Source of the DNA: Desulfovibrio sp. Huiquan2017
Lineage (GTDB): Bacteria; Desulfobacterota; Desulfovibrionia; Desulfovibrionales; Desulfovibrionaceae
Length of the DNA stretch: 64,000 nt
NCBI RefSeq assembly: GCF_017351175.1
Contig: NZ_JAFMPN010000006.1
Span: 1 to 64,000 of the forward strand
Direction: 5' to 3'
Each line of letters opens with the position of its first letter. The stretch's first letter is position 1. The notes beneath the pieces are model-generated. The model worked only from the letters and a program-made list of their open reading frames with translations, was not told where the DNA came from and did no database searches. Positions 1-64,000 of this stretch are shown here, piece after piece. The translations under genes were made by a program, and so were the position numbers.

Positions 1-39
1 CAAGAAATACGGGAGTCCTTGACATGGGGCCGCATAAGA

Positions 40-68
40 AATGCCCCGCCGAATGACTGGCGGGGCTT
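40..68 (-). terminator. Hairpin downstream of the 81-aa gene
   Basis: An 8-bp GC-rich stem (43-50 paired with 59-66) with an 8-base loop lies just past the 3' end of the minus-strand gene ending at 94. On the minus strand it is followed by a short T-containing run. On the plus strand it is followed by TTTG, so it may act in both directions. Confidence 0.45.
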
Positions 69-93
69 TGTCGTTACCAACGGGACAGGAAGG

Positions 94-339
94 CTACTCA
101 ATCGCGCCGAGGGTGCGCACCGAGGCGATCTTCTCCCAGTCGTAGTAGGTATTGACGTTCAGGCCGTCCTTGACGCAGGTCATGCGGACGAACTCCTCGC
201 CCAGAAACAGGGTCGCCCCCTCGTAGATCTCACCCTCGTTGACCTGGATCTTGACGTCCTTGCGCAGCTTGCGGGACATGGTCCCCTGCACCGGTTTGGA
301 TGCGTACTCGAAGACTTTTTCCAATGTCGCCTTGTTCAT
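94..339 (-). CDS. Small conserved-looking hypothetical protein (81 aa)
   Basis: The 81-residue product is charged, soluble-looking and beta-rich (KIQVNEGEIYEGATLFLG). It has no signal peptide, membrane segment or catalytic motif that I recognise. A GGAGGAAC-like ribosome site precedes the ATG at 339 on the minus strand, and a hairpin follows the stop. It lies downstream of nifB in the same orientation but is separated from it by about 600 bp of tandem repeats, so co-transcription with nif is uncertain. Function is not known to me. The long frames overlapping it on the other strand run through repeat DNA and were set aside. Confidence 0.6.
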   Translation of the reverse strand: MNKATLEKVFEYASKPVQGTMSRKLRKDVKIQVNEGEIYEGATLFLGEEFVRMTCVKDGLNVNTYYDWEKIASVRTLGAIE

Positions 340-408
340 GCGTTCCTCCAGGGACTCTTTCTGGTTTCGGACCGGAAGAAACCGGCCCGGAAAAGACTGT
401 CGGGCGGC

Positions 409-932
409 GCGATCGGGCCGGTACGACCTGTATGCGATCGCGGTCAGCTCGGTTCGAGCGCGAGGCGCAAGGGATAGCCGGGGGCGAAGCGTATTTCCCC
501 ATACGCGAGGGTCCGGCTATCCCGCCGCAACGACGCGATCGGGCCGATATGGCCTGTATGCAATCGCGGTCAGATCGGTTCGAGCGCTAGGCGCAAGGGA
601 TAGCCGGGGGCGAAGCGTATTTCCCCATACGCGAGGGTCCGGCTATCCCGCCGCAACGACGCGATCGGGCCGATATGGCCTGTATGCAATCGCGGTCAGA
701 TCGGTTCGAGCGCTAGGCGCAAGGGATAGCCGGGGGCGAAGCGTATTTCCCCATACGCGAGGGTCCGGCTATCCCGCCGCAACGACGCGATCGGGCCGAT
801 ATGGCCTGTATGCAATCGCGGTCAGATCGGTTCGAGCGCTAGGCGCAAGGGATAGCCGGGGGCGAAGCGTATTTCCCCATACGCGAGGGTCCGGCTATCC
901 CGCTGCAACGACGCGATCGGGCCGATATGGCC
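409..932. repeat. 126-bp tandem repeat array, 4.2 copies, hairpin in each unit
   Basis: Units start at 409, 535, 661 and 787, with a partial fifth at 913-932. Copies at 535 and 661 are identical by eye. The copy at 787 differs by about one base. The copy at 409 is diverged in its first 55 bases. Each unit carries an 11-bp inverted repeat (GGGATAGCCGG with CCGGCTATCCC) enclosing a smaller palindrome (GCGTAT, TTCCCC, ATACGC). The array fills the gap between the 3' end of nifB and the 5' side of the 81-aa gene. The unit length is a multiple of three, so a frame stays open through it, but there is no sign that it is coding. It resembles an amplified REP/MITE-type palindromic element. Confidence 0.93.
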
Positions 933-936
933 GCGA

Positions 937-2205
937 TTAACCGCACCCCGCGCCGCCGCCGGCACAGCCCGAGCCGATGCCCGAACGGCGGACCTTGAGT
1001 GCGTTGATGTCGCCGCCCTCGAAGACGAAGCGCAGGGCGTCCTCGATGAAGCCGTCCACGGTGTGAGCGCGGATGCCGTGCTCCTCAAGGACCAGACGCG
1101 GGGTCTCGCCCACGGCGGCGCAGAGCACGGCCCGGCAATCCTTGAGAGCGGCAGCCAGGTCGGCCCAACGCTGGGGACCACACCCCGCCTGCGGGGCCGG
1201 GCGCTCCTCGACGAACCGATAGCCGCCGGACTCGGACTCGCCCCATATCTGGAAGGCCTTGGCCTCGCCCAGATGCTGGTTGACGAGCAGCCCTTCGCGG
1301 GTAGCCACGGCCACGAACGGGCGGGCCATGGCCGCCTCCAGGGGCTTAAGCTTGGAGCAGGCCTGGAGCGTACCGCACAGGGCCGAGGACTGGTCATCGC
1401 CAAGCAACCCCACGGCGTCGGCGCGGCAACGCTTGCAGTGGGTCATCTGCTCGATAAAGGGTTCGGCCTCCCTGCGCAGGGGCAGGATGGTCTCGCGGCC
1501 CGGTTCCGGGATATGCTCGAACGGAGTGTCGGCCGTGGGCTTGAGCGGGATCATGTTCTGGATGTCCGCGCCCAGGGAAGCGCAGACCCTGGCCACCTCG
1601 ACCACATGATGGTCATTGACGCCGGGGATGACGATGGAGTTGATCTTGACCGTGACGCCACGCTTTTTGAGCCCCCTGAGAGCCGCAAGCTGGCGGTCCA
1701 GGAGGATCTCCGCGCCCTTCTCGCCGTGGTAGACCACGTTGCCGTCCTTGACCCAGGCGTAGATCTTGGCCCCGATGGCCGGATCCACGGCCGAAATGGT
1801 GATGGTTACGTGGGACACGCCGAGCTCGGCGATGTCGTCCAGATACGGCAGGATGCCCATGCCGTTGGTGGACAGGCAGAAAAGCAGTTCGGGATGGCTC
1901 GCGTTCAGCAGCCGCATGGTCTCCAGGGTCTCGGCCGGGTTGGCGAAGGGATCGCCGGGACCGGCGATGCCCGCCACGGTGATGCGCGGCTCCTTCTCCA
2001 AAACCTTTTCCATGTATTCCGCGGCTTGAAACGGCTTGAGCACGCCGGAGGTCACGCCGGGGCGGGACTCGTTCACACAGTCGTACTTGCGGTTGCAATA
2101 GTTGCACTGGATGTTGCACTTGGGGGCCACGGGCAGGTGCACGCGGCCACAGCTTCCGGCGCTCTTCTTGTTGAAACAGGGGTGCTTGGTGGTATCCTTG
2201 GACAT
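937..2205 (-). CDS. nifB: NifB: radical SAM FeMo-co biosynthesis protein with C-terminal NifX-like domain
   Basis: NifB makes NifB-co, the 8Fe-9S-C precursor of the nitrogenase cofactor, by SAM-dependent carbide insertion. The 422-aa product starts with the NifB HPCF motif and has the radical-SAM cysteines in CNIQCNYC (Cys30, 34, 37), followed by NRKYDC and ESRPGV. The AdoMet domain covers roughly residues 20-270. A NifX/NafY-like domain follows from about residue 295. The extreme C-terminus is a Gly/Cys tail (GSGCAGGGAGCG) that might hold metal. The start at 2205 has a CAGGAG ribosome site. It is the last nif gene of the operon, 75 bp after nifN, and would depend on the sigma-54 promoter before nifH. 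Confidence 0.96.
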   Translation of the reverse strand: MSKDTTKHPCFNKKSAGSCGRVHLPVAPKCNIQCNYCNRKYDCVNESRPGVTSGVLKPFQAAEYMEKVLEKEPRITVAGIAGPGDPFANPAETLETMRLLNASHPELLFCLSTNGMGILPYLDDIAELGVSHVTITISAVDPAIGAKIYAWVKDGNVVYHGEKGAEILLDRQLAALRGLKKRGVTVKINSIVIPGVNDHHVVEVARVCASLGADIQNMIPLKPTADTPFEHIPEPGRETILPLRREAEPFIEQMTHCKRCRADAVGLLGDDQSSALCGTLQACSKLKPLEAAMARPFVAVATREGLLVNQHLGEAKAFQIWGESESGGYRFVEERPAPQAGCGPQRWADLAAALKDCRAVLCAAVGETPRLVLEEHGIRAHTVDGFIEDALRFVFEGGDINALKVRRSGIGSGCAGGGAGCG

Positions 2206-2280
2206 GTCGGTTCTCCTGTGGTTGCTTCGGCGGGGGCACGCATCCGTTTCCTCCCGCCGCGTCGGTGCCGCGTTCCGTGT

Positions 2281-3648
2281 TTAGATATAGCCGTAGCCGA
2301 TGGGAGAATCGGCCTGTTTCTTCTCGATGACCGCGTTGACAACCCGGTCAAACAGGGCCTGGGTACCCTTGTAGCCGAGAGTCAGGGTGCGCTGACCGCC
2401 GAAGCGGTCATGAATGGGAAAGCCCACGCGGACCAGGGGCACGTTCCACGCCTTGGCGTAGCGGTATCCCTTGGAGTGTCCCACCAACAGATCCGGAGCG
2501 AGTTCCCCGGCCTCGGCCGCGATGTCGTGAAAATCCACGGCCTCGCGCACCTCGGGGGCGATGCGGGCCACGCCGTCGGTGACCTTGGCGATGGCCTTCT
2601 CCAATCCCTTGTTGCGCGCGCCGGTGCCGGCCAGGACCACGTCCACGCCGATCTCGGACAAGAACGCGCACAGCCCCACGACCAAGTCCTCCTCGCCGTA
2701 GACCACGGCCCGCTTGCCGAAGATGTACTTGTGGCCGTCCACGTAGGCGTCCACCAACCGGCCGCGCTCCAGTTCGTAACGACGCGGCATGGCCTTGCCG
2801 GAGATGTCTTCCAGGGTCTCGAAGAAACGATCGGACTCGCGCAGCCCCATGGGCAGGCCGAGGCGGTGATTGGGTATGCCGAACCGCTCCTCCAGGCTCG
2901 CGCCGCCGCTCTTGGCGGGCAGACAGCGGCCGAATTCGATGGTCGCCCGCGAGCCGCTCATGGTCTTGATGTCCCCGATGGGCGTGCCGCCCTCGGGAAT
3001 CTTGACGTAGTCTTCGAGGGCCGGGCCATCCAGGGTCTCGGAGATATCCGGGAGGATGGTCGCCTCGATGCCGAAATGGTCGCAGATGTCGCGCAGATGG
3101 CGGACGTCTTCGCAGGAAACCAGGCTGGGCAGGATGTTCACCCGGCCGGTGGCGGGCGCCTTTTCCAGGCAGAGCTGCTCGACCATGGAACGGACCGCGC
3201 CGTGCCAGCCATCCATATGCGTACCGTTATAGCTGGGGGTCGAAACCCGAACCAGTTCGGGAAGATCGAGATCGCCGAATTCCTTGTAGAACTCCCCGAA
3301 GTACATGGGTACGTCGTCGCCGATGGTCTCGGTCAGGCAGGTGGTCGCCACACCGATGAGCTTGGGCTCGTACTTCTTCATGACGTTGAGGATGCCCTTC
3401 TTGAGATTCGGGCCGCCGCCGTAGATGGCGTTCTTCTCGCCCAGCGCCGAGGACGCGATGTCCACGGGCTCGCGGAAATGGGAGATGATGTAGCGGCGCA
3501 TGTAGGTGGCGCACCCTTGGGAGCCGTGCAGGAAGGGAATGGCCCCCTCCACGCCCCGGAAGGCCAGGGAGGCCCCGAGCGGCGTACACAGCTTGCAGGC
3601 GTTGGTGGTGGAGACGAAATTGGGCCTTGCGGTCTTGACCTTACTCAT
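2281..3648 (-). CDS. nifN: NifN: FeMo-co scaffold subunit beta
   Basis: NifN pairs with NifE in the alpha2beta2 scaffold that matures NifB-co into FeMo-co before transfer to NifDK. The 455-aa product has NifK/NifN-family features: an N-terminal CKLCTPLGA segment, HGSQGCATYMRR, and TTCLTETIGDD. The frame is open further upstream, but the ATG at 3648 is chosen because it overlaps the nifE stop by 8 bp (translational coupling) and has AGGAGG just upstream. No C-terminal NifB fusion is present; nifB is a separate gene 75 bp downstream. Confidence 0.95.
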   Translation of the reverse strand: MSKVKTARPNFVSTTNACKLCTPLGASLAFRGVEGAIPFLHGSQGCATYMRRYIISHFREPVDIASSALGEKNAIYGGGPNLKKGILNVMKKYEPKLIGVATTCLTETIGDDVPMYFGEFYKEFGDLDLPELVRVSTPSYNGTHMDGWHGAVRSMVEQLCLEKAPATGRVNILPSLVSCEDVRHLRDICDHFGIEATILPDISETLDGPALEDYVKIPEGGTPIGDIKTMSGSRATIEFGRCLPAKSGGASLEERFGIPNHRLGLPMGLRESDRFFETLEDISGKAMPRRYELERGRLVDAYVDGHKYIFGKRAVVYGEEDLVVGLCAFLSEIGVDVVLAGTGARNKGLEKAIAKVTDGVARIAPEVREAVDFHDIAAEAGELAPDLLVGHSKGYRYAKAWNVPLVRVGFPIHDRFGGQRTLTLGYKGTQALFDRVVNAVIEKKQADSPIGYGYI

Positions 3649-5044
3649 TGGCGGCCTCCTTGCGGGCTTCCTTGGCGAGGTTGGCGCGATTGGCGCGCCG
3701 CGGGGCGAATTGCCAGACGGGAGACATGGCCGAGGAATGGATCTCGCGGGCGAAGTTGAGCATACCCCGAAACCCTTCCAGGGCCTCTTTGCGCTCGTGG
3801 TTGTGGTCGCAAAAACCCACGCCCAGCTTGTAGGCGATGGGCCGCTCCTTGACCCCGCCCACAAAGACGTCCACATCCTTCTCCTTGATGAAGTGGGAGA
3901 GTTCGAGCGGATTGGCGTCGTCGATGATGACCGTGCCGGGGTCGGTGATCTCGGCCAGCTCGGCGTAGTCCTCCTTGGTGCCGGTCTGGGAGCCGACAAC
4001 CACGACCTTCATGCCCAGATGGCGGAAGGCCTTGACCAGGGAGAAGGCCTTGAAGGAACCGCCCACGTACATGGCGACCTTCTTGCCCTCCAGGTCCCTG
4101 CGGTAGCGGGCCAGTTCGGGCATGAGCTTGCCAAGCTCCTCGCGGACCAAAGCCTGGGTCCGTTCCACGATGCCCGGATCCATGTCCTTGAAGAAGTCGG
4201 CCACCTGGTACAGGGAATCGGCCATGTCCTCGATGCCGAGATAGGAAACGCGCTTGAACGGCGTGCCGAACTCCTCCTGCATCATCTTGGCCAGGTCCAG
4301 AGTGGCCCCGGAGCACTGGACCAGATTCAAGGCCGCGCCGTGACACCGGGCGATGTCGGCCACGCGGCCGTCGCCGGTGATGTTGGCAACCACCTCAACG
4401 CCCATGCGTTCGAAGTATTCGCGAATGATCCAGATCTCCCCGGCCAGGTTGAAGTCGCCGAGGATATTGATGGACACGGGCGAGATGTCGGCGGTGTCGC
4501 CTTTGCCGATGAGCCGAAACATGGCCTTGCATGCGGCCAGGTACCCGGCGCGCTTGTTGCCCTTGAACCCCTCGGACATGACCGGCAGCACCGGGATGCC
4601 CTTCTTTTCGGTCATCTTGCGGCAGACCGCCTCCAGGTCGTCGCCGATAAGCCCCACGATGCAGGTGGAGTAGACGAAGGCGGCCTTGGGAGAGTGCCGG
4701 TCGATGAGTTCATCCAGGGCGGCGGCAAGCTTTTTCTCGCCGCCGAAAATAACGTCGGTCTCCTGAAGGTCCGTGGAAAAGGACAACCGGTGGAGTTCCG
4801 GCCCGCTGGACAGCGACCCCCGGATGTCCCAGGTGTAGACCGCACAGCCGATGGGCCCGTGCACCAGGTGCAGGGCATCGGCGATGGGATAGAGGACCAC
4901 GCGGGAGCCGCAGAACACGCAGGCGCGCTGGCTGACCGCGCCCGCCAGGGATTCGCGGTTGCAGGCGATGTCGATGGCGCCTTCGCCGGTCCGGTGGATC
5001 TGGTCCCGTCTTTCCTCAAGTATGGTCGAACTGGTCGTGCGCAT
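3641..5044 (-). CDS. nifE: NifE: FeMo-co scaffold subunit alpha
   Basis: NifE is the NifD-like half of the NifEN cofactor scaffold. The 467-aa product shows CVFCGSRVVLYPIADALHL, HGPIGCAVYTWD and FSTDLQETDVIFGGEKKL, all typical of NifE. The ATG at 5044 is preferred over one at 5068 because AGGGGAAG lies 6 bases before it; the 5068 start has no ribosome site and overlaps the remnant of the preceding GNAT gene. The end overlaps nifN by 8 bp. Confidence 0.95.
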   Translation of the reverse strand: MRTTSSTILEERRDQIHRTGEGAIDIACNRESLAGAVSQRACVFCGSRVVLYPIADALHLVHGPIGCAVYTWDIRGSLSSGPELHRLSFSTDLQETDVIFGGEKKLAAALDELIDRHSPKAAFVYSTCIVGLIGDDLEAVCRKMTEKKGIPVLPVMSEGFKGNKRAGYLAACKAMFRLIGKGDTADISPVSINILGDFNLAGEIWIIREYFERMGVEVVANITGDGRVADIARCHGAALNLVQCSGATLDLAKMMQEEFGTPFKRVSYLGIEDMADSLYQVADFFKDMDPGIVERTQALVREELGKLMPELARYRRDLEGKKVAMYVGGSFKAFSLVKAFRHLGMKVVVVGSQTGTKEDYAELAEITDPGTVIIDDANPLELSHFIKEKDVDVFVGGVKERPIAYKLGVGFCDHNHERKEALEGFRGMLNFAREIHSSAMSPVWQFAPRRANRANLAKEARKEAANE

Positions 5045-5067
5045 TATGCTTCCCCTATGTCGATACA

Positions 5068-5160
5068 TTACAAGTCGTTGCCCGGACGCCGGCTATCTTC
5101 TGCCGGGACCGCGTCCGGATCCGCGAGGAGCATCAGCCGCCCCACGCTGTCGGCCCAGGC
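5068..5160 (-). other. In-frame remnant of the GNAT C-terminus after a TGA stop
   Basis: Directly after the TGA at 5161-5163 the same frame continues for about 30 codons to a TAA at 5068-5070. It reads AWADSVGRLMLLADPD and then a PAED-type segment. RLMLLADPD-x-x-PA is what normally follows the acetyl-CoA-binding helix in GNAT enzymes. The gene therefore probably once extended to here, and the TGA is a nonsense mutation or a sequencing error. The remnant ends 24 bp before the nifE start. Confidence 0.65.
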
Positions 5161-5487
5161 TCATTCGGTGAGCCTATGGATCAGCAGTTCGCCGAGGCCC
5201 TGGCCCCGCCAGTCCTCACGGACAACCACATCTTCGATGAGGACGGCGGGACCGCCTTCGGCCTCTTGGATCGTCAGCCGTCCCGAACACAGACCGACCA
5301 CAGTCCCGTCGGCGATGTTCGCGATCAGGATGCGTCCCCGACCGTTTTTCAGCATCAGTTCCGGATCGCGCCGTTGCCCGTCCCTGTTTACGGTCTCCTC
5401 GCAGGGCGAAACGACCGAACGGTGCAGGGACACGAGACCGGGAAGGTCCGCGCGGGTTGCGGGGCGGATGACGACGGCTTCAGGCAT
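5161..5487 (-). CDS. GNAT-family N-acetyltransferase, probably truncated by a nonsense codon
   Basis: The 108-aa product has the GNAT beta-strand layout and the acetyl-CoA pyrophosphate loop as DWRGQGLGELLIHRL near its end. Family members usually run to about 140-160 aa. Here the protein stops just after motif A, and the expected C-terminal strand lies in the same frame beyond the stop (5068-5160). It sits between the 2Fe-2S ferredoxin and nifE in the nif operon, so it is translated with nif mRNA if at all. The substrate is unknown. Without the C-terminal strands the fold may be inactive. Confidence 0.7.
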   Translation of the reverse strand: MPEAVVIRPATRADLPGLVSLHRSVVSPCEETVNRDGQRRDPELMLKNGRGRILIANIADGTVVGLCSGRLTIQEAEGGPAVLIEDVVVREDWRGQGLGELLIHRLTE

Positions 5488-5502
5488 GGGACTCTCGATG
5501 GC

Positions 5503-5805
5503 TTAGGACGCCAGGTACTCGGCGGCGGGTTCGCCGTCTTCCAGGCCGTCCAAAATGGTGTCGATCGCTTCTTCGGAATTCACGCCCTTGAACCACCAGT
5601 TCTCGGGCTGGATGACCATCATGGGCCCGGACTCGCACTGCTTCAGGCAGGTGGAGCCGACCACCAGGGCGTCCATGCCGCGATCCAGAATCTCCTCCTC
5701 GATATATTGCAGGAACCCGTCGGTCTGCTTGTGACAGATGCCCTTGGGCTCTCCGGCCGCGCGGAAGGACTGACAACAGATGATCATTCTCTGGGGGATA
5801 GCCAT
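5503..5805 (-). CDS. Thioredoxin-like [2Fe-2S] ferredoxin of the nif operon
   Basis: The 100-aa product has the thioredoxin-fold 2Fe-2S ferredoxin pattern: cysteines at 10/11 and 24 (CCQSFRAAGEPKGIC) and at 53 and 57 (TCLKQCESGP), then PENWWFKGV. Such Shethna-type ferredoxins are common in nif operons, where they are proposed to carry electrons for nitrogenase or cofactor assembly. It is cytoplasmic and has no signal. It lies 20 bp after the NifB-like gene and 15 bp before the GNAT gene. The start at 5805 has a GGAGAG-type ribosome site. Confidence 0.85.
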   Translation of the reverse strand: MAIPQRMIICCQSFRAAGEPKGICHKQTDGFLQYIEEEILDRGMDALVVGSTCLKQCESGPMMVIQPENWWFKGVNSEEAIDTILDGLEDGEPAAEYLAS

Positions 5806-5825
5806 TTCCTCTACTCTCCTTCTGG

Positions 5826-7001
5826 TTACTTCTTGTTCTTCTTGCCTTTCTTACCGCCCCCGTAGAGCACATCCACGGTTCCCTCGATCTCGCCGTCCGT
5901 GATCAGGACGGACAGACCCTTGCGGCTCAAAATTCTTCTCGGGTTCTCCCCGGCCGAGGCGGCCAGCAGAACGAAACAGTCATGCAGGATCTCGGACAGC
6001 TCCTCCCAGCGCCGAGCTCCGGCCCCGGGCTCCGGCAGATCGCGCATGCCCAGCAGACAGGCCAGGCCGTCCCCACGCGGGCCGTAGATCATGGCCTTGA
6101 CGGCATGCCCCAGGTGCAGGTCCACCTCCATGCCGTTGGAGCTGACCACGGCCACGTTGGGCCGCTCGCGGGTGGGTTTGGGCAGGACCGCGACCTTGGC
6201 CTCGGGCTTGCCCGCGACCTCCAGGCCGACCAGCTCCACGCCGCATTCGTCGAACCCGGGCATGATGTCGATGTGCCGCCCCGCACGCTCGCGGATCTCG
6301 GACAGCAGCTCCAGGTCTGTGGCCGCCGGTCCGTCCTCCACGCCCTCCCCGGGATGGTAGGGAACCACGGCCATGATATCCGCGCCGAGCCCGGCCATGG
6401 TCGAGGCGATCCTCTCCACATGTCCGGCGTTGTAGCCGGGATACACGGTGGTGTTGACCTTGACGGTCAGCCCGGCGCGCTTGAAGGCGGCCACGGACCG
6501 GGCCTGATCCGTGACCAGCAGCTCGGCGGCCTCCTTGAGCGGCAGGGTGTGCCGGGCGGGCCGGATCCAGGCGTAGAGCTTTTCCGCCACCTCGGGGTCC
6601 ACGGCGTCCACGAGCACGGTCACGTGGGATACGCCGAGATCGGCCAGTTCCTCGGCGTATTCAGCGCCGTTCATGCCCAAGGTGGTCAGGCAAAGGGAAA
6701 GATCGGGGTACTTGTCCCGGACCAGACGCAGGGTGCGCAGGGTCAGATCCGGGGCGGTCAGGGGGTCGCCGGGGCCGGTAATGCCGACGATGCCGATGGG
6801 CTTGTCCTGCTCCAGGACGTGATCCAGCCAGTTGAGGGCCTCCTCGGGCATCATGGCGGGCCTGGGGCCGTCGTTCCCAGCAAAGCGGATGCGGGCATTG
6901 GCGCGCGGGGCCACGGGCAGGTGCAGACGGCCCACGGTTTTGCGTACGGTCATGCCGAAGCAGGGATGGGATGCGTACTCTTCAGCGGTGGTCTTGGACA
7001 T
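5826..7001 (-). CDS. NifB paralogue lacking all radical-SAM cluster cysteines (NifB-like/NifX-like fusion)
   Basis: The 391-aa product follows NifB end to end: HPCF, GRLHLPVAP, GITGPGDPLTAP, GVSHVTVLVDAVDPEV, AWIRP, and a C-terminal NifX-like domain from about residue 270 (NVAVVSSNGMEVDLHLGHA). Where NifB has CNIQCNYC, this protein reads ANARIRFA, so the three AdoMet-cluster cysteines become Ala34, Ile38 and Ala41. It cannot bind the catalytic 4Fe-4S cluster in the usual way. The frame is intact and has a good ribosome site (AGGAA) at 7001. It sits between nifK and the ferredoxin, which argues for a selected non-catalytic role such as cluster carrier, scaffold or regulator. The C-terminus is Lys-rich (GGGKKGKKNKK), unlike the Gly/Cys tail of NifB. 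Confidence 0.88.
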   Translation of the reverse strand: MSKTTAEEYASHPCFGMTVRKTVGRLHLPVAPRANARIRFAGNDGPRPAMMPEEALNWLDHVLEQDKPIGIVGITGPGDPLTAPDLTLRTLRLVRDKYPDLSLCLTTLGMNGAEYAEELADLGVSHVTVLVDAVDPEVAEKLYAWIRPARHTLPLKEAAELLVTDQARSVAAFKRAGLTVKVNTTVYPGYNAGHVERIASTMAGLGADIMAVVPYHPGEGVEDGPAATDLELLSEIRERAGRHIDIMPGFDECGVELVGLEVAGKPEAKVAVLPKPTRERPNVAVVSSNGMEVDLHLGHAVKAMIYGPRGDGLACLLGMRDLPEPGAGARRWEELSEILHDCFVLLAASAGENPRRILSRKGLSVLITDGEIEGTVDVLYGGGKKGKKNKK

Positions 7002-7074
7002 GACGAATTTCCTGGGTTGGGAGTTTGGTCCGGGGCGGAGGGGGAAGGACTCCGCCCCGGACCGGGTTTGAACG

Positions 7075-8451
7075 CTACAGGACGAGCTCGAACTTCGTCT
7101 CCGGATCGTCGCGGTCCTTACGATCCAGGAGCAGATCCAGAATCTTTTCGAGAAGCCGGAGTCCGCCCTTGTAGCCGACTGTCGGGAAGTACTGGTGGCC
7201 CTGGCGGTCCAGGATGGGGAACCCCCAGCGCAGCAGCGGAATGTCCTCATCGCGGGCGATATACTTGCCGTAGGTGTTGCCGATGAGCAGGTCGACCGGC
7301 TCGTTCTTGATCCACTGGTGCATCAGGAACATGTCGCCCTTGGCCTTGACCTTGACCTCGAAGGGCTGGTCCGCGCAGATCTCCCGGATGCGGCGCTCGA
7401 AGGCCTTGCCCGGGGTGCCGGTGACCACGTAGACGGGCTGCATGTCCAAGGAAACCAGGAACTCGCACATGGAGATGAGCTGATCCGGGTCGCCCCAGAT
7501 GGCCACGCGCTTGCCGTAGAAGTACTGGTGCATGTCGGAGATCATATCGACCAGCTGGCCGCGCTCGTTGGACACGGAATCGGGCACGGATACGCCCGCC
7601 ACGGTGCGCAGCACGTCGATGAAGCGGTCGGTGGCGGCCAGGCCGAAGGGCATGTCCAGCACGGTGCACGGGACCTTGCATTTGGCGTCGAGCCAGCGGG
7701 CGGCGTCGGCCGAACACCACTCGCCCAGCGCCAGGGTGCCCAGGGCGTCGCCGGTCCTCTTGAGCGCTTCGATGGTCACGCCGCCGTCGGGGAACATCTT
7801 GTATTCGCCGGTCAGCGGCGCGTTGAGCACGCCGTCGGTATCCGGGAACAGGGTGACGTCCACGCCGACCATTGCGCACAGCCGCTTGATCTCGGCCATG
7901 TCGGCGGGCTCGACCCAGCCGGGGATGACGTTGACTTTGTGGGTCTTGCGGCCCGAGGGCTCGGCCAGTTGGGCCATTGCCTTGACCATGTTGGAGAAGC
8001 CGGTCACGTGGGATCCCACGTAGCTCGGGGTGGCGGCGCCCACCAGGGTCTTGCCCGCCGGGACCTTGCCTTCCTTGGTGGCCTTGTCGAAGATCTGTTT
8101 CAGATCGTCGCCGATGGTCTCGGACAGACAGGTGGTGTGCACGGCGATCACTTCGGGGTCGTAGACCGTGAAGATGTTGTTGATCGCCTGGATCAGGTTG
8201 GCGTGGCCGCCGAACACGGACGCGCCTTCCGTGAACGAGCTGGTGGACGCGGACACGGGCTCCTTGTAGTGCCGGGTCAGGGCCGAGCGATGATAGGCGC
8301 AGCAGCCCTGGGAGCCGTGGGAATGCGGCAGGCAGCCGTGGATGCCCAGCGCGGCGTACATGGCGCCGATGGGCTGGCACGTCTTGGCCGGGTTGATGGT
8401 CAGCGACTTGCGCTCCATCACTTCAACGGGGGTGTGTCTGAGTAATGCCAT
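7075..8451 (-). CDS. nifK: NifK: MoFe nitrogenase beta subunit (short, group III type)
   Basis: NifK forms the alpha2beta2 MoFe protein with NifD and shares the P-cluster. The 458-aa product is short compared with the roughly 510-520 aa of proteobacterial group I NifK and lacks its N-terminal extension, as in Clostridium/Desulfovibrio group III enzymes. P-cluster cysteines are seen in NPAKTCQPIGA, HSHGSQGCCAYHR and TTCLSETIGDD. It lies 15 bp after nifD. Confidence 0.97.
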   Translation of the reverse strand: MALLRHTPVEVMERKSLTINPAKTCQPIGAMYAALGIHGCLPHSHGSQGCCAYHRSALTRHYKEPVSASTSSFTEGASVFGGHANLIQAINNIFTVYDPEVIAVHTTCLSETIGDDLKQIFDKATKEGKVPAGKTLVGAATPSYVGSHVTGFSNMVKAMAQLAEPSGRKTHKVNVIPGWVEPADMAEIKRLCAMVGVDVTLFPDTDGVLNAPLTGEYKMFPDGGVTIEALKRTGDALGTLALGEWCSADAARWLDAKCKVPCTVLDMPFGLAATDRFIDVLRTVAGVSVPDSVSNERGQLVDMISDMHQYFYGKRVAIWGDPDQLISMCEFLVSLDMQPVYVVTGTPGKAFERRIREICADQPFEVKVKAKGDMFLMHQWIKNEPVDLLIGNTYGKYIARDEDIPLLRWGFPILDRQGHQYFPTVGYKGGLRLLEKILDLLLDRKDRDDPETKFELVL

Positions 8452-8466
8452 GGTTCTTATCCTTCC

Positions 8467-10104
8467 TTATTCCCACACAAAGGTGCCGGTGAGTTCGGGA
8501 GACTTCTGCCAAGGGGCCTCCGTGTAGGACCAGACCTTGCTGCTCACGAGGCGATCGACCGTCTTGTAGAAGTTGATCGCGCCCTTGAAGCCCGCGAAGG
8601 GTCCGCCGTAGTCGTAACTGTGCAGTTGGAGCATGGGCACGCCGTTTTTCTGGATGGAGTACTTCTCCTTGATGCCCGCGCAGAAGATGTCCGGCTTGTA
8701 GAGCTCCACCAGCTTCTCGGCCTCGTACTGGTTGAGGTCGTCGATGATGATGGTGCCGTCGGCCATCTGCTTGTTCATGCCCTCGTATTCCTTGAACTCG
8801 AAGCCGGAGTCCTCCAGGGCCTTGAGTTCCTCGGCGGACTTGCGCGGGTTGTAGAGCTCGGGATCGGCCGAAACCTCGATTTCCTCGATATTGCGGGAGT
8901 CGGCGTCCGGGACCAGGTCGGGGATGACCTGACGGCCCTCGTAGTCGTCGCGGTGGGCGAACTCGTATCCGGCGGACAGGGTCTTCATGCCCAGTTCGGT
9001 AAACAGATCCTGATAGTGGTGGGCGCGGGAGCCGCCGACGAAGAGCATCGCGGTCTTGCCCTCGGTGTGCGGCTTGTGCTCGGCCAGGGCGGCCTGAACG
9101 CCCTTCATCTCCTCGGCGATGACTTCCTCGATGCGCTCCATGAGCGCCTCGTCGCCAAAGTACTCGCCGATCTTGCGCAGGGACTTGGCCGTGGAGTCGG
9201 CGCTGATGAAGTTCACCTTGATCCACGGGATGCCGTACTTGGTCTCCATCATGTCGGCCACGTAGTTGATGGACCGGTGGCACATGACCAGGTTCAGGTC
9301 GGCGTGGTGGGAACGGGCGAACTGGTCGTAGGATGAATTGCCGGAGAAGGTGGACAGACAGGTGATGCCGCATTTCTTGAAGATGCGGTCGATCTCGAAA
9401 CCGTCGCCGCCGATGTTGTATTCGCCGAGCAGGTTGATCTTGAACTCGCCTTCCTGGGCCTTGGTCTGCTCGCCCACCAGATGGGTGAAGACCTGGTTGT
9501 TGGCGATGTGGTGACCGGCGGACTGGGACACGCCCTTGTACCCCTCGCAGGAGAAGGCGAACACGTTGCAGTCCCCGAACTTCTCTTTCATCTTCCGGGC
9601 CACGGCATGGATATCGTCGCCGATCAGACCCACCGGGCACGTGGCGAAAACGCAGATGCCCTTGGGATGCAGCAGGTCGTAGGCCTCCTGGATGGCGGCC
9701 GCGAGCTTCTTCTCGCCGCCGAAGATGATGTCCTGGTCCTGCATATCCGTGGAGAAACAGTAGGTCATGAAGTTGTCGCCGTCCGGGCCGGCATCGGTCT
9801 GGTTGCGACGGGTGAGCCAGGAATAGAATCCGCAGCCGATGGGACCGTGGGTGATGTTCACGATGTCGCGGGTCGGCCCCATGATGACGCCCTTGCATCC
9901 CGCGTAGGTACAGCCGCGCATGGTGATGATGCCCGGGATGGTGCGGACGTTGGCCAGGATCTCCGGCGGCGAATCGCTGCCGGTGGCCTCGTTGATCATG
10001 ATCTGCTTGGCGCGCTTGCGGGCCACCTTCGGAGGATACTTCGCAAGGATATCTTCCTTGATGTCGGTGGGCGTGAGCTGCACGAGCTTTTTCGTCTTAG
10101 CCAT
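8467..10104 (-). CDS. nifD: NifD: MoFe nitrogenase alpha subunit
   Basis: The 545-aa catalytic subunit carries P-cluster cysteines in RGCTYAGCKGV, GPIGCGFY and TCPVGLIGDD. The FeMo-co ligands are Cys in CLSTFSGNSSYD and His in LHSYDYGGPFAGF. It is longer than group I NifD because of an internal insertion at roughly residues 385-435, typical of group III enzymes. It starts 24 bp after nifI2 with an AAGGAGAAAG ribosome site. Confidence 0.97.
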   Translation of the reverse strand: MAKTKKLVQLTPTDIKEDILAKYPPKVARKRAKQIMINEATGSDSPPEILANVRTIPGIITMRGCTYAGCKGVIMGPTRDIVNITHGPIGCGFYSWLTRRNQTDAGPDGDNFMTYCFSTDMQDQDIIFGGEKKLAAAIQEAYDLLHPKGICVFATCPVGLIGDDIHAVARKMKEKFGDCNVFAFSCEGYKGVSQSAGHHIANNQVFTHLVGEQTKAQEGEFKINLLGEYNIGGDGFEIDRIFKKCGITCLSTFSGNSSYDQFARSHHADLNLVMCHRSINYVADMMETKYGIPWIKVNFISADSTAKSLRKIGEYFGDEALMERIEEVIAEEMKGVQAALAEHKPHTEGKTAMLFVGGSRAHHYQDLFTELGMKTLSAGYEFAHRDDYEGRQVIPDLVPDADSRNIEEIEVSADPELYNPRKSAEELKALEDSGFEFKEYEGMNKQMADGTIIIDDLNQYEAEKLVELYKPDIFCAGIKEKYSIQKNGVPMLQLHSYDYGGPFAGFKGAINFYKTVDRLVSSKVWSYTEAPWQKSPELTGTFVWE

Positions 10105-10128
10105 GTATACTTTCTCCTTAAATCGGCG

Positions 10129-10503
10129 CTAAGCTATCGCCTTTTCACCTGTTTCATGGGTTCTGACGCGCACGGCGCCGCCGACGGGCAGGACGAAGAT
10201 CTTGCCGTCGCCGGGCTTGCCGGTCCGGTTCACGGCCATGATGGCCTGGACCACGTCCTCCACCATGTCGTCGGGCACGACCACGGTCATCATGCGCTTG
10301 GCGTAGAGCTTGCCCTTCTCGCCCAGCACTTCGGCCGCTTCCTCGTATCCCTGCTCCACTCCGGAGACGATGGCCGCATTGACGAACCCCTTGCCGCGCC
10401 CCTGCGCCTCGTGGGCGAAGAAGGCATCCACACCGGCGTCGGTGAGGGCGGCCTTGGTCTTGTTCATCATGTTCATGCGCACCACTGCGATGACTTCCTT
10501 CAT
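10129..10503 (-). CDS. nifI2: NifI2: PII-like regulator of nitrogenase activity
   Basis: This 124-aa GlnB/PII-family protein begins MKEVIAVVRMNMMNKTKAAL and has a long T-loop region and the family GDGKIFVLPV motif. In NifI systems (best studied in methanogens) NifI1 and NifI2 form a complex that binds NifDK and switches off activity when nitrogen is plentiful, relieved by 2-oxoglutarate. Its position between nifI1 and nifD is the usual one. The last base of nifI1 overlaps its first base, which suggests coupled translation. Confidence 0.93.
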   Translation of the reverse strand: MKEVIAVVRMNMMNKTKAALTDAGVDAFFAHEAQGRGKGFVNAAIVSGVEQGYEEAAEVLGEKGKLYAKRMMTVVVPDDMVEDVVQAIMAVNRTGKPGDGKIFVLPVGGAVRVRTHETGEKAIA

Positions 10504-10856
10504 TACGCGGCCCCCTCGCTGGCTACGGTGGTCTCGTTGACGCCGGAACTGATGGTGTAGACGTCATCCACGTCGGAGACGAAGATCTTGCCGTCGCCAA
10601 AAGCGCCCTTGGTGCCGGAGCGGGCGGCGTCCATGATGGTATTGATGACGAAATCCTTGTCCTCGGCCTTGACGACGCTCATGAGCATGGTTTTGGGGAT
10701 CTCGTCGTAGGTGACCTCGCCGATCTTGATGCCGCGCTGCTTGCCGCGACCGGCCACGGAATATTTGGTGACGGCGGGAAAACCGTTGTCCATCAGGGCG
10801 GCCAACACGTCGTCCGCTTTCTCGGGCCGTACAATCGCTCGAATCATGATCATCAT
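10503..10856 (-). CDS. nifI1: NifI1: PII-like regulator of nitrogenase activity
   Basis: This 117-aa PII-family protein (MIMIRAIVRPEKADDVLAAL; GRGKQRG in the T-loop; GDGKIFVSDVDDVYTI) is placed directly after nifH, as NifI1 is in archaea and group III bacteria. It acts with NifI2 in post-translational nitrogenase switch-off. The start at 10856 has GGAG nine bases upstream. A second ATG follows immediately, so the exact start may be 3 bases later. Confidence 0.93.
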   Translation of the reverse strand: MMIMIRAIVRPEKADDVLAALMDNGFPAVTKYSVAGRGKQRGIKIGEVTYDEIPKTMLMSVVKAEDKDFVINTIMDAARSGTKGAFGDGKIFVSDVDDVYTISSGVNETTVASEGAA

Positions 10857-10922
10857 TTCTGGAATCTCCTATTTGCTTGCTATTTTTAGCTTTTGATTAA
10901 TTTCAGAGTATTGCGCGATGGA

Positions 10923-11840
<918 letters not shown>

Positions 11841-11878
11841 TTAAAGGAGAAATAAAAAATCCTACAACGGTGTCGCTT

Positions 11879-11895
11879 CCTACGAAAAGTGTAGG
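11879..11895. promoter_or_regulatory. Palindrome 1 (CCTAC-N7-GTAGG), candidate activator site
   Basis: The inverted repeat reads CCTACGAAAAGTGTAGG. Its centre (11887) is about 77 bp from the -24 element of the nifH promoter. A related half-site, CCTACAACGG, begins at 11861. It does not fit the classical NifA TGT-N10-ACA site. Confidence 0.6.
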
Positions 11896-11928
11896 CGCAG
11901 ACCATATGAGCCGACACAAATGTGGAAA

Positions 11929-11944
11929 CCTACAAAAACGTAGG
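11929..11944. promoter_or_regulatory. Palindrome 2 (CCTAC-N6-GTAGG), candidate activator site
   Basis: The inverted repeat reads CCTACAAAAACGTAGG. Its centre (about 11936) is about 78 bp from the -24 element of the nifV promoter and about 50 bp, close to five helical turns, from palindrome 1. Confidence 0.6.
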
Positions 11945-12010
11945 CAATTCCATCTCTTTTTCGTCAATAAAATATACCAATTATTTCAATGAATTATAAG
12001 AATATCATCA

Positions 12011-12029
12011 ATTGGCATCCTTCATGCTC
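12011..12029 (+). promoter_or_regulatory. Sigma-54-like promoter of nifV
   Basis: TTGGCATCCTTCATGCTC has GG at 12014-12015 and GC at 12026-12027 with the required 10-bp spacing. The -12 side is weaker than at nifH. The predicted start is near 12038, which favours a nifV start codon at 12060 or 12075 over the more upstream ATGs. Confidence 0.7.
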
Positions 12030-12074
12030 AAGGAGAGTCAGCATCATCCGCAACCATCTATGAGGACAAACCAC

Positions 12075-13169
12075 ATGTTGATCGACACCACACTCAGAGA
12101 AGGAGCGCAGCTATTCGGGGCCTACTTCTCCATGGAAGCGAGGGAACGGATCGTGTCCGGTCTTTTGTCCATCGGCGTGGACGAGATCGAGTTGGGCTGG
12201 GTCGGCCAGGAGGGATTGGACGAACTCGTCCGCGCCATAGGCAAACGGCGCGGGCGGACCGCCCTGTCCGTCTGGTCGCCCTGCCGCGAGGCGGACATCC
12301 GCAAGGCCGCCGGGCTGGAGGTGGACCGCATCAACATCGGCGTACCCGTTTCCGACCTGCACATCAGGAATCGACTCCGGATCGACCGCGAGGGGCTTCT
12401 GGAACGCCTGGCCCGCACCGTGCTCGCGGCTCGGCTCCTGGGTATGGATTACGTGTCCGTCGGCCTGGAGGACCTCTCCAGAGCCGACCCGGACTTCGCC
12501 CTGAGGGTGGCCGGATTGGCCCAGGACGTGGGCGCTGCCCGCGTGCGCCTGTCCGACTCCCTGGGGCTGCTCACCCCGGTCAAGACCGCCCAAACGGTCG
12601 CCACCTTCAAGAAGGCGTTGACCATCGACCTGGCCGTGCACTGCCACGACGACTTCGGTATGGCCACGGGCAATGCCGTCACCGCCCTTGCGGGCGGCGC
12701 GGACTTCGCCGACGCCAGCCTGCTCGGCATCGGCGAACGGTCCGGCATCGCGGCCACCGAGGAGTTGGCCGCCTACCTGACACTCAAGGAGGAAAGCCAT
12801 GCGTACAAAGTTGAGAATCTTCGCGACCTCTGCCATTTCGTTTCTCAGGCTGCCGGGGTGCCGATTCCCCGCACCAAGGCGATCGCGGGCAAGGACATTT
12901 TCGCTTGCGAGTCCGGCCTTCACGCGCACGCCCTCAGCAAGTCGCCGGAGCTCTTCGAGCCCTTCGACCCCAGCCGCATCGGCGCGGACCGGATGGTCGC
13001 GGTTGGCGGAAAAAGTGGGCGAGCGGCGGTTGCCCACGCCCTTGCGCGCCGGGGGCTCGAACTGCCCGAGCAGCGGCTCACGGTCCTTGTCGATGAAGTG
13101 AGAAAGTTGGCCTGGGAGCTGGAACGCCCCTTGACCGAGGTGGAACTGACCAAGTTGGTCGAGAATTAG
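12075..13169 (+). CDS. nifV: NifV: homocitrate synthase
   Basis: NifV condenses acetyl-CoA and 2-oxoglutarate to (R)-homocitrate, the organic ligand of FeMo-co. The 364-aa product is a DRE-TIM metallolyase: DTTLREG at the N-terminus, HCHDDFGMATGNA with the metal-binding histidines, GIGERSG, and GLHAHAL toward the C-terminus. The ATG at 12075 has GAGGA 8 bases upstream; in-frame ATGs at 12060 and earlier are possible, but the earliest overlap the promoter. It is divergent from nifH and probably co-regulated with it. Confidence 0.93.
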   Translation: MLIDTTLREGAQLFGAYFSMEARERIVSGLLSIGVDEIELGWVGQEGLDELVRAIGKRRGRTALSVWSPCREADIRKAAGLEVDRINIGVPVSDLHIRNRLRIDREGLLERLARTVLAARLLGMDYVSVGLEDLSRADPDFALRVAGLAQDVGAARVRLSDSLGLLTPVKTAQTVATFKKALTIDLAVHCHDDFGMATGNAVTALAGGADFADASLLGIGERSGIAATEELAAYLTLKEESHAYKVENLRDLCHFVSQAAGVPIPRTKAIAGKDIFACESGLHAHALSKSPELFEPFDPSRIGADRMVAVGGKSGRAAVAHALARRGLELPEQRLTVLVDEVRKLAWELERPLTEVELTKLVEN

Positions 13170-13177
13170 GAGACGGC

Positions 13178-13306
13178 GTGTTCAAAAAATTCATCTACAT
13201 CTGTCTGTGGCTCTGTATCCTGTCCGGCACCGCGTCCACGACGTCTTCCCCGGCGTTTTCTCCGGCTTCGGGGCCCGCCGCCGTTCGGGCCGTTTTTACC
13301 CCGTAG
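13178..13306 (+). CDS. Possible 42-aa secreted or membrane small protein after nifV
   Basis: A GTG start at 13178, with AGGAGA 5 bases upstream and 8 bp after the nifV stop, opens a 42-codon frame ending at TAG 13304-13306. The product begins MFKKFIYICLWLCILSG, a lysine-then-hydrophobic stretch like a signal peptide, followed by a Ser/Pro/Ala-rich tail. I do not recognise it. The ribosome site and signal-like start support it; its shortness and GTG start weaken it. Confidence 0.35.
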   Translation: MFKKFIYICLWLCILSGTASTTSSPAFSPASGPAAVRAVFTP

Positions 13307-13484
13307 GCGCGGCATGGGCTTTACGGCGTCGCCAATCACCGACGGACCGGCCGTGCGACGTCGCGTCGCACGTCCCCGCTTTTCATCGGACGCCACGGCC
13401 CGGCCGGACGCCCCGCACCCGCATGGCCGACGACGACGGGCCCGTCCCGCCGCCGCGCCTGCCCAAATCCCCAAAGAGGTTTCC

Positions 13485-14339
13485 ATGCAGACTCTATCCA
13501 CACCATATGGTGAATTGATTCCCCAGCACACGGCCGACGATTTGCGCAAACGGGAACTCCTGCCCATGGAATACCACGGCTCGGGCGGAATCAAGTCCGT
13601 GCCCCTGGAAACGCAGACGGTCATTTCCACCCCGGCCGGGGATATCCCGGCAGAACTGGTCTCATTCCATGAAAACGGGACCATCAACCGCATCTTTCCC
13701 CTGAACGGCAAGTTGTCGGGCTACTGGAGCCAGGAAGACGAAGCCGGACTGGCCAGGCCCGTCACCCTGACCACGCCCATAGGCCCCATTCGCGCCCGGA
13801 TCATGAGCGTGGGCTTCTACGACAACCTGGCCCTGCGCAGCCTGACCCTGTGGCCGGGCGAGACCCTGTCCGTGCCCACTCCGGTCGGGCCCTTGGAAGT
13901 GCGCATCGGAGTGAGCTTCACTCCGGAGGGGCGGGTGCGTTCCGTGGAACCGGCCAAGCCCACCGCCGTGCCCACCCGGGCGGGCGAGATGACCGCATAC
14001 GACCCCGACGCCGTGGGCGTGAACGGAGACGCCAATTCTCTGATTTTCGATGATGCGGGAAAGGTCTGCCAGGTGATCACCACCCTGACCAAGCTGACCG
14101 TGGTCCATCCGGACGGGCACACCCACTGCCACATCCCGGAACACCGGGAGAGTCTTTGCAGCGAGGCCGAACAGGAGGTGGTACCCATGTGCGTGGAATT
14201 CGACGAGGACACGGTAAGCATCAGGATCAACCCGGACCGGCCGCCCCTGATATTGCCCAGAGAGGGCCACGTGTTCTTTGCCGAGCCGTACCTGCCGCAG
14301 TTGGCCAACCCCTTCGCGGGGCTGCACTGCGCCATCTAG
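13485..14339 (+). CDS. Uncharacterised beta-rich cytoplasmic protein (284 aa)
   Basis: I do not recognise the family. The product has repeated short strand-turn patterns, each with a small-residue plus Pro-Gly core (TPYGELIP, STPAGDIPAE, TTPIGPIRAR, PTPVGPLEVR, PTRAGEMTAY). This suggests an internally repeated beta-solenoid or MORN-like fold. A Cys/His segment follows (HTHCHIPEHRESLC). There is no signal peptide. The ATG at 13485 has AGAGG 7 bases upstream; the upstream open frame has atypical composition. It follows nifV at a distance of 315 bp and converges with the phosphatase gene, leaving only 4 bp between stops. Co-transcription with nifV is possible. Confidence 0.7.
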   Translation: MQTLSTPYGELIPQHTADDLRKRELLPMEYHGSGGIKSVPLETQTVISTPAGDIPAELVSFHENGTINRIFPLNGKLSGYWSQEDEAGLARPVTLTTPIGPIRARIMSVGFYDNLALRSLTLWPGETLSVPTPVGPLEVRIGVSFTPEGRVRSVEPAKPTAVPTRAGEMTAYDPDAVGVNGDANSLIFDDAGKVCQVITTLTKLTVVHPDGHTHCHIPEHRESLCSEAEQEVVPMCVEFDEDTVSIRINPDRPPLILPREGHVFFAEPYLPQLANPFAGLHCAI

Positions 14340-14343
14340 GCGG

Positions 14344-15408
14344 CTAGTCCAACCCCTGCCGCATCATGAACCGGAAAACGGTCTCCACAAACTTGCCGGA
14401 GACCACGTCCGGCAAGGCGAACTGCGGCATGCCACCGGACGCCATGGCCCCGGTGTAGGCGAACCACATCTCCGAGGATATCTTGTTCAGGGCCGGAGTG
14501 ATCAGCGTGCCCCACAGCCCCCCGGCGTCGCTCTGGTCCAGGCCGAAGGCGCGGCACTGGATAGGCCGGTGCTCGAAGAGCAGGCAGCGGCCACTTTCGA
14601 GCAGGGGGCAGACCGCCCCGGCCTCGGACAGGCAGTACTCTCCGTCCCCGTCGGACGCCAGGTCGCTGGCCGCCCGGCGCTCGGCCTGGGCCGTGGCCAC
14701 GGCCCGTTCGATGACCTTGAGACGTTCCTCGCCGGACAGCTTCCGGTTGATGCGATGGGAGATGTACACGGCTTCCGCCAGGGTCAGGGAAACCGGGGTG
14801 GTGCAGCATTGACTGTGGTCCAGGCCGCAGGCCAATCCGTCAACCGCCTGGACGCTCTCGTCCACTCGCTGGACCAACTCCATGTAATCGTTGAAAAAAG
14901 GCGAAAGATCCACCAGCCGTTTGAATTCCAGGGACGGCTCGCGCACGGTCAACTGGCCGGACTGCTTGCCATACTTGCGGATGGTCCGCCACTGGACGAA
15001 ATTGGCGGGCTTGCTCTTGAGCTTCTTGAGGGCCTTGCCCGCGAGCTTGTGACCCAGCCCTCGCCTGAGCAGATAGGCGTTGAGCACCGTGCCCGTGCGG
15101 CCGATGCCGTGGCGGCAATGAATGAGCACCTTCTTGCCCAGGTAGATGGCCTCGTCCAGCCACTCCAGGGTCTTTTCCAATTCAATGAGCCCGGGGGCTT
15201 CTTCATCCTCCAGCGGCAGGTAGCGGACCTCGAAACCCGCATCCTTCTCGATGTCGTGCAGGTCGCAAAATTCGCCGCACAGATTGAGGATTGCGTCCAC
15301 CCCCTGGGCGCGGATAGCCTCCAGTTGCGGATAGCTCATGGGCGCACTGCCCACGCCGAGCTGATCCGTGACCCAGGTGACCTTGTAGGCGAGTGCGGGA
15401 TCAGCCAT
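14344..15408 (-). CDS. Dual-specificity protein phosphatase fused to a YkgJ-type Cys-cluster domain
   Basis: The 354-aa product has an N-terminal DSP/PTP domain with the complete P-loop HCRHGIGRTG (Cys98, Arg104). The C-terminal half has the YkgJ/zinc-or-iron chelating pattern: a CC pair in SQCCTTP near residue 197, then CPLLESGRC and PIQCRAFG. This combination is unusual. The ATG at 15408 overlaps the stop of the PEP-synthase-like gene by 8 bp, so the two are translationally coupled. The phosphatase may act on that enzyme or its partners; this is inference from gene order. Confidence 0.85.
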   Translation of the reverse strand: MADPALAYKVTWVTDQLGVGSAPMSYPQLEAIRAQGVDAILNLCGEFCDLHDIEKDAGFEVRYLPLEDEEAPGLIELEKTLEWLDEAIYLGKKVLIHCRHGIGRTGTVLNAYLLRRGLGHKLAGKALKKLKSKPANFVQWRTIRKYGKQSGQLTVREPSLEFKRLVDLSPFFNDYMELVQRVDESVQAVDGLACGLDHSQCCTTPVSLTLAEAVYISHRINRKLSGEERLKVIERAVATAQAERRAASDLASDGDGEYCLSEAGAVCPLLESGRCLLFEHRPIQCRAFGLDQSDAGGLWGTLITPALNKISSEMWFAYTGAMASGGMPQFALPDVVSGKFVETVFRFMMRQGLD

Positions 15409-17854
15409 CGCGCGACCCCGCTTCCCGGATGAACCGCTCGACCTCGGCGTCCACCTGCTCCTCGCTGTCCATGCGCATGTCCATGAGCCTGGTCACGGCC
15501 ATGAGGTAGCCCAGGCGCATGAGCAGCCGCCGGATGTCGTTCTCGGGCAGCCGGGCGCACTTGGCGTCGATCATGTCGCCACGCGTGCTGGTCTCAAACC
15601 CGTAGCTGTCCAGGACCCGGCGGATGAACTCCAGGCGCAGGAGGCGTTGATCAAAGCCCGCGCCGCCGCCCTTGAAACGGAAATTGATGTAGTTGGCCCC
15701 CGCCTCCGGACCGCAAATGGTATCCACCACCGAAAAATGGTAGCCGAAACGAACCATGAGGTGCAGATAATCCTCGGAAATGAGCCCGTAGCTGGCCAAC
15801 AGCTTGGAATCGAAACTGAAGATGCCGCCCGAAACCTTGTCGAACTCCTCCCAGTCCATGGCCGTCAGCCGCGAGGGCCACTTGACCCGCTCGTCGGACA
15901 GGCCGTACCACAGGGCCCACATGGGACGACATTTGATATCCTGGGGCGAGACGGTCTTGCCCTCGCCCGCGTTGGCGAAAAAGCCGTCGCCCAGGTCCAG
16001 GACGTACATGACCAGGGGCAGACTCGTCTCCAGCCGCTTGGCCGAGTGCATGCCCCGGCCCTTCTTGTCCATGACCGCGAACATCTCGTTGACCGACTTC
16101 TCGTGGCAGAAGCGGACCACGTCGTGCAGAGACTTGCAACCCATGGGGGTGAAGTCCTCGGACTGGGGATCGGTCAGATTGAGCTTGACGGTCAGGGGAG
16201 CGACTTTGGCGTACTGGGCGACGACCCGCTCGGAGACCTGCTGTCCTTCCCTGGCCCGGGTCATGATCGCTTCCACGCAACCGTCGTAAATGGCTCCGCC
16301 CGTACCGTCCACGGTGACCAATTGGCCGGGTTCAAGCATGACCGTGACGTCTCCGACCACTACGGGCACGCCCGATTCGCGGGCCACGGAAGCGAAGTGG
16401 CTGGCCCGGCTGCCCGTGGTCGCAACAACTCCGTTCATACGCCCGATGAAGGTCAACAGCGACGGCTTCAGGGTCGGGGTGACGACCACGGCCCCCTCCG
16501 GGATCTGGGCGATGCGTTCTCCGGTGGAGGCGAAATACACAAGCCCGCAGCCCGCACCGGTGGAGGCGCGCTCCAGCCCGTCGGCGATGGGACGCACCGA
16601 AAAAGGCAGGGGGGCCTGTTCGGTCTGGGCCTCTTCGCGCTCCTCCTGCAAGGGGCGGGTCTGGAGAACGTACAGCTTGCCGGTGACGTCCTCGGCCCAT
16701 TCAATGTCCTGGGGCCGCCCGAAGGCCTCTTCCAACCGCAGGGCCAACTGTCCGAGCCGGACCAGCGCCCCTTCCGAGGGCAGGCCGCCCACGTCCGGGG
16801 TACAATCCGCGTCCAGCCTCGGAACGGCATGGCGGGTCAGCACGGCCTTGTCCGGCGAGGTGGACCCGTCCACCAGGCCATGACCCAGGCCACGCACGCC
16901 ATACACGCCCATGGCGTCGCGCCCCCGGCAGTCCGGGTCGCGGGTGTAGAGCACGCCCGCCGTATCCGCGTCCACCATGGGGATGACCAGCACGGCCATG
17001 GCCGTCTCGCTGTCGGTCAGCCCGTTGGAGATGCGGTAGGCCACGGCGCGCGGACAGTACTTGCCCGCCAGGACACGCTTGTAGGCCTCCAGCACGTCGT
17101 TGGGCTGGACGTTCAGCTCCGAGGCATATTGCCCGGCGAAGGATATCTCGCCGTCCTCGGCCAGGGCGCTGGAACGCACGGCGATGAGGTCGTCGCCGTC
17201 GATGATCTCGGACACCCCGAAACGGATGCCCCGGGCGATTTCATCCGGGACCTCGGCGGCCAGGATGAGCTCCTGCATCTCGGCGGTCAACCGGGCCAGC
17301 AGGTCGCGGTCGCCCACGACCATCTGCCGCAGCCGCTTCTCGATCTCGTCGCCCAGGCCGTTGAAATCGATGAAGTAGTTGAAAGCGTTGGCCGTGACCA
17401 CGAAGCCGGGCGGCACCGGGATGCCGTCCAGATTCTTGGCCTTGCCCAAATTGGAGGCCTTGCCGCCCGCCAGCCGGGGCATGGCTCCGGCCTCCTCCAG
17501 GGAGAGGATGTACGGCGGCCCCACCTCGGGTTGTTCGAGCTCCAGGGCCATGCGCACGTAAAAGTCGATCTTGCGAAAATACTCGGGCAGGTCCATGTAC
17601 CGAGTCGGATTCATCTCCACCAACTGCCCGGCCATGGTGGCCACGGCCGAGGACAGCCGATTGGTCATCCAGACCGCACGCTGGCGGTCGGCCAACCGCT
17701 TGCCGTAAAACATCTCCTCCAGGTCGGCGATCAGTTCGAGAGCCACTGCGTCATGGGCCAGCAGGGACTTGAACGCCTCGTATTTGCGCCGAAGCAGAGT
17801 GCCCGGGGCGAACACCTGGTAGGTCCAGTGCCTGAAGAGTTGCTTGAGATACAT
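15401..17854 (-). CDS. PEP-synthase/PPDK-like phosphotransferase with unusual C-terminal domain (817 aa)
   Basis: After an N-terminal helical region of about 115 residues, the product has a PPDK_N/PEP-synthase ATP-grasp domain (GGKASNLGKAKNLDGIPVPPGF; VRSSALAEDGEISFAGQYAS; DIEWAEDVTGKLYVLQTRPL). It then has a mobile phosphohistidine domain with the His in TGSRASHFASVARESGVPVV. The PEP/pyruvate-binding TIM barrel of true PEP synthase is absent. Instead about 270 residues carry LTDPQSEDFTPMGC, HDVVRFCHEKSVNEMF and NFRFKGGGAGFDQR, shared with the paralogue at 46490-49093. The phosphoryl acceptor is unknown. Genes around it encode a receiver, a kinase and a phosphatase. Confidence 0.85.
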   Translation of the reverse strand: MYLKQLFRHWTYQVFAPGTLLRRKYEAFKSLLAHDAVALELIADLEEMFYGKRLADRQRAVWMTNRLSSAVATMAGQLVEMNPTRYMDLPEYFRKIDFYVRMALELEQPEVGPPYILSLEEAGAMPRLAGGKASNLGKAKNLDGIPVPPGFVVTANAFNYFIDFNGLGDEIEKRLRQMVVGDRDLLARLTAEMQELILAAEVPDEIARGIRFGVSEIIDGDDLIAVRSSALAEDGEISFAGQYASELNVQPNDVLEAYKRVLAGKYCPRAVAYRISNGLTDSETAMAVLVIPMVDADTAGVLYTRDPDCRGRDAMGVYGVRGLGHGLVDGSTSPDKAVLTRHAVPRLDADCTPDVGGLPSEGALVRLGQLALRLEEAFGRPQDIEWAEDVTGKLYVLQTRPLQEEREEAQTEQAPLPFSVRPIADGLERASTGAGCGLVYFASTGERIAQIPEGAVVVTPTLKPSLLTFIGRMNGVVATTGSRASHFASVARESGVPVVVGDVTVMLEPGQLVTVDGTGGAIYDGCVEAIMTRAREGQQVSERVVAQYAKVAPLTVKLNLTDPQSEDFTPMGCKSLHDVVRFCHEKSVNEMFAVMDKKGRGMHSAKRLETSLPLVMYVLDLGDGFFANAGEGKTVSPQDIKCRPMWALWYGLSDERVKWPSRLTAMDWEEFDKVSGGIFSFDSKLLASYGLISEDYLHLMVRFGYHFSVVDTICGPEAGANYINFRFKGGGAGFDQRLLRLEFIRRVLDSYGFETSTRGDMIDAKCARLPENDIRRLLMRLGYLMAVTRLMDMRMDSEEQVDAEVERFIREAGSRDG

Positions 17855-17908
17855 GGATCGTCCTTGGCTATACGGTGTGATTTCCGGCTCGGCGCCCGAC
17901 GCGCCCCG

Positions 17909-18274
17909 CTACTCCCCGTCCCCGAGGACCTCGGCCACCTTGACCTCCAGCTCCTCCTTGTTGATGGGCTTGACGCAATACTCCTGCGCCCCGAGCCGGA
18001 GGGACTCTCGGGCGGTCTCCAAGGTGGGATACCCGGTCAGCATGATCGCCTTCATGTCCGGGTTGACTTTCTTGAGTTCCTCCAGGGCCTCCACTCCGGT
18101 CATCTTCTTGAGCTTGATGTCCAGGATGGCGAGGTCGATCTTCGTGCACGCCGCATGATTCAGGGCGTCCTCCTCCTCGGTAAAATTCCACACATGATGT
18201 CCCTTGCGTTCCAAGATGCGCTTGACCAGCATCCCGGCGTCGCTGATATCGTCGAGTACCAATATATTCGCCAT
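17909..18274 (-). CDS. Stand-alone receiver domain response regulator (121 aa)
   Basis: This is a single CheY-like receiver with acidic residues Asp8/Asp9, phosphoacceptor Asp52 (AILDIKLKKM), Thr in MLTGYP, and Lys in CVKPINKEE. No output domain is present, so it acts by protein contact or as a phosphorelay intermediate. It follows the kinase gene by 3 bp and precedes the PEP-synthase-like gene. Confidence 0.92.
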   Translation of the reverse strand: MANILVLDDISDAGMLVKRILERKGHHVWNFTEEEDALNHAACTKIDLAILDIKLKKMTGVEALEELKKVNPDMKAIMLTGYPTLETARESLRLGAQEYCVKPINKEELEVKVAEVLGDGE

Positions 18275-18277
18275 GAT

Positions 18278-20347
18278 CTACTCCTTTTCAGGCTCCCCGC
18301 TGTCCGGACCTTGATGGTCCAGCGGGAGGTTCACTTCAAAGACCGTTCCACCGCCCATGTCCTCGCCCCTCGCGTCGGGGGGAAAGCCGAAGTCCTCGGG
18401 GACCGGGCTGACGGCGCGGATGTCGCCGCCATGGTCCTCGATGATCCCGAAGGAGACGGACAACCCCAGGCCGGTGCCTTTGTCGACGGCCTTGGTGCTG
18501 TAGAACGGATCGAAAATTTTCTTGAGTCCTTCCTTGGCGATGCCCGAACCGTTGTCGGCCACCCACAGGGAGACGATGCCGCTCGGGGTGTCCAGCCGGG
18601 TGCGGATGACGATGGTCCCTCCCAGGCCGCCCATGGCGTCCCGCGCGTTGGTCAACAGGTTAATCCAGACCTGCTTGAGTTTCTCCGGATCGCCGTAGAT
18701 GATCGGATAGCGGTCGTCGAGCTGGGTGACGATCTTCACCTTGTCCAGTTCCAGGGTGTGCCGCACCAGGGAAACCGCTTCCATGACCGAATTGTTGAAG
18801 CACATCTCGCGCTTGGCGGACTGGGTCTGGCGGGAAAAACCGAGCAGATCGGCCACGATCTTCTTGCAGACCTGGGTCTGCTTTTCGATGATGGCCAGGT
18901 CCTGGTGGATCTGGCTGCCCGCCTCCACATCCTCCTGCAACAATTGGGAGTATCCCAGAATGATGCCCAGCGGGGTGTTGATTTCATGGGCCACGCCGCC
19001 CGCCAGCAACCCCAGGGACTCCATCTTCTGGGCCTGGATGAGCTGGTTCTCGTAGCGCTTGATGTCCGAAATGTCGCGATCGGTCCGGAGCAGCCCGTCG
19101 ATGCGCCCCTCGTCGTTGAAGACCGGCACGCAGACCACGTGAAACCAATGTTCGCCGCCGCCCGCTTCGACCATGAGCTGAGTGTCCAGGCGGCGCCCGG
19201 ACTGGAGGATATCGCGAGCCGCCATGTGGCGTTTCTCGGCCTCGGCCTCGGGGAAGAGGTCGAAGTCGGTCTTGCCTTCGATCTTGGCCAGGGACATGCC
19301 CACCGACTCGGCGAAGCTCTTGTTGCATCCCCGGTAGCGCATGGTTGCATCCACCAGGGAGACGCGGTCCGGGCTGACGTCCAGGATGGTCCGGGTCAGC
19401 CGCTGCTGGTCGCGCAAGTTGCGCTCGGCGTCGCGCAGCTCATCGATATGGGACTTGAGGGACAAGGCCATGACGTCGAAGGTTTCGGCCAGATCCTGGA
19501 TCTCGTCGCCCGCGTTCTCGCGGTAGACCGCGCAATGGCGGCAGGACTGCAAGCGGCATTGGAAATTGCCCTCGTTGTTGCAGTCCGGGCACATGGTCCC
19601 GGCAATGTACCAGCACCGCCGCCGGGTCTCGCCGTAGGCTGGGCACTGGGGGGTCTTGCAATCCTGCTTCTCCCAGCAATGGATGCCCCAGGAAGGGCCG
19701 GACATGGTGTCCAGGTTGCCGGTCAGCATCTCTTCGGCGTGGGAGCGCAACAGGGCCAACCGGGCGGTCACGCGGCGGGCGAAGACCGTGCCCAGCGAAG
19801 TGGCCAGGAACAGGGCCCCGGCGAACAGCCCGGCCATGAGCGTGAGCTGGCGTTGCACGGCCAGTTGGATGCGCGCCTGGGACAGGCCGATGCGCACCGT
19901 CCCCAGCCGCCCGTCCGAAACCAGAACAGGCGCCGCGAAATCATAGATGCGCCGCGAACCGTCCACCAGGAGCTGAATGTGCAGGGCTTCGCCCGTGGCC
20001 ACCTTGTTGGCGTCCACGAGGTCCACGGGAAATCCCCGCTGGAAGGTGTGGACCAGGACATACCCGTTCTTGTCCTGGACAAAAGCGTAGATGACGTCCT
20101 CCACCGTGGACTGCTCGTCTACCATGTTCTTCAGACGCAGAAAATCCCGGGCCAGCAGGGAATCCACGGCGCGCACGGACAGCCCTTCGGCCAGGGCGGA
20201 GCCGCGCTTCTTGCTCTCATCCACCAGGGAATTGGCGCTCATGGTCCCGATGAGCGGCAGCAACAACACGGCCATGCCCACAAGGATGGCGGACATGCCC
20301 AGATTGAGCTTGGTGCGGAACTTAAGCCGAGGAAGGATTCGCTTCAT
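18278..20347 (-). CDS. Membrane histidine kinase with a nine-cysteine module, PAS, HisKA and HATPase
   Basis: The 689-aa kinase has a TM segment (about 15-37), a periplasmic sensor (about 38-165), a second TM (about 168-190) and a HAMP-like stretch. Next is a block with nine cysteines between residues 224 and 272 (CWEKQDC, CPAYGETRRRC, MCPDC, CRLQSCRHC). A PAS domain (about 320-435), HisKA (VAHEINTPLGIILGYS, the phosphoacceptor His) and HATPase (NLLTNARDAMGG, DNGSGIAKEGL, GTGLGLSVS) complete it. The Cys block could bind a metal or Fe-S cluster and sense redox. It lies 6 bp after the PhnD-like lipoprotein gene, which may be its extracellular ligand-binding partner. Confidence 0.9.
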   Translation of the reverse strand: MKRILPRLKFRTKLNLGMSAILVGMAVLLLPLIGTMSANSLVDESKKRGSALAEGLSVRAVDSLLARDFLRLKNMVDEQSTVEDVIYAFVQDKNGYVLVHTFQRGFPVDLVDANKVATGEALHIQLLVDGSRRIYDFAAPVLVSDGRLGTVRIGLSQARIQLAVQRQLTLMAGLFAGALFLATSLGTVFARRVTARLALLRSHAEEMLTGNLDTMSGPSWGIHCWEKQDCKTPQCPAYGETRRRCWYIAGTMCPDCNNEGNFQCRLQSCRHCAVYRENAGDEIQDLAETFDVMALSLKSHIDELRDAERNLRDQQRLTRTILDVSPDRVSLVDATMRYRGCNKSFAESVGMSLAKIEGKTDFDLFPEAEAEKRHMAARDILQSGRRLDTQLMVEAGGGEHWFHVVCVPVFNDEGRIDGLLRTDRDISDIKRYENQLIQAQKMESLGLLAGGVAHEINTPLGIILGYSQLLQEDVEAGSQIHQDLAIIEKQTQVCKKIVADLLGFSRQTQSAKREMCFNNSVMEAVSLVRHTLELDKVKIVTQLDDRYPIIYGDPEKLKQVWINLLTNARDAMGGLGGTIVIRTRLDTPSGIVSLWVADNGSGIAKEGLKKIFDPFYSTKAVDKGTGLGLSVSFGIIEDHGGDIRAVSPVPEDFGFPPDARGEDMGGGTVFEVNLPLDHQGPDSGEPEKE

Positions 20348-20353
20348 TCCCGC

Positions 20354-21310
20354 CTACCGGTCAAGTTGCAGTTTCTCGGCCAGTTTTCTGACCGGGTCAT
20401 AATCGAGATCGCGGGCAGGGCTGATCCCCTGCATCCCCGCGGCACTCAGGATGGCTCGATGTTCCGGGGTGTCCTGATCCAGGGCGAACATGGCCTTGGC
20501 GATGGCGTCCACCACGGCCGGATCGAGCCCCTTGCGGGCCGAATAGACCCAGCCGGGATAGGTCCTGGTCTCGGCCAGAACGCGGATGGAGTCGAGATCG
20601 ATCTTGTTTTTGACCACGTCCAGGGTACCCTTGCGGATGGTCCCGATGTCGTAGACGCCCGCGTGCACCGCCAGGACGACCTTCTCCTGTTTGCCGCCCG
20701 GGCCGGGCGCGAAATCCACGGTCTCGAAGTCGGAAAGCCGGATGCCGTGGTTGTAGAAGAGCCCCAGGGGGAAGAGAAAGCCGCCTGCGGAGTTCGGGTC
20801 CACGGCGATCCAGCGCTTGCCCCGGCAGTCGTCCACGCTGGTCACTGCCGCATTGTCCGCGCGGGCGATGATCTGGCCCCGGAAGGAGGGCTCGCCCGAG
20901 GGTTCGATGACCCGGGCGAAGGCCTGCGCCCCAGCCTTGGCCAGGCGCACGTAGACGAACGGATTGGAATAGGAAATGTCGATCTCGCCGCGCTCGACCA
21001 TCTTGACGTGCTCATCGAAGGTATCCGGGAATATCTGCCGAAGAGGCAGCCCGGTGGTCTTGCGCAGGTACTCCAGAAGCCGCCGGTGGCGCTGGTAGGA
21101 AATGGTGTGGGAATACTGGGGCAGATAGGCGTAGGTGATGGCCTCCACCATGCGGGGAGCCACCAGATCCTCGCGCTTGGACAGGTCCACCTTGACCGGT
21201 TTCTCGTCCGAACAGGAGACGAGAACCGGGAGAACGAGCAGCACGAGCAGGAGTATCCTGAAAATCATTCGTCGTATTGTCATGGTCATGGTCGTGGGGT
21301 CGGTGGTCAT
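20354..21310 (-). CDS. PhnD-like phosphate/phosphonate-family substrate-binding lipoprotein
   Basis: The 318-aa product has a lipoprotein signal with a VLVSC lipobox (Cys33), then a PhnD/SBP_bac domain (YAYLPQYSHTISYQRHRRLLEYL; DISYSNPFVYVRLAKAGA; GKRWIAVDPNSAGGFLFP; RKGTLDVVKNK). No ABC permease or ATPase genes accompany it. The adjacent kinase gene suggests it serves as a periplasmic sensor rather than a transporter component. The start at 21310 is chosen for GGGAG upstream; a start 24 bases further downstream would also leave the signal peptide intact. Confidence 0.85.
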   Translation of the reverse strand: MTTDPTTMTMTIRRMIFRILLLVLLVLPVLVSCSDEKPVKVDLSKREDLVAPRMVEAITYAYLPQYSHTISYQRHRRLLEYLRKTTGLPLRQIFPDTFDEHVKMVERGEIDISYSNPFVYVRLAKAGAQAFARVIEPSGEPSFRGQIIARADNAAVTSVDDCRGKRWIAVDPNSAGGFLFPLGLFYNHGIRLSDFETVDFAPGPGGKQEKVVLAVHAGVYDIGTIRKGTLDVVKNKIDLDSIRVLAETRTYPGWVYSARKGLDPAVVDAIAKAMFALDQDTPEHRAILSAAGMQGISPARDLDYDPVRKLAEKLQLDR

Positions 21311-21462
21311 GGGCGCTCCCGGCGCCGCGTTACGGACGTTCCTTGAAACAGTACAGAAATTCAGGCCGTATTCCAACAGTTCTTATCCCTTGGCAACTTG
21401 TCCTCAAGTCAGTATGAAAGGGACCACAGCACATGGGCGCGCCCAAGCAAGGAGATCCTCCG

Positions 21463-21975
21463 ATGACGACCATTTTCAAAATCCCCATGAGCAAGACCGT
21501 GCTCACCTTTTTTCTCCTGGTCGTGGCCGTCGTGGCCGCGGCCGTGGCCTGGAGCTTCAACTCCGGCCTGATGTGGACCGGCATCTGCCTGATAGCCGTG
21601 GCCGGTCCCCTGGCCCTGTTCTATTGGTACATGCTCTACATCACGCCCAAACGGGCTACGGTCACCGTGGCCGACGAGGGCATCCTTCTGGCCGCTCCGC
21701 CGTTCGCCTCGGCGGTCATCCCCTGGGCCTCGGTGGTCAAGACTTTTCCGGTGGACCTGCGCCGGGACGAGGCGTTCAAGATAGCCAAGACCAAGAAATT
21801 CATGAGCTTCGGCGGCTACCGTTCCGGCGTGGTCGAGATCGGGGACAGCAAGGAGGCGGTTATCGTGTCCAACCGACACGACGTGCTTTGCGTCCAGACC
21901 GGGGAGCGCTTCTATCTGCTCGGCCCGTCCGACCTGCCCGGTTTCATGGAGGCCGTGGAAAAGGCCGCTCCCTAG
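21463..21975 (+). CDS. Small membrane protein with bacterial PH-like domain
   Basis: The 170-aa product has two TM helices (about residues 10-30 and 38-60) and a cytoplasmic beta-rich domain starting ITPKRATVTVADEGILL. That domain resembles the bacterial PH-like domains of DUF-type membrane proteins. The ATG at 21463 has AAGGAG 8 bases upstream, better than the ATG at 21433. It is monocistronic, divergent from the PhnD-like operon, and ends at a strong shared terminator. Function unknown. Confidence 0.7.
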   Translation: MTTIFKIPMSKTVLTFFLLVVAVVAAAVAWSFNSGLMWTGICLIAVAGPLALFYWYMLYITPKRATVTVADEGILLAAPPFASAVIPWASVVKTFPVDLRRDEAFKIAKTKKFMSFGGYRSGVVEIGDSKEAVIVSNRHDVLCVQTGERFYLLGPSDLPGFMEAVEKAAP

Positions 21976-22004
21976 ACCGGCCCGGCCGATCCTTTCAAAG
22001 AACA

Positions 22005-22031
22005 AAGCCGCCCCGAGGGGCGGCTTTTCCT
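22005..22031. terminator. Bidirectional rho-independent terminator
   Basis: The stem AAGCCGCCCC/GGGGCGGCTT (22005-22026) is followed by TTTCCTTTTT on the plus strand and by TTTGTTCTTTG on the minus strand. It lies between the converging genes ending at 21975 and 22044. Confidence 0.85.
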
Positions 22032-22043
22032 TTTTCGAAATCG

Positions 22044-22703
22044 CTAGGACCCTTCGGGGACCGGCTTGCTCTTGAAGAGCCCCGGCTTGCCCTTGGCGCG
22101 TCCCTTCCGGGCCTGAAAATAGGCTTTCCTGTCCTCTTCGCTGAGCAGGTCCGTAAAGTTCAGCATCTCCTCCCCGGCCTCGTTCTCCTTGACCTTCCGG
22201 CGGATGGACTTGAAAACCGGAATCCACGGCTTGGCCTTGCAAAAAAGGTATCGAACCAGGATGTAGACCGGGATGAAGATAAAGGCCGGTCCCACCGCGC
22301 CCATGAACGGCACGTCGAAATCAACCTGAGCGAAGCGGTAGAAAAGCCAGCCGATGGTGAAGGGCACGATCCACAGGGACGAGGCGAACAAGGCCATGTG
22401 GGCGAAGAAGTTCTTGCCGAAGGCGTCGTTGGCGATGGAGTTGCAGGCTTTCCACGCGGTCTTGTCCTTGGCACCGAGCGCCCGGACGGAAAAATTGTGA
22501 TTGTCGATCATTTCACGGTTGAGAATGGCGAAATGCCGCTTGTTGAGGAAATAGACCCCGGCCATGCACAACTCGCCGATAACCGTGGCCACCAGGCAAA
22601 CCCAAATCAGCCCGACGGCGAATCCAACATAGGCGTTGCCGCTGGTGCGGAATGCCCATATCAGCCAGGGATCAAGAAATTCATATACCATTGAGCCTGT
22701 CAT
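22044..22703 (-). CDS. Unknown membrane protein paired with TauE/SafE exporter (219 aa)
   Basis: The product has four to five TM helices (about 35-58, 108-128, 138-160) and a charged cytoplasmic C-terminus (FTDLLSEEDRKAYFQARKGRAKGK). I do not recognise a named family. It follows the TauE/SafE gene by 66 bp in the same orientation, across an intercistronic hairpin, so it may be an accessory subunit or partner of that exporter. The start at 22703 lacks a strong ribosome site; the ATG four codons later is an alternative. Confidence 0.7.
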   Translation of the reverse strand: MTGSMVYEFLDPWLIWAFRTSGNAYVGFAVGLIWVCLVATVIGELCMAGVYFLNKRHFAILNREMIDNHNFSVRALGAKDKTAWKACNSIANDAFGKNFFAHMALFASSLWIVPFTIGWLFYRFAQVDFDVPFMGAVGPAFIFIPVYILVRYLFCKAKPWIPVFKSIRRKVKENEAGEEMLNFTDLLSEEDRKAYFQARKGRAKGKPGLFKSKPVPEGS

Positions 22704-22725
22704 AGCGATGCCTGTAATGTCCTGT

Positions 22726-22752
22726 GGAGGCCGCCCGCGAGAGGCGGCCTCC
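22726..22752. other. Intercistronic hairpin between exporter and its partner gene
   Basis: A perfect 10-bp stem (GGAGGCCGCC with GGCGGCCTCC) and 7-base loop lie between the two genes. No T-run follows on the minus strand. It may stabilise or trim the mRNA or partly attenuate transcription. Confidence 0.6.
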
Positions 22753-22769
22753 GTTGTTTCGTTCCGAGA

Positions 22770-23891
22770 CTAGATGGGAAGCAGGATGCCGAAGAAGCCC
22801 TTCAGCGTGTACTTCAGACCGACATACACGGCCAGCAGGATGAAGAGGCGCTTCAGCCAGATGTCCGGGATGTACTTGGAGGTCTTGGGACCGATAACGG
22901 AGCCGATGACGATGCCGACGAGTTCGGCGCCGATCAGGCTCCACTCGACCGGAGTGGACCGCAGGATCATGTAGGAGGCAATGGAGTTGACCATGCCGAC
23001 AAAGACGGCCATGGCGGAGGTTCCGGCCACCAAGTACATGGGCAGACCGGCCACGGAGGTCAGGAACGGCACCAGCAGGAAGCCGCCGCCGACGCCCAGG
23101 AAGGAGGCCAGGGCGGAGATGAAGAAGCCGCCAACCACGGGGATCAGGGGGTTGAACTTGAACTCGACGCCGAAGAAGGTGAACTCGCACTGGGTCGGGG
23201 TGAACTTCTGAACCTTCACACCCATCTCGGCCATGTCCACGGTGCCGCCTTTCTGCTGTTCCTTGACGGAGTTCTGGAAGGCCTCGGCGGCCTTCTTGGC
23301 AGCCTTCTTGCTTTGCTGGCCCTTCGGGGTGGTCTCATAGAAGAGGTAGCAGCCCAGGAACAGGACGAACAGGCCGAAGTAACCCAGGTAGGCCTTCAGG
23401 CTGATCTTGCCGGCGGTCAGCCAGGGCACCAGCCAGGAACCGGACACGGAACCGATGGCCAAGGCGATGCCCAGGGGCAGCACCAGACGACCGGCCTTCC
23501 AGTAGTTGATGGAGGACAGGGCGGCGGAACAACCGACCAGCCACTGGTTGGACACGCGGATGGAGTCGGTGACGACCTTGTTCAGCTTGGAGCCCTTGCC
23601 GAAAGAGCTGGCGTAGTCGCCCAGGCCGTAGATGGTGATGTGACCGACGCCGGCCATGATGCCGCCGAAGGCGCCGACGGTGGAGAAAATCCAGCCTACC
23701 CAGATCGCCCACAGGAAGCCGATGACGATGTTCAATTGCGGACCGCCGGGGATGCCCATATAGCCGGGCTCACCGGTGGGTTTGGCTTCGGCGATGGCGT
23801 CGGCCAGGCGGTCGGCCAAGGCGGGCTGGGCCATGAGGCAGACAGCCGCAACCAGGGCCAGCATCAGGAGAGTTTTCTTGGAACGTAACAC
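22770..23891 (-). CDS. TauE/SafE-family membrane transporter (putative sulfite/sulfoacetate-type exporter)
   Basis: The 373-aa product has an N-terminal signal-like helix (LLMLALVAAVCLMAQPALA) and about eight further TM helices in two halves. A cytoplasmic linker of about 65 residues separates them (GQQSKKAAKKAAEAFQNSVK). The family signature glycine clusters are GAFGGIMAGVGHI and FLGVGGGFLLVPFL. TauE/SafE proteins export or import organic and inorganic sulfur anions; the substrate cannot be read from sequence. The start is GTG at 23891, preceded by a strong GGAGGAGGT site. Confidence 0.87.
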   Translation of the reverse strand: MLRSKKTLLMLALVAAVCLMAQPALADRLADAIAEAKPTGEPGYMGIPGGPQLNIVIGFLWAIWVGWIFSTVGAFGGIMAGVGHITIYGLGDYASSFGKGSKLNKVVTDSIRVSNQWLVGCSAALSSINYWKAGRLVLPLGIALAIGSVSGSWLVPWLTAGKISLKAYLGYFGLFVLFLGCYLFYETTPKGQQSKKAAKKAAEAFQNSVKEQQKGGTVDMAEMGVKVQKFTPTQCEFTFFGVEFKFNPLIPVVGGFFISALASFLGVGGGFLLVPFLTSVAGLPMYLVAGTSAMAVFVGMVNSIASYMILRSTPVEWSLIGAELVGIVIGSVIGPKTSKYIPDIWLKRLFILLAVYVGLKYTLKGFFGILLPI

Positions 23892-23975
23892 AGTTACCTC
23901 CTCCTCGAATGAATGTTAAAAGGACCCCAAAATGTCACTCCGCGTCCCCCAAGGCCACGGAGTTGATACCTGAGA

Positions 23976-24425
23976 CTATTCCGGCCGCACGAATGTCAGG
24001 GCATTCGCCGTACAGCCGACAACGCAGGCAGGGGTGCCGCCGGCATCCACCCTGTCCACGCAGAAATCACACTTCATGATCTTGCCGGTGGCGTCGTTGA
24101 ACACCGGCACGGTCCACGGACAGGCGTCGATACAGGCCTTGCAGCCGTCGCACTTGTCCATGTCCACCAAAACGAGTCCGTCCTCGCGCTTGTACATGGC
24201 CCCGGTGGGACACGCAGCCACACACTCGGGCTTCTTGCAGTGCCGACAGTTCGTATACTTCAGCTTGGCCGAAGGATTGCCGTCCTTGTCGGCGATGGGC
24301 CCCTCCGCCTCCAGGCGGTTGAGGGAAAGCCCGGCGGGCACCTTGTTTTTCACCTTGCAGTGAACCAGGCAGGCGTTGCACGCGATGCACCGCTTCTTGT
24401 CGAATTTGATTCTGTAACCAGCCAT
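23976..24425 (-). CDS. Four-cluster ferredoxin-type electron-transfer subunit of molybdo-oxidoreductase
   Basis: The 149-aa product has four cysteine groups of the DmsB/HycB/NrfC type: CIACNACLVHC, CRHCKKPECVAAC, CDGCKACIDAC, and CDFC...ACVVGC. It should bind four 4Fe-4S clusters. No signal peptide is present, so it is cytoplasmic. It is transcribed divergently from the molybdopterin catalytic gene at 24697, and the two probably form one enzyme. No NrfD-like membrane anchor is nearby. Confidence 0.9.
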   Translation of the reverse strand: MAGYRIKFDKKRCIACNACLVHCKVKNKVPAGLSLNRLEAEGPIADKDGNPSAKLKYTNCRHCKKPECVAACPTGAMYKREDGLVLVDMDKCDGCKACIDACPWTVPVFNDATGKIMKCDFCVDRVDAGGTPACVVGCTANALTFVRPE

Positions 24426-24498
24426 TTTCCACCTCTGCAGACTTGGATTTGGGCGCGCAGTCTTATTGTAATCCTGGAACTGAAGAAAAAACCCAAGT

Positions 24499-24535
24499 TG
24501 GTCAACAGTCGACCACCTTGTGATATATTTCGCAA
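24499..24535. promoter_or_regulatory. CRP/FNR-family-type palindrome in divergent oxidoreductase promoter region
   Basis: TTGTGATATATTTCGCAA (24518-24535) matches TTGTGA-N6-TCACAA with one mismatch, the pattern of CRP/FNR and Desulfovibrio HcpR regulators. A second inverted repeat, TGGTC-N7-GACCA, lies at 24499-24515. The 271-bp intergenic region is AT-rich and contains no gene. Confidence 0.5.
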
Positions 24536-24696
24536 TTAAAAGCGATCATAACCTGATTTTTTTCTCTGTGAAAAGAAAAATTATGTTACAGATTTCACAT
24601 GCGGGATATATATTGCTCGGGGTTGACCGGCGTGTCTATGGTCCACCCTAATTAAAAAAGCGCGCAGAATCATCACTGTCTGTACAGGAGGAGTGT

Positions 24697-26787
24697 ATGG
24701 GTAAGGAATTTGTAAAGAGCATTTGCGGCATGTGCTCGGTACGATGTCCCATTGAGGTTGAAGTGGTCAACGGCAGAGCGGAGTATATCCAGGGAAACCC
24801 CGATGCCCCCGGCATCATGGGCTCCCTGTGTCCGCGCGGCGCTGCCGGAACGGCCCTGACCTTCGATGAGGACCGCCCGCAGTACCCCATGGTACGCACG
24901 GGCAAGCGCGGCGAGGGCAAATGGAAACGGGTGTCCTGGGATGAAGCCCTGGACTATGTGGCCGACGAGCTGACCCGCATCCAGGGGACCTACGGCAAGA
25001 ACTCGGTCCTGTTTTCGGATCGCGGCGGGCCCTTCAGAGACTTTTACCGCGCCTTTCTGCGCGGCATCGGCACGGCCAACTACAACAACCACGACTCGGC
25101 CTGCGCCCGCAACGTGCAGAATGCGGCCCTGTCCGTGTTCGGCTTCGGGCGCAAAGGCGTATCCTACGACCTGAAGAACGCCAAGCATGTGGTGCTCCAG
25201 CAGCGCAACATCCTGGAAGCCATCAACGTGGCCGAGGTGAACAACCTGTTCACCGGCATGGAGAAAGGCGCCAAGCTGACGGTCATCGACATCCGCGCCA
25301 ACGTCCCGGCCACCAAGGCGGACAATTTCTTCATGGTCCGCCCCGGCACGGACTACGCCTTCAACCTGGCGGTCATCCATGTCCTTATTAATAACGACTT
25401 ATACGACAAACAGTTCGTGGCCGACTGGGTCGAGGACTTCGACAAGCTCGTGGAATTCGTCAAGCCCTACACCCCCGAGTGGGCAGAGGGCGAGACCGGC
25501 GTGCCCGCGGCAAAGCTGATCGACTTCTGCAACCAGCTGGCCGAGGCCGCCCCGAGCGTGCTGTGGCATCCCGGCTGGATGACCGCGCGCTACTTCGACT
25601 CCTTCTACATGACCCGGACCATCTACATCATCAACGCCCTCCTCGGCGCCATCGGGGCCAAGGGCGGCCTGCCGTTCATGAACAAGCCGGGCGATGTGGG
25701 TGCCAAGGGGCTGAAAAGCTTCATGGAGCTTTATCCCAAGCCCGAAGGCAAGCGCGCCGACGGCGTGGGCTGGATGGAGGGCCGCAAGCACTTCGACCAG
25801 GGCCCCGGCCTGGTCCATCTGGCCTACGAGGCCGCCGTGGAGAAGGAGCCCTACCCCATCAAGGCGTACATCGTACAGCGTCATGACCCGCTCATGGCCT
25901 TCCCGGACAGGGACGACGTCAAGGCCAAGTGGGACGACATCGAACTGCTGGTCGCCGCGACCTTTTCCTGGTCCGACACCGCGTGGAACGCGGACGTGGT
26001 CCTGCCCATCTCCCCGTACCTCGAACGGGACGAGATCCTGATGACCAAAAATGGTCCCAAGCCCGCCTTCCAGGTGCGCAAGCGCGCCATGCAGCCCATC
26101 TACGACACCAAGGCCGTGTGGGAAATCTACGCGGGACTGGCCAGGCGCATGGGCCTCAAGGAACTGGACTACACCGACATCGAGGACATCTGGAAATTCC
26201 AGCTCGAAGGCACCGGCGTGTCCATCGAGGACTTCGAGAAGACCGGCATCGTCTCCCTGGCGGCCGATCCCCTGTACAAGCCGGTCAAGGAAGGCTCCTT
26301 CAAGACCCCGTCCGGCAAGATCCAGATCATCGACGCCAAGCTCGAAGGCGACGGCCTGCCCTCGCTCAAGCCCTACGAAGCGCCCGAGCAGGTGCCTGAG
26401 GGCAAATTCCGCATCACCTTCGGCCGCTGCGCCCTGCACACCCAAGGGCACACGGTGAACAACTCCCTGCTCTTCGAGCAGATGCCCGAAAACGTCCTGT
26501 GGATCAACACCCGACGGGCCGCGGAACTCGGCATCGAACAAGATGAGTACGTGACCGTGTCCAGCAACGGGCACAAGGGCCGCATCAAGGTGTTCGTCAC
26601 GGACTTCATCCATCCCGAAGCCGTGTTCATGATCCACGGATTCGGCCATGACCTGCCCCCCGAGACCCGGGCCAACGGCAGAGGCGTTGCCGATAATCTG
26701 CTCATGCCCAAGGGCATCCGCAAATGGGATCACGGCGGCGGCGCCGTGGCCATGCAGGAGCACTTCGTCTCCGTAACCAAAGCATAA
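24697..26787 (+). CDS. Molybdopterin (bis-MGD) oxidoreductase catalytic subunit, no Tat signal
   Basis: The 696-aa product is a DMSO-reductase-family enzyme. It has an N-terminal 4Fe-4S motif (CGMCSVRCP, with a fourth Cys at 45 in GSLCPRG), the Mo-cofactor domains, and a C-terminal MoCo-dinucleotide-binding domain from about residue 575. Cys136 in NNHDSACARN is a candidate Mo ligand, as in Phs/Psr-like enzymes. There is no twin-arginine signal: the ATG at 24697 follows a clear AGGAGG. The enzyme therefore should work in the cytoplasm with the ferredoxin subunit at 23976. Substrate unknown; thiosulfate, polysulfide or formate-type chemistry cannot be told apart here. Confidence 0.88.
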   Translation: MGKEFVKSICGMCSVRCPIEVEVVNGRAEYIQGNPDAPGIMGSLCPRGAAGTALTFDEDRPQYPMVRTGKRGEGKWKRVSWDEALDYVADELTRIQGTYGKNSVLFSDRGGPFRDFYRAFLRGIGTANYNNHDSACARNVQNAALSVFGFGRKGVSYDLKNAKHVVLQQRNILEAINVAEVNNLFTGMEKGAKLTVIDIRANVPATKADNFFMVRPGTDYAFNLAVIHVLINNDLYDKQFVADWVEDFDKLVEFVKPYTPEWAEGETGVPAAKLIDFCNQLAEAAPSVLWHPGWMTARYFDSFYMTRTIYIINALLGAIGAKGGLPFMNKPGDVGAKGLKSFMELYPKPEGKRADGVGWMEGRKHFDQGPGLVHLAYEAAVEKEPYPIKAYIVQRHDPLMAFPDRDDVKAKWDDIELLVAATFSWSDTAWNADVVLPISPYLERDEILMTKNGPKPAFQVRKRAMQPIYDTKAVWEIYAGLARRMGLKELDYTDIEDIWKFQLEGTGVSIEDFEKTGIVSLAADPLYKPVKEGSFKTPSGKIQIIDAKLEGDGLPSLKPYEAPEQVPEGKFRITFGRCALHTQGHTVNNSLLFEQMPENVLWINTRRAAELGIEQDEYVTVSSNGHKGRIKVFVTDFIHPEAVFMIHGFGHDLPPETRANGRGVADNLLMPKGIRKWDHGGGAVAMQEHFVSVTKA

Positions 26788-26808
26788 CTCTCACCCCCAT
26801 AACCCCTG

Positions 26809-26841
26809 AAAAGACCGGCGCAACCCCCGCGCCGGTCTTTT
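26809..26841 (+). terminator. Terminator of the molybdo-oxidoreductase gene
   Basis: A 13-bp stem (AAAAGACCGGCGC with GCGCCGGTCTTTT) and 7-base loop start 21 bp after the stop, ending in TTTTCTCTTT. Confidence 0.88.
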
Positions 26842-26937
26842 CTCTTTGGAGCCGGAAGGCGTCCCCCGCTTCTCCTCTGAAGGGGAATGCTCCGCGCCAT
26901 CCGGGAACAGGCAAGCCCCGTTACGGCACTTCCCCAC

Positions 26938-26970
26938 AAAAAAAGGGCGCGCCCCTTGCGGACCGCGCCC
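26938..26970 (-). terminator. Terminator of the phosphohexomutase gene
   Basis: On the minus strand a GGGCGCG/CGCGCCC stem is followed by a run of eight T residues. It lies about 30 bp past the stop of the gene ending at 27000. Confidence 0.8.
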
Positions 26971-26999
26971 CCTATTCCTTTTGCGTCGGCGACGGCGTG

Positions 27000-28358
27000 T
27001 TAGCCCTCGGCAATCCACTCCTCAAGCCGGGTTTCGAACATGGACTTGATCTCCTGGAGGCGTTCGGGGGTTTCGGCCTCGAAGCGCAGGACCAGGACCG
27101 GCTGGGTGTTGGAGGCGCGGATAAGCCCCCACCCATCGGGGAACACGGCGCGGACGCCATCGATGTCGATGGCCTCGTACTTGGCGCTGAAGTATTTGAC
27201 GGCCTTGTTCACCACCCGCTCCTTCATCTCCTCGGGGCAGTCCACGCGGATCTCCGGGGTGGACCAGGTCTTGGGCCAATCGAGCTGTTCCGACATGGGC
27301 TTGTCGGACCGGGAAAGGATCTCGACCATGCGCAGGGCCGCATAGGTCGCGTCGTCGAAACCGTAGTAGCGGTCGGCGAAGAACATGTGACCGGACATCT
27401 CGCCCGCGAATTTGGCCCCGATCTCGCGCATGCGCGCCTTGATCAGGGAATGGCCGGTCTTCCACATGACCGCGTCGCCGCCATGGGCTTTGATGTCCTC
27501 GTACATCAGGTGCGAGCACTTGACCTCGCCGATGATCGACGCGCCGGGAAACGCCTTCAGAATATCGCGGGCATAGATAGCCACCAGTTGGTCGCCGAAG
27601 AGCAGACTCCCCTTCTCGGTGACCACGCCGAGGCGGTCGCAATCCCCGTCCAGGCCCACGCCGATATCCGCCTTTTCCTTGAGCACGGCCTGTTGCAGGG
27701 CGGCCATGTTCTTCTCCACCACCGGGTCGGGATGATGGTTGGGAAAATCGCCGTCGGGCTCGCAGAACAGGCAGACCACCTCGGCTCCGGCCTTGCGCAG
27801 GGCGTCTGCGGTGATCAGCCCGCCCGTCCCGTTGCCGCCGTCCACGACCACCTTCACGGGCCGTTCGAAGGTCACGTCCCCGGCCAGCTCGGCCACGTAC
27901 TTGTCGAGTACGTCTTCATGCCGGACCGAGCCTGCGCCCTGAGGGAAGTCGCCCTTTTCCATGAGCGCATAGACATCCTGAATTTCATCGGAATGAATGG
28001 TGCTGATCCCCTGCCAGACCTTGAATCCGTTGTATTCCGAAGGATTATGGCTGGCGGTGATCATCACGCCCGCCTGGGTCCCAAGCTTGGTCACGGCCCA
28101 GTAGAAGGCCGGAGTCGAGACCTGGCCGACGGTGACGACGTTCACGCCCGTCCCGTTCAGGCCTCGGATCAGGGCCTCGGCGTAGCCGGGCGAGGAATGA
28201 CGGCAGTCATGGCCCACCACGGCGGTCGAGGAACCGCGTTCCAGGAAATATTGTCCGCAGGCGCGGCCCAGCCGTTCGACCCACTCCTCGTCGAAATCCC
28301 TGTCCACTATACCGCGAATATCATAGGTCCTGAACACTTCCCGCGAAATAGGCTTCAT
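27000..28358 (-). CDS. Phosphomannomutase/phosphoglucomutase (alpha-D-phosphohexomutase)
   Basis: The enzyme interconverts hexose 1- and 6-phosphates for envelope polysaccharide or glycogen precursors. The 452-aa product has the YDIRG N-terminal motif, the phosphoserine loop TASHNP (Ser103), the metal-binding GLDGDCDRLG, and the sugar-binding GEMSGHMFF. It ends with a phosphate-binding RASNTQPVLVLR segment. This is the AlgC/ManB bifunctional type and of usual length. The start at 28358 has GGAGGA upstream. Confidence 0.93.
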   Translation of the reverse strand: MKPISREVFRTYDIRGIVDRDFDEEWVERLGRACGQYFLERGSSTAVVGHDCRHSSPGYAEALIRGLNGTGVNVVTVGQVSTPAFYWAVTKLGTQAGVMITASHNPSEYNGFKVWQGISTIHSDEIQDVYALMEKGDFPQGAGSVRHEDVLDKYVAELAGDVTFERPVKVVVDGGNGTGGLITADALRKAGAEVVCLFCEPDGDFPNHHPDPVVEKNMAALQQAVLKEKADIGVGLDGDCDRLGVVTEKGSLLFGDQLVAIYARDILKAFPGASIIGEVKCSHLMYEDIKAHGGDAVMWKTGHSLIKARMREIGAKFAGEMSGHMFFADRYYGFDDATYAALRMVEILSRSDKPMSEQLDWPKTWSTPEIRVDCPEEMKERVVNKAVKYFSAKYEAIDIDGVRAVFPDGWGLIRASNTQPVLVLRFEAETPERLQEIKSMFETRLEEWIAEG

Positions 28359-28593
28359 CCGTATTCCTCCCTGCCCGTACGCCGGGCCATAGGTCTTTGT
28401 CTCGGTTGTCCCGGCACACGCGGCCGGGCGGCAATTCAAACATGATCCCCGGGACGCTGCCAGGGATTTCTCCCCGGCTCCGCCGCGTTTCGTCGACGGG
28501 CACCCCCGGTACTTCACATCATATACAGACATTTTTGCGGAAATTCCACCGGCGGTTTCATAACTCCGCCACCGAATCGTCACCTAATCGTCA

Positions 28594-28619
28594 TTGATAT
28601 ATCCGCATAAGCGGATATC
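28594..28619. promoter_or_regulatory. Palindromic operator before arsR
   Basis: A perfect 8-bp inverted repeat (ATATCCGC, 4-base spacer ATAA, GCGGATAT; 28599-28618), flanked by TGAT and ATCA, lies 10 bp before the arsR start codon. Its placement fits autorepression by the ArsR-family protein. Confidence 0.65.
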
Positions 28620-28628
28620 AAGTACTTC

Positions 28629-28985
28629 ATGGAAAAACTCGCATTGCGCTTCAAGGGGCTCGGAGACCCCACCAGGTTGCGGATCATCCGGCTGCTCGAC
28701 CACGGCGAACTGTGCGTCTGCGACCTGATGGCCGCGCTGACACTGCCGCAGTCCACGGTCTCCCGGCATATGTCCTTCCTGCGCAACGGACGTTGGGTGG
28801 ACGGCCGACGCGAGGGCAAATGGGTCTATTACACCCTGGCCGCGCCCGAAGACGGAATCCAGGCCCAGGTGCTGCGCGTCCTGCGCCAGCATCTGCCCGA
28901 GCGGGGACAAGCGCGGAAGGACTACGCACGACTCTTGGCCCATCTGGCGAACAAAACCGAGGCCACCTGTTCGACCGAGGCATAG
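28629..28985 (+). CDS. arsR: ArsR-family metalloregulator (arsenite-type)
   Basis: The 118-aa winged-helix repressor has the alpha3 metal-binding motif ELCVCDL (Cys29, Cys31) seen in arsenite sensors. It also has the recognition helix LPQSTVSRHMSFLRN and the wing GRREGKWVYYTL. It should release DNA on binding As(III) or Sb(III). It heads a short ars operon and sits directly behind a palindromic operator. No strong ribosome site is seen before its ATG. Confidence 0.88.
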   Translation: MEKLALRFKGLGDPTRLRIIRLLDHGELCVCDLMAALTLPQSTVSRHMSFLRNGRWVDGRREGKWVYYTLAAPEDGIQAQVLRVLRQHLPERGQARKDYARLLAHLANKTEATCSTEA

Positions 28986-28992
28986 GCGCACC

Positions 28993-29280
28993 ATGACCGA
29001 AGCCGTCATGAAAATATTATCTTTCCCAAATTGCTACCTGACCCTGTGGATCTTCCTGGCCATGTTCGCGGGGGTGGGCTGCGGCGACCTCTTTCCAGGG
29101 GTGAAGCGGATCACAAACGCCTTCCAGGTGAGTACCACCAACATTCCCATCGCCATCGACCTGATCCCCATCAGCCTGGTCAACGTGGCCGTGCGCCTCA
29201 AACGCCGCAACTTCCCCCTTGCCCAGGACCCCCTCGTCGGCGTGTGCCACGTACGCCGCAAAACGCCCGACGCAACCTAG
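28993..29280 (+). pseudogene. Remnant of arsenite efflux permease (Acr3-like)
   Basis: The 95-aa frame begins like the Acr3/arsenite permease N-terminus (LTLWIFLAMFAGVGCGDLFPGVKRI, then a TTNIPIAI helix). It then runs into an unrelated basic tail instead of the roughly nine further TM helices. Acr3 is usually about 340-400 aa. Its position between arsR and arsC is the normal permease position. The gene looks internally deleted, leaving an operon that can reduce arsenate but cannot export arsenite from this locus. Confidence 0.65.
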
Positions 29281-29290
29281 GAGTGACGCC

Positions 29291-29725
29291 ATGAACATCC
29301 TTTTCCTGTGCACCGGCAATTCCTGTCGCAGCCAGATGGCCGAAGGCTGGGCCAGGGCGCTCAAACCCGAGGCCTTCACGGCCTGGTCCGCCGGAGTGGA
29401 GACCCACGGCCTGAACCCCCTGGCCGTACGGGTCATGGCAGAGGCGGGTGTGGACATCTCCGGGCAACGATCCAAATTGACCACTGACCTGCCCGAAGGC
29501 GTGACCTTCGACTACGTGGTCACGGTCTGCGGCCACACCAATGAAAACTGCCCCTATTTCCCGGCCGGGACCAAGGTGGTCCACGTCGGCTTCGACGACC
29601 CGCCGACCCTGGCCAAGACACTAACCGACGAGGCTGAAATCCTAACGGCGTACCGCCGTGTCCGGGACGAGATCCGGGCCTTTGTCGAAGGGTTGCCCGG
29701 CTCTCTGGAGACGGACGGTTCATAA
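29291..29725 (+). CDS. arsC: Arsenate reductase, thioredoxin-coupled LMW-PTP fold
   Basis: The 144-aa product has the CX5R phosphatase loop CTGNSCR (Cys7-Arg13) and the two resolving cysteines of the thioredoxin-linked family (Cys80 in TVCGHTNENC and Cys87). It reduces arsenate to arsenite in the cytoplasm. The start at 29291 has AGGAG upstream and lies 11 bp after the permease remnant. Without a working permease nearby, its product would need another exporter. Confidence 0.92.
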   Translation: MNILFLCTGNSCRSQMAEGWARALKPEAFTAWSAGVETHGLNPLAVRVMAEAGVDISGQRSKLTTDLPEGVTFDYVVTVCGHTNENCPYFPAGTKVVHVGFDDPPTLAKTLTDEAEILTAYRRVRDEIRAFVEGLPGSLETDGS

Positions 29726-29734
29726 GGAGAAGCC

Positions 29735-29845
29735 ATGAAAAGACAGTGCCTCAACCGCATGCGCTCCTGGTCGCCCCTGGCGGCCTGGACCAGTTGCATC
29801 CGGTCCGGGAAAAACGGTGAAATCCGCTTTTCCCTGTTCGCCTAG
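29735..29845 (+). CDS. Possible 36-aa protein after arsC
   Basis: An ATG at 29735 with AAGGAG 6 bases upstream, 9 bp after arsC, opens 36 codons to TAG at 29843. The product is basic with two cysteines (KRQCLNRMRSW, TSCIRSGKNG). I recognise no family. It may be the relic of a larger ars gene. Confidence 0.3.
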   Translation: MKRQCLNRMRSWSPLAAWTSCIRSGKNGEIRFSLFA

Positions 29846-29868
29846 TCAATACGCAACCGACACGCAAC

Positions 29869-29897
29869 AAGGCCCGACGGGACACCCCGCCGGGCCT
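29869..29897 (+). terminator. Hairpin after the ars operon
   Basis: AAGGCCCG pairs with CGGGCCTT, and an inner CGGG pairs with CCCG around an ACAC loop. Only a weak T-run (TCGTTT) follows. Confidence 0.55.
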
Positions 29898-30211
29898 TCG
29901 TTTGCCGGAGATGCGGCGACCGGCCGCCAATGCGCCCGTTCCGGCAGGATCACCCGGATGCCGGTCTCACCCGAAAGGAACGTTTCCAAAAGGATGGTCC
30001 CGCCGGGGGTGAAAACCGGCCAAGGTTCCCGTCGGAACAACCCGGCGTCCGGCAAGACCATCCCCCCCCCTCTTCGAGCCCTCCCGCGCATCGCCGCCGA
30101 ACGCCGGCCGGAAGCGAGCAAAACATCATTCCAGACAACTGCTTTTTAGCCGATGTTATTTGAGATTATCCAGCTTAAAATCTGGTCATATAGCAAATAA
30201 AAAATCAATTT

Positions 30212-30240
30212 TTGACACGATGACTTTATTCAGATAGACT
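30212..30240 (+). promoter_or_regulatory. Sigma-70-type promoter upstream of proVWX
   Basis: TTGACA (30212-30217), a 17-bp spacer and TAGACT (30235-30240) lie in AT-rich DNA. The start point near 30247 would give a leader of about 360 nt before proV. That is long enough for leader control, although closer promoters cannot be excluded. Confidence 0.5.
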
Positions 30241-30609
30241 CGCCACTTGAAATTCGATGATGCACATCAATTAATGTTGTTTTCAGATTGTAACAAAAAG
30301 TTCAAGAGATAATACAGTAATAAATCCACTGTTGCAGTTGCTAAAACATAATACATGACATTATTGCAGCAACTCATCACTGTATCATCAGCAAAACAAC
30401 ATTAAATTTTTTGCATCAGTAATTTTACATGCCACTGACTTCGAAATGTCATAGCGGGCAGGAAGCCCTGCCCCTTTCTCGACCGCATACGGCCTCTCTC
30501 TGCGGCCTTCGCGACCGAGTCCCCCTCTTTTAACTCCATTTCGGAAGTCTTTCCCCGATACTCCCCGCCCCCGGCGAGGGAGATCATCATCACACTCAAC
30601 GGAGTACCT

Positions 30610-31830
30610 ATGGGACAAATCAGCGTAGAGAATTTGTACAAAATCTTCGGCAGCAAGCCCCGCAAGGGCCTTGAGATGCTCAAGCAGGGCCACGACAAAA
30701 CGTCGGTCCTGGAAAAAACCGGCATGACCGTAGGCGTGAACAACGCCTCCTTCACCATCGAAAACGGCGAGATCTTCGTCATCATGGGGCTGTCCGGCTC
30801 GGGCAAATCCACCATGGTGCGGATGCTCAACCGGCTCATCGAGCCCACTTCCGGGCGGGTCCTGGTCAACGGCGAGGACGTCACCGCCATGAGCGACGAC
30901 GAACTGGTCAAATTCAGGCTGCACAACATGAGCATGGTCTTCCAGTCCTTCGCCCTCATGCCGCACCAGACCGTGCTCGACAACGCCGCTTTCGGCTTGG
31001 AGCTGGCCGGGGTGGATAAGGCCAAACGGCACGAACGCGCCCGCGAGGCTCTGGAGCAGGTAGGCCTGGCCGGATGGGAGGACCAGTATCCCAAACAGTT
31101 GTCCGGCGGCATGCAGCAGCGCGTCGGGCTGGCCCGCGGCCTGGCCGTGGACCCGGAAATCCTGCTCATGGACGAGGCCTTCTCGGCGCTTGACCCGCTC
31201 ATCCGCACCGAAATGCAGGATGAACTGCTCAAGCTTCAAGAGGAACATCAACGGACCATCGTATTCATCTCCCACGATCTGGACGAGGCCCTGCGCATCG
31301 GCGACCGCATCGCCATCATGGAAGGCGGCAACGTGGTCCAGGTGGGCACGCCGGATGAAATCCTGCAAAACCCCGCCAACGACTACGTCCGCGCCTTCTT
31401 CCGAGGTGTGGATCCCACCGGGGTCCTCAGCGCGGGCGACATCGTGCGCGATTCCCACCCGACCATCGTGGTCACCAAGGGCGGCAGCCTGCGCATCGCC
31501 CACGAAATCCTGAGCGGCAGCGAACTGGATCACGCCTACGTGATCGACTCGCGCCGCCATTTCCTCGGCGTGGTCTCGTCAGAGGGCATCCGCAACGCCT
31601 TGGAGGCGGGACTGCCGGAGCACCCGCTGAGCCAGGTCTACCTGCCCGAGGCCGTGGCCGTGCATCGTGACGATTCCATGCAGGACATCCTGCCGCTGGT
31701 GGCCGTTTCCACCTGGCCCATCCCGGTGGTGGATGATGAAAACCGCTACCTCGGCGTGGTCTCCAAAAACCGTTTTCTCACGATCCTGCATAAGACCGAA
31801 GTGGCCCTTTCCGAAGGAGGTGACCAATAA
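30610..31830 (+). CDS. proV: Glycine betaine/proline ABC transporter ATPase with CBS pair (ProV/OpuAA)
   Basis: The 406-aa product has Walker A GLSGSGKST, the QQRVGLARGLAVDP signature region, Walker B EILLMDEAFSALDP, and the family N-terminus (YKIFGSKPRKGLEM). C-terminal CBS domains (about 290-400) are of the type that gates OpuA by ionic strength. It energises uptake of compatible solutes under osmotic stress. The stop overlaps the proW start by one base. Confidence 0.94.
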   Translation: MGQISVENLYKIFGSKPRKGLEMLKQGHDKTSVLEKTGMTVGVNNASFTIENGEIFVIMGLSGSGKSTMVRMLNRLIEPTSGRVLVNGEDVTAMSDDELVKFRLHNMSMVFQSFALMPHQTVLDNAAFGLELAGVDKAKRHERAREALEQVGLAGWEDQYPKQLSGGMQQRVGLARGLAVDPEILLMDEAFSALDPLIRTEMQDELLKLQEEHQRTIVFISHDLDEALRIGDRIAIMEGGNVVQVGTPDEILQNPANDYVRAFFRGVDPTGVLSAGDIVRDSHPTIVVTKGGSLRIAHEILSGSELDHAYVIDSRRHFLGVVSSEGIRNALEAGLPEHPLSQVYLPEAVAVHRDDSMQDILPLVAVSTWPIPVVDDENRYLGVVSKNRFLTILHKTEVALSEGGDQ

Positions 31831-32660
31831 TGTTCGACAATCTAATTATCCCCCTAGACCAATGGGTTTCCGTGGCCGTGGAATGGCTAGTGGACAACTA
31901 CCGCGAATTTTTCCAGATGCTCAAATGGCCCGTGGACAAGTTGCTGACCGGCTTCGAGCACGGCCTGACCGCCCTGCACCCGCTCATCATCATCGCCGTG
32001 GTCTGCTTCCTGGCCTGGAAATTCTCGGGCAAGCGTCTGGCCGTCTTCTCTCTGTGCTCCATGCTCCTGGTGGGCTTCCTGGGCCTGTGGGAAGACACCA
32101 TGATCACCCTGGCCATGGTCCTCTCGTCCGTGGTCATCTGCGCCGTGATCGGCATCCCGCTGGGCATCATGTCCGGCCGTAGTGATCGCTTCCAGGCCGG
32201 ACTCCGGCCCGTGCTCGACGCCATGCAGACCACCCCCGCCTTCGTCTATCTCGTGCCCATCGTCATGCTTTTTTCCGTGGGCAATGTGGCGGGCGTGCTG
32301 GCGACCATCATCTTCGCCCTGCCCCCCATCATCCGGCTGACGAGCCTGGGCATCCGCCAGGTCCACCCGGAACTGGTGGAGGCGGCTCAGGCCTTCGGGG
32401 CCACCCGGCGGCAGGTGCTCTTCAAGGTTCAGATTCCCCTGGCCTTGCCGACCATCCTGGCGGGTCTGAATCAGACCATCATGATGGCCCTGTCCATGGT
32501 CGTCATCGCCGCGCTCATCGGCGCAGGCGGACTCGGCTCCCCGGTCATCCTCGGGCTGAACACCCTGGACATCGGACGCGCCGTGGTCGGCGGCCTGGGC
32601 ATTGTGCTCATGGCCATCGTCCTGGACCGCATCACCCAGTCAATGGCTCAAAAGAAATAA
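31830..32660 (+). CDS. proW: Glycine betaine ABC transporter permease (ProW/OpuAB)
   Basis: The 276-aa inner-membrane permease has a short N-terminal extension and about six to seven TM helices. The BPD_transp EAA motif is EAAQAFGATRRQVLFKVQIPLALP. It is overlapped by proV at its start and followed by proX after 25 bp. Confidence 0.94.
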   Translation: MFDNLIIPLDQWVSVAVEWLVDNYREFFQMLKWPVDKLLTGFEHGLTALHPLIIIAVVCFLAWKFSGKRLAVFSLCSMLLVGFLGLWEDTMITLAMVLSSVVICAVIGIPLGIMSGRSDRFQAGLRPVLDAMQTTPAFVYLVPIVMLFSVGNVAGVLATIIFALPPIIRLTSLGIRQVHPELVEAAQAFGATRRQVLFKVQIPLALPTILAGLNQTIMMALSMVVIAALIGAGGLGSPVILGLNTLDIGRAVVGGLGIVLMAIVLDRITQSMAQKK

Positions 32661-32685
32661 CCGAAATCGAATTCGAGGAGGTTTT

Positions 32686-33714
32686 ATGAAACTGATGAAA
32701 CTCACGCTGACCGCACTGTTTGCGGTCCTGATCGCATCCGCCGCCATGGCCATGGACACGCAGCCCGGCAAGGGCGTCACCGTCCAACCCGCACGCGCCA
32801 CCTGGAATACCGGCTTCTTCCAGGAGGCCCTGGTCCGCAAGGGCTTGGAGGAACTCGGGTATACCGTAAAGAGGCCCCGTGACCTAGCGAACCCCATCTT
32901 CTACAAGTCCGTGACGCTGGGCGACGTGGACTACTGGGTCAACGGCTGGTTCCCCATGCACGACGCCCAACTGCCCAAGAACTTCGACGAGAAGGCGCAA
33001 AAGATCGGCTTTGTGGCCAAGGCCGGTGGCATGCAGGGCTACCTGGTGTCCAAACGTGATGCAGACAAGTACAACATCAAGTCCCTGGACGACTTCAAGC
33101 GTCCCGAGGTCATAAAGGCCTTCGATTCCAACGGCGACGGCAAGGCCGACCTGACCGCCTGCCCTCCGGGCTGGGGCTGCGAAAAGGTCATCACCCACCA
33201 TATGAAGGTCTACGACCTGGGTGACTACATCAATCCGGTCAAGGCCTCCTACGAGGCGGGCATGGCCGCGGCATTGGGCGAATACAAGTCCGGCAAGCCG
33301 GCCTTCTTCTACACCTGGACGCCCAACTGGACCGTCTACAAGTTCAAGCCCGGCAAGGATGTGGTCTGGATCAATGTGCCTGAGATCAACCCCACCGAGT
33401 CCCAGGCCCCGAACGCCGATCGCATGACCGTGTCCGGCGTGGAAGGCGCGGTCTCCGACCCGCTCAAGGCCGGCTTCGTGGTCTCCGACATCCGCGCGGT
33501 GGCCAACAAGAAGTTCCTGGCGAAGAACCCGGCCGCGGCCAAGTTCCTCGAACTCTTCACCCTGCCCCTGGCCGACATCAGCGCCCAGAACACCCGCATG
33601 AACCAAGGCGAAAAGTCCGACAAGGCCATTGCCAAACATGCCGACGAATGGATCAAGAACAATCAGGACAAATGGAACGGGTGGCTCAAGGCGGCCCGCG
33701 AAGCCGCCAAATAG
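32686..33714 (+). CDS. proX: Glycine betaine-binding periplasmic protein (ProX/OpuAC)
   Basis: The 342-aa product has a Sec signal peptide (LTLTALFAVLIASAAMA) and an OpuAC domain (VQPARATWNTGFFQEALVRKGL; YWVNGWFPMHDAQLP; FYTWTPNWTVYKFKPGKDVVW). Aromatic residues for quaternary-ammonium binding are visible (Trp in DYWVNGW and TWTPNW). The ATG at 32686 has GAGGAGG upstream. A terminator follows 21 bp after the stop. Confidence 0.94.
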   Translation: MKLMKLTLTALFAVLIASAAMAMDTQPGKGVTVQPARATWNTGFFQEALVRKGLEELGYTVKRPRDLANPIFYKSVTLGDVDYWVNGWFPMHDAQLPKNFDEKAQKIGFVAKAGGMQGYLVSKRDADKYNIKSLDDFKRPEVIKAFDSNGDGKADLTACPPGWGCEKVITHHMKVYDLGDYINPVKASYEAGMAAALGEYKSGKPAFFYTWTPNWTVYKFKPGKDVVWINVPEINPTESQAPNADRMTVSGVEGAVSDPLKAGFVVSDIRAVANKKFLAKNPAAAKFLELFTLPLADISAQNTRMNQGEKSDKAIAKHADEWIKNNQDKWNGWLKAAREAAK

Positions 33715-33735
33715 CGAAGCGGCGAGAAAATTGCG

Positions 33736-33764
33736 GCGGCCCCTTCTTGGGGCCGCTTTTTTTT
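33736..33764 (+). terminator. Terminator of proVWX
   Basis: The stem GCGGCCCC/GGGGCCGC with a 5-base loop is followed by eight T residues. Confidence 0.93.
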
Positions 33765-33800
33765 GGGGACCGGCCCCTTCACAAAGAAAGGAAAAAGCAA

Positions 33801-33871
33801 TTGCTGGAAGCCGCTCCGCGGCGAGATTTAGATGATTCCGCCTGCGGCGGGCACGGACTCGCAATCCTGCA
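33801..33871. repeat. Dispersed intergenic repeat, copy A
   Basis: This stretch (GAAGCCGCTCCGCGGCGAGA, then GATTCCGCCTGCGGCGGGCA and GGACTCGC) closely matches 56866-56939. It lies between the proX terminator and the 3' end of an AAA+ regulator gene, in a 369-bp region that holds no gene. Confidence 0.7.
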
Positions 33872-33985
33872 GCCCCTTCTTCGCATCCAACCCGCTGCCG
33901 GGTTACCGGCCGTCAAAATGACGCTGTCGGGCAAGGATTCTCTCCGGCTCCCTGCGAAACGGCGAGGCAAGATTCAAGACGCGGC

Positions 33986-34027
33986 ACGAAGGCCGATGAA
34001 CGGGAAATCCCGTCCATCGGCCTTCGT
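33986..34027 (-). terminator. Long hairpin after the AAA+ regulator gene
   Basis: ACGAAGGCCGATG pairs with CATCGGCCTTCGT, and an inner ACGGG/CCCGT stem closes on AAAT. It lies 57 bp past the stop of the minus-strand gene. No T-run follows, so termination strength is uncertain. Confidence 0.6.
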
Positions 34028-34083
34028 GTTGTTCGCATGTATGCGGATCGAGACTCCAAAAGCGGCGGAGCCCAAAGGCATGG

Positions 34084-36639
34084 CTAGTCCCCGGTCAGTT
34101 CGTAGCGAGTGGAAGGCCCCTTGCCCTTTTTGACCAGAAGGCCGCGCTTGACAAGGTCCTGAAGGTCGTAAATGGCGGTCCGTGTGGGCAGATTACCGCC
34201 GACCAGGTCCTGGTATTGTTTGCGGGTAATAGTGCCCTGTCTGCGGATGACGTCCCAGGCTTCTTTCTGGCGGGAGTTGAAGCCCGCATCGGTTTCCACC
34301 GGGGCGGATTGCTGCGGAACGGGATAGGACGGGACAGGGTGCGACGGAGCGGTCGCCGAGGGAGTCCCGGAAGACGCAGAGTGCGGCTTGCCTGCATCCG
34401 GGGACGGCCCGGGCTGGGGCTGGGTGGGCCAGGTATAGAAGTCGCTTTCCAGACGAATTTCCTCGTGCTGAATGATGTCGGTTTCGGCCATGACCGCAGC
34501 GCGGGTAATGCAATTGACCAGTTCGCGGACGTTGCCGGGCCAATCGTGGGAGACGAGCTTGGCCAGGGCCCCCTTGCTCAGATCCAAATGTTCGCGTCCG
34601 GCCAGGGCCTCGGCCTGCTTGAGGTAGTAGACGGCCAAAAGCGGGATGTTCTCGCGATTTTCGCGCAGGGCCGGCGTGTTGATGGAGATGACCTTGAGCC
34701 GGTAGTAAAGATCCTCGCGGAAGGACTTGTCCTCGATGAGGGACGGAATGTCCACGTTGGTGGCGGCCAGGATGCGCACGTCCACGGCGACTTCGCGGTC
34801 GCTGCCCAGCGGCTTGATCTTGCGCGAGGCCAGGGCCCGGAGCAGGGATTGCTGGACCTTGGCGGAGGCGGACTGGATTTCATCCAGGAAAAGGATACCC
34901 CCGTCGGCCTCGACGAACGCGCCGTTGCGGTCTTCCTTGGCCTCGGAAAAGGCCCCCTTGACGTGGCCAAACAGGGCATCGAGAAGCAGGTTCTCGTCCA
35001 GGGCGCCGCAGTTGATGGAAATGAACGGCTTTTCCGCGCGGCTGGAATGGGCGTGGATGCCCTCGGCCACCAACTGTTTGCCGGTGCCGGTCTCGCCCGC
35101 GATGAGCACGTCCACATCCACCTGGGCGGCCTTGAGGATGTTGACTTTGAGATTGGCCGTGGCCGAGCCCACGCCGACGATCTCGGGAACGCGGCTCAGT
35201 TCGTTCTCCACCAGCAGTTCTCGCTCGCGGTCCAGGGAGGCGCGCTCACGCTTGTTCACGTTGAGAATGGCCTCGTCCTTGGCTTGTATCTCGACCACCT
35301 GCTGTTTGACCCGGCGGATGATGTTGTTGATGGATTCCTGAAGGACGGTGATGTCGTAGCCGTTGTACGGGAGATAAATCTCCTCCATTTCCTCCAACGA
35401 GTTCAAGGTATTCATGCACGCCGCCAACTCGCGGATAGGCTTGGTCAGGATACGCCCGAAGAGAAAGACGAGGACGGAGATGACCACGATGCCGCCGAGG
35501 GTCACAAAGAGCATGACGTCCATGTTCTTGTAGCCCGCGATGATCGGCAACTGGCTGCGATCCACGAAGATCACCCCGCCATAGACCGAAGGCGGTCCGG
35601 CCGGATCGGTCTTGAAATAGACCGGGGCATAGCTGAAGTAATGGAAATCCACGCCGGACTGTTTGGGATGCTCCTCCGCCACGCGAACCAACCCGTTTTC
35701 GCCCTTGTTCATGGCGGCCACGGCCTCCCAATAGCGGGAGTACCTTTCGTTGGGCCGGAAGGCGGCCTTGTTGCCAGGCTTGCCCAGCGAGCCGTCGAAT
35801 CCCTCACGGGCCAGGAAGGTGGTCAGATCATTGTGCTGCTTGTCGTAGTCTTCGGACTGAAAGAGCATCCAGCCGTCATGATTCAAGAAATAGCTAAAGC
35901 GCACTTCGTCGCTCCGAGGGTAGGCCCACAGGGGGGACTTGCGCGAATTGTACCACGAGAGGATATTGCGCAATGTAGTCGCCTCCACGGACAGGAAGAG
36001 CAGACCCGGAGGCTCGGTGCCGTTGCCGGGACAGGCGGTATAGAAGCGGACCACGTTGGCGGTCATGAAGCGGTTGGTGCTGCCTTCGGTGGGCATGGGG
36101 TAGGAGACGTCGAGGATGTCGGAAGCGACCACTCGACCGGGGGCAAGCGCCCCCAGGCGATCGAGTTCGGCAAAGGGGTTGGGCCGCACTCGATCCAGGG
36201 AGTCCGGGGCCACGGCCCGCACGTTTTCCCCCTGGCGGACCAGAACCACGGGTTCCCCGCCCGAGGCTGGAAGATAGCAGAGTTCGAGGTATGATCTGCC
36301 GCCCGCCTTGAGCAATCGCATGAATTCGTCGCGTAACCCGGCGGCGTCGGTGCGTCCTCCGGCGAAGAAAAGCAGATCCGTGCGGCAGCCATCCAGATAC
36401 TGCTCCATCTCGTGAGCCACGGCCATGGTGTTCTGGCGCACGGTGCGGCTGATCGCGATGTCGATGAATTCGTCCGAAACCCGGTAGGAGGCCCAGCCCG
36501 TGAACAGGAGGATACCCACAATGGACGGCATCAGGGCCAGGAGCAACTTGCCCCGCAGCCCAAGCCTGCGCACCAGGCCGGGCAGGTGGCGGCGCATCCA
36601 ATCCGACATACGGGAGCCCGCGGTGGTTGTCGATGCCAT
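34084..36639 (-). CDS. Membrane-bound AAA+ (sigma-54 activator-like) regulator with degenerate GAFTGA and winged-helix C-terminus
   Basis: The 851-aa product has a TM helix (about 30-50), a large periplasmic sensor (about 50-375), a second TM (about 378-400), HAMP and coiled-coil (about 400-480), and an AAA+ domain (487-730). Walker A is GETGTGKQ (516-523) and Walker B ILFLDEI. The GAFTGA loop that contacts sigma-54 reads GAFSEA (562-567). After a Pro/Ser-rich linker, the C-terminus is a winged-helix segment (TRKQYQDLVGGNLPTRTAIYDL) rather than a Fis helix-turn-helix. Such a protein may not activate sigma-54 in the usual way. It is divergent from an orphan Cache kinase. Confidence 0.88.
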   Translation of the reverse strand: MASTTTAGSRMSDWMRRHLPGLVRRLGLRGKLLLALMPSIVGILLFTGWASYRVSDEFIDIAISRTVRQNTMAVAHEMEQYLDGCRTDLLFFAGGRTDAAGLRDEFMRLLKAGGRSYLELCYLPASGGEPVVLVRQGENVRAVAPDSLDRVRPNPFAELDRLGALAPGRVVASDILDVSYPMPTEGSTNRFMTANVVRFYTACPGNGTEPPGLLFLSVEATTLRNILSWYNSRKSPLWAYPRSDEVRFSYFLNHDGWMLFQSEDYDKQHNDLTTFLAREGFDGSLGKPGNKAAFRPNERYSRYWEAVAAMNKGENGLVRVAEEHPKQSGVDFHYFSYAPVYFKTDPAGPPSVYGGVIFVDRSQLPIIAGYKNMDVMLFVTLGGIVVISVLVFLFGRILTKPIRELAACMNTLNSLEEMEEIYLPYNGYDITVLQESINNIIRRVKQQVVEIQAKDEAILNVNKRERASLDRERELLVENELSRVPEIVGVGSATANLKVNILKAAQVDVDVLIAGETGTGKQLVAEGIHAHSSRAEKPFISINCGALDENLLLDALFGHVKGAFSEAKEDRNGAFVEADGGILFLDEIQSASAKVQQSLLRALASRKIKPLGSDREVAVDVRILAATNVDIPSLIEDKSFREDLYYRLKVISINTPALRENRENIPLLAVYYLKQAEALAGREHLDLSKGALAKLVSHDWPGNVRELVNCITRAAVMAETDIIQHEEIRLESDFYTWPTQPQPGPSPDAGKPHSASSGTPSATAPSHPVPSYPVPQQSAPVETDAGFNSRQKEAWDVIRRQGTITRKQYQDLVGGNLPTRTAIYDLQDLVKRGLLVKKGKGPSTRYELTGD

Positions 36640-36869
36640 GAAATCCCCCCTTCACTCGGTTGCGGCGGCCGAAAAAACACGTTCCGCCTTGTACGTTTTT
36701 TGCCGTTATGCCGCTCCCGACCACTTTGTCAAATCCTTTTCGGCACGATGGTTGCTAAATACACCTCGTCGTTATGACGCAACACAATAATTTTGCGCGA
36801 TTTTTTAACCATTTGTAATAAATATAATTTTATCAAAACATCTTGCAAAAAAATCAGGCAGACAAAATC
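36640..36869. other. AT-rich divergent region, no gene
   Basis: This 230-bp region separates the AAA+ regulator and the Cache kinase. It is AT-rich near the kinase. I see no GG-N10-GC promoter and no clear palindrome. Confidence 0.5.
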
Positions 36870-38546
36870 ATGGCCAAGCAGAAACCTCTTTGCGGGATAC
36901 ACAGATTGCTTTTCATCTCCATGATCGTCATCCCGGCGATCCCCCTGCTCATCTCGGCAGCCATCGGGTTCTACTCCTTTGCCGGAGAGTCCAGGCGCTT
37001 TGCCGTCTCCTCCATCCGCCAGGCCGCCGTGGACCGGACCATGCTCATCGACGAATTTCTTCATGAGCGGCGCAGCGACCTGGAATCGTTCCTGGCCCTG
37101 CTCCCCGAGGATGCCCTGAGCGGGCCCCGGGCGCAGGAGGAAGTCGAGGCGTGGCTACGCACCGGCGGACAGGTTTTCCAAGACATGGGCCTGATCGACC
37201 CGCAAGGGCGGCACGCAGCCTATTCCGGCCCCTTCGGCCTGTCCGGCAAGAATTACAGCGGCGCAGACTGGTACAAGGAAACCCTGGAGAATGGCTATTA
37301 CATCAGCGACGTTTTTCTCGGCTACCGCAAGGTGCCTCACTTCGTCGTGGCTGTGGCCAGGCGCATGCACGGCCAGGTCTGGATGCTCAGGGCCACCATC
37401 AACCCCACGGTCTTCGGCAACATGGTCAACGCGCCGGGCATCGGCAGCACCGGTGAGGCGTACATCCTCAACCGGGACGGAGTGTTTCAGACCAACCGCC
37501 GCTCGGGCGGCATCCTGCTCGAACACGACGACTATCCCTACCCGGCCCAGGCCGAAAATCTCATCTCCTTCACGGGCGCGGACGACGGCGAGGACTATCT
37601 GTTCGCCTCGGCCCGCCTCAACGACGGCAAGTGGCGGCTTGTTGTCCGCCAACAGAAGGAGGAGGCCTTCCATGCCGTCGTCATGGCGGGCTACACGGTC
37701 ATCTTCGTGCTGCTCTGCGGTGGGGCGGTCATCGTCATTCTGGCCCTCGTGGTCAGCCGCAGGCTGTCCGAGACCCTGCACGGCCAGGCCGAGGCGGTCA
37801 GCAAACTGGAAGGTCAGTTGCTCCAGGCCGCCCGCCTGGCCGAACTGGGGGAAATGGCCGCAGGCTTCGCCCACGAGATCAACAACCCGCTACAGATCAT
37901 GAAAACCGATCTGGCCCTGTTGGACCTGACCCTCAAGGATGTGACCGACGAATGTTCCAACCGGGAGGCCTGCGACGAACTCAAGGAGATCGCCGACCAG
38001 TTCCAGATCCAGATCGGCCGCTGTGCGGCCATCACCCGCGAGATTCTGCGCTTCGGGCGACAGGATGCACCGCAGGTCCAGGACGTGGACCTGACCGACT
38101 TCCTGCCCAAGGTTGGGGCCATGGTTGAGAACAAGGCCCAGGTCAACGGCATCGGCGTGACCTGCGAGGTGGCTCCGGACATTCCGCATGTTCTGGCGGA
38201 CCCGGGCCAGTTGCAGCAAGTCATGATCAACCTGTTGAACAACGCCATCCACGCGGTGGTGGACCGTCACGGGGCCAAAGGCGGGCGCATCGACGTGAAC
38301 GCGCACGCCGACGACCGGGGCAACGCGGTGATCACCGTGGCCGACAACGGCTGCGGCATCAATCAGGAAAGCCTGTCCAAGATATTCATGCCCTTCTTCA
38401 CTACCAAAGCGCCCGGCCAGGGCACGGGGTTGGGCCTCTCCGTGTGCCATTCCATCATCGACTCCCTCGGGGGGGAGCTGACCGTGGCCAGCACCAAGGG
38501 CGAAGGCACAACCTTCACCGTTCGTATCCCCGGCAAGAGTGCGTAA
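36870..38546 (+). CDS. Membrane histidine kinase with dCache-type periplasmic sensor
   Basis: The 558-aa kinase has TM1 (about 15-37), a Cache sensor (YKETLENGYYISDVFLGYRKVPHF) and TM2 (about 270-292). HisKA (FAHEINNPLQIMKTDL) and HATPase (INLLNNAIHAV, DNGCGINQESL, GTGLGLSVCH) follow. It is clearly related to the kinase at 49090-50766 (YISDVFMGFRNFPHF). No receiver is adjacent, so its partner is probably one of the lone receivers nearby. The ATG at 36870 is preferred over an upstream TTG. Its 3' end overlaps the converging gene by 32 bp. Confidence 0.9.
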   Translation: MAKQKPLCGIHRLLFISMIVIPAIPLLISAAIGFYSFAGESRRFAVSSIRQAAVDRTMLIDEFLHERRSDLESFLALLPEDALSGPRAQEEVEAWLRTGGQVFQDMGLIDPQGRHAAYSGPFGLSGKNYSGADWYKETLENGYYISDVFLGYRKVPHFVVAVARRMHGQVWMLRATINPTVFGNMVNAPGIGSTGEAYILNRDGVFQTNRRSGGILLEHDDYPYPAQAENLISFTGADDGEDYLFASARLNDGKWRLVVRQQKEEAFHAVVMAGYTVIFVLLCGGAVIVILALVVSRRLSETLHGQAEAVSKLEGQLLQAARLAELGEMAAGFAHEINNPLQIMKTDLALLDLTLKDVTDECSNREACDELKEIADQFQIQIGRCAAITREILRFGRQDAPQVQDVDLTDFLPKVGAMVENKAQVNGIGVTCEVAPDIPHVLADPGQLQQVMINLLNNAIHAVVDRHGAKGGRIDVNAHADDRGNAVITVADNGCGINQESLSKIFMPFFTTKAPGQGTGLGLSVCHSIIDSLGGELTVASTKGEGTTFTVRIPGKSA

Positions 38547-41500
38547 GACCGTCCTCCTCCCGGGACGGGACCCCATCGGGGGACGGGGCTTCGGACCCGT
38601 CCCCCGCCATTTTTCCCAGGGCCTCGGCGGCCATCTTGCCGATCTCGTCCAGATAGGCGGAGTAGCGGGTCAGATAGAAGGACAATCCCTTGGCGAAGTT
38701 GCGGCCCACCAGCCCGTTTACAAAGAGCATGGACACGGACTGTTCCTCGCGCAAGACCTGTTGCGAGGCCAGGAACACGGCCACTTCGTCTTCGGACATG
38801 GCCTCCAGGGCCTGGCGCAAGGCTTCGTGGGCGCGCGGCTTGTAAGCCATGATGTAGAGCATGTCCAAGGCGTTGGCGATGACCTCGGGCACATGGTTAA
38901 AATTCGACTCCCGAGAGAAGTCGATGAACTCGGCGGGCCGGTTGAGCATGCCGAGCATGTCCCGGGTGGGGAAGGCGATCTCCAGGCGCGAGTAGATTTC
39001 GAAGACCTGGTGCAACTTTTCGGTGTAATCCCAGCGGCGCATGGCGATGTTTCGCCTACGGTCCGCGAACCCCTCGATGACCCCGGCCACGCAATCCGAG
39101 GCGAGCTTGGAGATGACCGCCGCCCACAATTGCAGCACGGCCATGGGATCGACGGAACCGCCCAGGACCAGAAGCCCCTGGGCACCCCAGTTGAAGAGCA
39201 TGGCGATGGGAATGGACAGGACGCTGCGGAAGAAGTTGGCCGCTGCGGCTTCGCGGGGCAACCCCCGAATCACGTTGTGGCTGGAGATGTACACCCCGTT
39301 GGTCAGGGCCATGATGGAATAGAGCAACAGCGGATTGGTGGCCGTGGTCACCCCAAGTCCCTTGTCCAGAACGACGGACTTGCACAACCAGTCCAGCAGG
39401 GGCACGGAAAAACCGGTGTAGAGCAGGGAATCGGCAATACGCTCCCAGTCGATATAGTCGTTCCAGGCCAGGAAGGGCGAACGCCGCAACCCGCCTCCGC
39501 CGAGCACGGACTGGATGACGTTGCGCAGACCGGTGATGGAGAACCAGATGATCCCCCCAAAATAGGCCAGAATCCACCAGTCCTTGGTCAGATAGAAGGT
39601 CAGGAAGGCGGGGATGAACCCGGCCAGGACCTTGATCACGTTCTTGAGCACGGAATTCAACTGGTCGGGCGAGGGACGACGCTTGCAGGAATCAGCGGGC
39701 GCGAACAAAGACAGCCCATTGCCCTCCCGCCGTTTGCCGCCCAGGGCGACCACGTTGCCGCCCGCTTCGGTCACGGCGTAACCGTCCACGCGCCAGCGGC
39801 AGCACGTCCGGCAGACCAACCGTCGCAGGCCCGTGACCTGCGCGGCCATATGGATCATGCGGCCCCACAACCCCTTGCCCGGTTTGGGCATGACGTACTC
39901 GTTGGACCGTATCGTCGTGCCCTGCACCGGGATGCGGTCGGCGGCGCGCAGCCGGGCGGCCTCCCGTTGGCCCCGCAGGGGCAAGGTCTCAAGGACCGCG
40001 AAGCCCATGCCGTGGGTCCTGGTGGACCGTCCGGTGGACCCTGAGCCGATGCTCGTCCCCAGCGGCACACGCTTGTAGAATTCAAGAAGCCGGTCGAACC
40101 GCTCCAGAATGCCCTCCAGGGCGCGCAGCCGGTCCTCGGCCTCTTCGCCGTCCTTTGCGCGAACGGAGTCCATGCACCCCCGGATGAGTCGCTTGAGCTT
40201 GACCGCGTTTTGCTCGTTCAAGGCCTGCTGCAACTGGCTGAAGGGCATGCGCAGCCGGGTCTGGCCCGGCTCCAGGTGCTTGGTGTTGAAGACCTCAAGG
40301 TGGGAGATCCGCCCCTGGCACTGGAACAAGAGCTCCAGCGCGTCCTCCAATTCCAGGTCCGCCAGGATCAGGGTCAGGTGACTGGAATGGGCGGCCCTGC
40401 GCAGCCGGGAGGTCAATTCCGCCGGAGACAGGGAAAGCAGTGCGGGCAATCCTTCGGCGCGGGGCCTGTCCGGGTCCGGGATATCCCGGTTTTCCTCCGG
40501 AGAGAGGTAGCGGGCCACCATAGTGTCCACGTCCAAAGCGTCCAAAGACTCCACCTGCACGGCAATGGCCGCCTTGGCGTCGTAATCGGCCTGGTCGAAC
40601 CCCTTGCGCAGAGAGGCCACCCGCTCTTCGAAGAACGGCATGGCCTGGGCATGGATGTAGTTGCCCAGGTGCAGGATCGACGGCTGCTCCACGCCCGCCG
40701 CAACGGCCATTTCATCATAATCAACCGGCGGGAGCAGAACCCCGAATTCCTTTTGTATGGACTGGCGGTGGCGGGTGTTGAAGGCCTCGGTTACGGCCCG
40801 CACGTATTCGGATCGCGAACCGCGCACTTCCCGGCCCTGCTCCATGAGTTCGCGCACGGCGTCCACCCGGAACAACCCCTCTATGTCGCAATCGTCGCGG
40901 AGTCCGCCGGGGCACCAAACGATCTTGACGAACCGGCCCCGGTGCAACGCCCGGTACTCTATGCCGATGCGCACCTTGATGCCCAGAATGGCCGCCGAGG
41001 CGAGCAGTTCCCGAGCCACGGGCAGGTCCACACAATCGTAATAAACCACGGTCAGGTAGCGGATACCCTTGATCCAGGCGTCCATGACCAGATGAGTGGC
41101 GGACTTGCGCCCCTTGCTGTTGGCGTCGTGAACGCGATCGTCAAAAGTGATCTGGTTCCACTCCTCGGGCATCTCCAGGAGGTGATAGCGGCGCATCTGC
41201 TGGCGCAGGAAGCCGATCTTCCCGGCCGCGGCCCGGCGAAAGTCGTGCGCCAGGGCCAACTGGCGGCAGCGGTCCCCCTTGGCGCGAACCAATTCCTTGC
41301 CGATCTGGACCAGGACCCGCGCCCGGTTATTGCGCATGGCGCCCTTGGCCGCGGTCAAGGTCTCGTCCCGCAGGGCGATGAGCGCCTTGGTCCGGTCCGA
41401 GGCCTGTTCCGACTTCAGGGATTCAAGCAGATGCATGATGGCGTAGGCGATGCGCAATCCCCGGTCCGCCGCCAGCTCCTTGATGCCGTGCGGCTTCAGG

Positions 41501-41610
41501 TATGGCTCAAGCAGAGTCTTGAATTGCGTCTTGTCCACGCCGCGACTCAGAACATCTTCAACTATTTCAAGGAGTCTATAGTCGTTCTTATCATAGTAAA
41601 GCGAAGGCAT
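38515..41610 (-). CDS. Very large unknown membrane-associated protein (1031 aa)
   Basis: I do not recognise the family. The N-terminal 600 residues are soluble-looking, with helical and Rossmann-like segments (YLTVVYYDCVDLPVARELLASAAILGIKVRIGIE; LTLILADLELEDALELLFQC). A Cys-rich patch (CRTCCRWRVDGYAV) lies near residue 640. Several TM helices follow (FIPAFLTFYLTKDWWILAYF; LLYSIMALTNGVYISSHNV; FFRSVLSIPIAMLFNWGAQGLL), then a helical C-terminus of about 200 residues. The start at 41610 has an AGGGGGG site 10 bases upstream. It is divergent from the sigma-54-driven signalling operon and converges, with overlap, on the kinase at 36870. Confidence 0.8.
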   Translation of the reverse strand: MPSLYYDKNDYRLLEIVEDVLSRGVDKTQFKTLLEPYLKPHGIKELAADRGLRIAYAIMHLLESLKSEQASDRTKALIALRDETLTAAKGAMRNNRARVLVQIGKELVRAKGDRCRQLALAHDFRRAAAGKIGFLRQQMRRYHLLEMPEEWNQITFDDRVHDANSKGRKSATHLVMDAWIKGIRYLTVVYYDCVDLPVARELLASAAILGIKVRIGIEYRALHRGRFVKIVWCPGGLRDDCDIEGLFRVDAVRELMEQGREVRGSRSEYVRAVTEAFNTRHRQSIQKEFGVLLPPVDYDEMAVAAGVEQPSILHLGNYIHAQAMPFFEERVASLRKGFDQADYDAKAAIAVQVESLDALDVDTMVARYLSPEENRDIPDPDRPRAEGLPALLSLSPAELTSRLRRAAHSSHLTLILADLELEDALELLFQCQGRISHLEVFNTKHLEPGQTRLRMPFSQLQQALNEQNAVKLKRLIRGCMDSVRAKDGEEAEDRLRALEGILERFDRLLEFYKRVPLGTSIGSGSTGRSTRTHGMGFAVLETLPLRGQREAARLRAADRIPVQGTTIRSNEYVMPKPGKGLWGRMIHMAAQVTGLRRLVCRTCCRWRVDGYAVTEAGGNVVALGGKRREGNGLSLFAPADSCKRRPSPDQLNSVLKNVIKVLAGFIPAFLTFYLTKDWWILAYFGGIIWFSITGLRNVIQSVLGGGGLRRSPFLAWNDYIDWERIADSLLYTGFSVPLLDWLCKSVVLDKGLGVTTATNPLLLYSIMALTNGVYISSHNVIRGLPREAAAANFFRSVLSIPIAMLFNWGAQGLLVLGGSVDPMAVLQLWAAVISKLASDCVAGVIEGFADRRRNIAMRRWDYTEKLHQVFEIYSRLEIAFPTRDMLGMLNRPAEFIDFSRESNFNHVPEVIANALDMLYIMAYKPRAHEALRQALEAMSEDEVAVFLASQQVLREEQSVSMLFVNGLVGRNFAKGLSFYLTRYSAYLDEIGKMAAEALGKMAGDGSEAPSPDGVPSREEDGLTHSCRGYER

Positions 41611-41823
41611 GAATCCCATTCCCCCCTGTTTGCAACGGCCCATTTTGTCACATAATCGTAACATAGCCTAGCAGTATCCATGCCTCTCGTCATGTGGGAT
41701 GTACGGTGCTGATTCGATTTTTTCCAGCCATCCCTTGTGGCTGTAGGCTTCCTCTCCCCTCCTGAGAGGTTGCCGTTTCCTCCCCAGACACCTCCAATCT
41801 GGCCGTTTTTTGCGCGCAATACC

Positions 41824-41849
41824 ATCGTGCAAGCCAATCGTGCAAGCCA
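41824..41849. repeat. 13-bp direct repeat upstream of sigma-54 promoter
   Basis: ATCGTGCAAGCCA occurs twice in tandem (41824-41836 and 41837-41849). The repeats end about 40 bp before the -24 element and are candidate activator-binding half-sites. Confidence 0.6.
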
Positions 41850-41888
41850 ATTTGCGAAAATATATACTTAAATATAAACATGTTACGC

Positions 41889-41906
41889 TTGGCATGCGAG
41901 TTGCTT
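41889..41906 (+). promoter_or_regulatory. Sigma-54 promoter of the receiver/SLC13/kinase operon
   Basis: TTGGCATGCGAGTTGCTT fits TGGCAYG-N4-TTGC, with GG at 41891-41892 and GC at 41903-41904 (N10). The predicted start near 41916 gives a 42-nt leader to the first receiver gene. Confidence 0.85.
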
Positions 41907-41957
41907 AGTCCGGGCAGCAATTGCGGAATAACAACCGATCAACCCAACGGTGACATC

Positions 41958-42392
41958 ATGGAAAAGATGAAAATCCTGCTCGTAGACGATGAAGAACGTC
42001 TGCTCAGCACCACGAAAAAGCTCTTCGAGAAGCTCGGCATCGAGGCATGCACGGCCACTTCGGGGGCCGAAGCCTTGGAGGTGCTGAAGACCTATGAAGC
42101 GCATGTCATCTTCCTCGACATCAAAATGCCCGGAATGGACGGCATGGAGACGCTGCAGCACATCAAGAAGGATTACCCCCTCAGCGAGGTCATTATCCTC
42201 ACCGGTCACGCCACTATGGAAACCGCAGTGGAAGGGCTCAAGCTCGGCGCCTTGGACTATCTGATCAAGCCAGTCAGCATGAAGGATTTTCTCGGCAAGG
42301 CCGAGGAAGCCTTTGAAAAGGTCACGCTACAAAAACAGAAGATACATTCTGCCCGGATGGCCGAGTCCGCCGGTCAGGGTGAACTGCGCTAG
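41958..42392 (+). CDS. Stand-alone receiver domain protein (144 aa)
   Basis: A CheY-like receiver (MKILLVDDEERLLSTTKKLF; FLDIKMPGMDG with the phosphoacceptor Asp; ILTGHA; YLIKPVS) carries a short basic tail and no output domain. It is the first gene of the sigma-54-driven operon. The frame is open upstream, but the promoter position supports the ATG at 41958. Confidence 0.92.
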   Translation: MEKMKILLVDDEERLLSTTKKLFEKLGIEACTATSGAEALEVLKTYEAHVIFLDIKMPGMDGMETLQHIKKDYPLSEVIILTGHATMETAVEGLKLGALDYLIKPVSMKDFLGKAEEAFEKVTLQKQKIHSARMAESAGQGELR

Positions 42393-42411
42393 CTAACTCA
42401 AGGAGGTTGTA

Positions 42412-43311
42412 ATGGTTAAAATCAAGGTCCTCATGGTCGACGATGAGGAGCGCTTCCGCACCACCACTGCGAAAATATTGGCCCGCAAAGGATTCGACAC
42501 GATCCTGGCAGCCAGTGGCGAAGAGGCGTTGCAGAAACTGGCCGAAAAGCCGGACGTTGTCGTGTTGGATGTCAAGATGGGCGGCCTCGACGGTCACGAG
42601 ACCCTCAAATTGATGAAGGAAAAGATGCCGGAACTCCCGGTGATCATGCTCACCGGGCACGGCGACATGCCCGGCGCGAAGAAGGCGCTGGACACCGGGG
42701 CCTTCGACTATCTGGCCAAGCCCTGTGACGTGGATCTCCTGAGCACCAAGGTTCAGGACGCCTTCGAGTACGCCACCAAGGCGCCCTATGTCGAAAAGCT
42801 GGCCAAGGGAATCATGATCCCTCTGGACGAGTACACCCAGATTCCCCTGAACAGCACCGTGCGCGACGCCATCACGGCGCTCGAATCGTCCATGCGCCAC
42901 CTGATGGCCACGGACCGCCTCATGGACACCGGACACCGTTCGGTGATCGTGACCAACCCCGACGGCAGCGTGGCGGGCCTGCTCAGCCCGCTCGATCTGA
43001 TCGACGCCATCCGGCCCGGCTACCTGTCCGCGCCCAAACCGTCCATGGCGGACAGTCTGCAGTACTCGACCATGTTCTGGCAGGGCCTGTTTTCCTCGCG
43101 GGTCAAGGAAATCATGGGCAATCCCGTCCGCGACATCATGTCCGACACCCTTCCGGTGATCGACGCCGACGCCAATCTCATGGACGTAGCCAACAACATG
43201 ATCACCCTCCCGGCCCGGCGCATGCTCGTCAGAGCGGGGAACGAAGACATCGGTATCGTCCGCGAACAGGAACTCTTCTACGAAATCGCCAAGATCATTT
43301 CGTCCAGCTAA
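42412..43311 (+). CDS. Response regulator fused to a CBS-domain pair
   Basis: The 299-aa product has an N-terminal receiver (LMVDDEERFRTTTAKIL; VVLDVKMGGLDG; MLTGHGDM; YLAKPCD). From about residue 135 a CBS pair follows (IPLNSTVRDAITALESS; RSVIVTNPDGSVAGLLSPLDLIDAI; VRDIMSDTLPVIDADANLMDVANNM). CBS pairs bind adenine nucleotides, so this protein may join phosphorelay input with cell energy state. It sits directly before the SLC13 transporter and may gate it. Confidence 0.9.
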   Translation: MVKIKVLMVDDEERFRTTTAKILARKGFDTILAASGEEALQKLAEKPDVVVLDVKMGGLDGHETLKLMKEKMPELPVIMLTGHGDMPGAKKALDTGAFDYLAKPCDVDLLSTKVQDAFEYATKAPYVEKLAKGIMIPLDEYTQIPLNSTVRDAITALESSMRHLMATDRLMDTGHRSVIVTNPDGSVAGLLSPLDLIDAIRPGYLSAPKPSMADSLQYSTMFWQGLFSSRVKEIMGNPVRDIMSDTLPVIDADANLMDVANNMITLPARRMLVRAGNEDIGIVREQELFYEIAKIISSS

Positions 43312-43338
43312 CCCGAAGCCCGATTGCGAGGTTACAAC

Positions 43339-45189
43339 ATGGCTCAAGCAAAGAAGAAAGCAACCGGTTACGACAAGTTCGTCAACTGGAAGCTGCTCAT
43401 AATTCCGGTGGTAATTTTCGTCGCGATCCTCGTTCTTCCCACCCCTCAGGGCATGAAGAAGGTAGGCATGCAGTATTCGGTCGGCCCCAAGGTCGTGGCC
43501 AACTATCTGTGTGAACAACTCTTCCAGAAGCAGAGTTCCGATTGCGACCAATGGGAAATCCTGACCGCACGCCTGATGGAACAAAACATGCGCATGGGCG
43601 CCCTCTCCAAAGAGCGGCTCATGAAGCGCAACGAGAAGTGGGCCAAAAAGTACAAGATCCCCGTGGATTCGGCCAACTTCAAGCGGGCGCTGACCTATGT
43701 CGGCGACAATATCCCGTCGGACAAGTATCTGACCATCATGAAGGGCGCCTTCAACAAGCGCCTGAACGGCCTCAATTATGACGAACTGTCCAAGAAGGAC
43801 CAGAAAAACGCCAACAAGGGCGCGTGGAGCATCAAGGTCGCCATCGCCATGGTCGTATTCGTGGTCTTCTGCTTCATGACCGAGTGCATGCCGCTGCCCG
43901 GCGTGGCGTTCTGCATCGGCCTCATTCTGGTCTTCACCGGCGTGGTCTCGCGCAGCGAGGTCGCCGGGCTATACTGGGATGACGCGGTATGGTTCATCAT
44001 GGGTTCGCTCATGTTCGCCACGGCCTTCGTCAAGACCGGTGTGGACAAGCGCATGTGCTTGCTCATGTTCAAAAAGCTCGCCGTGCCCAACGTCCGTTGG
44101 ATCACGCTGATCTTCTTCATCGTCATCTCCCCGCTGGCGGCGTTCATCTCCGACCACGCCCTGGCGGCCATGTTCCTGCCCATCGGCATGCTGCTCTACC
44201 AGAACAGCCTGACCGACGAGATTCCCGAAGACAAGGAATTGGCCAAGATGCTGATGATCACCATCGCCATGGCCTGTAACATCGGCGGCCCCGGCGCCCC
44301 GTCCGGCGGCGCCCGCAACGTCATCATGATGACCTACCTGACCGACATGTTCGGCATGGACATCGGGTACGCGCAGTGGATCATGTACTGCTTCCCGTTC
44401 GTCATCGTCATGATCCCGATCACCTGGATCGCCACCAACATGCTCTTCAAGCCCCGCATCACCTCCCTGGCCCCGGCCATGCGCCACCTGGAAGGCGAAA
44501 TCAGCAAGATGGGCAAGTGGAACAGAAACCAGGTCTGGGCCATGGTCATCTTCGCCGTCATGGTCTTCGGGTGGTTCACCGAGAAGGAATTCTACAACAT
44601 GGGCATCTACCCCATCCGTCTCGGCATCGGCGTCATAGCGGTCGCGGGCGCAGTGGCCTATCTGCTGGCTGGCGTGGTCAACTGGCGTGACTATCAGGAA
44701 AAGGTGGACTGGGGCGTTGTCTGGCTGTACGCGGGCGCGATCATCTTCGGCCGCACCCTGGATAAGACCGGCGCCGCCTACTGGCTGGCCCAGTCCGTCA
44801 TCGACCTGCTGGCCCCGCTGGGCATGAGCCACGGCATCCCGCTGATGCTCACCTCCAACGGCCTGACCGCCGTGCTGACCAACCTGATGGCCGACGGCCC
44901 GGCAGCCGCCGCGGTCGGTCCCATCACCCTGAACATGGCCAGCATCGTGCACCCCGGCACCACCTTCCTGCCGTTCATGGCAATGGCCACCGCAGTAGCG
45001 TCTTCCTTCGCCTACTGCCTGATCATCGGTACCCCGCCCAACGCCATCGTCTACGCCTCCGGCTACCTGGAGCCCAAGGACTACCTGCGCGTGGGTATCC
45101 CAATGTGGTTCATCGCCAACATCATGATCGTCGTCCTTACGGCGATCTACTGGACGGGTCTCGGGTTCGGCAGCCTGCCATCGTTCTGA
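43339..45189 (+). CDS. SLC13/DASS-family Na+-coupled anion transporter
   Basis: The 616-aa product has a first TM (about 15-33), an unusual extracytoplasmic insert of about 120 residues, and then about eleven TM helices. The DASS features are MTECMPLPGVAFCIGLILVF, ISDHALAAMFLPIG, and the C-terminal IGTPPNAIVYASGYL signature. DASS proteins move sulfate or di/tricarboxylates. In a sulfate reducer sulfate is a likely cargo, but that is inference. The ATG at 43339 has GAGG upstream and follows the CBS protein by 27 bp. Confidence 0.88.
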   Translation: MAQAKKKATGYDKFVNWKLLIIPVVIFVAILVLPTPQGMKKVGMQYSVGPKVVANYLCEQLFQKQSSDCDQWEILTARLMEQNMRMGALSKERLMKRNEKWAKKYKIPVDSANFKRALTYVGDNIPSDKYLTIMKGAFNKRLNGLNYDELSKKDQKNANKGAWSIKVAIAMVVFVVFCFMTECMPLPGVAFCIGLILVFTGVVSRSEVAGLYWDDAVWFIMGSLMFATAFVKTGVDKRMCLLMFKKLAVPNVRWITLIFFIVISPLAAFISDHALAAMFLPIGMLLYQNSLTDEIPEDKELAKMLMITIAMACNIGGPGAPSGGARNVIMMTYLTDMFGMDIGYAQWIMYCFPFVIVMIPITWIATNMLFKPRITSLAPAMRHLEGEISKMGKWNRNQVWAMVIFAVMVFGWFTEKEFYNMGIYPIRLGIGVIAVAGAVAYLLAGVVNWRDYQEKVDWGVVWLYAGAIIFGRTLDKTGAAYWLAQSVIDLLAPLGMSHGIPLMLTSNGLTAVLTNLMADGPAAAAVGPITLNMASIVHPGTTFLPFMAMATAVASSFAYCLIIGTPPNAIVYASGYLEPKDYLRVGIPMWFIANIMIVVLTAIYWTGLGFGSLPSF

Positions 45190-45213
45190 CGACCCTGACC
45201 TGAAAAAAACAAC

Positions 45214-45242
45214 CCGGCGGCCCGCCCAGGGCGGGCCGCCGG
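45214..45242 (+). other. Strong intercistronic hairpin after the SLC13 gene
   Basis: A 13-bp stem (CCGGCGGCCCGCC with GGCGGGCCGCCGG) lies between the transporter and the 48-aa gene. No T-run follows, so it looks like a processing or stabilising element within the operon rather than its end. Confidence 0.7.
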
Positions 45243-45262
45243 TTCAAAAAGAGGAATCCAAA

Positions 45263-45409
45263 ATGTTTGGCAAACCCAGTGAAAAAAAAGGCTTTGTCCA
45301 TGAAAAGGGCGTGACCTATTTCAGCAAGCGGACCGAACAGCGCATCCTGTTCGCGATGACCCTGGGCATGCTGCTCTGGGGCATCCTGGAATCGACGAAC
45401 ATATTCTAA
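45263..45409 (+). CDS. 48-aa single-span membrane protein
   Basis: An ATG at 45263 with GAGGA upstream opens 48 codons to TAA at 45407. The product has a charged N-terminal half (FGKPSEKKGFVHEKGVTYFS) and one TM helix (ILFAMTLGMLLWGILEST). It lies between the transporter and the Yip1-like gene in the same orientation. It may be a small accessory subunit of the transporter. Family unknown. Confidence 0.65.
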   Translation: MFGKPSEKKGFVHEKGVTYFSKRTEQRILFAMTLGMLLWGILESTNIF

Positions 45410-45424
45410 GCCAAGGAGGGGGCC

Positions 45425-45973
45425 ATGGAAGCGACACGCGAAATAAGCACCAGGATGGGGATCCGGGAATATTTCGAAACATTGATGGACGTCATGCGCT
45501 CGCCCGTGCGCTACTTTGAACGGGTCGCTGAGGAGACCGGCTCCCGCCGGGCGCTCATCTTCCTCATGATCTCGGCCCTGTTCTACTGCTCGGTGAGCAT
45601 GACCTACTTTTTCGAGAACTCCTTGGCCATGGGCATGGTCATGATGCTCAACGCCCTGCTCATGCCCGCCTTCGGCGCGGTCATCACCTTCATCCTGATC
45701 GGCATGACCGGCCAGGAGCGGGTGCCCTTCGCCCGCATCTTCAACATCTACGCCTACGCCAGCGGCGCGGTCATGGTCATCTCCTGGATTCCGGGTCTGG
45801 CCATCGTCATGGAGCCCGTGCGGGCCGTGCTCATCGGCGTGGGGCTGCACAAGGCGGCTGGAGTGGGCAAGCTCAGGGCGGCCGCGCTCATCGTCCTGAC
45901 CGCCGTGGTCCTGCTCCTCTTTTTCTGGTCCGCCGCGCCGATCATCGTCGAACTGAAGCAATTGTTCCACTAG
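45425..45973 (+). CDS. Yip1-like integral membrane protein (182 aa)
   Basis: The product has a soluble N-terminus (REYFETLMDVMRSPVRYFERV, typical of Yip1/DUF1282-like starts) followed by four to five TM helices (about 40-60, 70-95, 103-130, 155-175). Its function in the operon is unknown; a role near the transporter is likely from position. The ATG at 45425 has AAGGAGGG upstream. Confidence 0.78.
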   Translation: MEATREISTRMGIREYFETLMDVMRSPVRYFERVAEETGSRRALIFLMISALFYCSVSMTYFFENSLAMGMVMMLNALLMPAFGAVITFILIGMTGQERVPFARIFNIYAYASGAVMVISWIPGLAIVMEPVRAVLIGVGLHKAAGVGKLRAAALIVLTAVVLLLFFWSAAPIIVELKQLFH

Positions 45974-46030
45974 GAATGACCTCGCGCAACGGGCAGCGCG
46001 CGAGCACGCATTCCTTACCCTCCCCATCCG

Positions 46031-46057
46031 GCCGGGGGCACGCCCCCCGCCCCCGGC
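46031..46057 (+). other. GC-rich hairpin before the third receiver
   Basis: GCCGGGGGC (46031-46039) pairs with GCCCCCGGC (46049-46057) in the 117-bp gap between the Yip1-like gene and the next receiver. It lacks a T-run. Confidence 0.5.
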
Positions 46058-46090
46058 TCCGGACGGGAGGATCCACACGGGAGGACCGTT

Positions 46091-46474
46091 ATGAAAAAGA
46101 TACGCCTGCTTCTGGTTGACGACGAAACCGATTTCCTGAACGCCTACGCCCGCCGTTTCGCGCGCAGGAACGTGGAGACCACCCTGGCCGCCAGCGGCCA
46201 GGAGGCCATCGACCAAGTCCGCGAAAACACCTTCGACGTGGTCGTCCTCGACGTCATGATGCCGGAGATGAACGGGCTCGAAACCCTGCGGCGGCTCAAA
46301 GCCATAGAACCGGACCTGCCGATCATCATCCTCACCGGCCACGCCGATTCCCGCGTGCTCATCGAGGGCATGGACATGGGAGCCTTTGACTTCCTGCTCA
46401 AGCCGGTGGGCACGGACGAGCTTTATTTCAAGGTGCTGGACGCCATCCGCGCCCGCCATCGCGGCCAACCGTAG
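46091..46474 (+). CDS. Stand-alone receiver domain protein (127 aa)
   Basis: A receiver only (IRLLLVDDETDFLNAYARRF; VVVLDVMMPEMNG; ILTGHAD; FLLKPVGTDEL). The gene lies 15 bp before the PEP-synthase-like gene, the same receiver/phosphotransferase pairing seen at 15-18 kb. Confidence 0.92.
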   Translation: MKKIRLLLVDDETDFLNAYARRFARRNVETTLAASGQEAIDQVRENTFDVVVLDVMMPEMNGLETLRRLKAIEPDLPIIILTGHADSRVLIEGMDMGAFDFLLKPVGTDELYFKVLDAIRARHRGQP

Positions 46475-46489
46475 CCCCGGAGGTTCGCC

Positions 46490-49093
46490 ATGAAGACCGC
46501 GCTTAAGACCCTGTTCCACTTCATCCACGGCAATCCTGAGGGAAAGCGTGAAGCGGTTGACAAGTTCCTCAACAAATCTGAAGACTTCCGACTTCTGCTC
46601 TCGGCCAACGGCAAGGCCCTGGAGCTCATGGCGGAGATGACGGACGCGGCCCGGTCGGGCCAGCCTTCCGGGATCACCCGGGTACGGGCCTACAGCGTCA
46701 TGGTCGCCTCCAGCGTCCGCCAGATGATCGAACGCCTCTGCCGCATGGCCCCGGGCAAATACGACGGCTTGCGCGAGGCCTTCAACGAGATCGTCCGAAA
46801 CATGGACCAAGCCTTTTCCGGACCGGCCAAGGGCCCTCTTGGGCCGCCGGTGTTGCGCATGCGCGACGTGCGCGCCATCGACCTGCCCGAGACCGGCTCC
46901 AAGGTGGCCATGCTTGGCGAGATCCGGGCCGAACTCGGCGCGATAGTGCCGCGCGGCTTCGCCATCACGGCCTCGGCTTTCCGACTGTTCATGCAGACCA
47001 CCGGGCTGGATGACGAGATCAACAGACTGATCCAGATCCACGACGGAACCACCCTGGAGGAGTTGAGCGACCTGGCGGCCAGCATCCGCCAAGCCATCGA
47101 CCTGGCTCCCATGCCCCGCGAACTGGAGGAGGCCGTGCGCGAACAGTGCGCCCGCCTGGGCGACATCCGTTTCGCCGTGCGCTCCAGCGCGCTGGGCGAG
47201 GACTCGGAACAGACCGGGTTCGCCGGGCAGTTCGTCTCCAAGCTCGGGGTCAAGCCTCCCCAGGTGACCGACGCCTACCGCGCGGTCATAGCGAGCATGT
47301 ATTCGGCAACGGCCATCACCTACGTGCGCAACCGGGGGCTACGCGAGGACGAGATGGTCATGGCCGTCGGCTGCATGGAGATGGTAGACGCCGTGGCGGG
47401 CGGGGTAATCTACACCCGGCCGCCCGTGGGCGGGGGCTTGGACAAGGTCATCATCAATGCCGTGCCCGGCCTGCCCTGCGCCGTGGTGGACGGCAGTTCC
47501 CTGGCCGATTCCTGGACCGTGGACCGCGAGACCGGCAAGATCGTCACCCGGGACATCGCCGAAAAGGAAATCCGTTTTGTCCTGACCTCGGGCGGCCAGG
47601 TGCGCAAAGAAAAGCTTTACGGCGGCAGAGAGCTGGCCCCAGCCATCTCGGATCACGACGCCGAGCGGCTGGCCGCCCTGGCCCTGCGCATAGAAGCCCA
47701 CTTCGGCCATCCCCAGGACATCGAGTGGGCCCGCGACCGCGAGGGACTGCTCGTCATTCTACAGTGCCGCCCCCTGACCATCTGCGAGGAGCCGGCCGAG
47801 CTCCCGGCCACGGACGAGGAAAGCCGAAGCCTGGCCATCCTCTCCGGCTGCATCCCGGCCAGCCCGGGCGCGGCCGCGGGCTACGTGGTCAAGGTGGAGA
47901 CGGACGAGGACATGTTCCGCTTCCCGGACGGCGCGGTCCTGCTGGCCCGCAATGCCCGGCCGCAACTGTCCGCCCTGCTGCCCCGGGCCGCAGCCCTGGT
48001 GGCCGAGTTCGGCAGTTCCGTAGGCCATCTGGCCAACGTAGCCAGGGAGTACGGCATCCCCGCGCTCATCGGCGCGCCCGGCGCGGTGGAACGGCTCTCC
48101 GGCGTGGGAGTGATCACGGTCAACGGAAACAACGGGACCATCTATCTGGGACGGCGCAAGCGGATGATCGAGCGGGAGGCCCGCCCGACGGCCCGGATGC
48201 GCACCACGGACGTGGGTCTGGCCCTGGAACGGGTCCTCACATTCATCACCCCGCTCCACTTGACCGACCCCGAATCCCCGGACTTCCGGCCCGACGGATG
48301 CCGGTCCATGCACGACATCACCCGATTCTGCCATGAGAAGGCGGTCTCCGAGATGTTCACCCAGGACGAACGCCCCGTGGCGGGCGCGCGCAGACTGACC
48401 GGACAACAGGCCATGCAGTACTGGCTGGTGGATATCGGCGGCGGTACTTCGGGCACGGACCAGGCCGGGGGCGAATCCCGCCGGAACATCACCATCGGCG
48501 ACGTCCGGTCGAGCCCCATGCGCGCCCTGTGGTACGGCATGATGGCCGTGCCCTGGGAAGGGCCGCCCGCGCCGACCATGGACGGATTCATGTCGGTCAT
48601 GACCAGCGCGGCCCAGAATCCGGCTCTGGCGGCGGGCGTGCGCAACGACATGGGCGAACGCAACTACTTCATCGTGGGCGGCCATTACTGCAACCTGCAA
48701 TCCAGGTTCGGCTTCCACTTCTGCACCATAGAGGGGTTCGCGGGCGACGACCCCAACGTCAATTACGCCCTGTTCCAATTCAAGGGAGGCGGGGCAAGCA
48801 TGGACCGCCGCCAAATGCGCTCGCGCCTGGTGGCGGAAGTCCTGGAAAAGCGCGGGTTCATCGTTGAAATACGCGATGACGCCTTGTTCGCGCGCTTGGA
48901 AGGCGTCAGCCGCCAGGCCGTGGAACAAGCCATGGCAATGCTCGGCTACCTGCTCATGCACACCCGGCAGATCGACATGTCCATGGCCGCCCCGGCCATG
49001 GTCGTCCACTACCGCGACAAGTTCGAAGCGGACATCGAGGAACTGCTGGAAGGACTGCCCGGCGAACTGCGGGAAGCGGGGTGCACGGCATGA
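46490..49093 (+). CDS. Second PEP-synthase/PPDK-like phosphotransferase with unusual C-terminal domain (867 aa)
   Basis: This is the paralogue of the protein at 15401-17854. It has an N-terminal helical region, an ATP-grasp domain (GSKVAMLGEI; FAVRSSALGEDSEQTGFAGQF; DIEWARDREGLLVILQCRPL) and a phosphohistidine domain with the His in EFGSSVGHLANVAREYGIP. The shared C-terminal domain follows (LTDPESPDFRPDGC, HDITRFCHEKAVSEMF, FQFKGGGASMDRR). The PEP-binding barrel is missing. Its final TGA overlaps the ATG of the next kinase. Its place between a receiver and a kinase suggests a regulatory phosphotransfer role; the substrate is unknown. Confidence 0.85.
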   Translation: MKTALKTLFHFIHGNPEGKREAVDKFLNKSEDFRLLLSANGKALELMAEMTDAARSGQPSGITRVRAYSVMVASSVRQMIERLCRMAPGKYDGLREAFNEIVRNMDQAFSGPAKGPLGPPVLRMRDVRAIDLPETGSKVAMLGEIRAELGAIVPRGFAITASAFRLFMQTTGLDDEINRLIQIHDGTTLEELSDLAASIRQAIDLAPMPRELEEAVREQCARLGDIRFAVRSSALGEDSEQTGFAGQFVSKLGVKPPQVTDAYRAVIASMYSATAITYVRNRGLREDEMVMAVGCMEMVDAVAGGVIYTRPPVGGGLDKVIINAVPGLPCAVVDGSSLADSWTVDRETGKIVTRDIAEKEIRFVLTSGGQVRKEKLYGGRELAPAISDHDAERLAALALRIEAHFGHPQDIEWARDREGLLVILQCRPLTICEEPAELPATDEESRSLAILSGCIPASPGAAAGYVVKVETDEDMFRFPDGAVLLARNARPQLSALLPRAAALVAEFGSSVGHLANVAREYGIPALIGAPGAVERLSGVGVITVNGNNGTIYLGRRKRMIEREARPTARMRTTDVGLALERVLTFITPLHLTDPESPDFRPDGCRSMHDITRFCHEKAVSEMFTQDERPVAGARRLTGQQAMQYWLVDIGGGTSGTDQAGGESRRNITIGDVRSSPMRALWYGMMAVPWEGPPAPTMDGFMSVMTSAAQNPALAAGVRNDMGERNYFIVGGHYCNLQSRFGFHFCTIEGFAGDDPNVNYALFQFKGGGASMDRRQMRSRLVAEVLEKRGFIVEIRDDALFARLEGVSRQAVEQAMAMLGYLLMHTRQIDMSMAAPAMVVHYRDKFEADIEELLEGLPGELREAGCTA

Positions 49094-50766
49094 GTTCCAG
49101 CACCTACTCCAGGCTCAAGTGGTACCTGGTGTTGATCACCCTGGTTTTCTCCCTGATCCCGCTTTTTGCCCTGGGATACGTAATCCACTACGAATTCCGA
49201 CAGACCTATGAGGAAAAGCTGACCGACAACCTGCGGCTCATGGTCTCCAACCGGCGGGACGCCATCTCCATGTTCCTCAACGAACGGGTGGTCCAGCTCC
49301 AAATGTTGGCCGACATCCACTCGTTCGCCGAGATGTCGAACCAGGCCTACCTGAACAAGGTCTTCGACGCCATCCACGGGACGTCCAGCTCCTTCTTCGA
49401 CATCGGCGTCATTGGCCAAAACGGCAGCCACGAGGCCTACTGCGGTCCGTTCGATCTCATGGAGGTCAACTACCGTGACGAGCCGTGGTTCCACCAAGCC
49501 ATGCTCAAGGGGCTGTACATCAGCGACGTGTTCATGGGTTTCCGCAACTTCCCGCACTTCATCATCGCGGTAAAGCGGCAGGAAGCGGGCCGGACCTGGA
49601 TTCTGCGCGCGACCATCGACTCCGAGATCTTCACCTCGCTGGTGCGCAACGTGCGCACCGGCAAGCAGGGCGACGCCTACATCGTCAACGACCAGGACGT
49701 GCTCCAGACCCCGGCGCGTTTCGGCGGCAAGGCCCTGACCAAGGTCAACCTGCCCGTGCATCCGCAAGGCGAAGGCGTGGAAATCCAGTCCTGGCGACGG
49801 GATGACGTCCCGGTCATCGCCGGGATCACGCCTCTGCCCAACACCAACTGGCGGCTGGTCATCATGGAGAACCCCGAAGAGGAACTCTCCCCCCTGATGC
49901 GAACCAGTTCGCTCATCTACGCCCTGTTCGGGGCCTGCGCCCTGATGATCTTCGTCGGGGCCTATGTAACCGTATCTGCGGCCGTATCCCGGCTGCGGGC
50001 CTCGGACCGCCAGCGCGCGGCCATGGACGCGGCGGTCATGCAGTCGAGCAAGATGGCCTCCCTGGGCAAATTGGCCGCCGGCGTGGCCCACGAAGTAAAC
50101 AATCCCCTGTCCATCATCCGGGAAAGCGCGGGCTGGATCAGGGACATCATCAATGACGGCGAGTTGGGCGACAGCCCGGCCGTGGACGAACTCCAGGAGG
50201 CGGTCTCGGACATCGACCGCCATGTGGAGCGGGCCCGGACCGTGACCCACCGCATGCTCGGCTTCGCCCGGCGCATGGAGCCCCTCCAGGAGGACGTGGA
50301 CCTGAACATGCTCGTCAACCAGACCGCCTCTTTCCTGGAGAACGAGACCCGGCACCGGAACATCGAGGTCGTTACCGAGCTGGACCCGGATCTGCCGCTG
50401 ATCACCACCGACGCCAACCAGGTACAACAGGTCATCCTGAACCTCCTGGAGAATGCCATCGACGCCATCGACCGCGACGGCCAGATATCGGTGGTCACCC
50501 GGACCGCCGACAACGGGGTGGTCCTGAACATCGCCGACAGCGGGCCGGGCATCCCCAAGGAGAACCTGTCCAAGGTCTTCGATCCCTTCTTCACCACCAA
50601 GCCCACCGGCGAGGGGACCGGATTGGGCCTGTCCATCGTCTACAGCACCATGAACAAGCTGGGCGGGAGCATAAGGGTCAACAGCGAACCCGGGCAGGGC
50701 ACGACCTTCACCCTCCGCCTGCCCCTCGCCGGCCCGAAATTAACCGGCGGCAAGGAGGAAGCATGA
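49090..50766 (+). CDS. Membrane histidine kinase with dCache-type sensor (paralogue of 36870 kinase)
   Basis: The 558-aa kinase has TM1 (about 10-30), a periplasmic Cache domain (GLYISDVFMGFRNFPHFIIAV) and TM2 (about 275-297). HisKA (GVAHEVNNPLSIIRESAG) and HATPase (LNLLENAIDAI, DSGPGIPKENL, GTGLGLSIVYST) follow. Its start overlaps the preceding gene (ATGA) and its end overlaps the next receiver (ATGA), so the three are tightly coupled. Confidence 0.93.
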   Translation: MSSSTYSRLKWYLVLITLVFSLIPLFALGYVIHYEFRQTYEEKLTDNLRLMVSNRRDAISMFLNERVVQLQMLADIHSFAEMSNQAYLNKVFDAIHGTSSSFFDIGVIGQNGSHEAYCGPFDLMEVNYRDEPWFHQAMLKGLYISDVFMGFRNFPHFIIAVKRQEAGRTWILRATIDSEIFTSLVRNVRTGKQGDAYIVNDQDVLQTPARFGGKALTKVNLPVHPQGEGVEIQSWRRDDVPVIAGITPLPNTNWRLVIMENPEEELSPLMRTSSLIYALFGACALMIFVGAYVTVSAAVSRLRASDRQRAAMDAAVMQSSKMASLGKLAAGVAHEVNNPLSIIRESAGWIRDIINDGELGDSPAVDELQEAVSDIDRHVERARTVTHRMLGFARRMEPLQEDVDLNMLVNQTASFLENETRHRNIEVVTELDPDLPLITTDANQVQQVILNLLENAIDAIDRDGQISVVTRTADNGVVLNIADSGPGIPKENLSKVFDPFFTTKPTGEGTGLGLSIVYSTMNKLGGSIRVNSEPGQGTTFTLRLPLAGPKLTGGKEEA

Positions 50767-51161
50767 ACCAGATCCGCGTACTCGTGGTTGATGACGAACC
50801 CGATTTCCTGAAGCTCATCCAGCGGAGACTGACCAAGCGCAACGTGCACGTGGACACCGTGATCAACGGGGAGGACGCCCTGGCCTTCCTCCGCGACAAC
50901 CCGGTGGATGTGGTCATACTCGACGTGCGCATGCCCGGCATGTCCGGCATCGACACCCTCAAGGAGATCCGCAAGCGGTTTCGCGACACCGAAGTCATCA
51001 TGCTCACCGGGCACGGCTCCCTCCAATCCGGCATCGAGGGCATCAGTCTCGGGGCCTACGACTACATCCTCAAGCCGTTCTCCATCGACAACCTGCTCGG
51101 GCGCATCCGAGCGGCCAACGAACACGCCAAGCTGCGCATCCAGAGACGGGGACAACTATGA
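50763..51161 (+). CDS. Stand-alone receiver domain protein (132 aa)
   Basis: A receiver only (IRVLVVDDEPDFLKLIQRRL; VVILDVRMPGMSG; MLTGHGS; YILKPFSIDNL). It overlaps the kinases on both sides by 4 bp, so it is the natural phosphoacceptor of one or both. Confidence 0.93.
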   Translation: MNQIRVLVVDDEPDFLKLIQRRLTKRNVHVDTVINGEDALAFLRDNPVDVVILDVRMPGMSGIDTLKEIRKRFRDTEVIMLTGHGSLQSGIEGISLGAYDYILKPFSIDNLLGRIRAANEHAKLRIQRRGQL

Positions 51162-52075
51162 GCCTGACTTATGCGCGACGGGTGATCATGCTCGGCCGCT
51201 CGGCGTATCCCGTTTCCTGCCTGGCCGTGGGCGCGGCCGCATGGTTCCACGGGCGAACCGGGGACGCGATGGCCCTGGCCGCGGCCCTGGCCATCGCCTG
51301 CGGTATGTGGCTGCTGCTCTTCGCCTCGTCCCGCTGGCTGGACCAGGCCCAGGCCGAACGGGTCGAAATGGGCGACCAGCTCATCCAGTCCCAGCGCGTC
51401 CTGGCCCTGGGCGAACTGTCCACCGGCATCGCCCACGAGATCAACAACCCCCTGAACATCATCCTTCAGGAAGCCGAACTCATGCGCTACAACCTGGCCT
51501 CGGCCCCGTCCCCCGAGGCCCTGGACGAGGCCCGCTCCAGCCTGGACGTCATTTACGCCCAGGTCTCGCGCTGCTCGGACATTACCCACAAGCTCCTGGA
51601 CTTGGCCCGCAAACGCAAGCCCGTGTCCCAGCCCGCCGACATCAACCAATTGGTGGAGGACATGCTCGAACTGGTGGAACGCGAGTCGGCCCCCCGGCAG
51701 ATACGCATCCACCGGCACCTCAGCCCCGACCTGCCCTCCGTGCCCTCGGACCCGCCGCTGCTGCGCCAGGTGATCCTCAACCTGCTGATCAACGCGGTCC
51801 AGGCCGTGGACCGGAACGGCGACATCTTCATTACCACTCACCGCGAGGGCAACATGGCCTGCACCGAAATCCGGGACACCGGGCCGGGCATCTCCAAGGA
51901 GAATCTGAAGCGCATATTCAATCCGTTTTTCACCACCAAGGCGCCGGGCGAGGGCACCGGGCTCGGCCTTTCCGTCAGCCTGCGAATCATCAACGAACTG
52001 GGCGGGGATATCCTGGTGAACTCCGCCCCCGGCAAGGGAGCCACGTTCACCGTGCGCATTCCCATCAAACGCTAA
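51158..52075 (+). CDS. Small membrane histidine kinase without a periplasmic sensor (305 aa)
   Basis: The kinase has two close TM helices near the N-terminus (about 13-52, almost no periplasmic loop), HisKA (GIAHEINNPLNIILQEAEL) and HATPase (LNLLINAVQAV, DTGPGISKENL, GTGLGLSVSL). With no sensor domain it may respond to the membrane, to a partner such as the transporter, or to a partner kinase. Confidence 0.9.
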   Translation: MSLTYARRVIMLGRSAYPVSCLAVGAAAWFHGRTGDAMALAAALAIACGMWLLLFASSRWLDQAQAERVEMGDQLIQSQRVLALGELSTGIAHEINNPLNIILQEAELMRYNLASAPSPEALDEARSSLDVIYAQVSRCSDITHKLLDLARKRKPVSQPADINQLVEDMLELVERESAPRQIRIHRHLSPDLPSVPSDPPLLRQVILNLLINAVQAVDRNGDIFITTHREGNMACTEIRDTGPGISKENLKRIFNPFFTTKAPGEGTGLGLSVSLRIINELGGDILVNSAPGKGATFTVRIPIKR

Positions 52076-52085
52076 GAGGTGTATA

Positions 52086-52514
52086 ATGACTCACAAGGCG
52101 AGAATCCTCGTGGTCGATGACGAAGACCGGTTCCGGCAATCCCTGTGCCGCCTGTTGCGCGCGGAGGGCTATACCGTGGACGCGGCCGCGAACGGGCTGG
52201 ACGCCCTGAACAAACTGGCCACGAACGAATTCGACGTGGTATTGCTGGACATGAAGATGCCCGGCATGTCGGGTTCGGAGACCTTCAATGAAATCCAGCT
52301 CCAGGGTTTCGACGTGGAGACCGTCTGCCTGACCGGCCACACCTCCATCAGCGACGCCATGAAGCTGCTGCACAACGGGGTCTTCGACTACCTGCTCAAG
52401 CCCGCCTCCATGCCGGAAATCGTCGGAACCGTACAGCGGGCCATGGAACGCAAACTGCTGCGCCATGGCCAGATCGGCATGTCGGAACTGATAGACGGCT
52501 CGGGGGCGCGCTAG
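52086..52514 (+). CDS. Stand-alone receiver domain protein (142 aa)
   Basis: A receiver only (RILVVDDEDRFRQSLCRLL; VVLLDMKMPGMSG; CLTGHTS; YLLKPASMPEI) with a short tail. It is the fifth receiver of the operon and lies 10 bp after the small kinase. Confidence 0.92.
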   Translation: MTHKARILVVDDEDRFRQSLCRLLRAEGYTVDAAANGLDALNKLATNEFDVVLLDMKMPGMSGSETFNEIQLQGFDVETVCLTGHTSISDAMKLLHNGVFDYLLKPASMPEIVGTVQRAMERKLLRHGQIGMSELIDGSGAR

Positions 52515-52552
52515 ACGCGCCGGGCCCGGTTGAAGAACCCGGGAGGACGTTC

Positions 52553-54079
52553 ATGGACGACTTCGCATACGAAAACCTCGGCATCTGCTACTGGAACGGC
52601 ACCCTCGGTCCGTTCAACGTGGGCGTGGTGGGCACCGGCTCCATGCTCCAGGTCCTGCTCGACATCATCTACAACGAGGCCTTCCGCGAATTCCTGCCCG
52701 AGATGTGCCTGGCGGCCATCAGCGACACCGGCCCGGGCGTGACTCTGCCCGAAGACTGTGAAACCTGCCCCGTCTACCCGACCTACCGGGAGATGCTCGA
52801 CGCCCACCCGGAGATCAACCTGGTGGTGGAAATCACCGGCGACCGGAGTATCGCGGCCCGGCTGCGGCACGAACTGGGCGAGTCCATCTCGCTCATCGAC
52901 CATCGGGAACTGATCTTTTTGTGCGGGCTGCACGACATGGCCGTGGTCAAGGGCCACTATATGAACAGCCTGGACCATCAACGCACCCTGATCCAGTCCA
53001 TCATCGACGAAATCCGCGAGGACATATTCCTCCTGGACAAGAGCGGCACCATTCAGGACCTGAACCGCACGGTCTGGCAGCGCGCGGGCGTGCCGCGCAA
53101 GGAACTGCTCGGCAAACAGTGCTGGGAGGCCGCGCGGCTACGCGACGGCTCGCCGTTCTGCAGCCAACTGGACCCGGCCTGTCCCTTCCACAAGACGCTG
53201 TTGAGCGGCCGCAAGGAAGAGGCCATGGTCACCAGGGTCAACGGCAGCGGCCTGCTCCAGTACTATCGCCTCTACGCCTACCCCATCTTCGACATGCGCG
53301 GGCACATGTCCCACATCATGGTCATGCACCGCGACATCACCGAGCGCACCCAGCGCGAAAAATACCAGCAGCAACAGGACAAGCTCGCCATCATCGGCGA
53401 GATATCCACCTACCTGGCCCACGAAATCCGCAATCCGCTCTACGCCGTGGGCGGCTTCGCCAACGCCCTGTTGCGCTCGCCCAAGCTGGACGAGCAGGAA
53501 CGCGAAAAGGTCCAGATCATCGTGGAGGAGACCCGGCGCCTGGACAAGCTGCTGACCAACATGCTCAATTTCGTACGCCCCACCCCGGGCCCCGGCGCGG
53601 CCGTGGATATGGTGGCCGTGTGCCACGACGTGGCCGAACTCATGGACGTGGGGTACGGCCGCCAGGGCTACAACATCCTGGTCCGGCCCGACGAGCACAT
53701 GCCCGCCGTGCAGGGGGACGCCGATGCCCTCAAGCAGTGCCTGGTGAACATCCTCAAGAACTCCATCGAGGCCATGCCCGGCGGCGGCGAAATCTTCATC
53801 GACCTGACCATGGACGAAGGCGATGTGGTCGTGCGCATCATCGACACGGGCACGGGCATGAGCGAGACCGAACTGGACCGCGCCTTCAACCCCTTCTACT
53901 CGACCAAGGCCGACGGCAACGGCCTGGGGCTGGCCCTGATCAAAAAGATCATCGAGGAAACCGGGGGCAGCGTGAGCCTGGCCAGCCGTCCCCACAAGGG
54001 AACAACCGTGACCCTGCGCCTCCAACCGGCCGTGGACGTGGACCATCCGCCCCTGCCCGCGCCGGAAGACGATAGTTGA
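52553..54079 (+). CDS. Soluble histidine kinase with N-terminal Rossmann-like domain and PAS
   Basis: The 508-aa product begins with a domain of about 135 residues that has a dinucleotide-binding start (FNVGVVGTGSML, residues 21-32), as in oxidoreductase NAD(P)-binding domains. It also has a Cys pair (EDCETCPVYP). A PAS domain (about 145-265, with cysteines in CWEAARLRDGSPFCSQ), HisKA (YLAHEIRNPLYAVGGFANA) and HATPase (LVNILKNSIEAMPGG, DTGTGMSETEL, GNGLGLALIKKI) follow. No TM segment is seen. It could sense NAD(H) or a related cofactor; that is inference. It is the last gene of the operon and has a GGGAGGA ribosome site. Confidence 0.88.
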   Translation: MDDFAYENLGICYWNGTLGPFNVGVVGTGSMLQVLLDIIYNEAFREFLPEMCLAAISDTGPGVTLPEDCETCPVYPTYREMLDAHPEINLVVEITGDRSIAARLRHELGESISLIDHRELIFLCGLHDMAVVKGHYMNSLDHQRTLIQSIIDEIREDIFLLDKSGTIQDLNRTVWQRAGVPRKELLGKQCWEAARLRDGSPFCSQLDPACPFHKTLLSGRKEEAMVTRVNGSGLLQYYRLYAYPIFDMRGHMSHIMVMHRDITERTQREKYQQQQDKLAIIGEISTYLAHEIRNPLYAVGGFANALLRSPKLDEQEREKVQIIVEETRRLDKLLTNMLNFVRPTPGPGAAVDMVAVCHDVAELMDVGYGRQGYNILVRPDEHMPAVQGDADALKQCLVNILKNSIEAMPGGGEIFIDLTMDEGDVVVRIIDTGTGMSETELDRAFNPFYSTKADGNGLGLALIKKIIEETGGSVSLASRPHKGTTVTLRLQPAVDVDHPPLPAPEDDS

Positions 54080-54107
54080 ACCCCTCCCATCAACCACCCC
54101 AAGCAGC

Positions 54108-54137
54108 GACCCCCCGCACCTCACGGCGCGGGGGGTC
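54108..54137. terminator. Hairpin after the signalling operon
   Basis: GACCCCCCGC pairs with GCGGGGGGTC around an 8-10-base loop, 29 bp past the last stop codon. No T-run follows. Confidence 0.5.
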
Positions 54138-54219
54138 CAAACATTCGACCGCCGGGCGTGAACGCAGAATGAACCCGCGGGCCGACGCGGCCGCCCGTCG
54201 TTCCCCATAACAGCTAAGA

Positions 54220-54244
54220 CCCCGCGCACTATTGGTGCGCGGGG
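54220..54244. terminator. Second convergent hairpin
   Basis: The perfect 10-bp stem CCCCGCGCAC/GTGCGCGGGG with loop TATTG lies between the convergent genes ending at 54079 and 54297. Confidence 0.55.
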
Positions 54245-54296
54245 CCAGCCCTGCGGGGCTTGCGGATGCCCCTGACGGGAAGAGGAGTGCCCGGAT

Positions 54297-54920
54297 TTAC
54301 TCCGGAGACTTGGGAGAAGGTGTGGTGTGTTGGGGGGAGGGGAAAGCGGGGCCGATGTGCTCCGGACCGCCCTGAGCCAGTTCGCGCCGGACCTCGTCGA
54401 GGTCGATGATGCGCGGAGCCACCAGGGTAAACCCGGCGGCATCGCACCAGTCGTGGCTGGTGGCGAACTCGTTGGCGTACCGGATCTCGTCCAAAATGTA
54501 GTAACCCTCTTCGCCCATGATACGGTCCCATTGGTGGACCATGAACTCAAACTTGGAGGGGTCGTACTCGGAGACATCGCTCCACTTCCAAGAGAACTTG
54601 CAAATTTCGTTATCGAAGCCGAGCACGCAGAGGTACTTGGCGCGGCTGTCCAAGAACATGCGACGGCGTATCTGCAGGGGGTGAGCTATGATGCGGCCAT
54701 AGTCGAACTCCACGGGCTTGCCGTCCACCGTGACCTGGATGTTGCACATGTCGTCGATGCGCATCCCCCACGTGGCGGTATTGCCCTTGCGCCACCATTC
54801 CAGGGCCTTCATGGAATAGACTTCGGATCCGTACTTCTGAATGGTGCGGGCCGTCTTCTCGGAAACCGGATGCAGTGCAAGGTCACAGGAATGACCATGT
54901 GCGCTAAAAACTATTTCCAT
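54297..54920 (-). CDS. Uncharacterised cytoplasmic protein (207 aa)
   Basis: I do not recognise the family. The product starts MEIVFSAHGHSCDLALHPVS and is mixed alpha/beta with many aromatic residues (ALEWWRKGNTATWGMRID; CKFSWKWSDVSEYD). It ends in a Pro/Ser-rich tail. There is no signal or TM helix. The ATG at 54920 has AAGGAG 9 bases upstream. It is monocistronic, with AT-rich promoter DNA behind it. Confidence 0.65.
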   Translation of the reverse strand: MEIVFSAHGHSCDLALHPVSEKTARTIQKYGSEVYSMKALEWWRKGNTATWGMRIDDMCNIQVTVDGKPVEFDYGRIIAHPLQIRRRMFLDSRAKYLCVLGFDNEICKFSWKWSDVSEYDPSKFEFMVHQWDRIMGEEGYYILDEIRYANEFATSHDWCDAAGFTLVAPRIIDLDEVRRELAQGGPEHIGPAFPSPQHTTPSPKSPE

Positions 54921-55243
54921 TATCCTTACTCCTTGTTGGGTGGTCGCGTTTCTTGATTCCAAACTTTGCATAGGGCATGCCGCCAGGGGCTAAATCAAAA
55001 TATTTTTTTCACTTGATTGATTTTATTAGATAAATATTTTTTCTCATTCAGCAAAAAACGACATATTGCCAGATCTCGATCGTGCTGGCGCGATATTGCA
55101 ATATGTCTGCAGCGACCTTGCGCGTCTTGGAGGTATTTTTGCGAATCTAAACGAGGGAGGATGCGGGACGGGATGTGGACGCGGACAAAGGCGAAAGGAA
55201 GGCTGCCCGCAAAAGTCCGCTTGATCGGGAAATAGCGCGTTGA
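54921..55243. other. AT-rich intergenic region
   Basis: This 323-bp stretch has several poly-T and poly-A runs around 54995-55045 that suit a promoter for the minus-strand gene. No gene or clear palindrome was seen. Confidence 0.5.
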
Positions 55244-55953
55244 CAGCCCGTTCCCGGGAACAGTCAAACGCTCAAAGAAATACGTGCGGGGGCCACCGTG
55301 GTCCGCATTGCGGATCAGGAGAAATTGCGCGGCGTCGAAGCCATGCCGCCGGACCCGTTGGACGGATTCCGCTACGCGGTATCCCGGACCGTGGCCCAAA
55401 ATGATCCGCTCATCGAGACCATTGAGGACCGGCCCACGCCCGTTTACGTCTCGCGCTACGCCCGGGTAAACGCGCTTCTAAACGAAACGGCCCCGGGCAG
55501 TTCCGGTACAGAGAGAAACGCGAAGCGCAGGCCATGGCCCGGGCCGCAAGCCCGATACTGGCCAAGGCGAACAACCGTTCCTTCCTGCCGTATAAGGCCG
55601 TGGCCGCCGGAATCGGCTGGCAAGGCAAGAGCCTGCTCACGGTCGGCCCGGAATACGGTCCGCGCATCCGTCTGGTCACGGTCCTGACCGGCGAGGAGCT
55701 GACCCCGGACACGCCCGCCAGGAACCGTTGCGGAGGCAGCACCAACGGCACGGACGCCGACAGGCCGGAGCCATCCGGAACGTGCCCACCGACTCGCACC
55801 TCGCGGCAATGGACAAGGCCTTGCGTTCCGTAGCGCTGCGTGCATCACGTGCGCGAGATCAACGCAGAAATGGAGCACATCGGCTCGTCCATTTACGGCC
55901 TACGCCTCCGGGACTGCCCCTGGGGCGGGAAAAAACGAATTCCGGCGGCCTGA
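55244..55953 (+). pseudogene. QueG-like (epoxyqueuosine reductase family) iron-sulfur protein pseudogene
   Basis: Pieces of one protein family lie in order but in different frames. The first is AGATVVRIADQEKL through VYVSRYARVNALLNE. After a shift near 55495 comes AAGIGWQGKSLLTVGPEYGP and RLVTVLTGEELTPDTPARNRCG. After a shift near 55740 comes GAIRNVPTDSHLAAMDKAL. After a shift near 55835 comes EINAEMEHIG through RDCPWGGKK. QueG-type proteins carry GIGWxGKNSLL, an NRCGxC 4Fe-4S site, and CPWG. The cysteine cluster after NRCG is destroyed. No start codon with a ribosome site is present. Confidence 0.75.
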
Positions 55954-55977
55954 TCGGCGACGCGGCGGGGAACCCCG

Positions 55978-56292
55978 CTATGAATCGCGGCCGCCCAACA
56001 GGGCGACGCAAAGTTGATCCGCACAGGAAGTGTTTTTCTTCCCGCAGGTGATGCCCTTCAGCTTATCCACCACTTCCTCCACCTTCATGCCCTCCACCAG
56101 GGCGGCCATGGCCTTGAGGTTGCCATCGCAACCGCCGGTGAACTGAAGGCGGGTCAAGCGGCCGTTCTCGACCTTGTAGCGGATCAACTTGGAACAGACG
56201 TTTTCGGGCTTGAAGACTTCGCGGTCGTCGGACTGGGCGGCGGCCATGCCGAAAGAGGAAAGCGGAGAGAATTCGGTAATATTGGATTTCAT
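55978..56292 (-). CDS. TSCPD-domain (TIGR03905-like) small protein
   Basis: The 104-aa product matches the TIGR03905/TSCPD pattern: CSKLIRYKVENGRLTRLQF, TGGCDGNLKAMAALVEGM, then GITCGKKNTSCADQLCVAL. Here the family TSCPDQL is TSCADQL. The conserved cysteines suggest metal or nucleotide handling, as in the C-terminal domain of some B12-dependent ribonucleotide reductases. Its role is unknown. No strong ribosome site is seen before the ATG at 56292, so the start is the least certain part. Confidence 0.78.
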   Translation of the reverse strand: MKSNITEFSPLSSFGMAAAQSDDREVFKPENVCSKLIRYKVENGRLTRLQFTGGCDGNLKAMAALVEGMKVEEVVDKLKGITCGKKNTSCADQLCVALLGGRDS

Positions 56293-57018
56293 GACTGGAT
56301 GTGAATGAGGTTGACGTTGGGGCAACGGATTTCCGCTGTCCGGGCCCGTCCCTGTGAAGGGGGGGCGGTGAAGCGCGCCCCGGAGCGGGGCGGTCCCGGC
56401 CGGGAAAGACATCCCGGCGCGCTCACGGTTTGACGGCAAGGGAGGCAACATACCCCCCGGAGGCATGTTGCGCAAGGAGAAATCCAAGCCCGGCCGCCCT
56501 CCCCACAGACGCAATCGACACATACTTGTCGGCCATGACATCAATCCGACAACACCCCGAAATTACTAGCACAGCCTACGTAAAGCCATCTGATATCAAG
56601 CGGTTGTTCAATATCACCAGCAAGCCCTCCTTCACCTTGTTCTCAAAAGGATGCAAACGGCGCCCCCTCTGAAAGCCGCACCGAGCAACGGCAATGGGCC
56701 ACGGCGGGTTCAGCCCCTGCCACAGCTAAGCGGGCGGCCACTTTTTATTGTGGCCCCGGCGGCCAGAGGGGAAACTTTTGGGGTGCCTTCGCCAAAGGCG
56801 GGCGGACGCGAAGGGGCGTGCGTTCTTTTAAGGAACTATCCTCTTAACTCCCTAGGAGAAAAACCAGGCGTTGAAAGCCGCTTCGCGGCGAAAATCAAAA
56901 TGATTTCGCCTCCGGCGGGCAAGGACTCGCGCCCTTGCATCCCGTTTTGCGCCTTCGGCGCGATCTTTTTTCCTTCACGCGGCTTTTCGCCTACGGAAAG
57001 GGGATGGAGGGCCGGAGG
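56293..57018. other. 726-bp intergenic region
   Basis: No convincing gene is present. It contains a GC-rich patch with short inverted repeats (about 56700-56830), copy B of the dispersed repeat (56866-56939), and a GCGCC-TTCG-GCGCG hairpin followed by a T-run on the plus strand (about 56949-56970). Confidence 0.55.
56866..56939. repeat. Dispersed intergenic repeat, copy B
   Basis: AAGCCGCTTCGCGGCGAAAA, then TGATTTCGCCTCCGGCGGGC and AAGGACTCGC, aligns with copy A at 33801-33871. This copy contains a clearer inverted repeat (GGCGAAAATC/GATTTCGCC). Both copies lie just beyond the 3' end of a sigma-54-activator-type gene. Confidence 0.7.
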
Positions 57019-58785
<1,767 letters not shown>

Positions 58786-58815
58786 TGTCAGAACCGCTCC
58801 AATGGGGCCTTCCCC

Positions 58816-58830
58816 GTATCAAAACGATAC
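58816..58830. promoter_or_regulatory. Palindrome GTATC-N5-GATAC, candidate activator site
   Basis: GTATCAAAACGATAC is a perfect 5-bp inverted repeat. Related copies are GTATCAAAATGAAAAC (58918-58933) and, on the other strand, ACTAAAACGACACGAT (about 58876-58891). They lie 160-275 bp upstream of the TRAP sigma-54 promoter and close to the activator's own start. Confidence 0.55.
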
Positions 58831-59088
58831 CGCCTTTGCGGCGCACCCATTGGCGAAGAGGCGCAACAACCCGGCATCGTGTCGTTTTAGTCCGGCGGCA
58901 ACAAGAACCGGCCGCTAGTATCAAAATGAAAACACCTATGACATAATCGTAATCTCAAAACCGTTCAAGTGCTTTCAAGCGGCACACTCCGCGAGAACCA
59001 GCTCAAAATTATATAAGTAACCTATTAATATTTTAACTACTTTTTAAAAAATACCAAAACGGCAAAAAAAATCACACCAGCCAAAATC

Positions 59089-59106
59089 ATGGCACGCTAT
59101 CTGCTT
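59089..59106 (+). promoter_or_regulatory. Sigma-54 promoter of the TRAP operon
   Basis: ATGGCACGCTATCTGCTT matches TGGCACG-N4-YTGC, with GG at 59091-59092 and GC at 59103-59104 (N10). The predicted start near 59116 gives a leader of about 37 nt. Confidence 0.88.
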
Positions 59107-59152
59107 CATAGAGACATCCTCGAATGGGGACATCACTTCAACCCATCACATT

Positions 59153-59692
59153 ATGCAAACACACAAAACACCCCCCTTCCTCAATCTGGGCATCGCCGTG
59201 GAACGGTTCGCCTTCCAGCTGAACCACGTCCTGGAACGGATCTGCGCCCTCCTGGTGGCCGCCATGATCTGCGTGGTCTGGTTCGGCATCGTCGAACGCT
59301 ACGCTCTGGCCCTGGGAGCCACCTGGAGCGAGGAGCTGGCCCGCTACATCATGATCTGGGCCGCGCTCCTGGCCGTGCCCTGCTGCGCCTACCGGCGCGA
59401 GCACATCGGCCTGGACCTGGTCTTTTCCCGGCTCCCGCTGGACTGGCAACCGCCCGCACGCATGTTCCTCGACCTGCTCGGCCTGTGCTTCTTCCTGTTC
59501 CTGGCCTACTACGGCATAACCATGGCCAAGTCCGGCGCACACCAGTACGCCACCATCTTCGGCATGACCATGTTCCTGCCCTTCACCGCCGTACCGATCA
59601 CCGCCGGACTGACGGTCTTCCAGATCGCGGCGGTCATGATCCGCGACGCCGCCGGGGTCACTCCCCTGTTCGTCGGGAAGGGGGCCGCCTGA
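59153..59692 (+). CDS. dctQ: TRAP transporter small membrane subunit (DctQ-like)
   Basis: The 179-aa product has four TM helices (about 30-50, 62-80, 103-122, 140-162) with the DctQ pattern (WFGIVERYALALGATWSEELARYIMIW; REHIGLDLVFSRLP). It pairs with DctM in a Na+-driven uptake system. Its stop overlaps the DctM start by one base. Confidence 0.93.
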   Translation: MQTHKTPPFLNLGIAVERFAFQLNHVLERICALLVAAMICVVWFGIVERYALALGATWSEELARYIMIWAALLAVPCCAYRREHIGLDLVFSRLPLDWQPPARMFLDLLGLCFFLFLAYYGITMAKSGAHQYATIFGMTMFLPFTAVPITAGLTVFQIAAVMIRDAAGVTPLFVGKGAA

Positions 59693-60975
59693 TGCTTACC
59701 GTCGCCATCGTCTTTTTCGGCCTGCTGCTCATCGGCGTGCCCATCGGCTTCGTACTGGGCATCGCCGGCGTCATCGGCCTGGTCCAGGTGGGCGGGGACA
59801 ACTTCCTGGTCATGGCCCCCAAACGGTTCTTCGAGGGGCTCAACCTGTTCACTTTCATGGCCATGCCCTTCTTTATCCTGGCGGGCGAGATAATGAACCG
59901 CGTCGGCATGACCCAGCGTATCGCCAATCTGGCCGACGCCCTGGTCGGCTACCTGCGCGGCGGCCTGGCCCACTCGAACATGCTCGCCTCGGTGCTGTTC
60001 GCAGGCATGACCGGCGCGGCCGTGTCGGACACCGCCGCCTTCGGCAACACCCTGGTCCCGGCCATGGTCAAGCAGGGCTATACCCGGCCCTTCGCCTGCG
60101 CGGTCACCGCCGCCGGGTCGATCATCGGCCCGACCATCCCGCCGTCCAACCTGATGGTCATCTACGGCTCGCTGGCGGGCGTATCCATCGCCGGACTGTT
60201 CGCGGCGGGCATCCTGCCCGGCCTGCTCATCTGCCTGGTGTGCATGGCACTCATCGTGGCGATGGGGCGCAAGCTCGGCCTGCCCAAGAAGGAGGGCTGC
60301 CCGTCCCTGCGGGAAATTCTCTGTGCCTTCAAGGGCTCCCTGCTGGCCCTGATCATGCCCGCCATCATCCTCGGCGGCATCCTCGGCGGCATCGTCACCC
60401 CCACCGAAGCGGCGGCCATCGCGGTCTTCTATGCCCTATTCGTCGGACTGGTTATCCACCGCACCCTGACCTTCAACGACATCGTGGAGATGCTCGTCCG
60501 CACGGCCCGGATCACCGGCGTGGTATTCCTGATCATCGCCTCGGCCTCCATCCTGAGCTGGTGGATGACCTTCATGCAGATCCCGCAGCAGATCGCGGAC
60601 GCCTTCCTGTCCCTGTCCACCACTCCGTGGATGATCAAGGCCATGATCCTGCTCATGCTCCTGGTCATCGGCATGTTCATGGACATCAACGCGGCGCTGA
60701 TAATCCTGACGCCCATGCTCGGCACCCTGACCCAGGCCATCGGCATGAACCCGGTGCACGCGGGCGTGATGATCGTCCTGACCCTGAACATATCGCTCAT
60801 GACCCCGCCCGTGGGGGCCTGCATATTCGTGCTCTCCTCGGTCACGGGGGAGCGCATCGAGCGCATCAGCGCCGCCCTGTGGCCGTTCATACTCGTGGAG
60901 GTGGCCGTACTCATCCTGACCACCTTCTGGACGGACCTGGCCATGTTTTTCCCCAAACTTCTGCTCGACATGTAG
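59692..60975 (+). CDS. dctM: TRAP transporter large membrane subunit (DctM-like)
   Basis: The 427-aa permease has about 12 TM helices and family motifs (FTFMAMPFFILAGEIMNRVG; GMTGAAVSDTAAFG; GSIIGPTIPPSNLMVIYG; GIVTPTEAAAIAVFYAL; LTLNISLMTPPVGACIF). It is of usual length. The ATG at 59692 is set by coupling to dctQ; the frame open further upstream overlaps dctQ. Confidence 0.95.
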   Translation: MLTVAIVFFGLLLIGVPIGFVLGIAGVIGLVQVGGDNFLVMAPKRFFEGLNLFTFMAMPFFILAGEIMNRVGMTQRIANLADALVGYLRGGLAHSNMLASVLFAGMTGAAVSDTAAFGNTLVPAMVKQGYTRPFACAVTAAGSIIGPTIPPSNLMVIYGSLAGVSIAGLFAAGILPGLLICLVCMALIVAMGRKLGLPKKEGCPSLREILCAFKGSLLALIMPAIILGGILGGIVTPTEAAAIAVFYALFVGLVIHRTLTFNDIVEMLVRTARITGVVFLIIASASILSWWMTFMQIPQQIADAFLSLSTTPWMIKAMILLMLLVIGMFMDINAALIILTPMLGTLTQAIGMNPVHAGVMIVLTLNISLMTPPVGACIFVLSSVTGERIERISAALWPFILVEVAVLILTTFWTDLAMFFPKLLLDM

Positions 60976-61001
60976 CGGAACAAACCATGAGAGAGGATTG
61001 T

Positions 61002-62036
61002 ATGAGAATTGGTAAGAAATTGACTGTGCTGCTCGCCGTGGCGGCCTTGCTGCTCTGTTCGGCCCAGGGGGTCCTGGCCGCCAAGGTCATCAAGATGCAC
61101 CACCTGAACAAGAACGGCGCCTTCGACAACCCGTCCGGCGCGGCCGCCGTGGTCTTCAAGAACCTGGTGGAGTCCGGCACCAACGGCGAGGTCCAGGTCC
61201 AGATCTTCCCCAGCGGCCAGCTCGGCAAGGACGCCGAAGTGGTCCAGCAGGTCAAGGACGGCATCATCCAGCTCGGCGTGCACTCCGTGGGCGCCGTGGG
61301 CAGCGTCTACCCCATGATCTCCGTGCTCGACGTGCCTTTCGCCTTCCCCAACCACGCCGTGGCCTACGAGGTCTTCGACGGTCCCTTCGGCAAGAGGCTG
61401 GGTGACGACATCACCGCCAAGACCGGCATGAAGTGCCTCGGCTTTTCCGACTCCGGCGGATTCTTCCAGTTCACCAACTCCAGGCGGCCGATCAAGACCC
61501 TGGAGGATATGAAGGGCTTGAAAATCCGTACCATGGGCCTGGACACCCACAAAATGCTCGTCTCCAGCCTGGGCGGCCAGCCCGTGTCCATCGCCTGGTC
61601 CGAGGTTTACACCTCCCTTCAGACCGGCGTGGCCGACGGCCAGATGAACCCGGTGCCTATCGTCGAGTTCGCCAAGTTGTACGAGGTCCAGAAATACCTG
61701 ACCATTTCCAACCACCTGTTCGCGCCCCACGTCTGGCTGATGAACAAGGCCTTCTACGACTCCTTGACTCCGGCCGAGCGCACCGTGGTGGAGAGCGCCG
61801 CCAAGACAGCCATCGTGGTCTCCCGGGGCATCGCCAACGCCATCGAGGCATCCGACAGGGGCCTGCCCTTCCTGTCCGCCAAGATGGAGATCTACACCCT
61901 GCCCGAGGCCGAGAAGGAGCGTTTCCGCGCCGCTTCCCAGCCGATCGTCAAGAAATACCTCGAAGAGCATTTCGGCGACGAGGGCAAGGCCATGCTGAAC
62001 GCCTTCCTGAAAGCCATCGAAGAGGCCTCCAAGTAA
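61002..62036 (+). CDS. dctP: TRAP transporter substrate-binding protein (DctP-like)
   Basis: The 344-aa periplasmic protein has a Sec signal (LTVLLAVAALLLCSAQGVLA) and a DctP domain (VQIFPSGQLGKDAEVVQQVKDG; DVPFAFPNHAVAYEVFDGPF). LKIRTMGLDTHKMLVSSLGG carries the substrate-binding Arg of carboxylate-binding TRAP proteins. GAGAGG precedes the ATG at 61002. The cargo is probably a small carboxylate or sulfonate-type anion. It could instead be an amino acid, given the PLP genes that follow. Confidence 0.94.
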   Translation: MRIGKKLTVLLAVAALLLCSAQGVLAAKVIKMHHLNKNGAFDNPSGAAAVVFKNLVESGTNGEVQVQIFPSGQLGKDAEVVQQVKDGIIQLGVHSVGAVGSVYPMISVLDVPFAFPNHAVAYEVFDGPFGKRLGDDITAKTGMKCLGFSDSGGFFQFTNSRRPIKTLEDMKGLKIRTMGLDTHKMLVSSLGGQPVSIAWSEVYTSLQTGVADGQMNPVPIVEFAKLYEVQKYLTISNHLFAPHVWLMNKAFYDSLTPAERTVVESAAKTAIVVSRGIANAIEASDRGLPFLSAKMEIYTLPEAEKERFRAASQPIVKKYLEEHFGDEGKAMLNAFLKAIEEASK

Positions 62037-62108
62037 CCCAGTACAAGGCTTGAACGCCGGGCGGCGGACCTTCCGTCGCCCGGCCGCTCAACACCACACA
62101 CGAAAACA

Positions 62109-63398
62109 ATGAATACGACACCCCGGCCCGACCACGTCACAGGGATGCGCTGCACCCTCTGCGGAAAGACCTATCTCCCCGGCGAGGTGGACTACGTCTG
62201 CCCCGACCACGGCAACGAAGGCATCCTGGACATCGAATACGACTACGACGCCATCGGGCGACGGATTTCCCCACACAGCCTGGCTCGGGACAAGACATGC
62301 AGCCAGTGGCGCTACCGCCCGCTCCTGCCGGTCCTGCCGGAGACCCCCGCGCCGTCCGCCGTCGTGGGCTGGACGCCGCTCTACGAGAACCCGCGCCTGG
62401 CCGCCGCCGTCGGTCTCGACACCCTGTTCATCAAGGACGACTCCCGCCAGCCCACCGGCTCCCTCAAAGACCGGGCCAGCGCCCTGGCCGTAATGAAGGC
62501 CCGGGAGGCCGGGGCGGACATGATCACCACGGCCTCCACCGGCAACGCGGCCGCCGCCCTGGCGGGCATGTGCGCGGCCGACGGCATGCGCTGCACCATA
62601 TTTGTGCCCCGCTCGGCCCCACGGGCCAAGGTGGCCCAGCTTCTGGCTTACGGAGCGCGGGTCTTCCTGGTGGACGGCAGTTACGACGATGCCTTCGAGC
62701 TGTGCCTCGCGGCCGCCGCCGAATACGGCTGGTACAACCGCAACACCGGCTTCAATCCCTACATGGCCGAAGGCAAAAAGACTGCGGCCTACGAAATCTG
62801 CGAGCAGCTGGACTGGCAATGCCCGGACGCGGTCTTCGTGGGCGTGGGCGACGGCTGCATCATTTCCGGTTTGCACAAAGGATTTCTGGACATGTACCGG
62901 CTGGGCTGGATCGACCGTCTGCCCCGGCTCATGGGTGTGCAGGCCGAGGGCAGCGACTTCCTGTACCGTTGCTGGGAGGCCGGGGCCGATCCCGTGAGCT
63001 TTCCGGCCATCCGGGCCCATACCGTGGCCGACAGCATTTCCGCGGGCCTGCCCCGCGACCGCAAGAAGGCGCTGAAGGGCGTCGCCGACACGGACGGGGC
63101 ATTCCTGCGCGTGGCCGACCAAGCCATCCTCTCGGCCATCCCCGAGCTGGCCCGGGCCACCGGGGTATTCGCCGAACCCGCCGGGGCCTCGCCCCTGGCC
63201 GGACTACACGCGGCCATGGCCCAGGGACTGGTCCGCCGCGATACGACCTGCGTGCTGCTGGTCACCGGCTCGGGCCTCAAGGATGTGGACGCGACCATCA
63301 AGGCCTGCGGTGCCGAGCCCCCGATCATCTCCCCGACCATGGGGGCCCTCCGGGATGTCCTCGGCAAGATCGAACGAAACCAAAATCATAAAAGATAA
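62109..63398 (+). CDS. Threonine-synthase-like PLP enzyme
   Basis: The 429-aa fold-type II PLP enzyme has an N-terminal zinc-ribbon-like motif (CTLCGKTYLPGEVDYVCPDHG). It has the PLP lysine in RQPTGSLKDRAS, a phosphate loop and asparagine in TTASTGNAAAALAGM, and a C-terminal VFAEPAGASPLAG region. It resembles threonine synthase and its relatives, such as cysteate synthase and other beta-replacing enzymes. Its location directly after TRAP genes and under a GAF activator suggests a catabolic or sulfur-amino-acid role rather than threonine biosynthesis. Confidence 0.85.
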   Translation: MNTTPRPDHVTGMRCTLCGKTYLPGEVDYVCPDHGNEGILDIEYDYDAIGRRISPHSLARDKTCSQWRYRPLLPVLPETPAPSAVVGWTPLYENPRLAAAVGLDTLFIKDDSRQPTGSLKDRASALAVMKAREAGADMITTASTGNAAAALAGMCAADGMRCTIFVPRSAPRAKVAQLLAYGARVFLVDGSYDDAFELCLAAAAEYGWYNRNTGFNPYMAEGKKTAAYEICEQLDWQCPDAVFVGVGDGCIISGLHKGFLDMYRLGWIDRLPRLMGVQAEGSDFLYRCWEAGADPVSFPAIRAHTVADSISAGLPRDRKKALKGVADTDGAFLRVADQAILSAIPELARATGVFAEPAGASPLAGLHAAMAQGLVRRDTTCVLLVTGSGLKDVDATIKACGAEPPIISPTMGALRDVLGKIERNQNHKR

Positions 63399-63411
63399 AG
63401 GACGGACAACC

Positions 63412-64000
63412 ATGCTTGACCTGACCATCAACCCGCAGGGCCTGGATAGCGCCGTGGCCTGCGCGCGAGAGAAGGATATCATCATCCCCACCCTGGAGCA
63501 GATGTGCCACCCGGAGAAGATCCCGGCGCCCATCAAGGAGAAACTCGGTTCCGTGGGACTGTGGGACCTCAACCCCTTGAACCTGTTCCGCATCACCTGG
63601 AAAAACGAGCCCGCCGCGAGCGGCGGCAAGTACGCGGGTGTGAACCACATTGAATTGCCCCCGTCCCTGACCGGGGTTCCCGCGCGCATCGTCCTGCTGG
63701 TGGGCAAGTGGTTCCCCACCGGGGCGCACAAAGTCGGCGCGGCCTTCGGCTGCCTGGCCCCGCGTCTGGTCACCGGCCAGTTCGACCCACGCAGGCAAAA
63801 GGCCGTCTGGCCTTCCACCGGCAACTACTGCCGGGGCGGGGCCTATGACTCCAACCTGCTCGGCTGCGAGTCCATCGCCATCCTGCCCGAGGGCATGAGC
63901 CGGGAGCGTTTCGACTGGCTGTCCAAGGTGGCGGGCGAGACCATCAAGACCCCGGGCTCCGAGTCCAACGTCAAGGAGATCTTCGACAAGTGCTGGGAGC
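63412..64000 (+). CDS. Second PLP-dependent enzyme (cysteine-synthase-like fold), cut by window end
   Basis: The first 196 codons are present and the gene runs off the right edge. The product has KWFPTGAHKVGAAFGCLAPR, with a candidate PLP lysine in GAHKVGA, and WPSTGNYCRGGAYDSNLLGC, the substrate/phosphate loop of fold-type II enzymes. It starts 13 bp after the threonine-synthase-like gene with AAAGGACGG upstream. The two probably act in one pathway on the transported compound. The specific reaction cannot be told from this part. Confidence 0.82.
   Translation, partial: MLDLTINPQGLDSAVACAREKDIIIPTLEQMCHPEKIPAPIKEKLGSVGLWDLNPLNLFRITWKNEPAASGGKYAGVNHIELPPSLTGVPARIVLLVGKWFPTGAHKVGAAFGCLAPRLVTGQFDPRRQKAVWPSTGNYCRGGAYDSNLLGCESIAILPEGMSRERFDWLSKVAGETIKTPGSESNVKEIFDKCWE

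Follow-up and report, generated by a model that had tools for sequence, protein, structure and literature searches.

A cysteine-less NifB paralogue beside nifK in Desulfovibrio: a retained, non-catalytic protein and probable cofactor carrier

The nif operon of Desulfovibrio sp. Huiquan2017 encodes two proteins of NifB layout, of which the last in the operon is a normal NifB and the other lacks the cysteines of the radical-SAM site. In the excerpted text of PMC11505543, a published genome lists nifB_1 and nifB_2 in this type of operon, and one of the two, probably nifB_1, would be the cysteine-less gene. What does a nitrogenase operon do with a second NifB that has lost its catalytic motif? A reading made from the DNA sequence before any search suggested a retained, non-catalytic role, such as holding NifB-co, delivering it to NifEN, or tuning NifB activity. 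According to excerpts of a NifB survey, entries without its motifs were removed and those lacking Cx3Cx2C were judged to be NifX (PMC5715403); a filter of the kind those excerpts describe would discard this whole class of proteins. No title among the matches listed from the open-access literature has a cysteine-less NifB as its subject.

The window is the whole stretch of DNA that was analysed, 64,000 nucleotides of contig NZ_JAFMPN010000006.1, and its relevant features are collected in Table 1. The gene, which we call pseudo-NifB, has its ATG at 7001 and a stop codon ending at 5826 on the minus strand, with AGGA eight bases 5' of the ATG. The sequence-only reading was correct in its coordinates (5826-7001), in calling the frame intact and in crediting the gene with a good ribosome site; it had left the strand unstated. 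The operon order is nifH-nifI1-nifI2-nifD-nifK-pseudo-NifB-[2Fe-2S] ferredoxin-GNAT remnant-nifE-nifN-nifB, in agreement with the claim that the gene lies between nifK and the ferredoxin and that a normal NifB ends the operon; the GNAT remnant is an addition to that description. Two matches to pseudo-NifB were found in the host genome, the protein itself and the true NifB. Just downstream of nifB lies a tandem repeat (408-932; unit 126 bp, 4.2 copies, 98% matches) and, at 94-339 on the minus strand, a gene for an 81-aa protein without an NCBIfam or Pfam match, whose 58-60% identical relatives are encoded near nif genes elsewhere (L036, L037, L040, L133); a relative in G275 lies between nifK and the ferredoxin.

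Table 1. Features of the nif operon in the window, with positions counted from its first letter
Feature	Position	Strand	Remarks
Pseudo-NifB, Cys-less NifB-like gene	5826..7001	-	391 aa
Radical-SAM-type barrel of pseudo-NifB, NifB fold, SAM-cluster site lost	6252..6935	-	residues 23-250, AF2 model
ANARIRFA replacing CxxxCxxC	6879..6902	-	residues 34-41
NifX/NafY-like domain of pseudo-NifB	5862..6176	-	residues 276-380; PDB profile matches and fold matches
Invariant His296 (DLHLG)	6114..6116	-	aligned with NifX H35 and NafY H121; 58/58
Invariant Cys342 (DCF)	5976..5978	-	aligned with NafY C166
C-terminal tail GGGKKGKKNKK, Gly/Lys-rich	5829..5861	-	
Strong covarying RNA hairpin, gap between nifK and pseudo-NifB	7027..7063	-	
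nifK	7075..8451	-	
[2Fe-2S] thioredoxin-like ferredoxin, constant downstream neighbour	5503..5805	-	
GNAT acetyltransferase remnant, in-frame stop	5161..5487	-	intact in close relatives
nifE	3641..5044	-	
nifN, start not fixed	2281..3618	-	
True nifB, CxxxCxxC and NifX-like domain	937..2205	-	
nifD	8467..10104	-	named by sequence reading, no family search
nifI2	10129..10503	-	named by sequence reading, no family search
nifI1	10503..10856	-	named by sequence reading, no family search
nifH	10923..11750	-	named by sequence reading, no family search

A search for other cysteine-less NifB paralogues, which the sequence-only reading had proposed, was productive. Within the genus, matches were found in 31 of 36 genomes and orthologues of pseudo-NifB in 29 (53-100% identity); in G029 the orthologue is split over two contig pieces, in G003 and G011 nifB is present and pseudo-NifB is not, and in G023 and G024, both less than 90% complete, pseudo-NifB is the sole match. 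The public genome collection was scanned as a whole, using short patterns from the single sequence of pseudo-NifB, and gave 19 loci at 44-68% identity under titles that include Pseudodesulfovibrio, Desulfovibrio, Desulfobulbaceae, Desulfocapsaceae, Desulfobulbus, Candidatus Electronema and others. Eighteen of these titles are of Thermodesulfobacteriota type, and the exception, a MAG titled Pseudomonadota (L049), groups with a Desulfobacterales MAG in the tree. Other Desulfovibrionaceae, Desulfobulbaceae and Desulfocapsaceae also have orthologues. Among 395 sampled genomes of the phylum, 15 (that of Huiquan2017 included) reach at least 374 bits on a family profile, on which the best NifB examined scores 351; with two further orthologues recognised by place and sequence (G332, in two pieces, and G400, at about 309 bits) the total is 17 of 395. 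None of the 15 profile-selected frames contains an internal stop. A plasmid search with pseudo-NifB returned 244 records, all below 60% identity and at most 35.6% among the best 30 of the 244, and where the gene is named among the matches listed it is called nifB or radical SAM protein. The same operon without pseudo-NifB is carried by two plasmids of Nitratidesulfovibrio vulgaris.

Pseudo-NifB and NifB form separate groups. In a tree of 76 sequences from chosen loci, 29 orthologues of pseudo-NifB and 47 NifB proteins lie on opposite sides of one branch with an SH-aLRT of 100, a result that, because the tree has no outgroup, gives the separation of the two and not which side is older. Sequences were labelled by motif and all kept columns were used, after 7 of 83 rows had been dropped (one mislabelled NifB frame, L085, and six near-copies); L118 has a very long branch in this tree. 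We inspected 30 of 73 NifK-bearing genomes downstream of nifK. Where NifK shares 75% identity or more with that of the host (20 sampled genomes, host included), pseudo-NifB follows nifK in 17, and in the next 10 genomes, with NifK at 69-73%, it follows nifK in none. A NifK tree built from 50 chosen rows requires four changes to account for presence of the gene, compared with 13.7 in shuffles, and a natural reading, with the root assumed, is a single gain followed by three losses (G124; G003 with G011; G230 with G275). Five genomes of the same NifK group, among them two from the genus of Huiquan2017, are without the gene, which is therefore not essential to the pathway; in G003 and G011 the ferredoxin comes directly after nifK. 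Pseudo-NifB belongs to one nitrogenase lineage, in which it has been retained over long periods and is dispensable in some hosts.

The replacement of the three radical-SAM cysteines was borne out in full. Over 409 columns pseudo-NifB and the NifB of its operon are 34% identical, and CNIQCNYC of the latter aligns with ANARIRFA of the former. On the NCBIfam nifB model TIGR01290, which has a cut-off of 343.65, pseudo-NifB scores 184 bits and the true NifB 382.7. For comparison across loci, 48 rows were selected by similarity, without use of the motif; they include pseudo-NifB, and three of them repeat another row and two are partial. Thirty-eight of the 48 were aligned, the ten omitted being the two partial rows and the three repeats, which partly overlap, and others left out for brevity. 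CxxxCxxC occurs in 0 of these 48 rows and in 0 of the 15 profile-selected proteins, pseudo-NifB being counted in both sets. Its absence from all 48 similarity-selected rows means that the altered motif is not a sequencing error, and the idea that resequencing might restore CxxxCxxC can be dropped.

Excerpts of PMC7145814 give the ligands of NifB, in Methanosarcina numbering, as C50, C54 and C57 for the SAM cluster, C30, C63, C129 and H43 for K1, and C264, C274 and C277 for K2. We placed these on the NifB of the window by motif spacing and then on an alignment with 58 orthologues of pseudo-NifB, leaving out C264. Since this 58-row set was labelled by its lack of the full motif, the 0 of 58 for CxxxCxxC is by construction; its counts of K-cluster ligands and of the histidine discussed below are independent of the labelling. 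At the SAM-cluster positions C50, C54 and C57, cysteine is found in 0, 0 and 1 of the 58. The C63-type position of K1 has no cysteine (0/58) and the C274-type position of K2 has one (1/58); the columns of C63 and of the ExRP glutamate are gaps in 57 of 58. Other K-cluster positions persist, with cysteine at the C30-, C129- and C277-type positions in 41, 34 and 37 orthologues and histidine at the H43-type position in 38, and the Huiquan2017 protein keeps all four. Because a partial set of K ligands persists in many members, the barrel may still hold a residual Fe-S cluster. The NifB fingerprints named in the excerpts of PMC5715403 (HPC, ExRP, AGPG, TxTxN and Cx2CRxDAxG) occur in 30, 6, 7, 0 and 0 of the 58, against 51, 49, 51, 44 and 51 of 51 NifB proteins.

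The barrel itself is kept, as far as a predicted model can tell. The full AF2 model of pseudo-NifB (pLDDT 82, pTM 0.71) has its best fold matches to the barrel in the NifB structures 7bi7, 6y1x, 7jmb and 7jma at Z 28.8-29.9, and the next radical-SAM folds follow at Z 18.9 and below. GPG is kept in 57 of 58 barrels and the stretch YAWIRP is conserved, with R147 and P148 invariant and P148 specific to the family; this conservation argues for a new use of the barrel and against its decay. On the residues lost, pseudo-NifB is almost certainly without radical-SAM catalysis.

If the barrel no longer works as an enzyme, the second domain deserves attention. The Pfam NifX-domain match of the Huiquan2017 protein reaches 25.6 bits, just under the cut-off of 26.3; profile and fold comparisons nevertheless support the NifX domain that had been read from the sequence. 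A profile of 22 C-terminal domains of pseudo-NifB (the 22 rows of the C-terminal alignment), searched against all PDB chains, matches the NafY core 1p90 at E 2.5e-5 and NifX 9ian at E 0.0044. The domain was modelled alone because the fold matches listed for the complete protein cover the barrel and nothing else. This model (pLDDT 81) has the NafY core (Z 12.2) and NifX (Z 12.0) as its best matches, with other proteins of NifX fold close behind at Z 8.7-11.7. Compared by profile, the domain lies closest to its counterpart in the NifB of the same operon (E 1.3e-21) and at a greater distance from two Serratia NifX-family proteins, which fits descent of pseudo-NifB from a two-domain NifB. The NifX family TIGR02663 gives no match to pseudo-NifB at E up to 1, and 4 of the 22 C-terminal domains match it weakly (best E 0.021).

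One histidine of this domain is present in all 58 orthologues, and every NifB protein with such a domain has it too (42 of 42). His296 of pseudo-NifB corresponds to NifX residue 35 in a printed alignment and to NafY residue 121, with the offset set by the HFGSC stretch (H121, C125). In the excerpted report of a cryo-EM handover complex, NifX H35 ligates NifB-co (PMC13128457), and NafY H121 is described, in excerpts of PMC8496260, as the key FeMo-co ligand within a His-Phe-Gly motif common to NifB and NifX; in pseudo-NifB the motif is His-Leu-Gly, not His-Phe-Gly. The same excerpts report NafY C166, which aligns with Cys342, to be unimportant for FeMo-co binding (PMC8496260). The last 14 residues carry a net positive charge in 45 of 46 rows and include a cysteine in 28 of 46. 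The NifE-binding tail of NifX was not seen in pseudo-NifB, which has a basic tail.

Selection has acted on the two domains in an order opposite to that in NifB. Across 210 non-independent pairs from 21 genomes with both proteins, mean identity is 0.667 for the barrel and 0.747 for the NifX domain of pseudo-NifB, compared with 0.906 and 0.786 in NifB, and the NifX domain is the more identical of the two in 193 of 210 pairs for pseudo-NifB and in 0 of 210 for NifB. Conservation is thus inverted relative to NifB, with the NifX domain and not the barrel the better conserved part. Median dN/dS (NG86; 28 pairs from eight close genomes) is 0.32 for the barrel and 0.18 for the NifX domain of pseudo-NifB, and 0.07 and 0.16 for those of NifB; YN00 estimates were set aside, having few usable pairs. 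The barrel has been freed from catalytic constraint, yet both domains are under purifying selection. A functionless, decaying copy of NifB, or a sequencing error, would account for the lost catalytic motif and for the absence of the gene from a few relatives, but is barely credible for a group apart from NifB that is present in 29 of 36 genus genomes, has its histidine in 58 of 58 members, shows an internal stop in 0 of 15 profile-selected frames and has dN/dS of 0.18-0.32. The lineage-specific decay that the sequence-only reading had named as fatal to its proposal does not describe so widespread a set of orthologues. We reject decay and error on the cysteine-less orthologues together with dN/dS.

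The neighbours of the gene bear on its likely partner. Immediately upstream is nifK in 45 of 48 loci, and immediately downstream is the ferredoxin in every one of the 46 loci whose sequence continues beyond pseudo-NifB; the GNAT gene between ferredoxin and nifE is present in 34 of 48. In G180 NifB is encoded 33 kb from pseudo-NifB, and in G296, G374 and G392 on a different contig, with pseudo-NifB adjoining nifK in all four, although the last three assemblies consist of 40 to 190 contigs and the separate contigs may partly reflect broken assemblies. In nine loci with nifK upstream (L036-L040, L043, L044, L049, L050), none of nifE, nifN and nifB was seen within 5-8 kb on the downstream side. 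Three loci (L041 and two others, L046 and L048, together two of Candidatus Electronema and one Desulfobulbaceae MAG) have pseudo-NifB and ferredoxin without nifHDK upstream, which weakens the argument for NifDK as partner; the neighbours in L041 include an AraC-type regulator, an ammonium transporter and a PII-like gene.

On a Serratia plasmid the gene after nifK-nifT encodes a 224-aa NifX-family protein whose domain aligns with that of pseudo-NifB. We take this gene to be nifY; its record says NifB/NifX family. In Azotobacter, as excerpts of PMC6016461 state, both NifY and NafY bind the immature MoFe protein ahead of the insertion of FeMo-co. No NifX above the family cut-off was found in the 36 genus genomes, and control genomes were likewise below it; NifX-fold genes number from at least 5 to at least 10 per genus genome, with at least 5 in each genome lacking a match to pseudo-NifB or NifB. 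PF16844 (DIMCO_N), presumably the N-terminal domain of NafY, has no match in the 36 genus genomes or three plasmid records, with controls also silent, and was not reported for pseudo-NifB at E up to 1. Several genomes of the family have NifB-type matches in open frames of more than 900 aa (G370, G144 and, similarly, L105 and L106), possibly NifN-NifB fusions. Excerpts of a published survey call that fusion confined to Firmicutes (PMC5715403).

The gap between nifK and pseudo-NifB holds a hairpin with a 14-bp stem, in which 11 of 14 pairs show two-sided changes that keep the pairing among 12 chosen genus sequences. Hairpins also fold between the two genes in many other loci and are less regular in operons without pseudo-NifB. 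The hairpin may determine how expression differs between nifHDK and the genes for assembly.

Pseudo-NifB is probably a dead enzyme put to use as a cofactor carrier. In the reading that we prefer, with a probability of roughly one half, it would be a non-catalytic escort of the NifX/NafY/NifY kind in which the dead NifB barrel serves as a docking domain, most likely towards NifDK. The protein would derive from a two-domain NifB, and its NifX-type domain would hold an [8Fe-9S-C]-type cluster, NifB-co or FeMo-co, through His296, in the manner of NifX H35 holding NifB-co and NafY H121 holding FeMo-co. The former NifB barrel, its SAM cluster lost, would insert no carbide and would be kept for docking or positioning. 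Docking towards NifDK, with pseudo-NifB working like NifY or NafY, is favoured by the place of the gene. What the analysis shows is the set of orthologues, the ligand positions lost and kept, a predicted fold for each domain, synteny and selection; that the protein binds a cluster, which partner it serves and at which step it delivers we infer. Besides the persisting K-cluster positions, the genomes without the gene, the NifE-binding tail that was not seen and the loci without nifHDK upstream, two further observations count against a cofactor escort: the broken GNAT gene two doors away in Huiquan2017, intact in close relatives, and a separate small NifX-like ORF beside nifB in G336 and G180. 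The function could also be redundant, because the true NifB has the same histidine in its own NifX-like domain. The retained non-catalytic role is strongly supported by the age of the group, its conserved place, purifying selection and the missing SAM-cluster motif, and holding NifB-co is the best-fitting of the roles proposed at the outset, since the invariant NifX-domain histidine is the sole invariant known cofactor ligand. More tentatively, and with some doubt, a dead NifB might have been recruited, in a nitrogenase lineage spanning several families of one phylum, to act in the NifY position as escort and insertase dedicated to FeMo-co, its barrel recognising apo-NifDK (or its cofactor funnel) and its NifX domain carrying the finished cofactor on His296. 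If that is true, pseudo-NifB would add to NifX and NafY/NifY a third kind of cofactor escort, one that arose from the maturase.

The same histidine would also suit a carrier of the NifX kind between NifB and NifEN, which would convey NifB-co and whose barrel would mimic NifB so as to bind NifEN or form a pair with NifB. The predicted NifB shape of the barrel and the alignment of His296 with the NifB-co ligand H35 speak for such a carrier, and no NifX passes the cut-off in the 36 genus genomes, nor in any control genome; but where nifENB lie apart pseudo-NifB stays with nifHDK, the true NifB keeps a NifX-like domain of its own, and the NifX tail that binds a positively charged patch of NifE, as excerpts of PMC13128457 describe, is not seen in a protein with a basic tail. 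We consider this carrier rather unlikely: delivery to NifEN is possible, and synteny leans towards NifDK.

Alternatively, pseudo-NifB might pair with the true NifB as a pseudoenzyme that tunes the activity or stability of the latter. It is a dead paralogue encoded together with the live enzyme, and purifying selection on the barrel, the conserved YAWIRP with its family-specific P148 and the part of the K-ligand set that persists in many members are consistent with it. That the best conserved part is the NifX domain and not the barrel, and that the gene lies away from nifB in several genomes, makes such pairing improbable, and the tuning of NifB activity has gained no positive evidence. Less probable again is a partnership of pseudo-NifB with the [2Fe-2S] ferredoxin encoded next to it, in which it might, for instance, help as an adaptor to pass electrons to NifDK or into cofactor assembly. 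The ferredoxin does follow it in 46 of 46 loci, the three without nifHDK upstream among them; against this, the same type of ferredoxin (74-79% identical) is found in operons without pseudo-NifB (G003, G011, G230, G275), and an adaptor leaves the invariant cofactor-ligand histidine unexplained.

For annotators, genes of this type listed as a second nifB call for caution. Pseudo-NifB is a testable candidate for the traffic of NifB-co or FeMo-co between NifB, NifEN and NifDK in those anaerobes that have no recognised NifX, one that reaches sulfate reducers and cable bacteria and offers one residue as a target for mutation. Should it prove to be an escort, it may be of use in designing compact cofactor-assembly pathways.

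Compared with known systems, pseudo-NifB shares with NifB (the two-domain radical-SAM/NifX-like family of TIGR01290) the domain order, the barrel fold and the PVA, GPG and HLG motifs, but it lacks CxxxCxxC, TxTxN and Cx2CRxDAxG, scores 184 bits where 343.65 are required and forms a separate group. By these measures it is no NifB, the predicted barrel fold excepted, and by fold and ligand residue it goes with the NifX/NafY domain family. With NafY and NifY it has in common a NafY-core domain (in the predicted model), the ligand histidine and a position after nifK comparable to that of the Serratia NifX-family gene after nifK-nifT. Its N-terminal part is a NifB barrel, whereas that of NafY, in the excerpts of PMC8496260, is the all-helical N-NafY domain. 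It resembles NifX in the fold of the domain (Z 12.0) and in the equivalent of H35, but is about 2.5 times longer, is fused to a dead barrel, has a basic, Lys-rich tail and is encoded after nifK, unlike the second NifX-family gene of Serratia, which lies after nifEN. The C-terminal domain also has the same fold as TM1816, PH0822 and the orange protein of D. gigas, which differ from pseudo-NifB in being single-domain chains in the PDB list.
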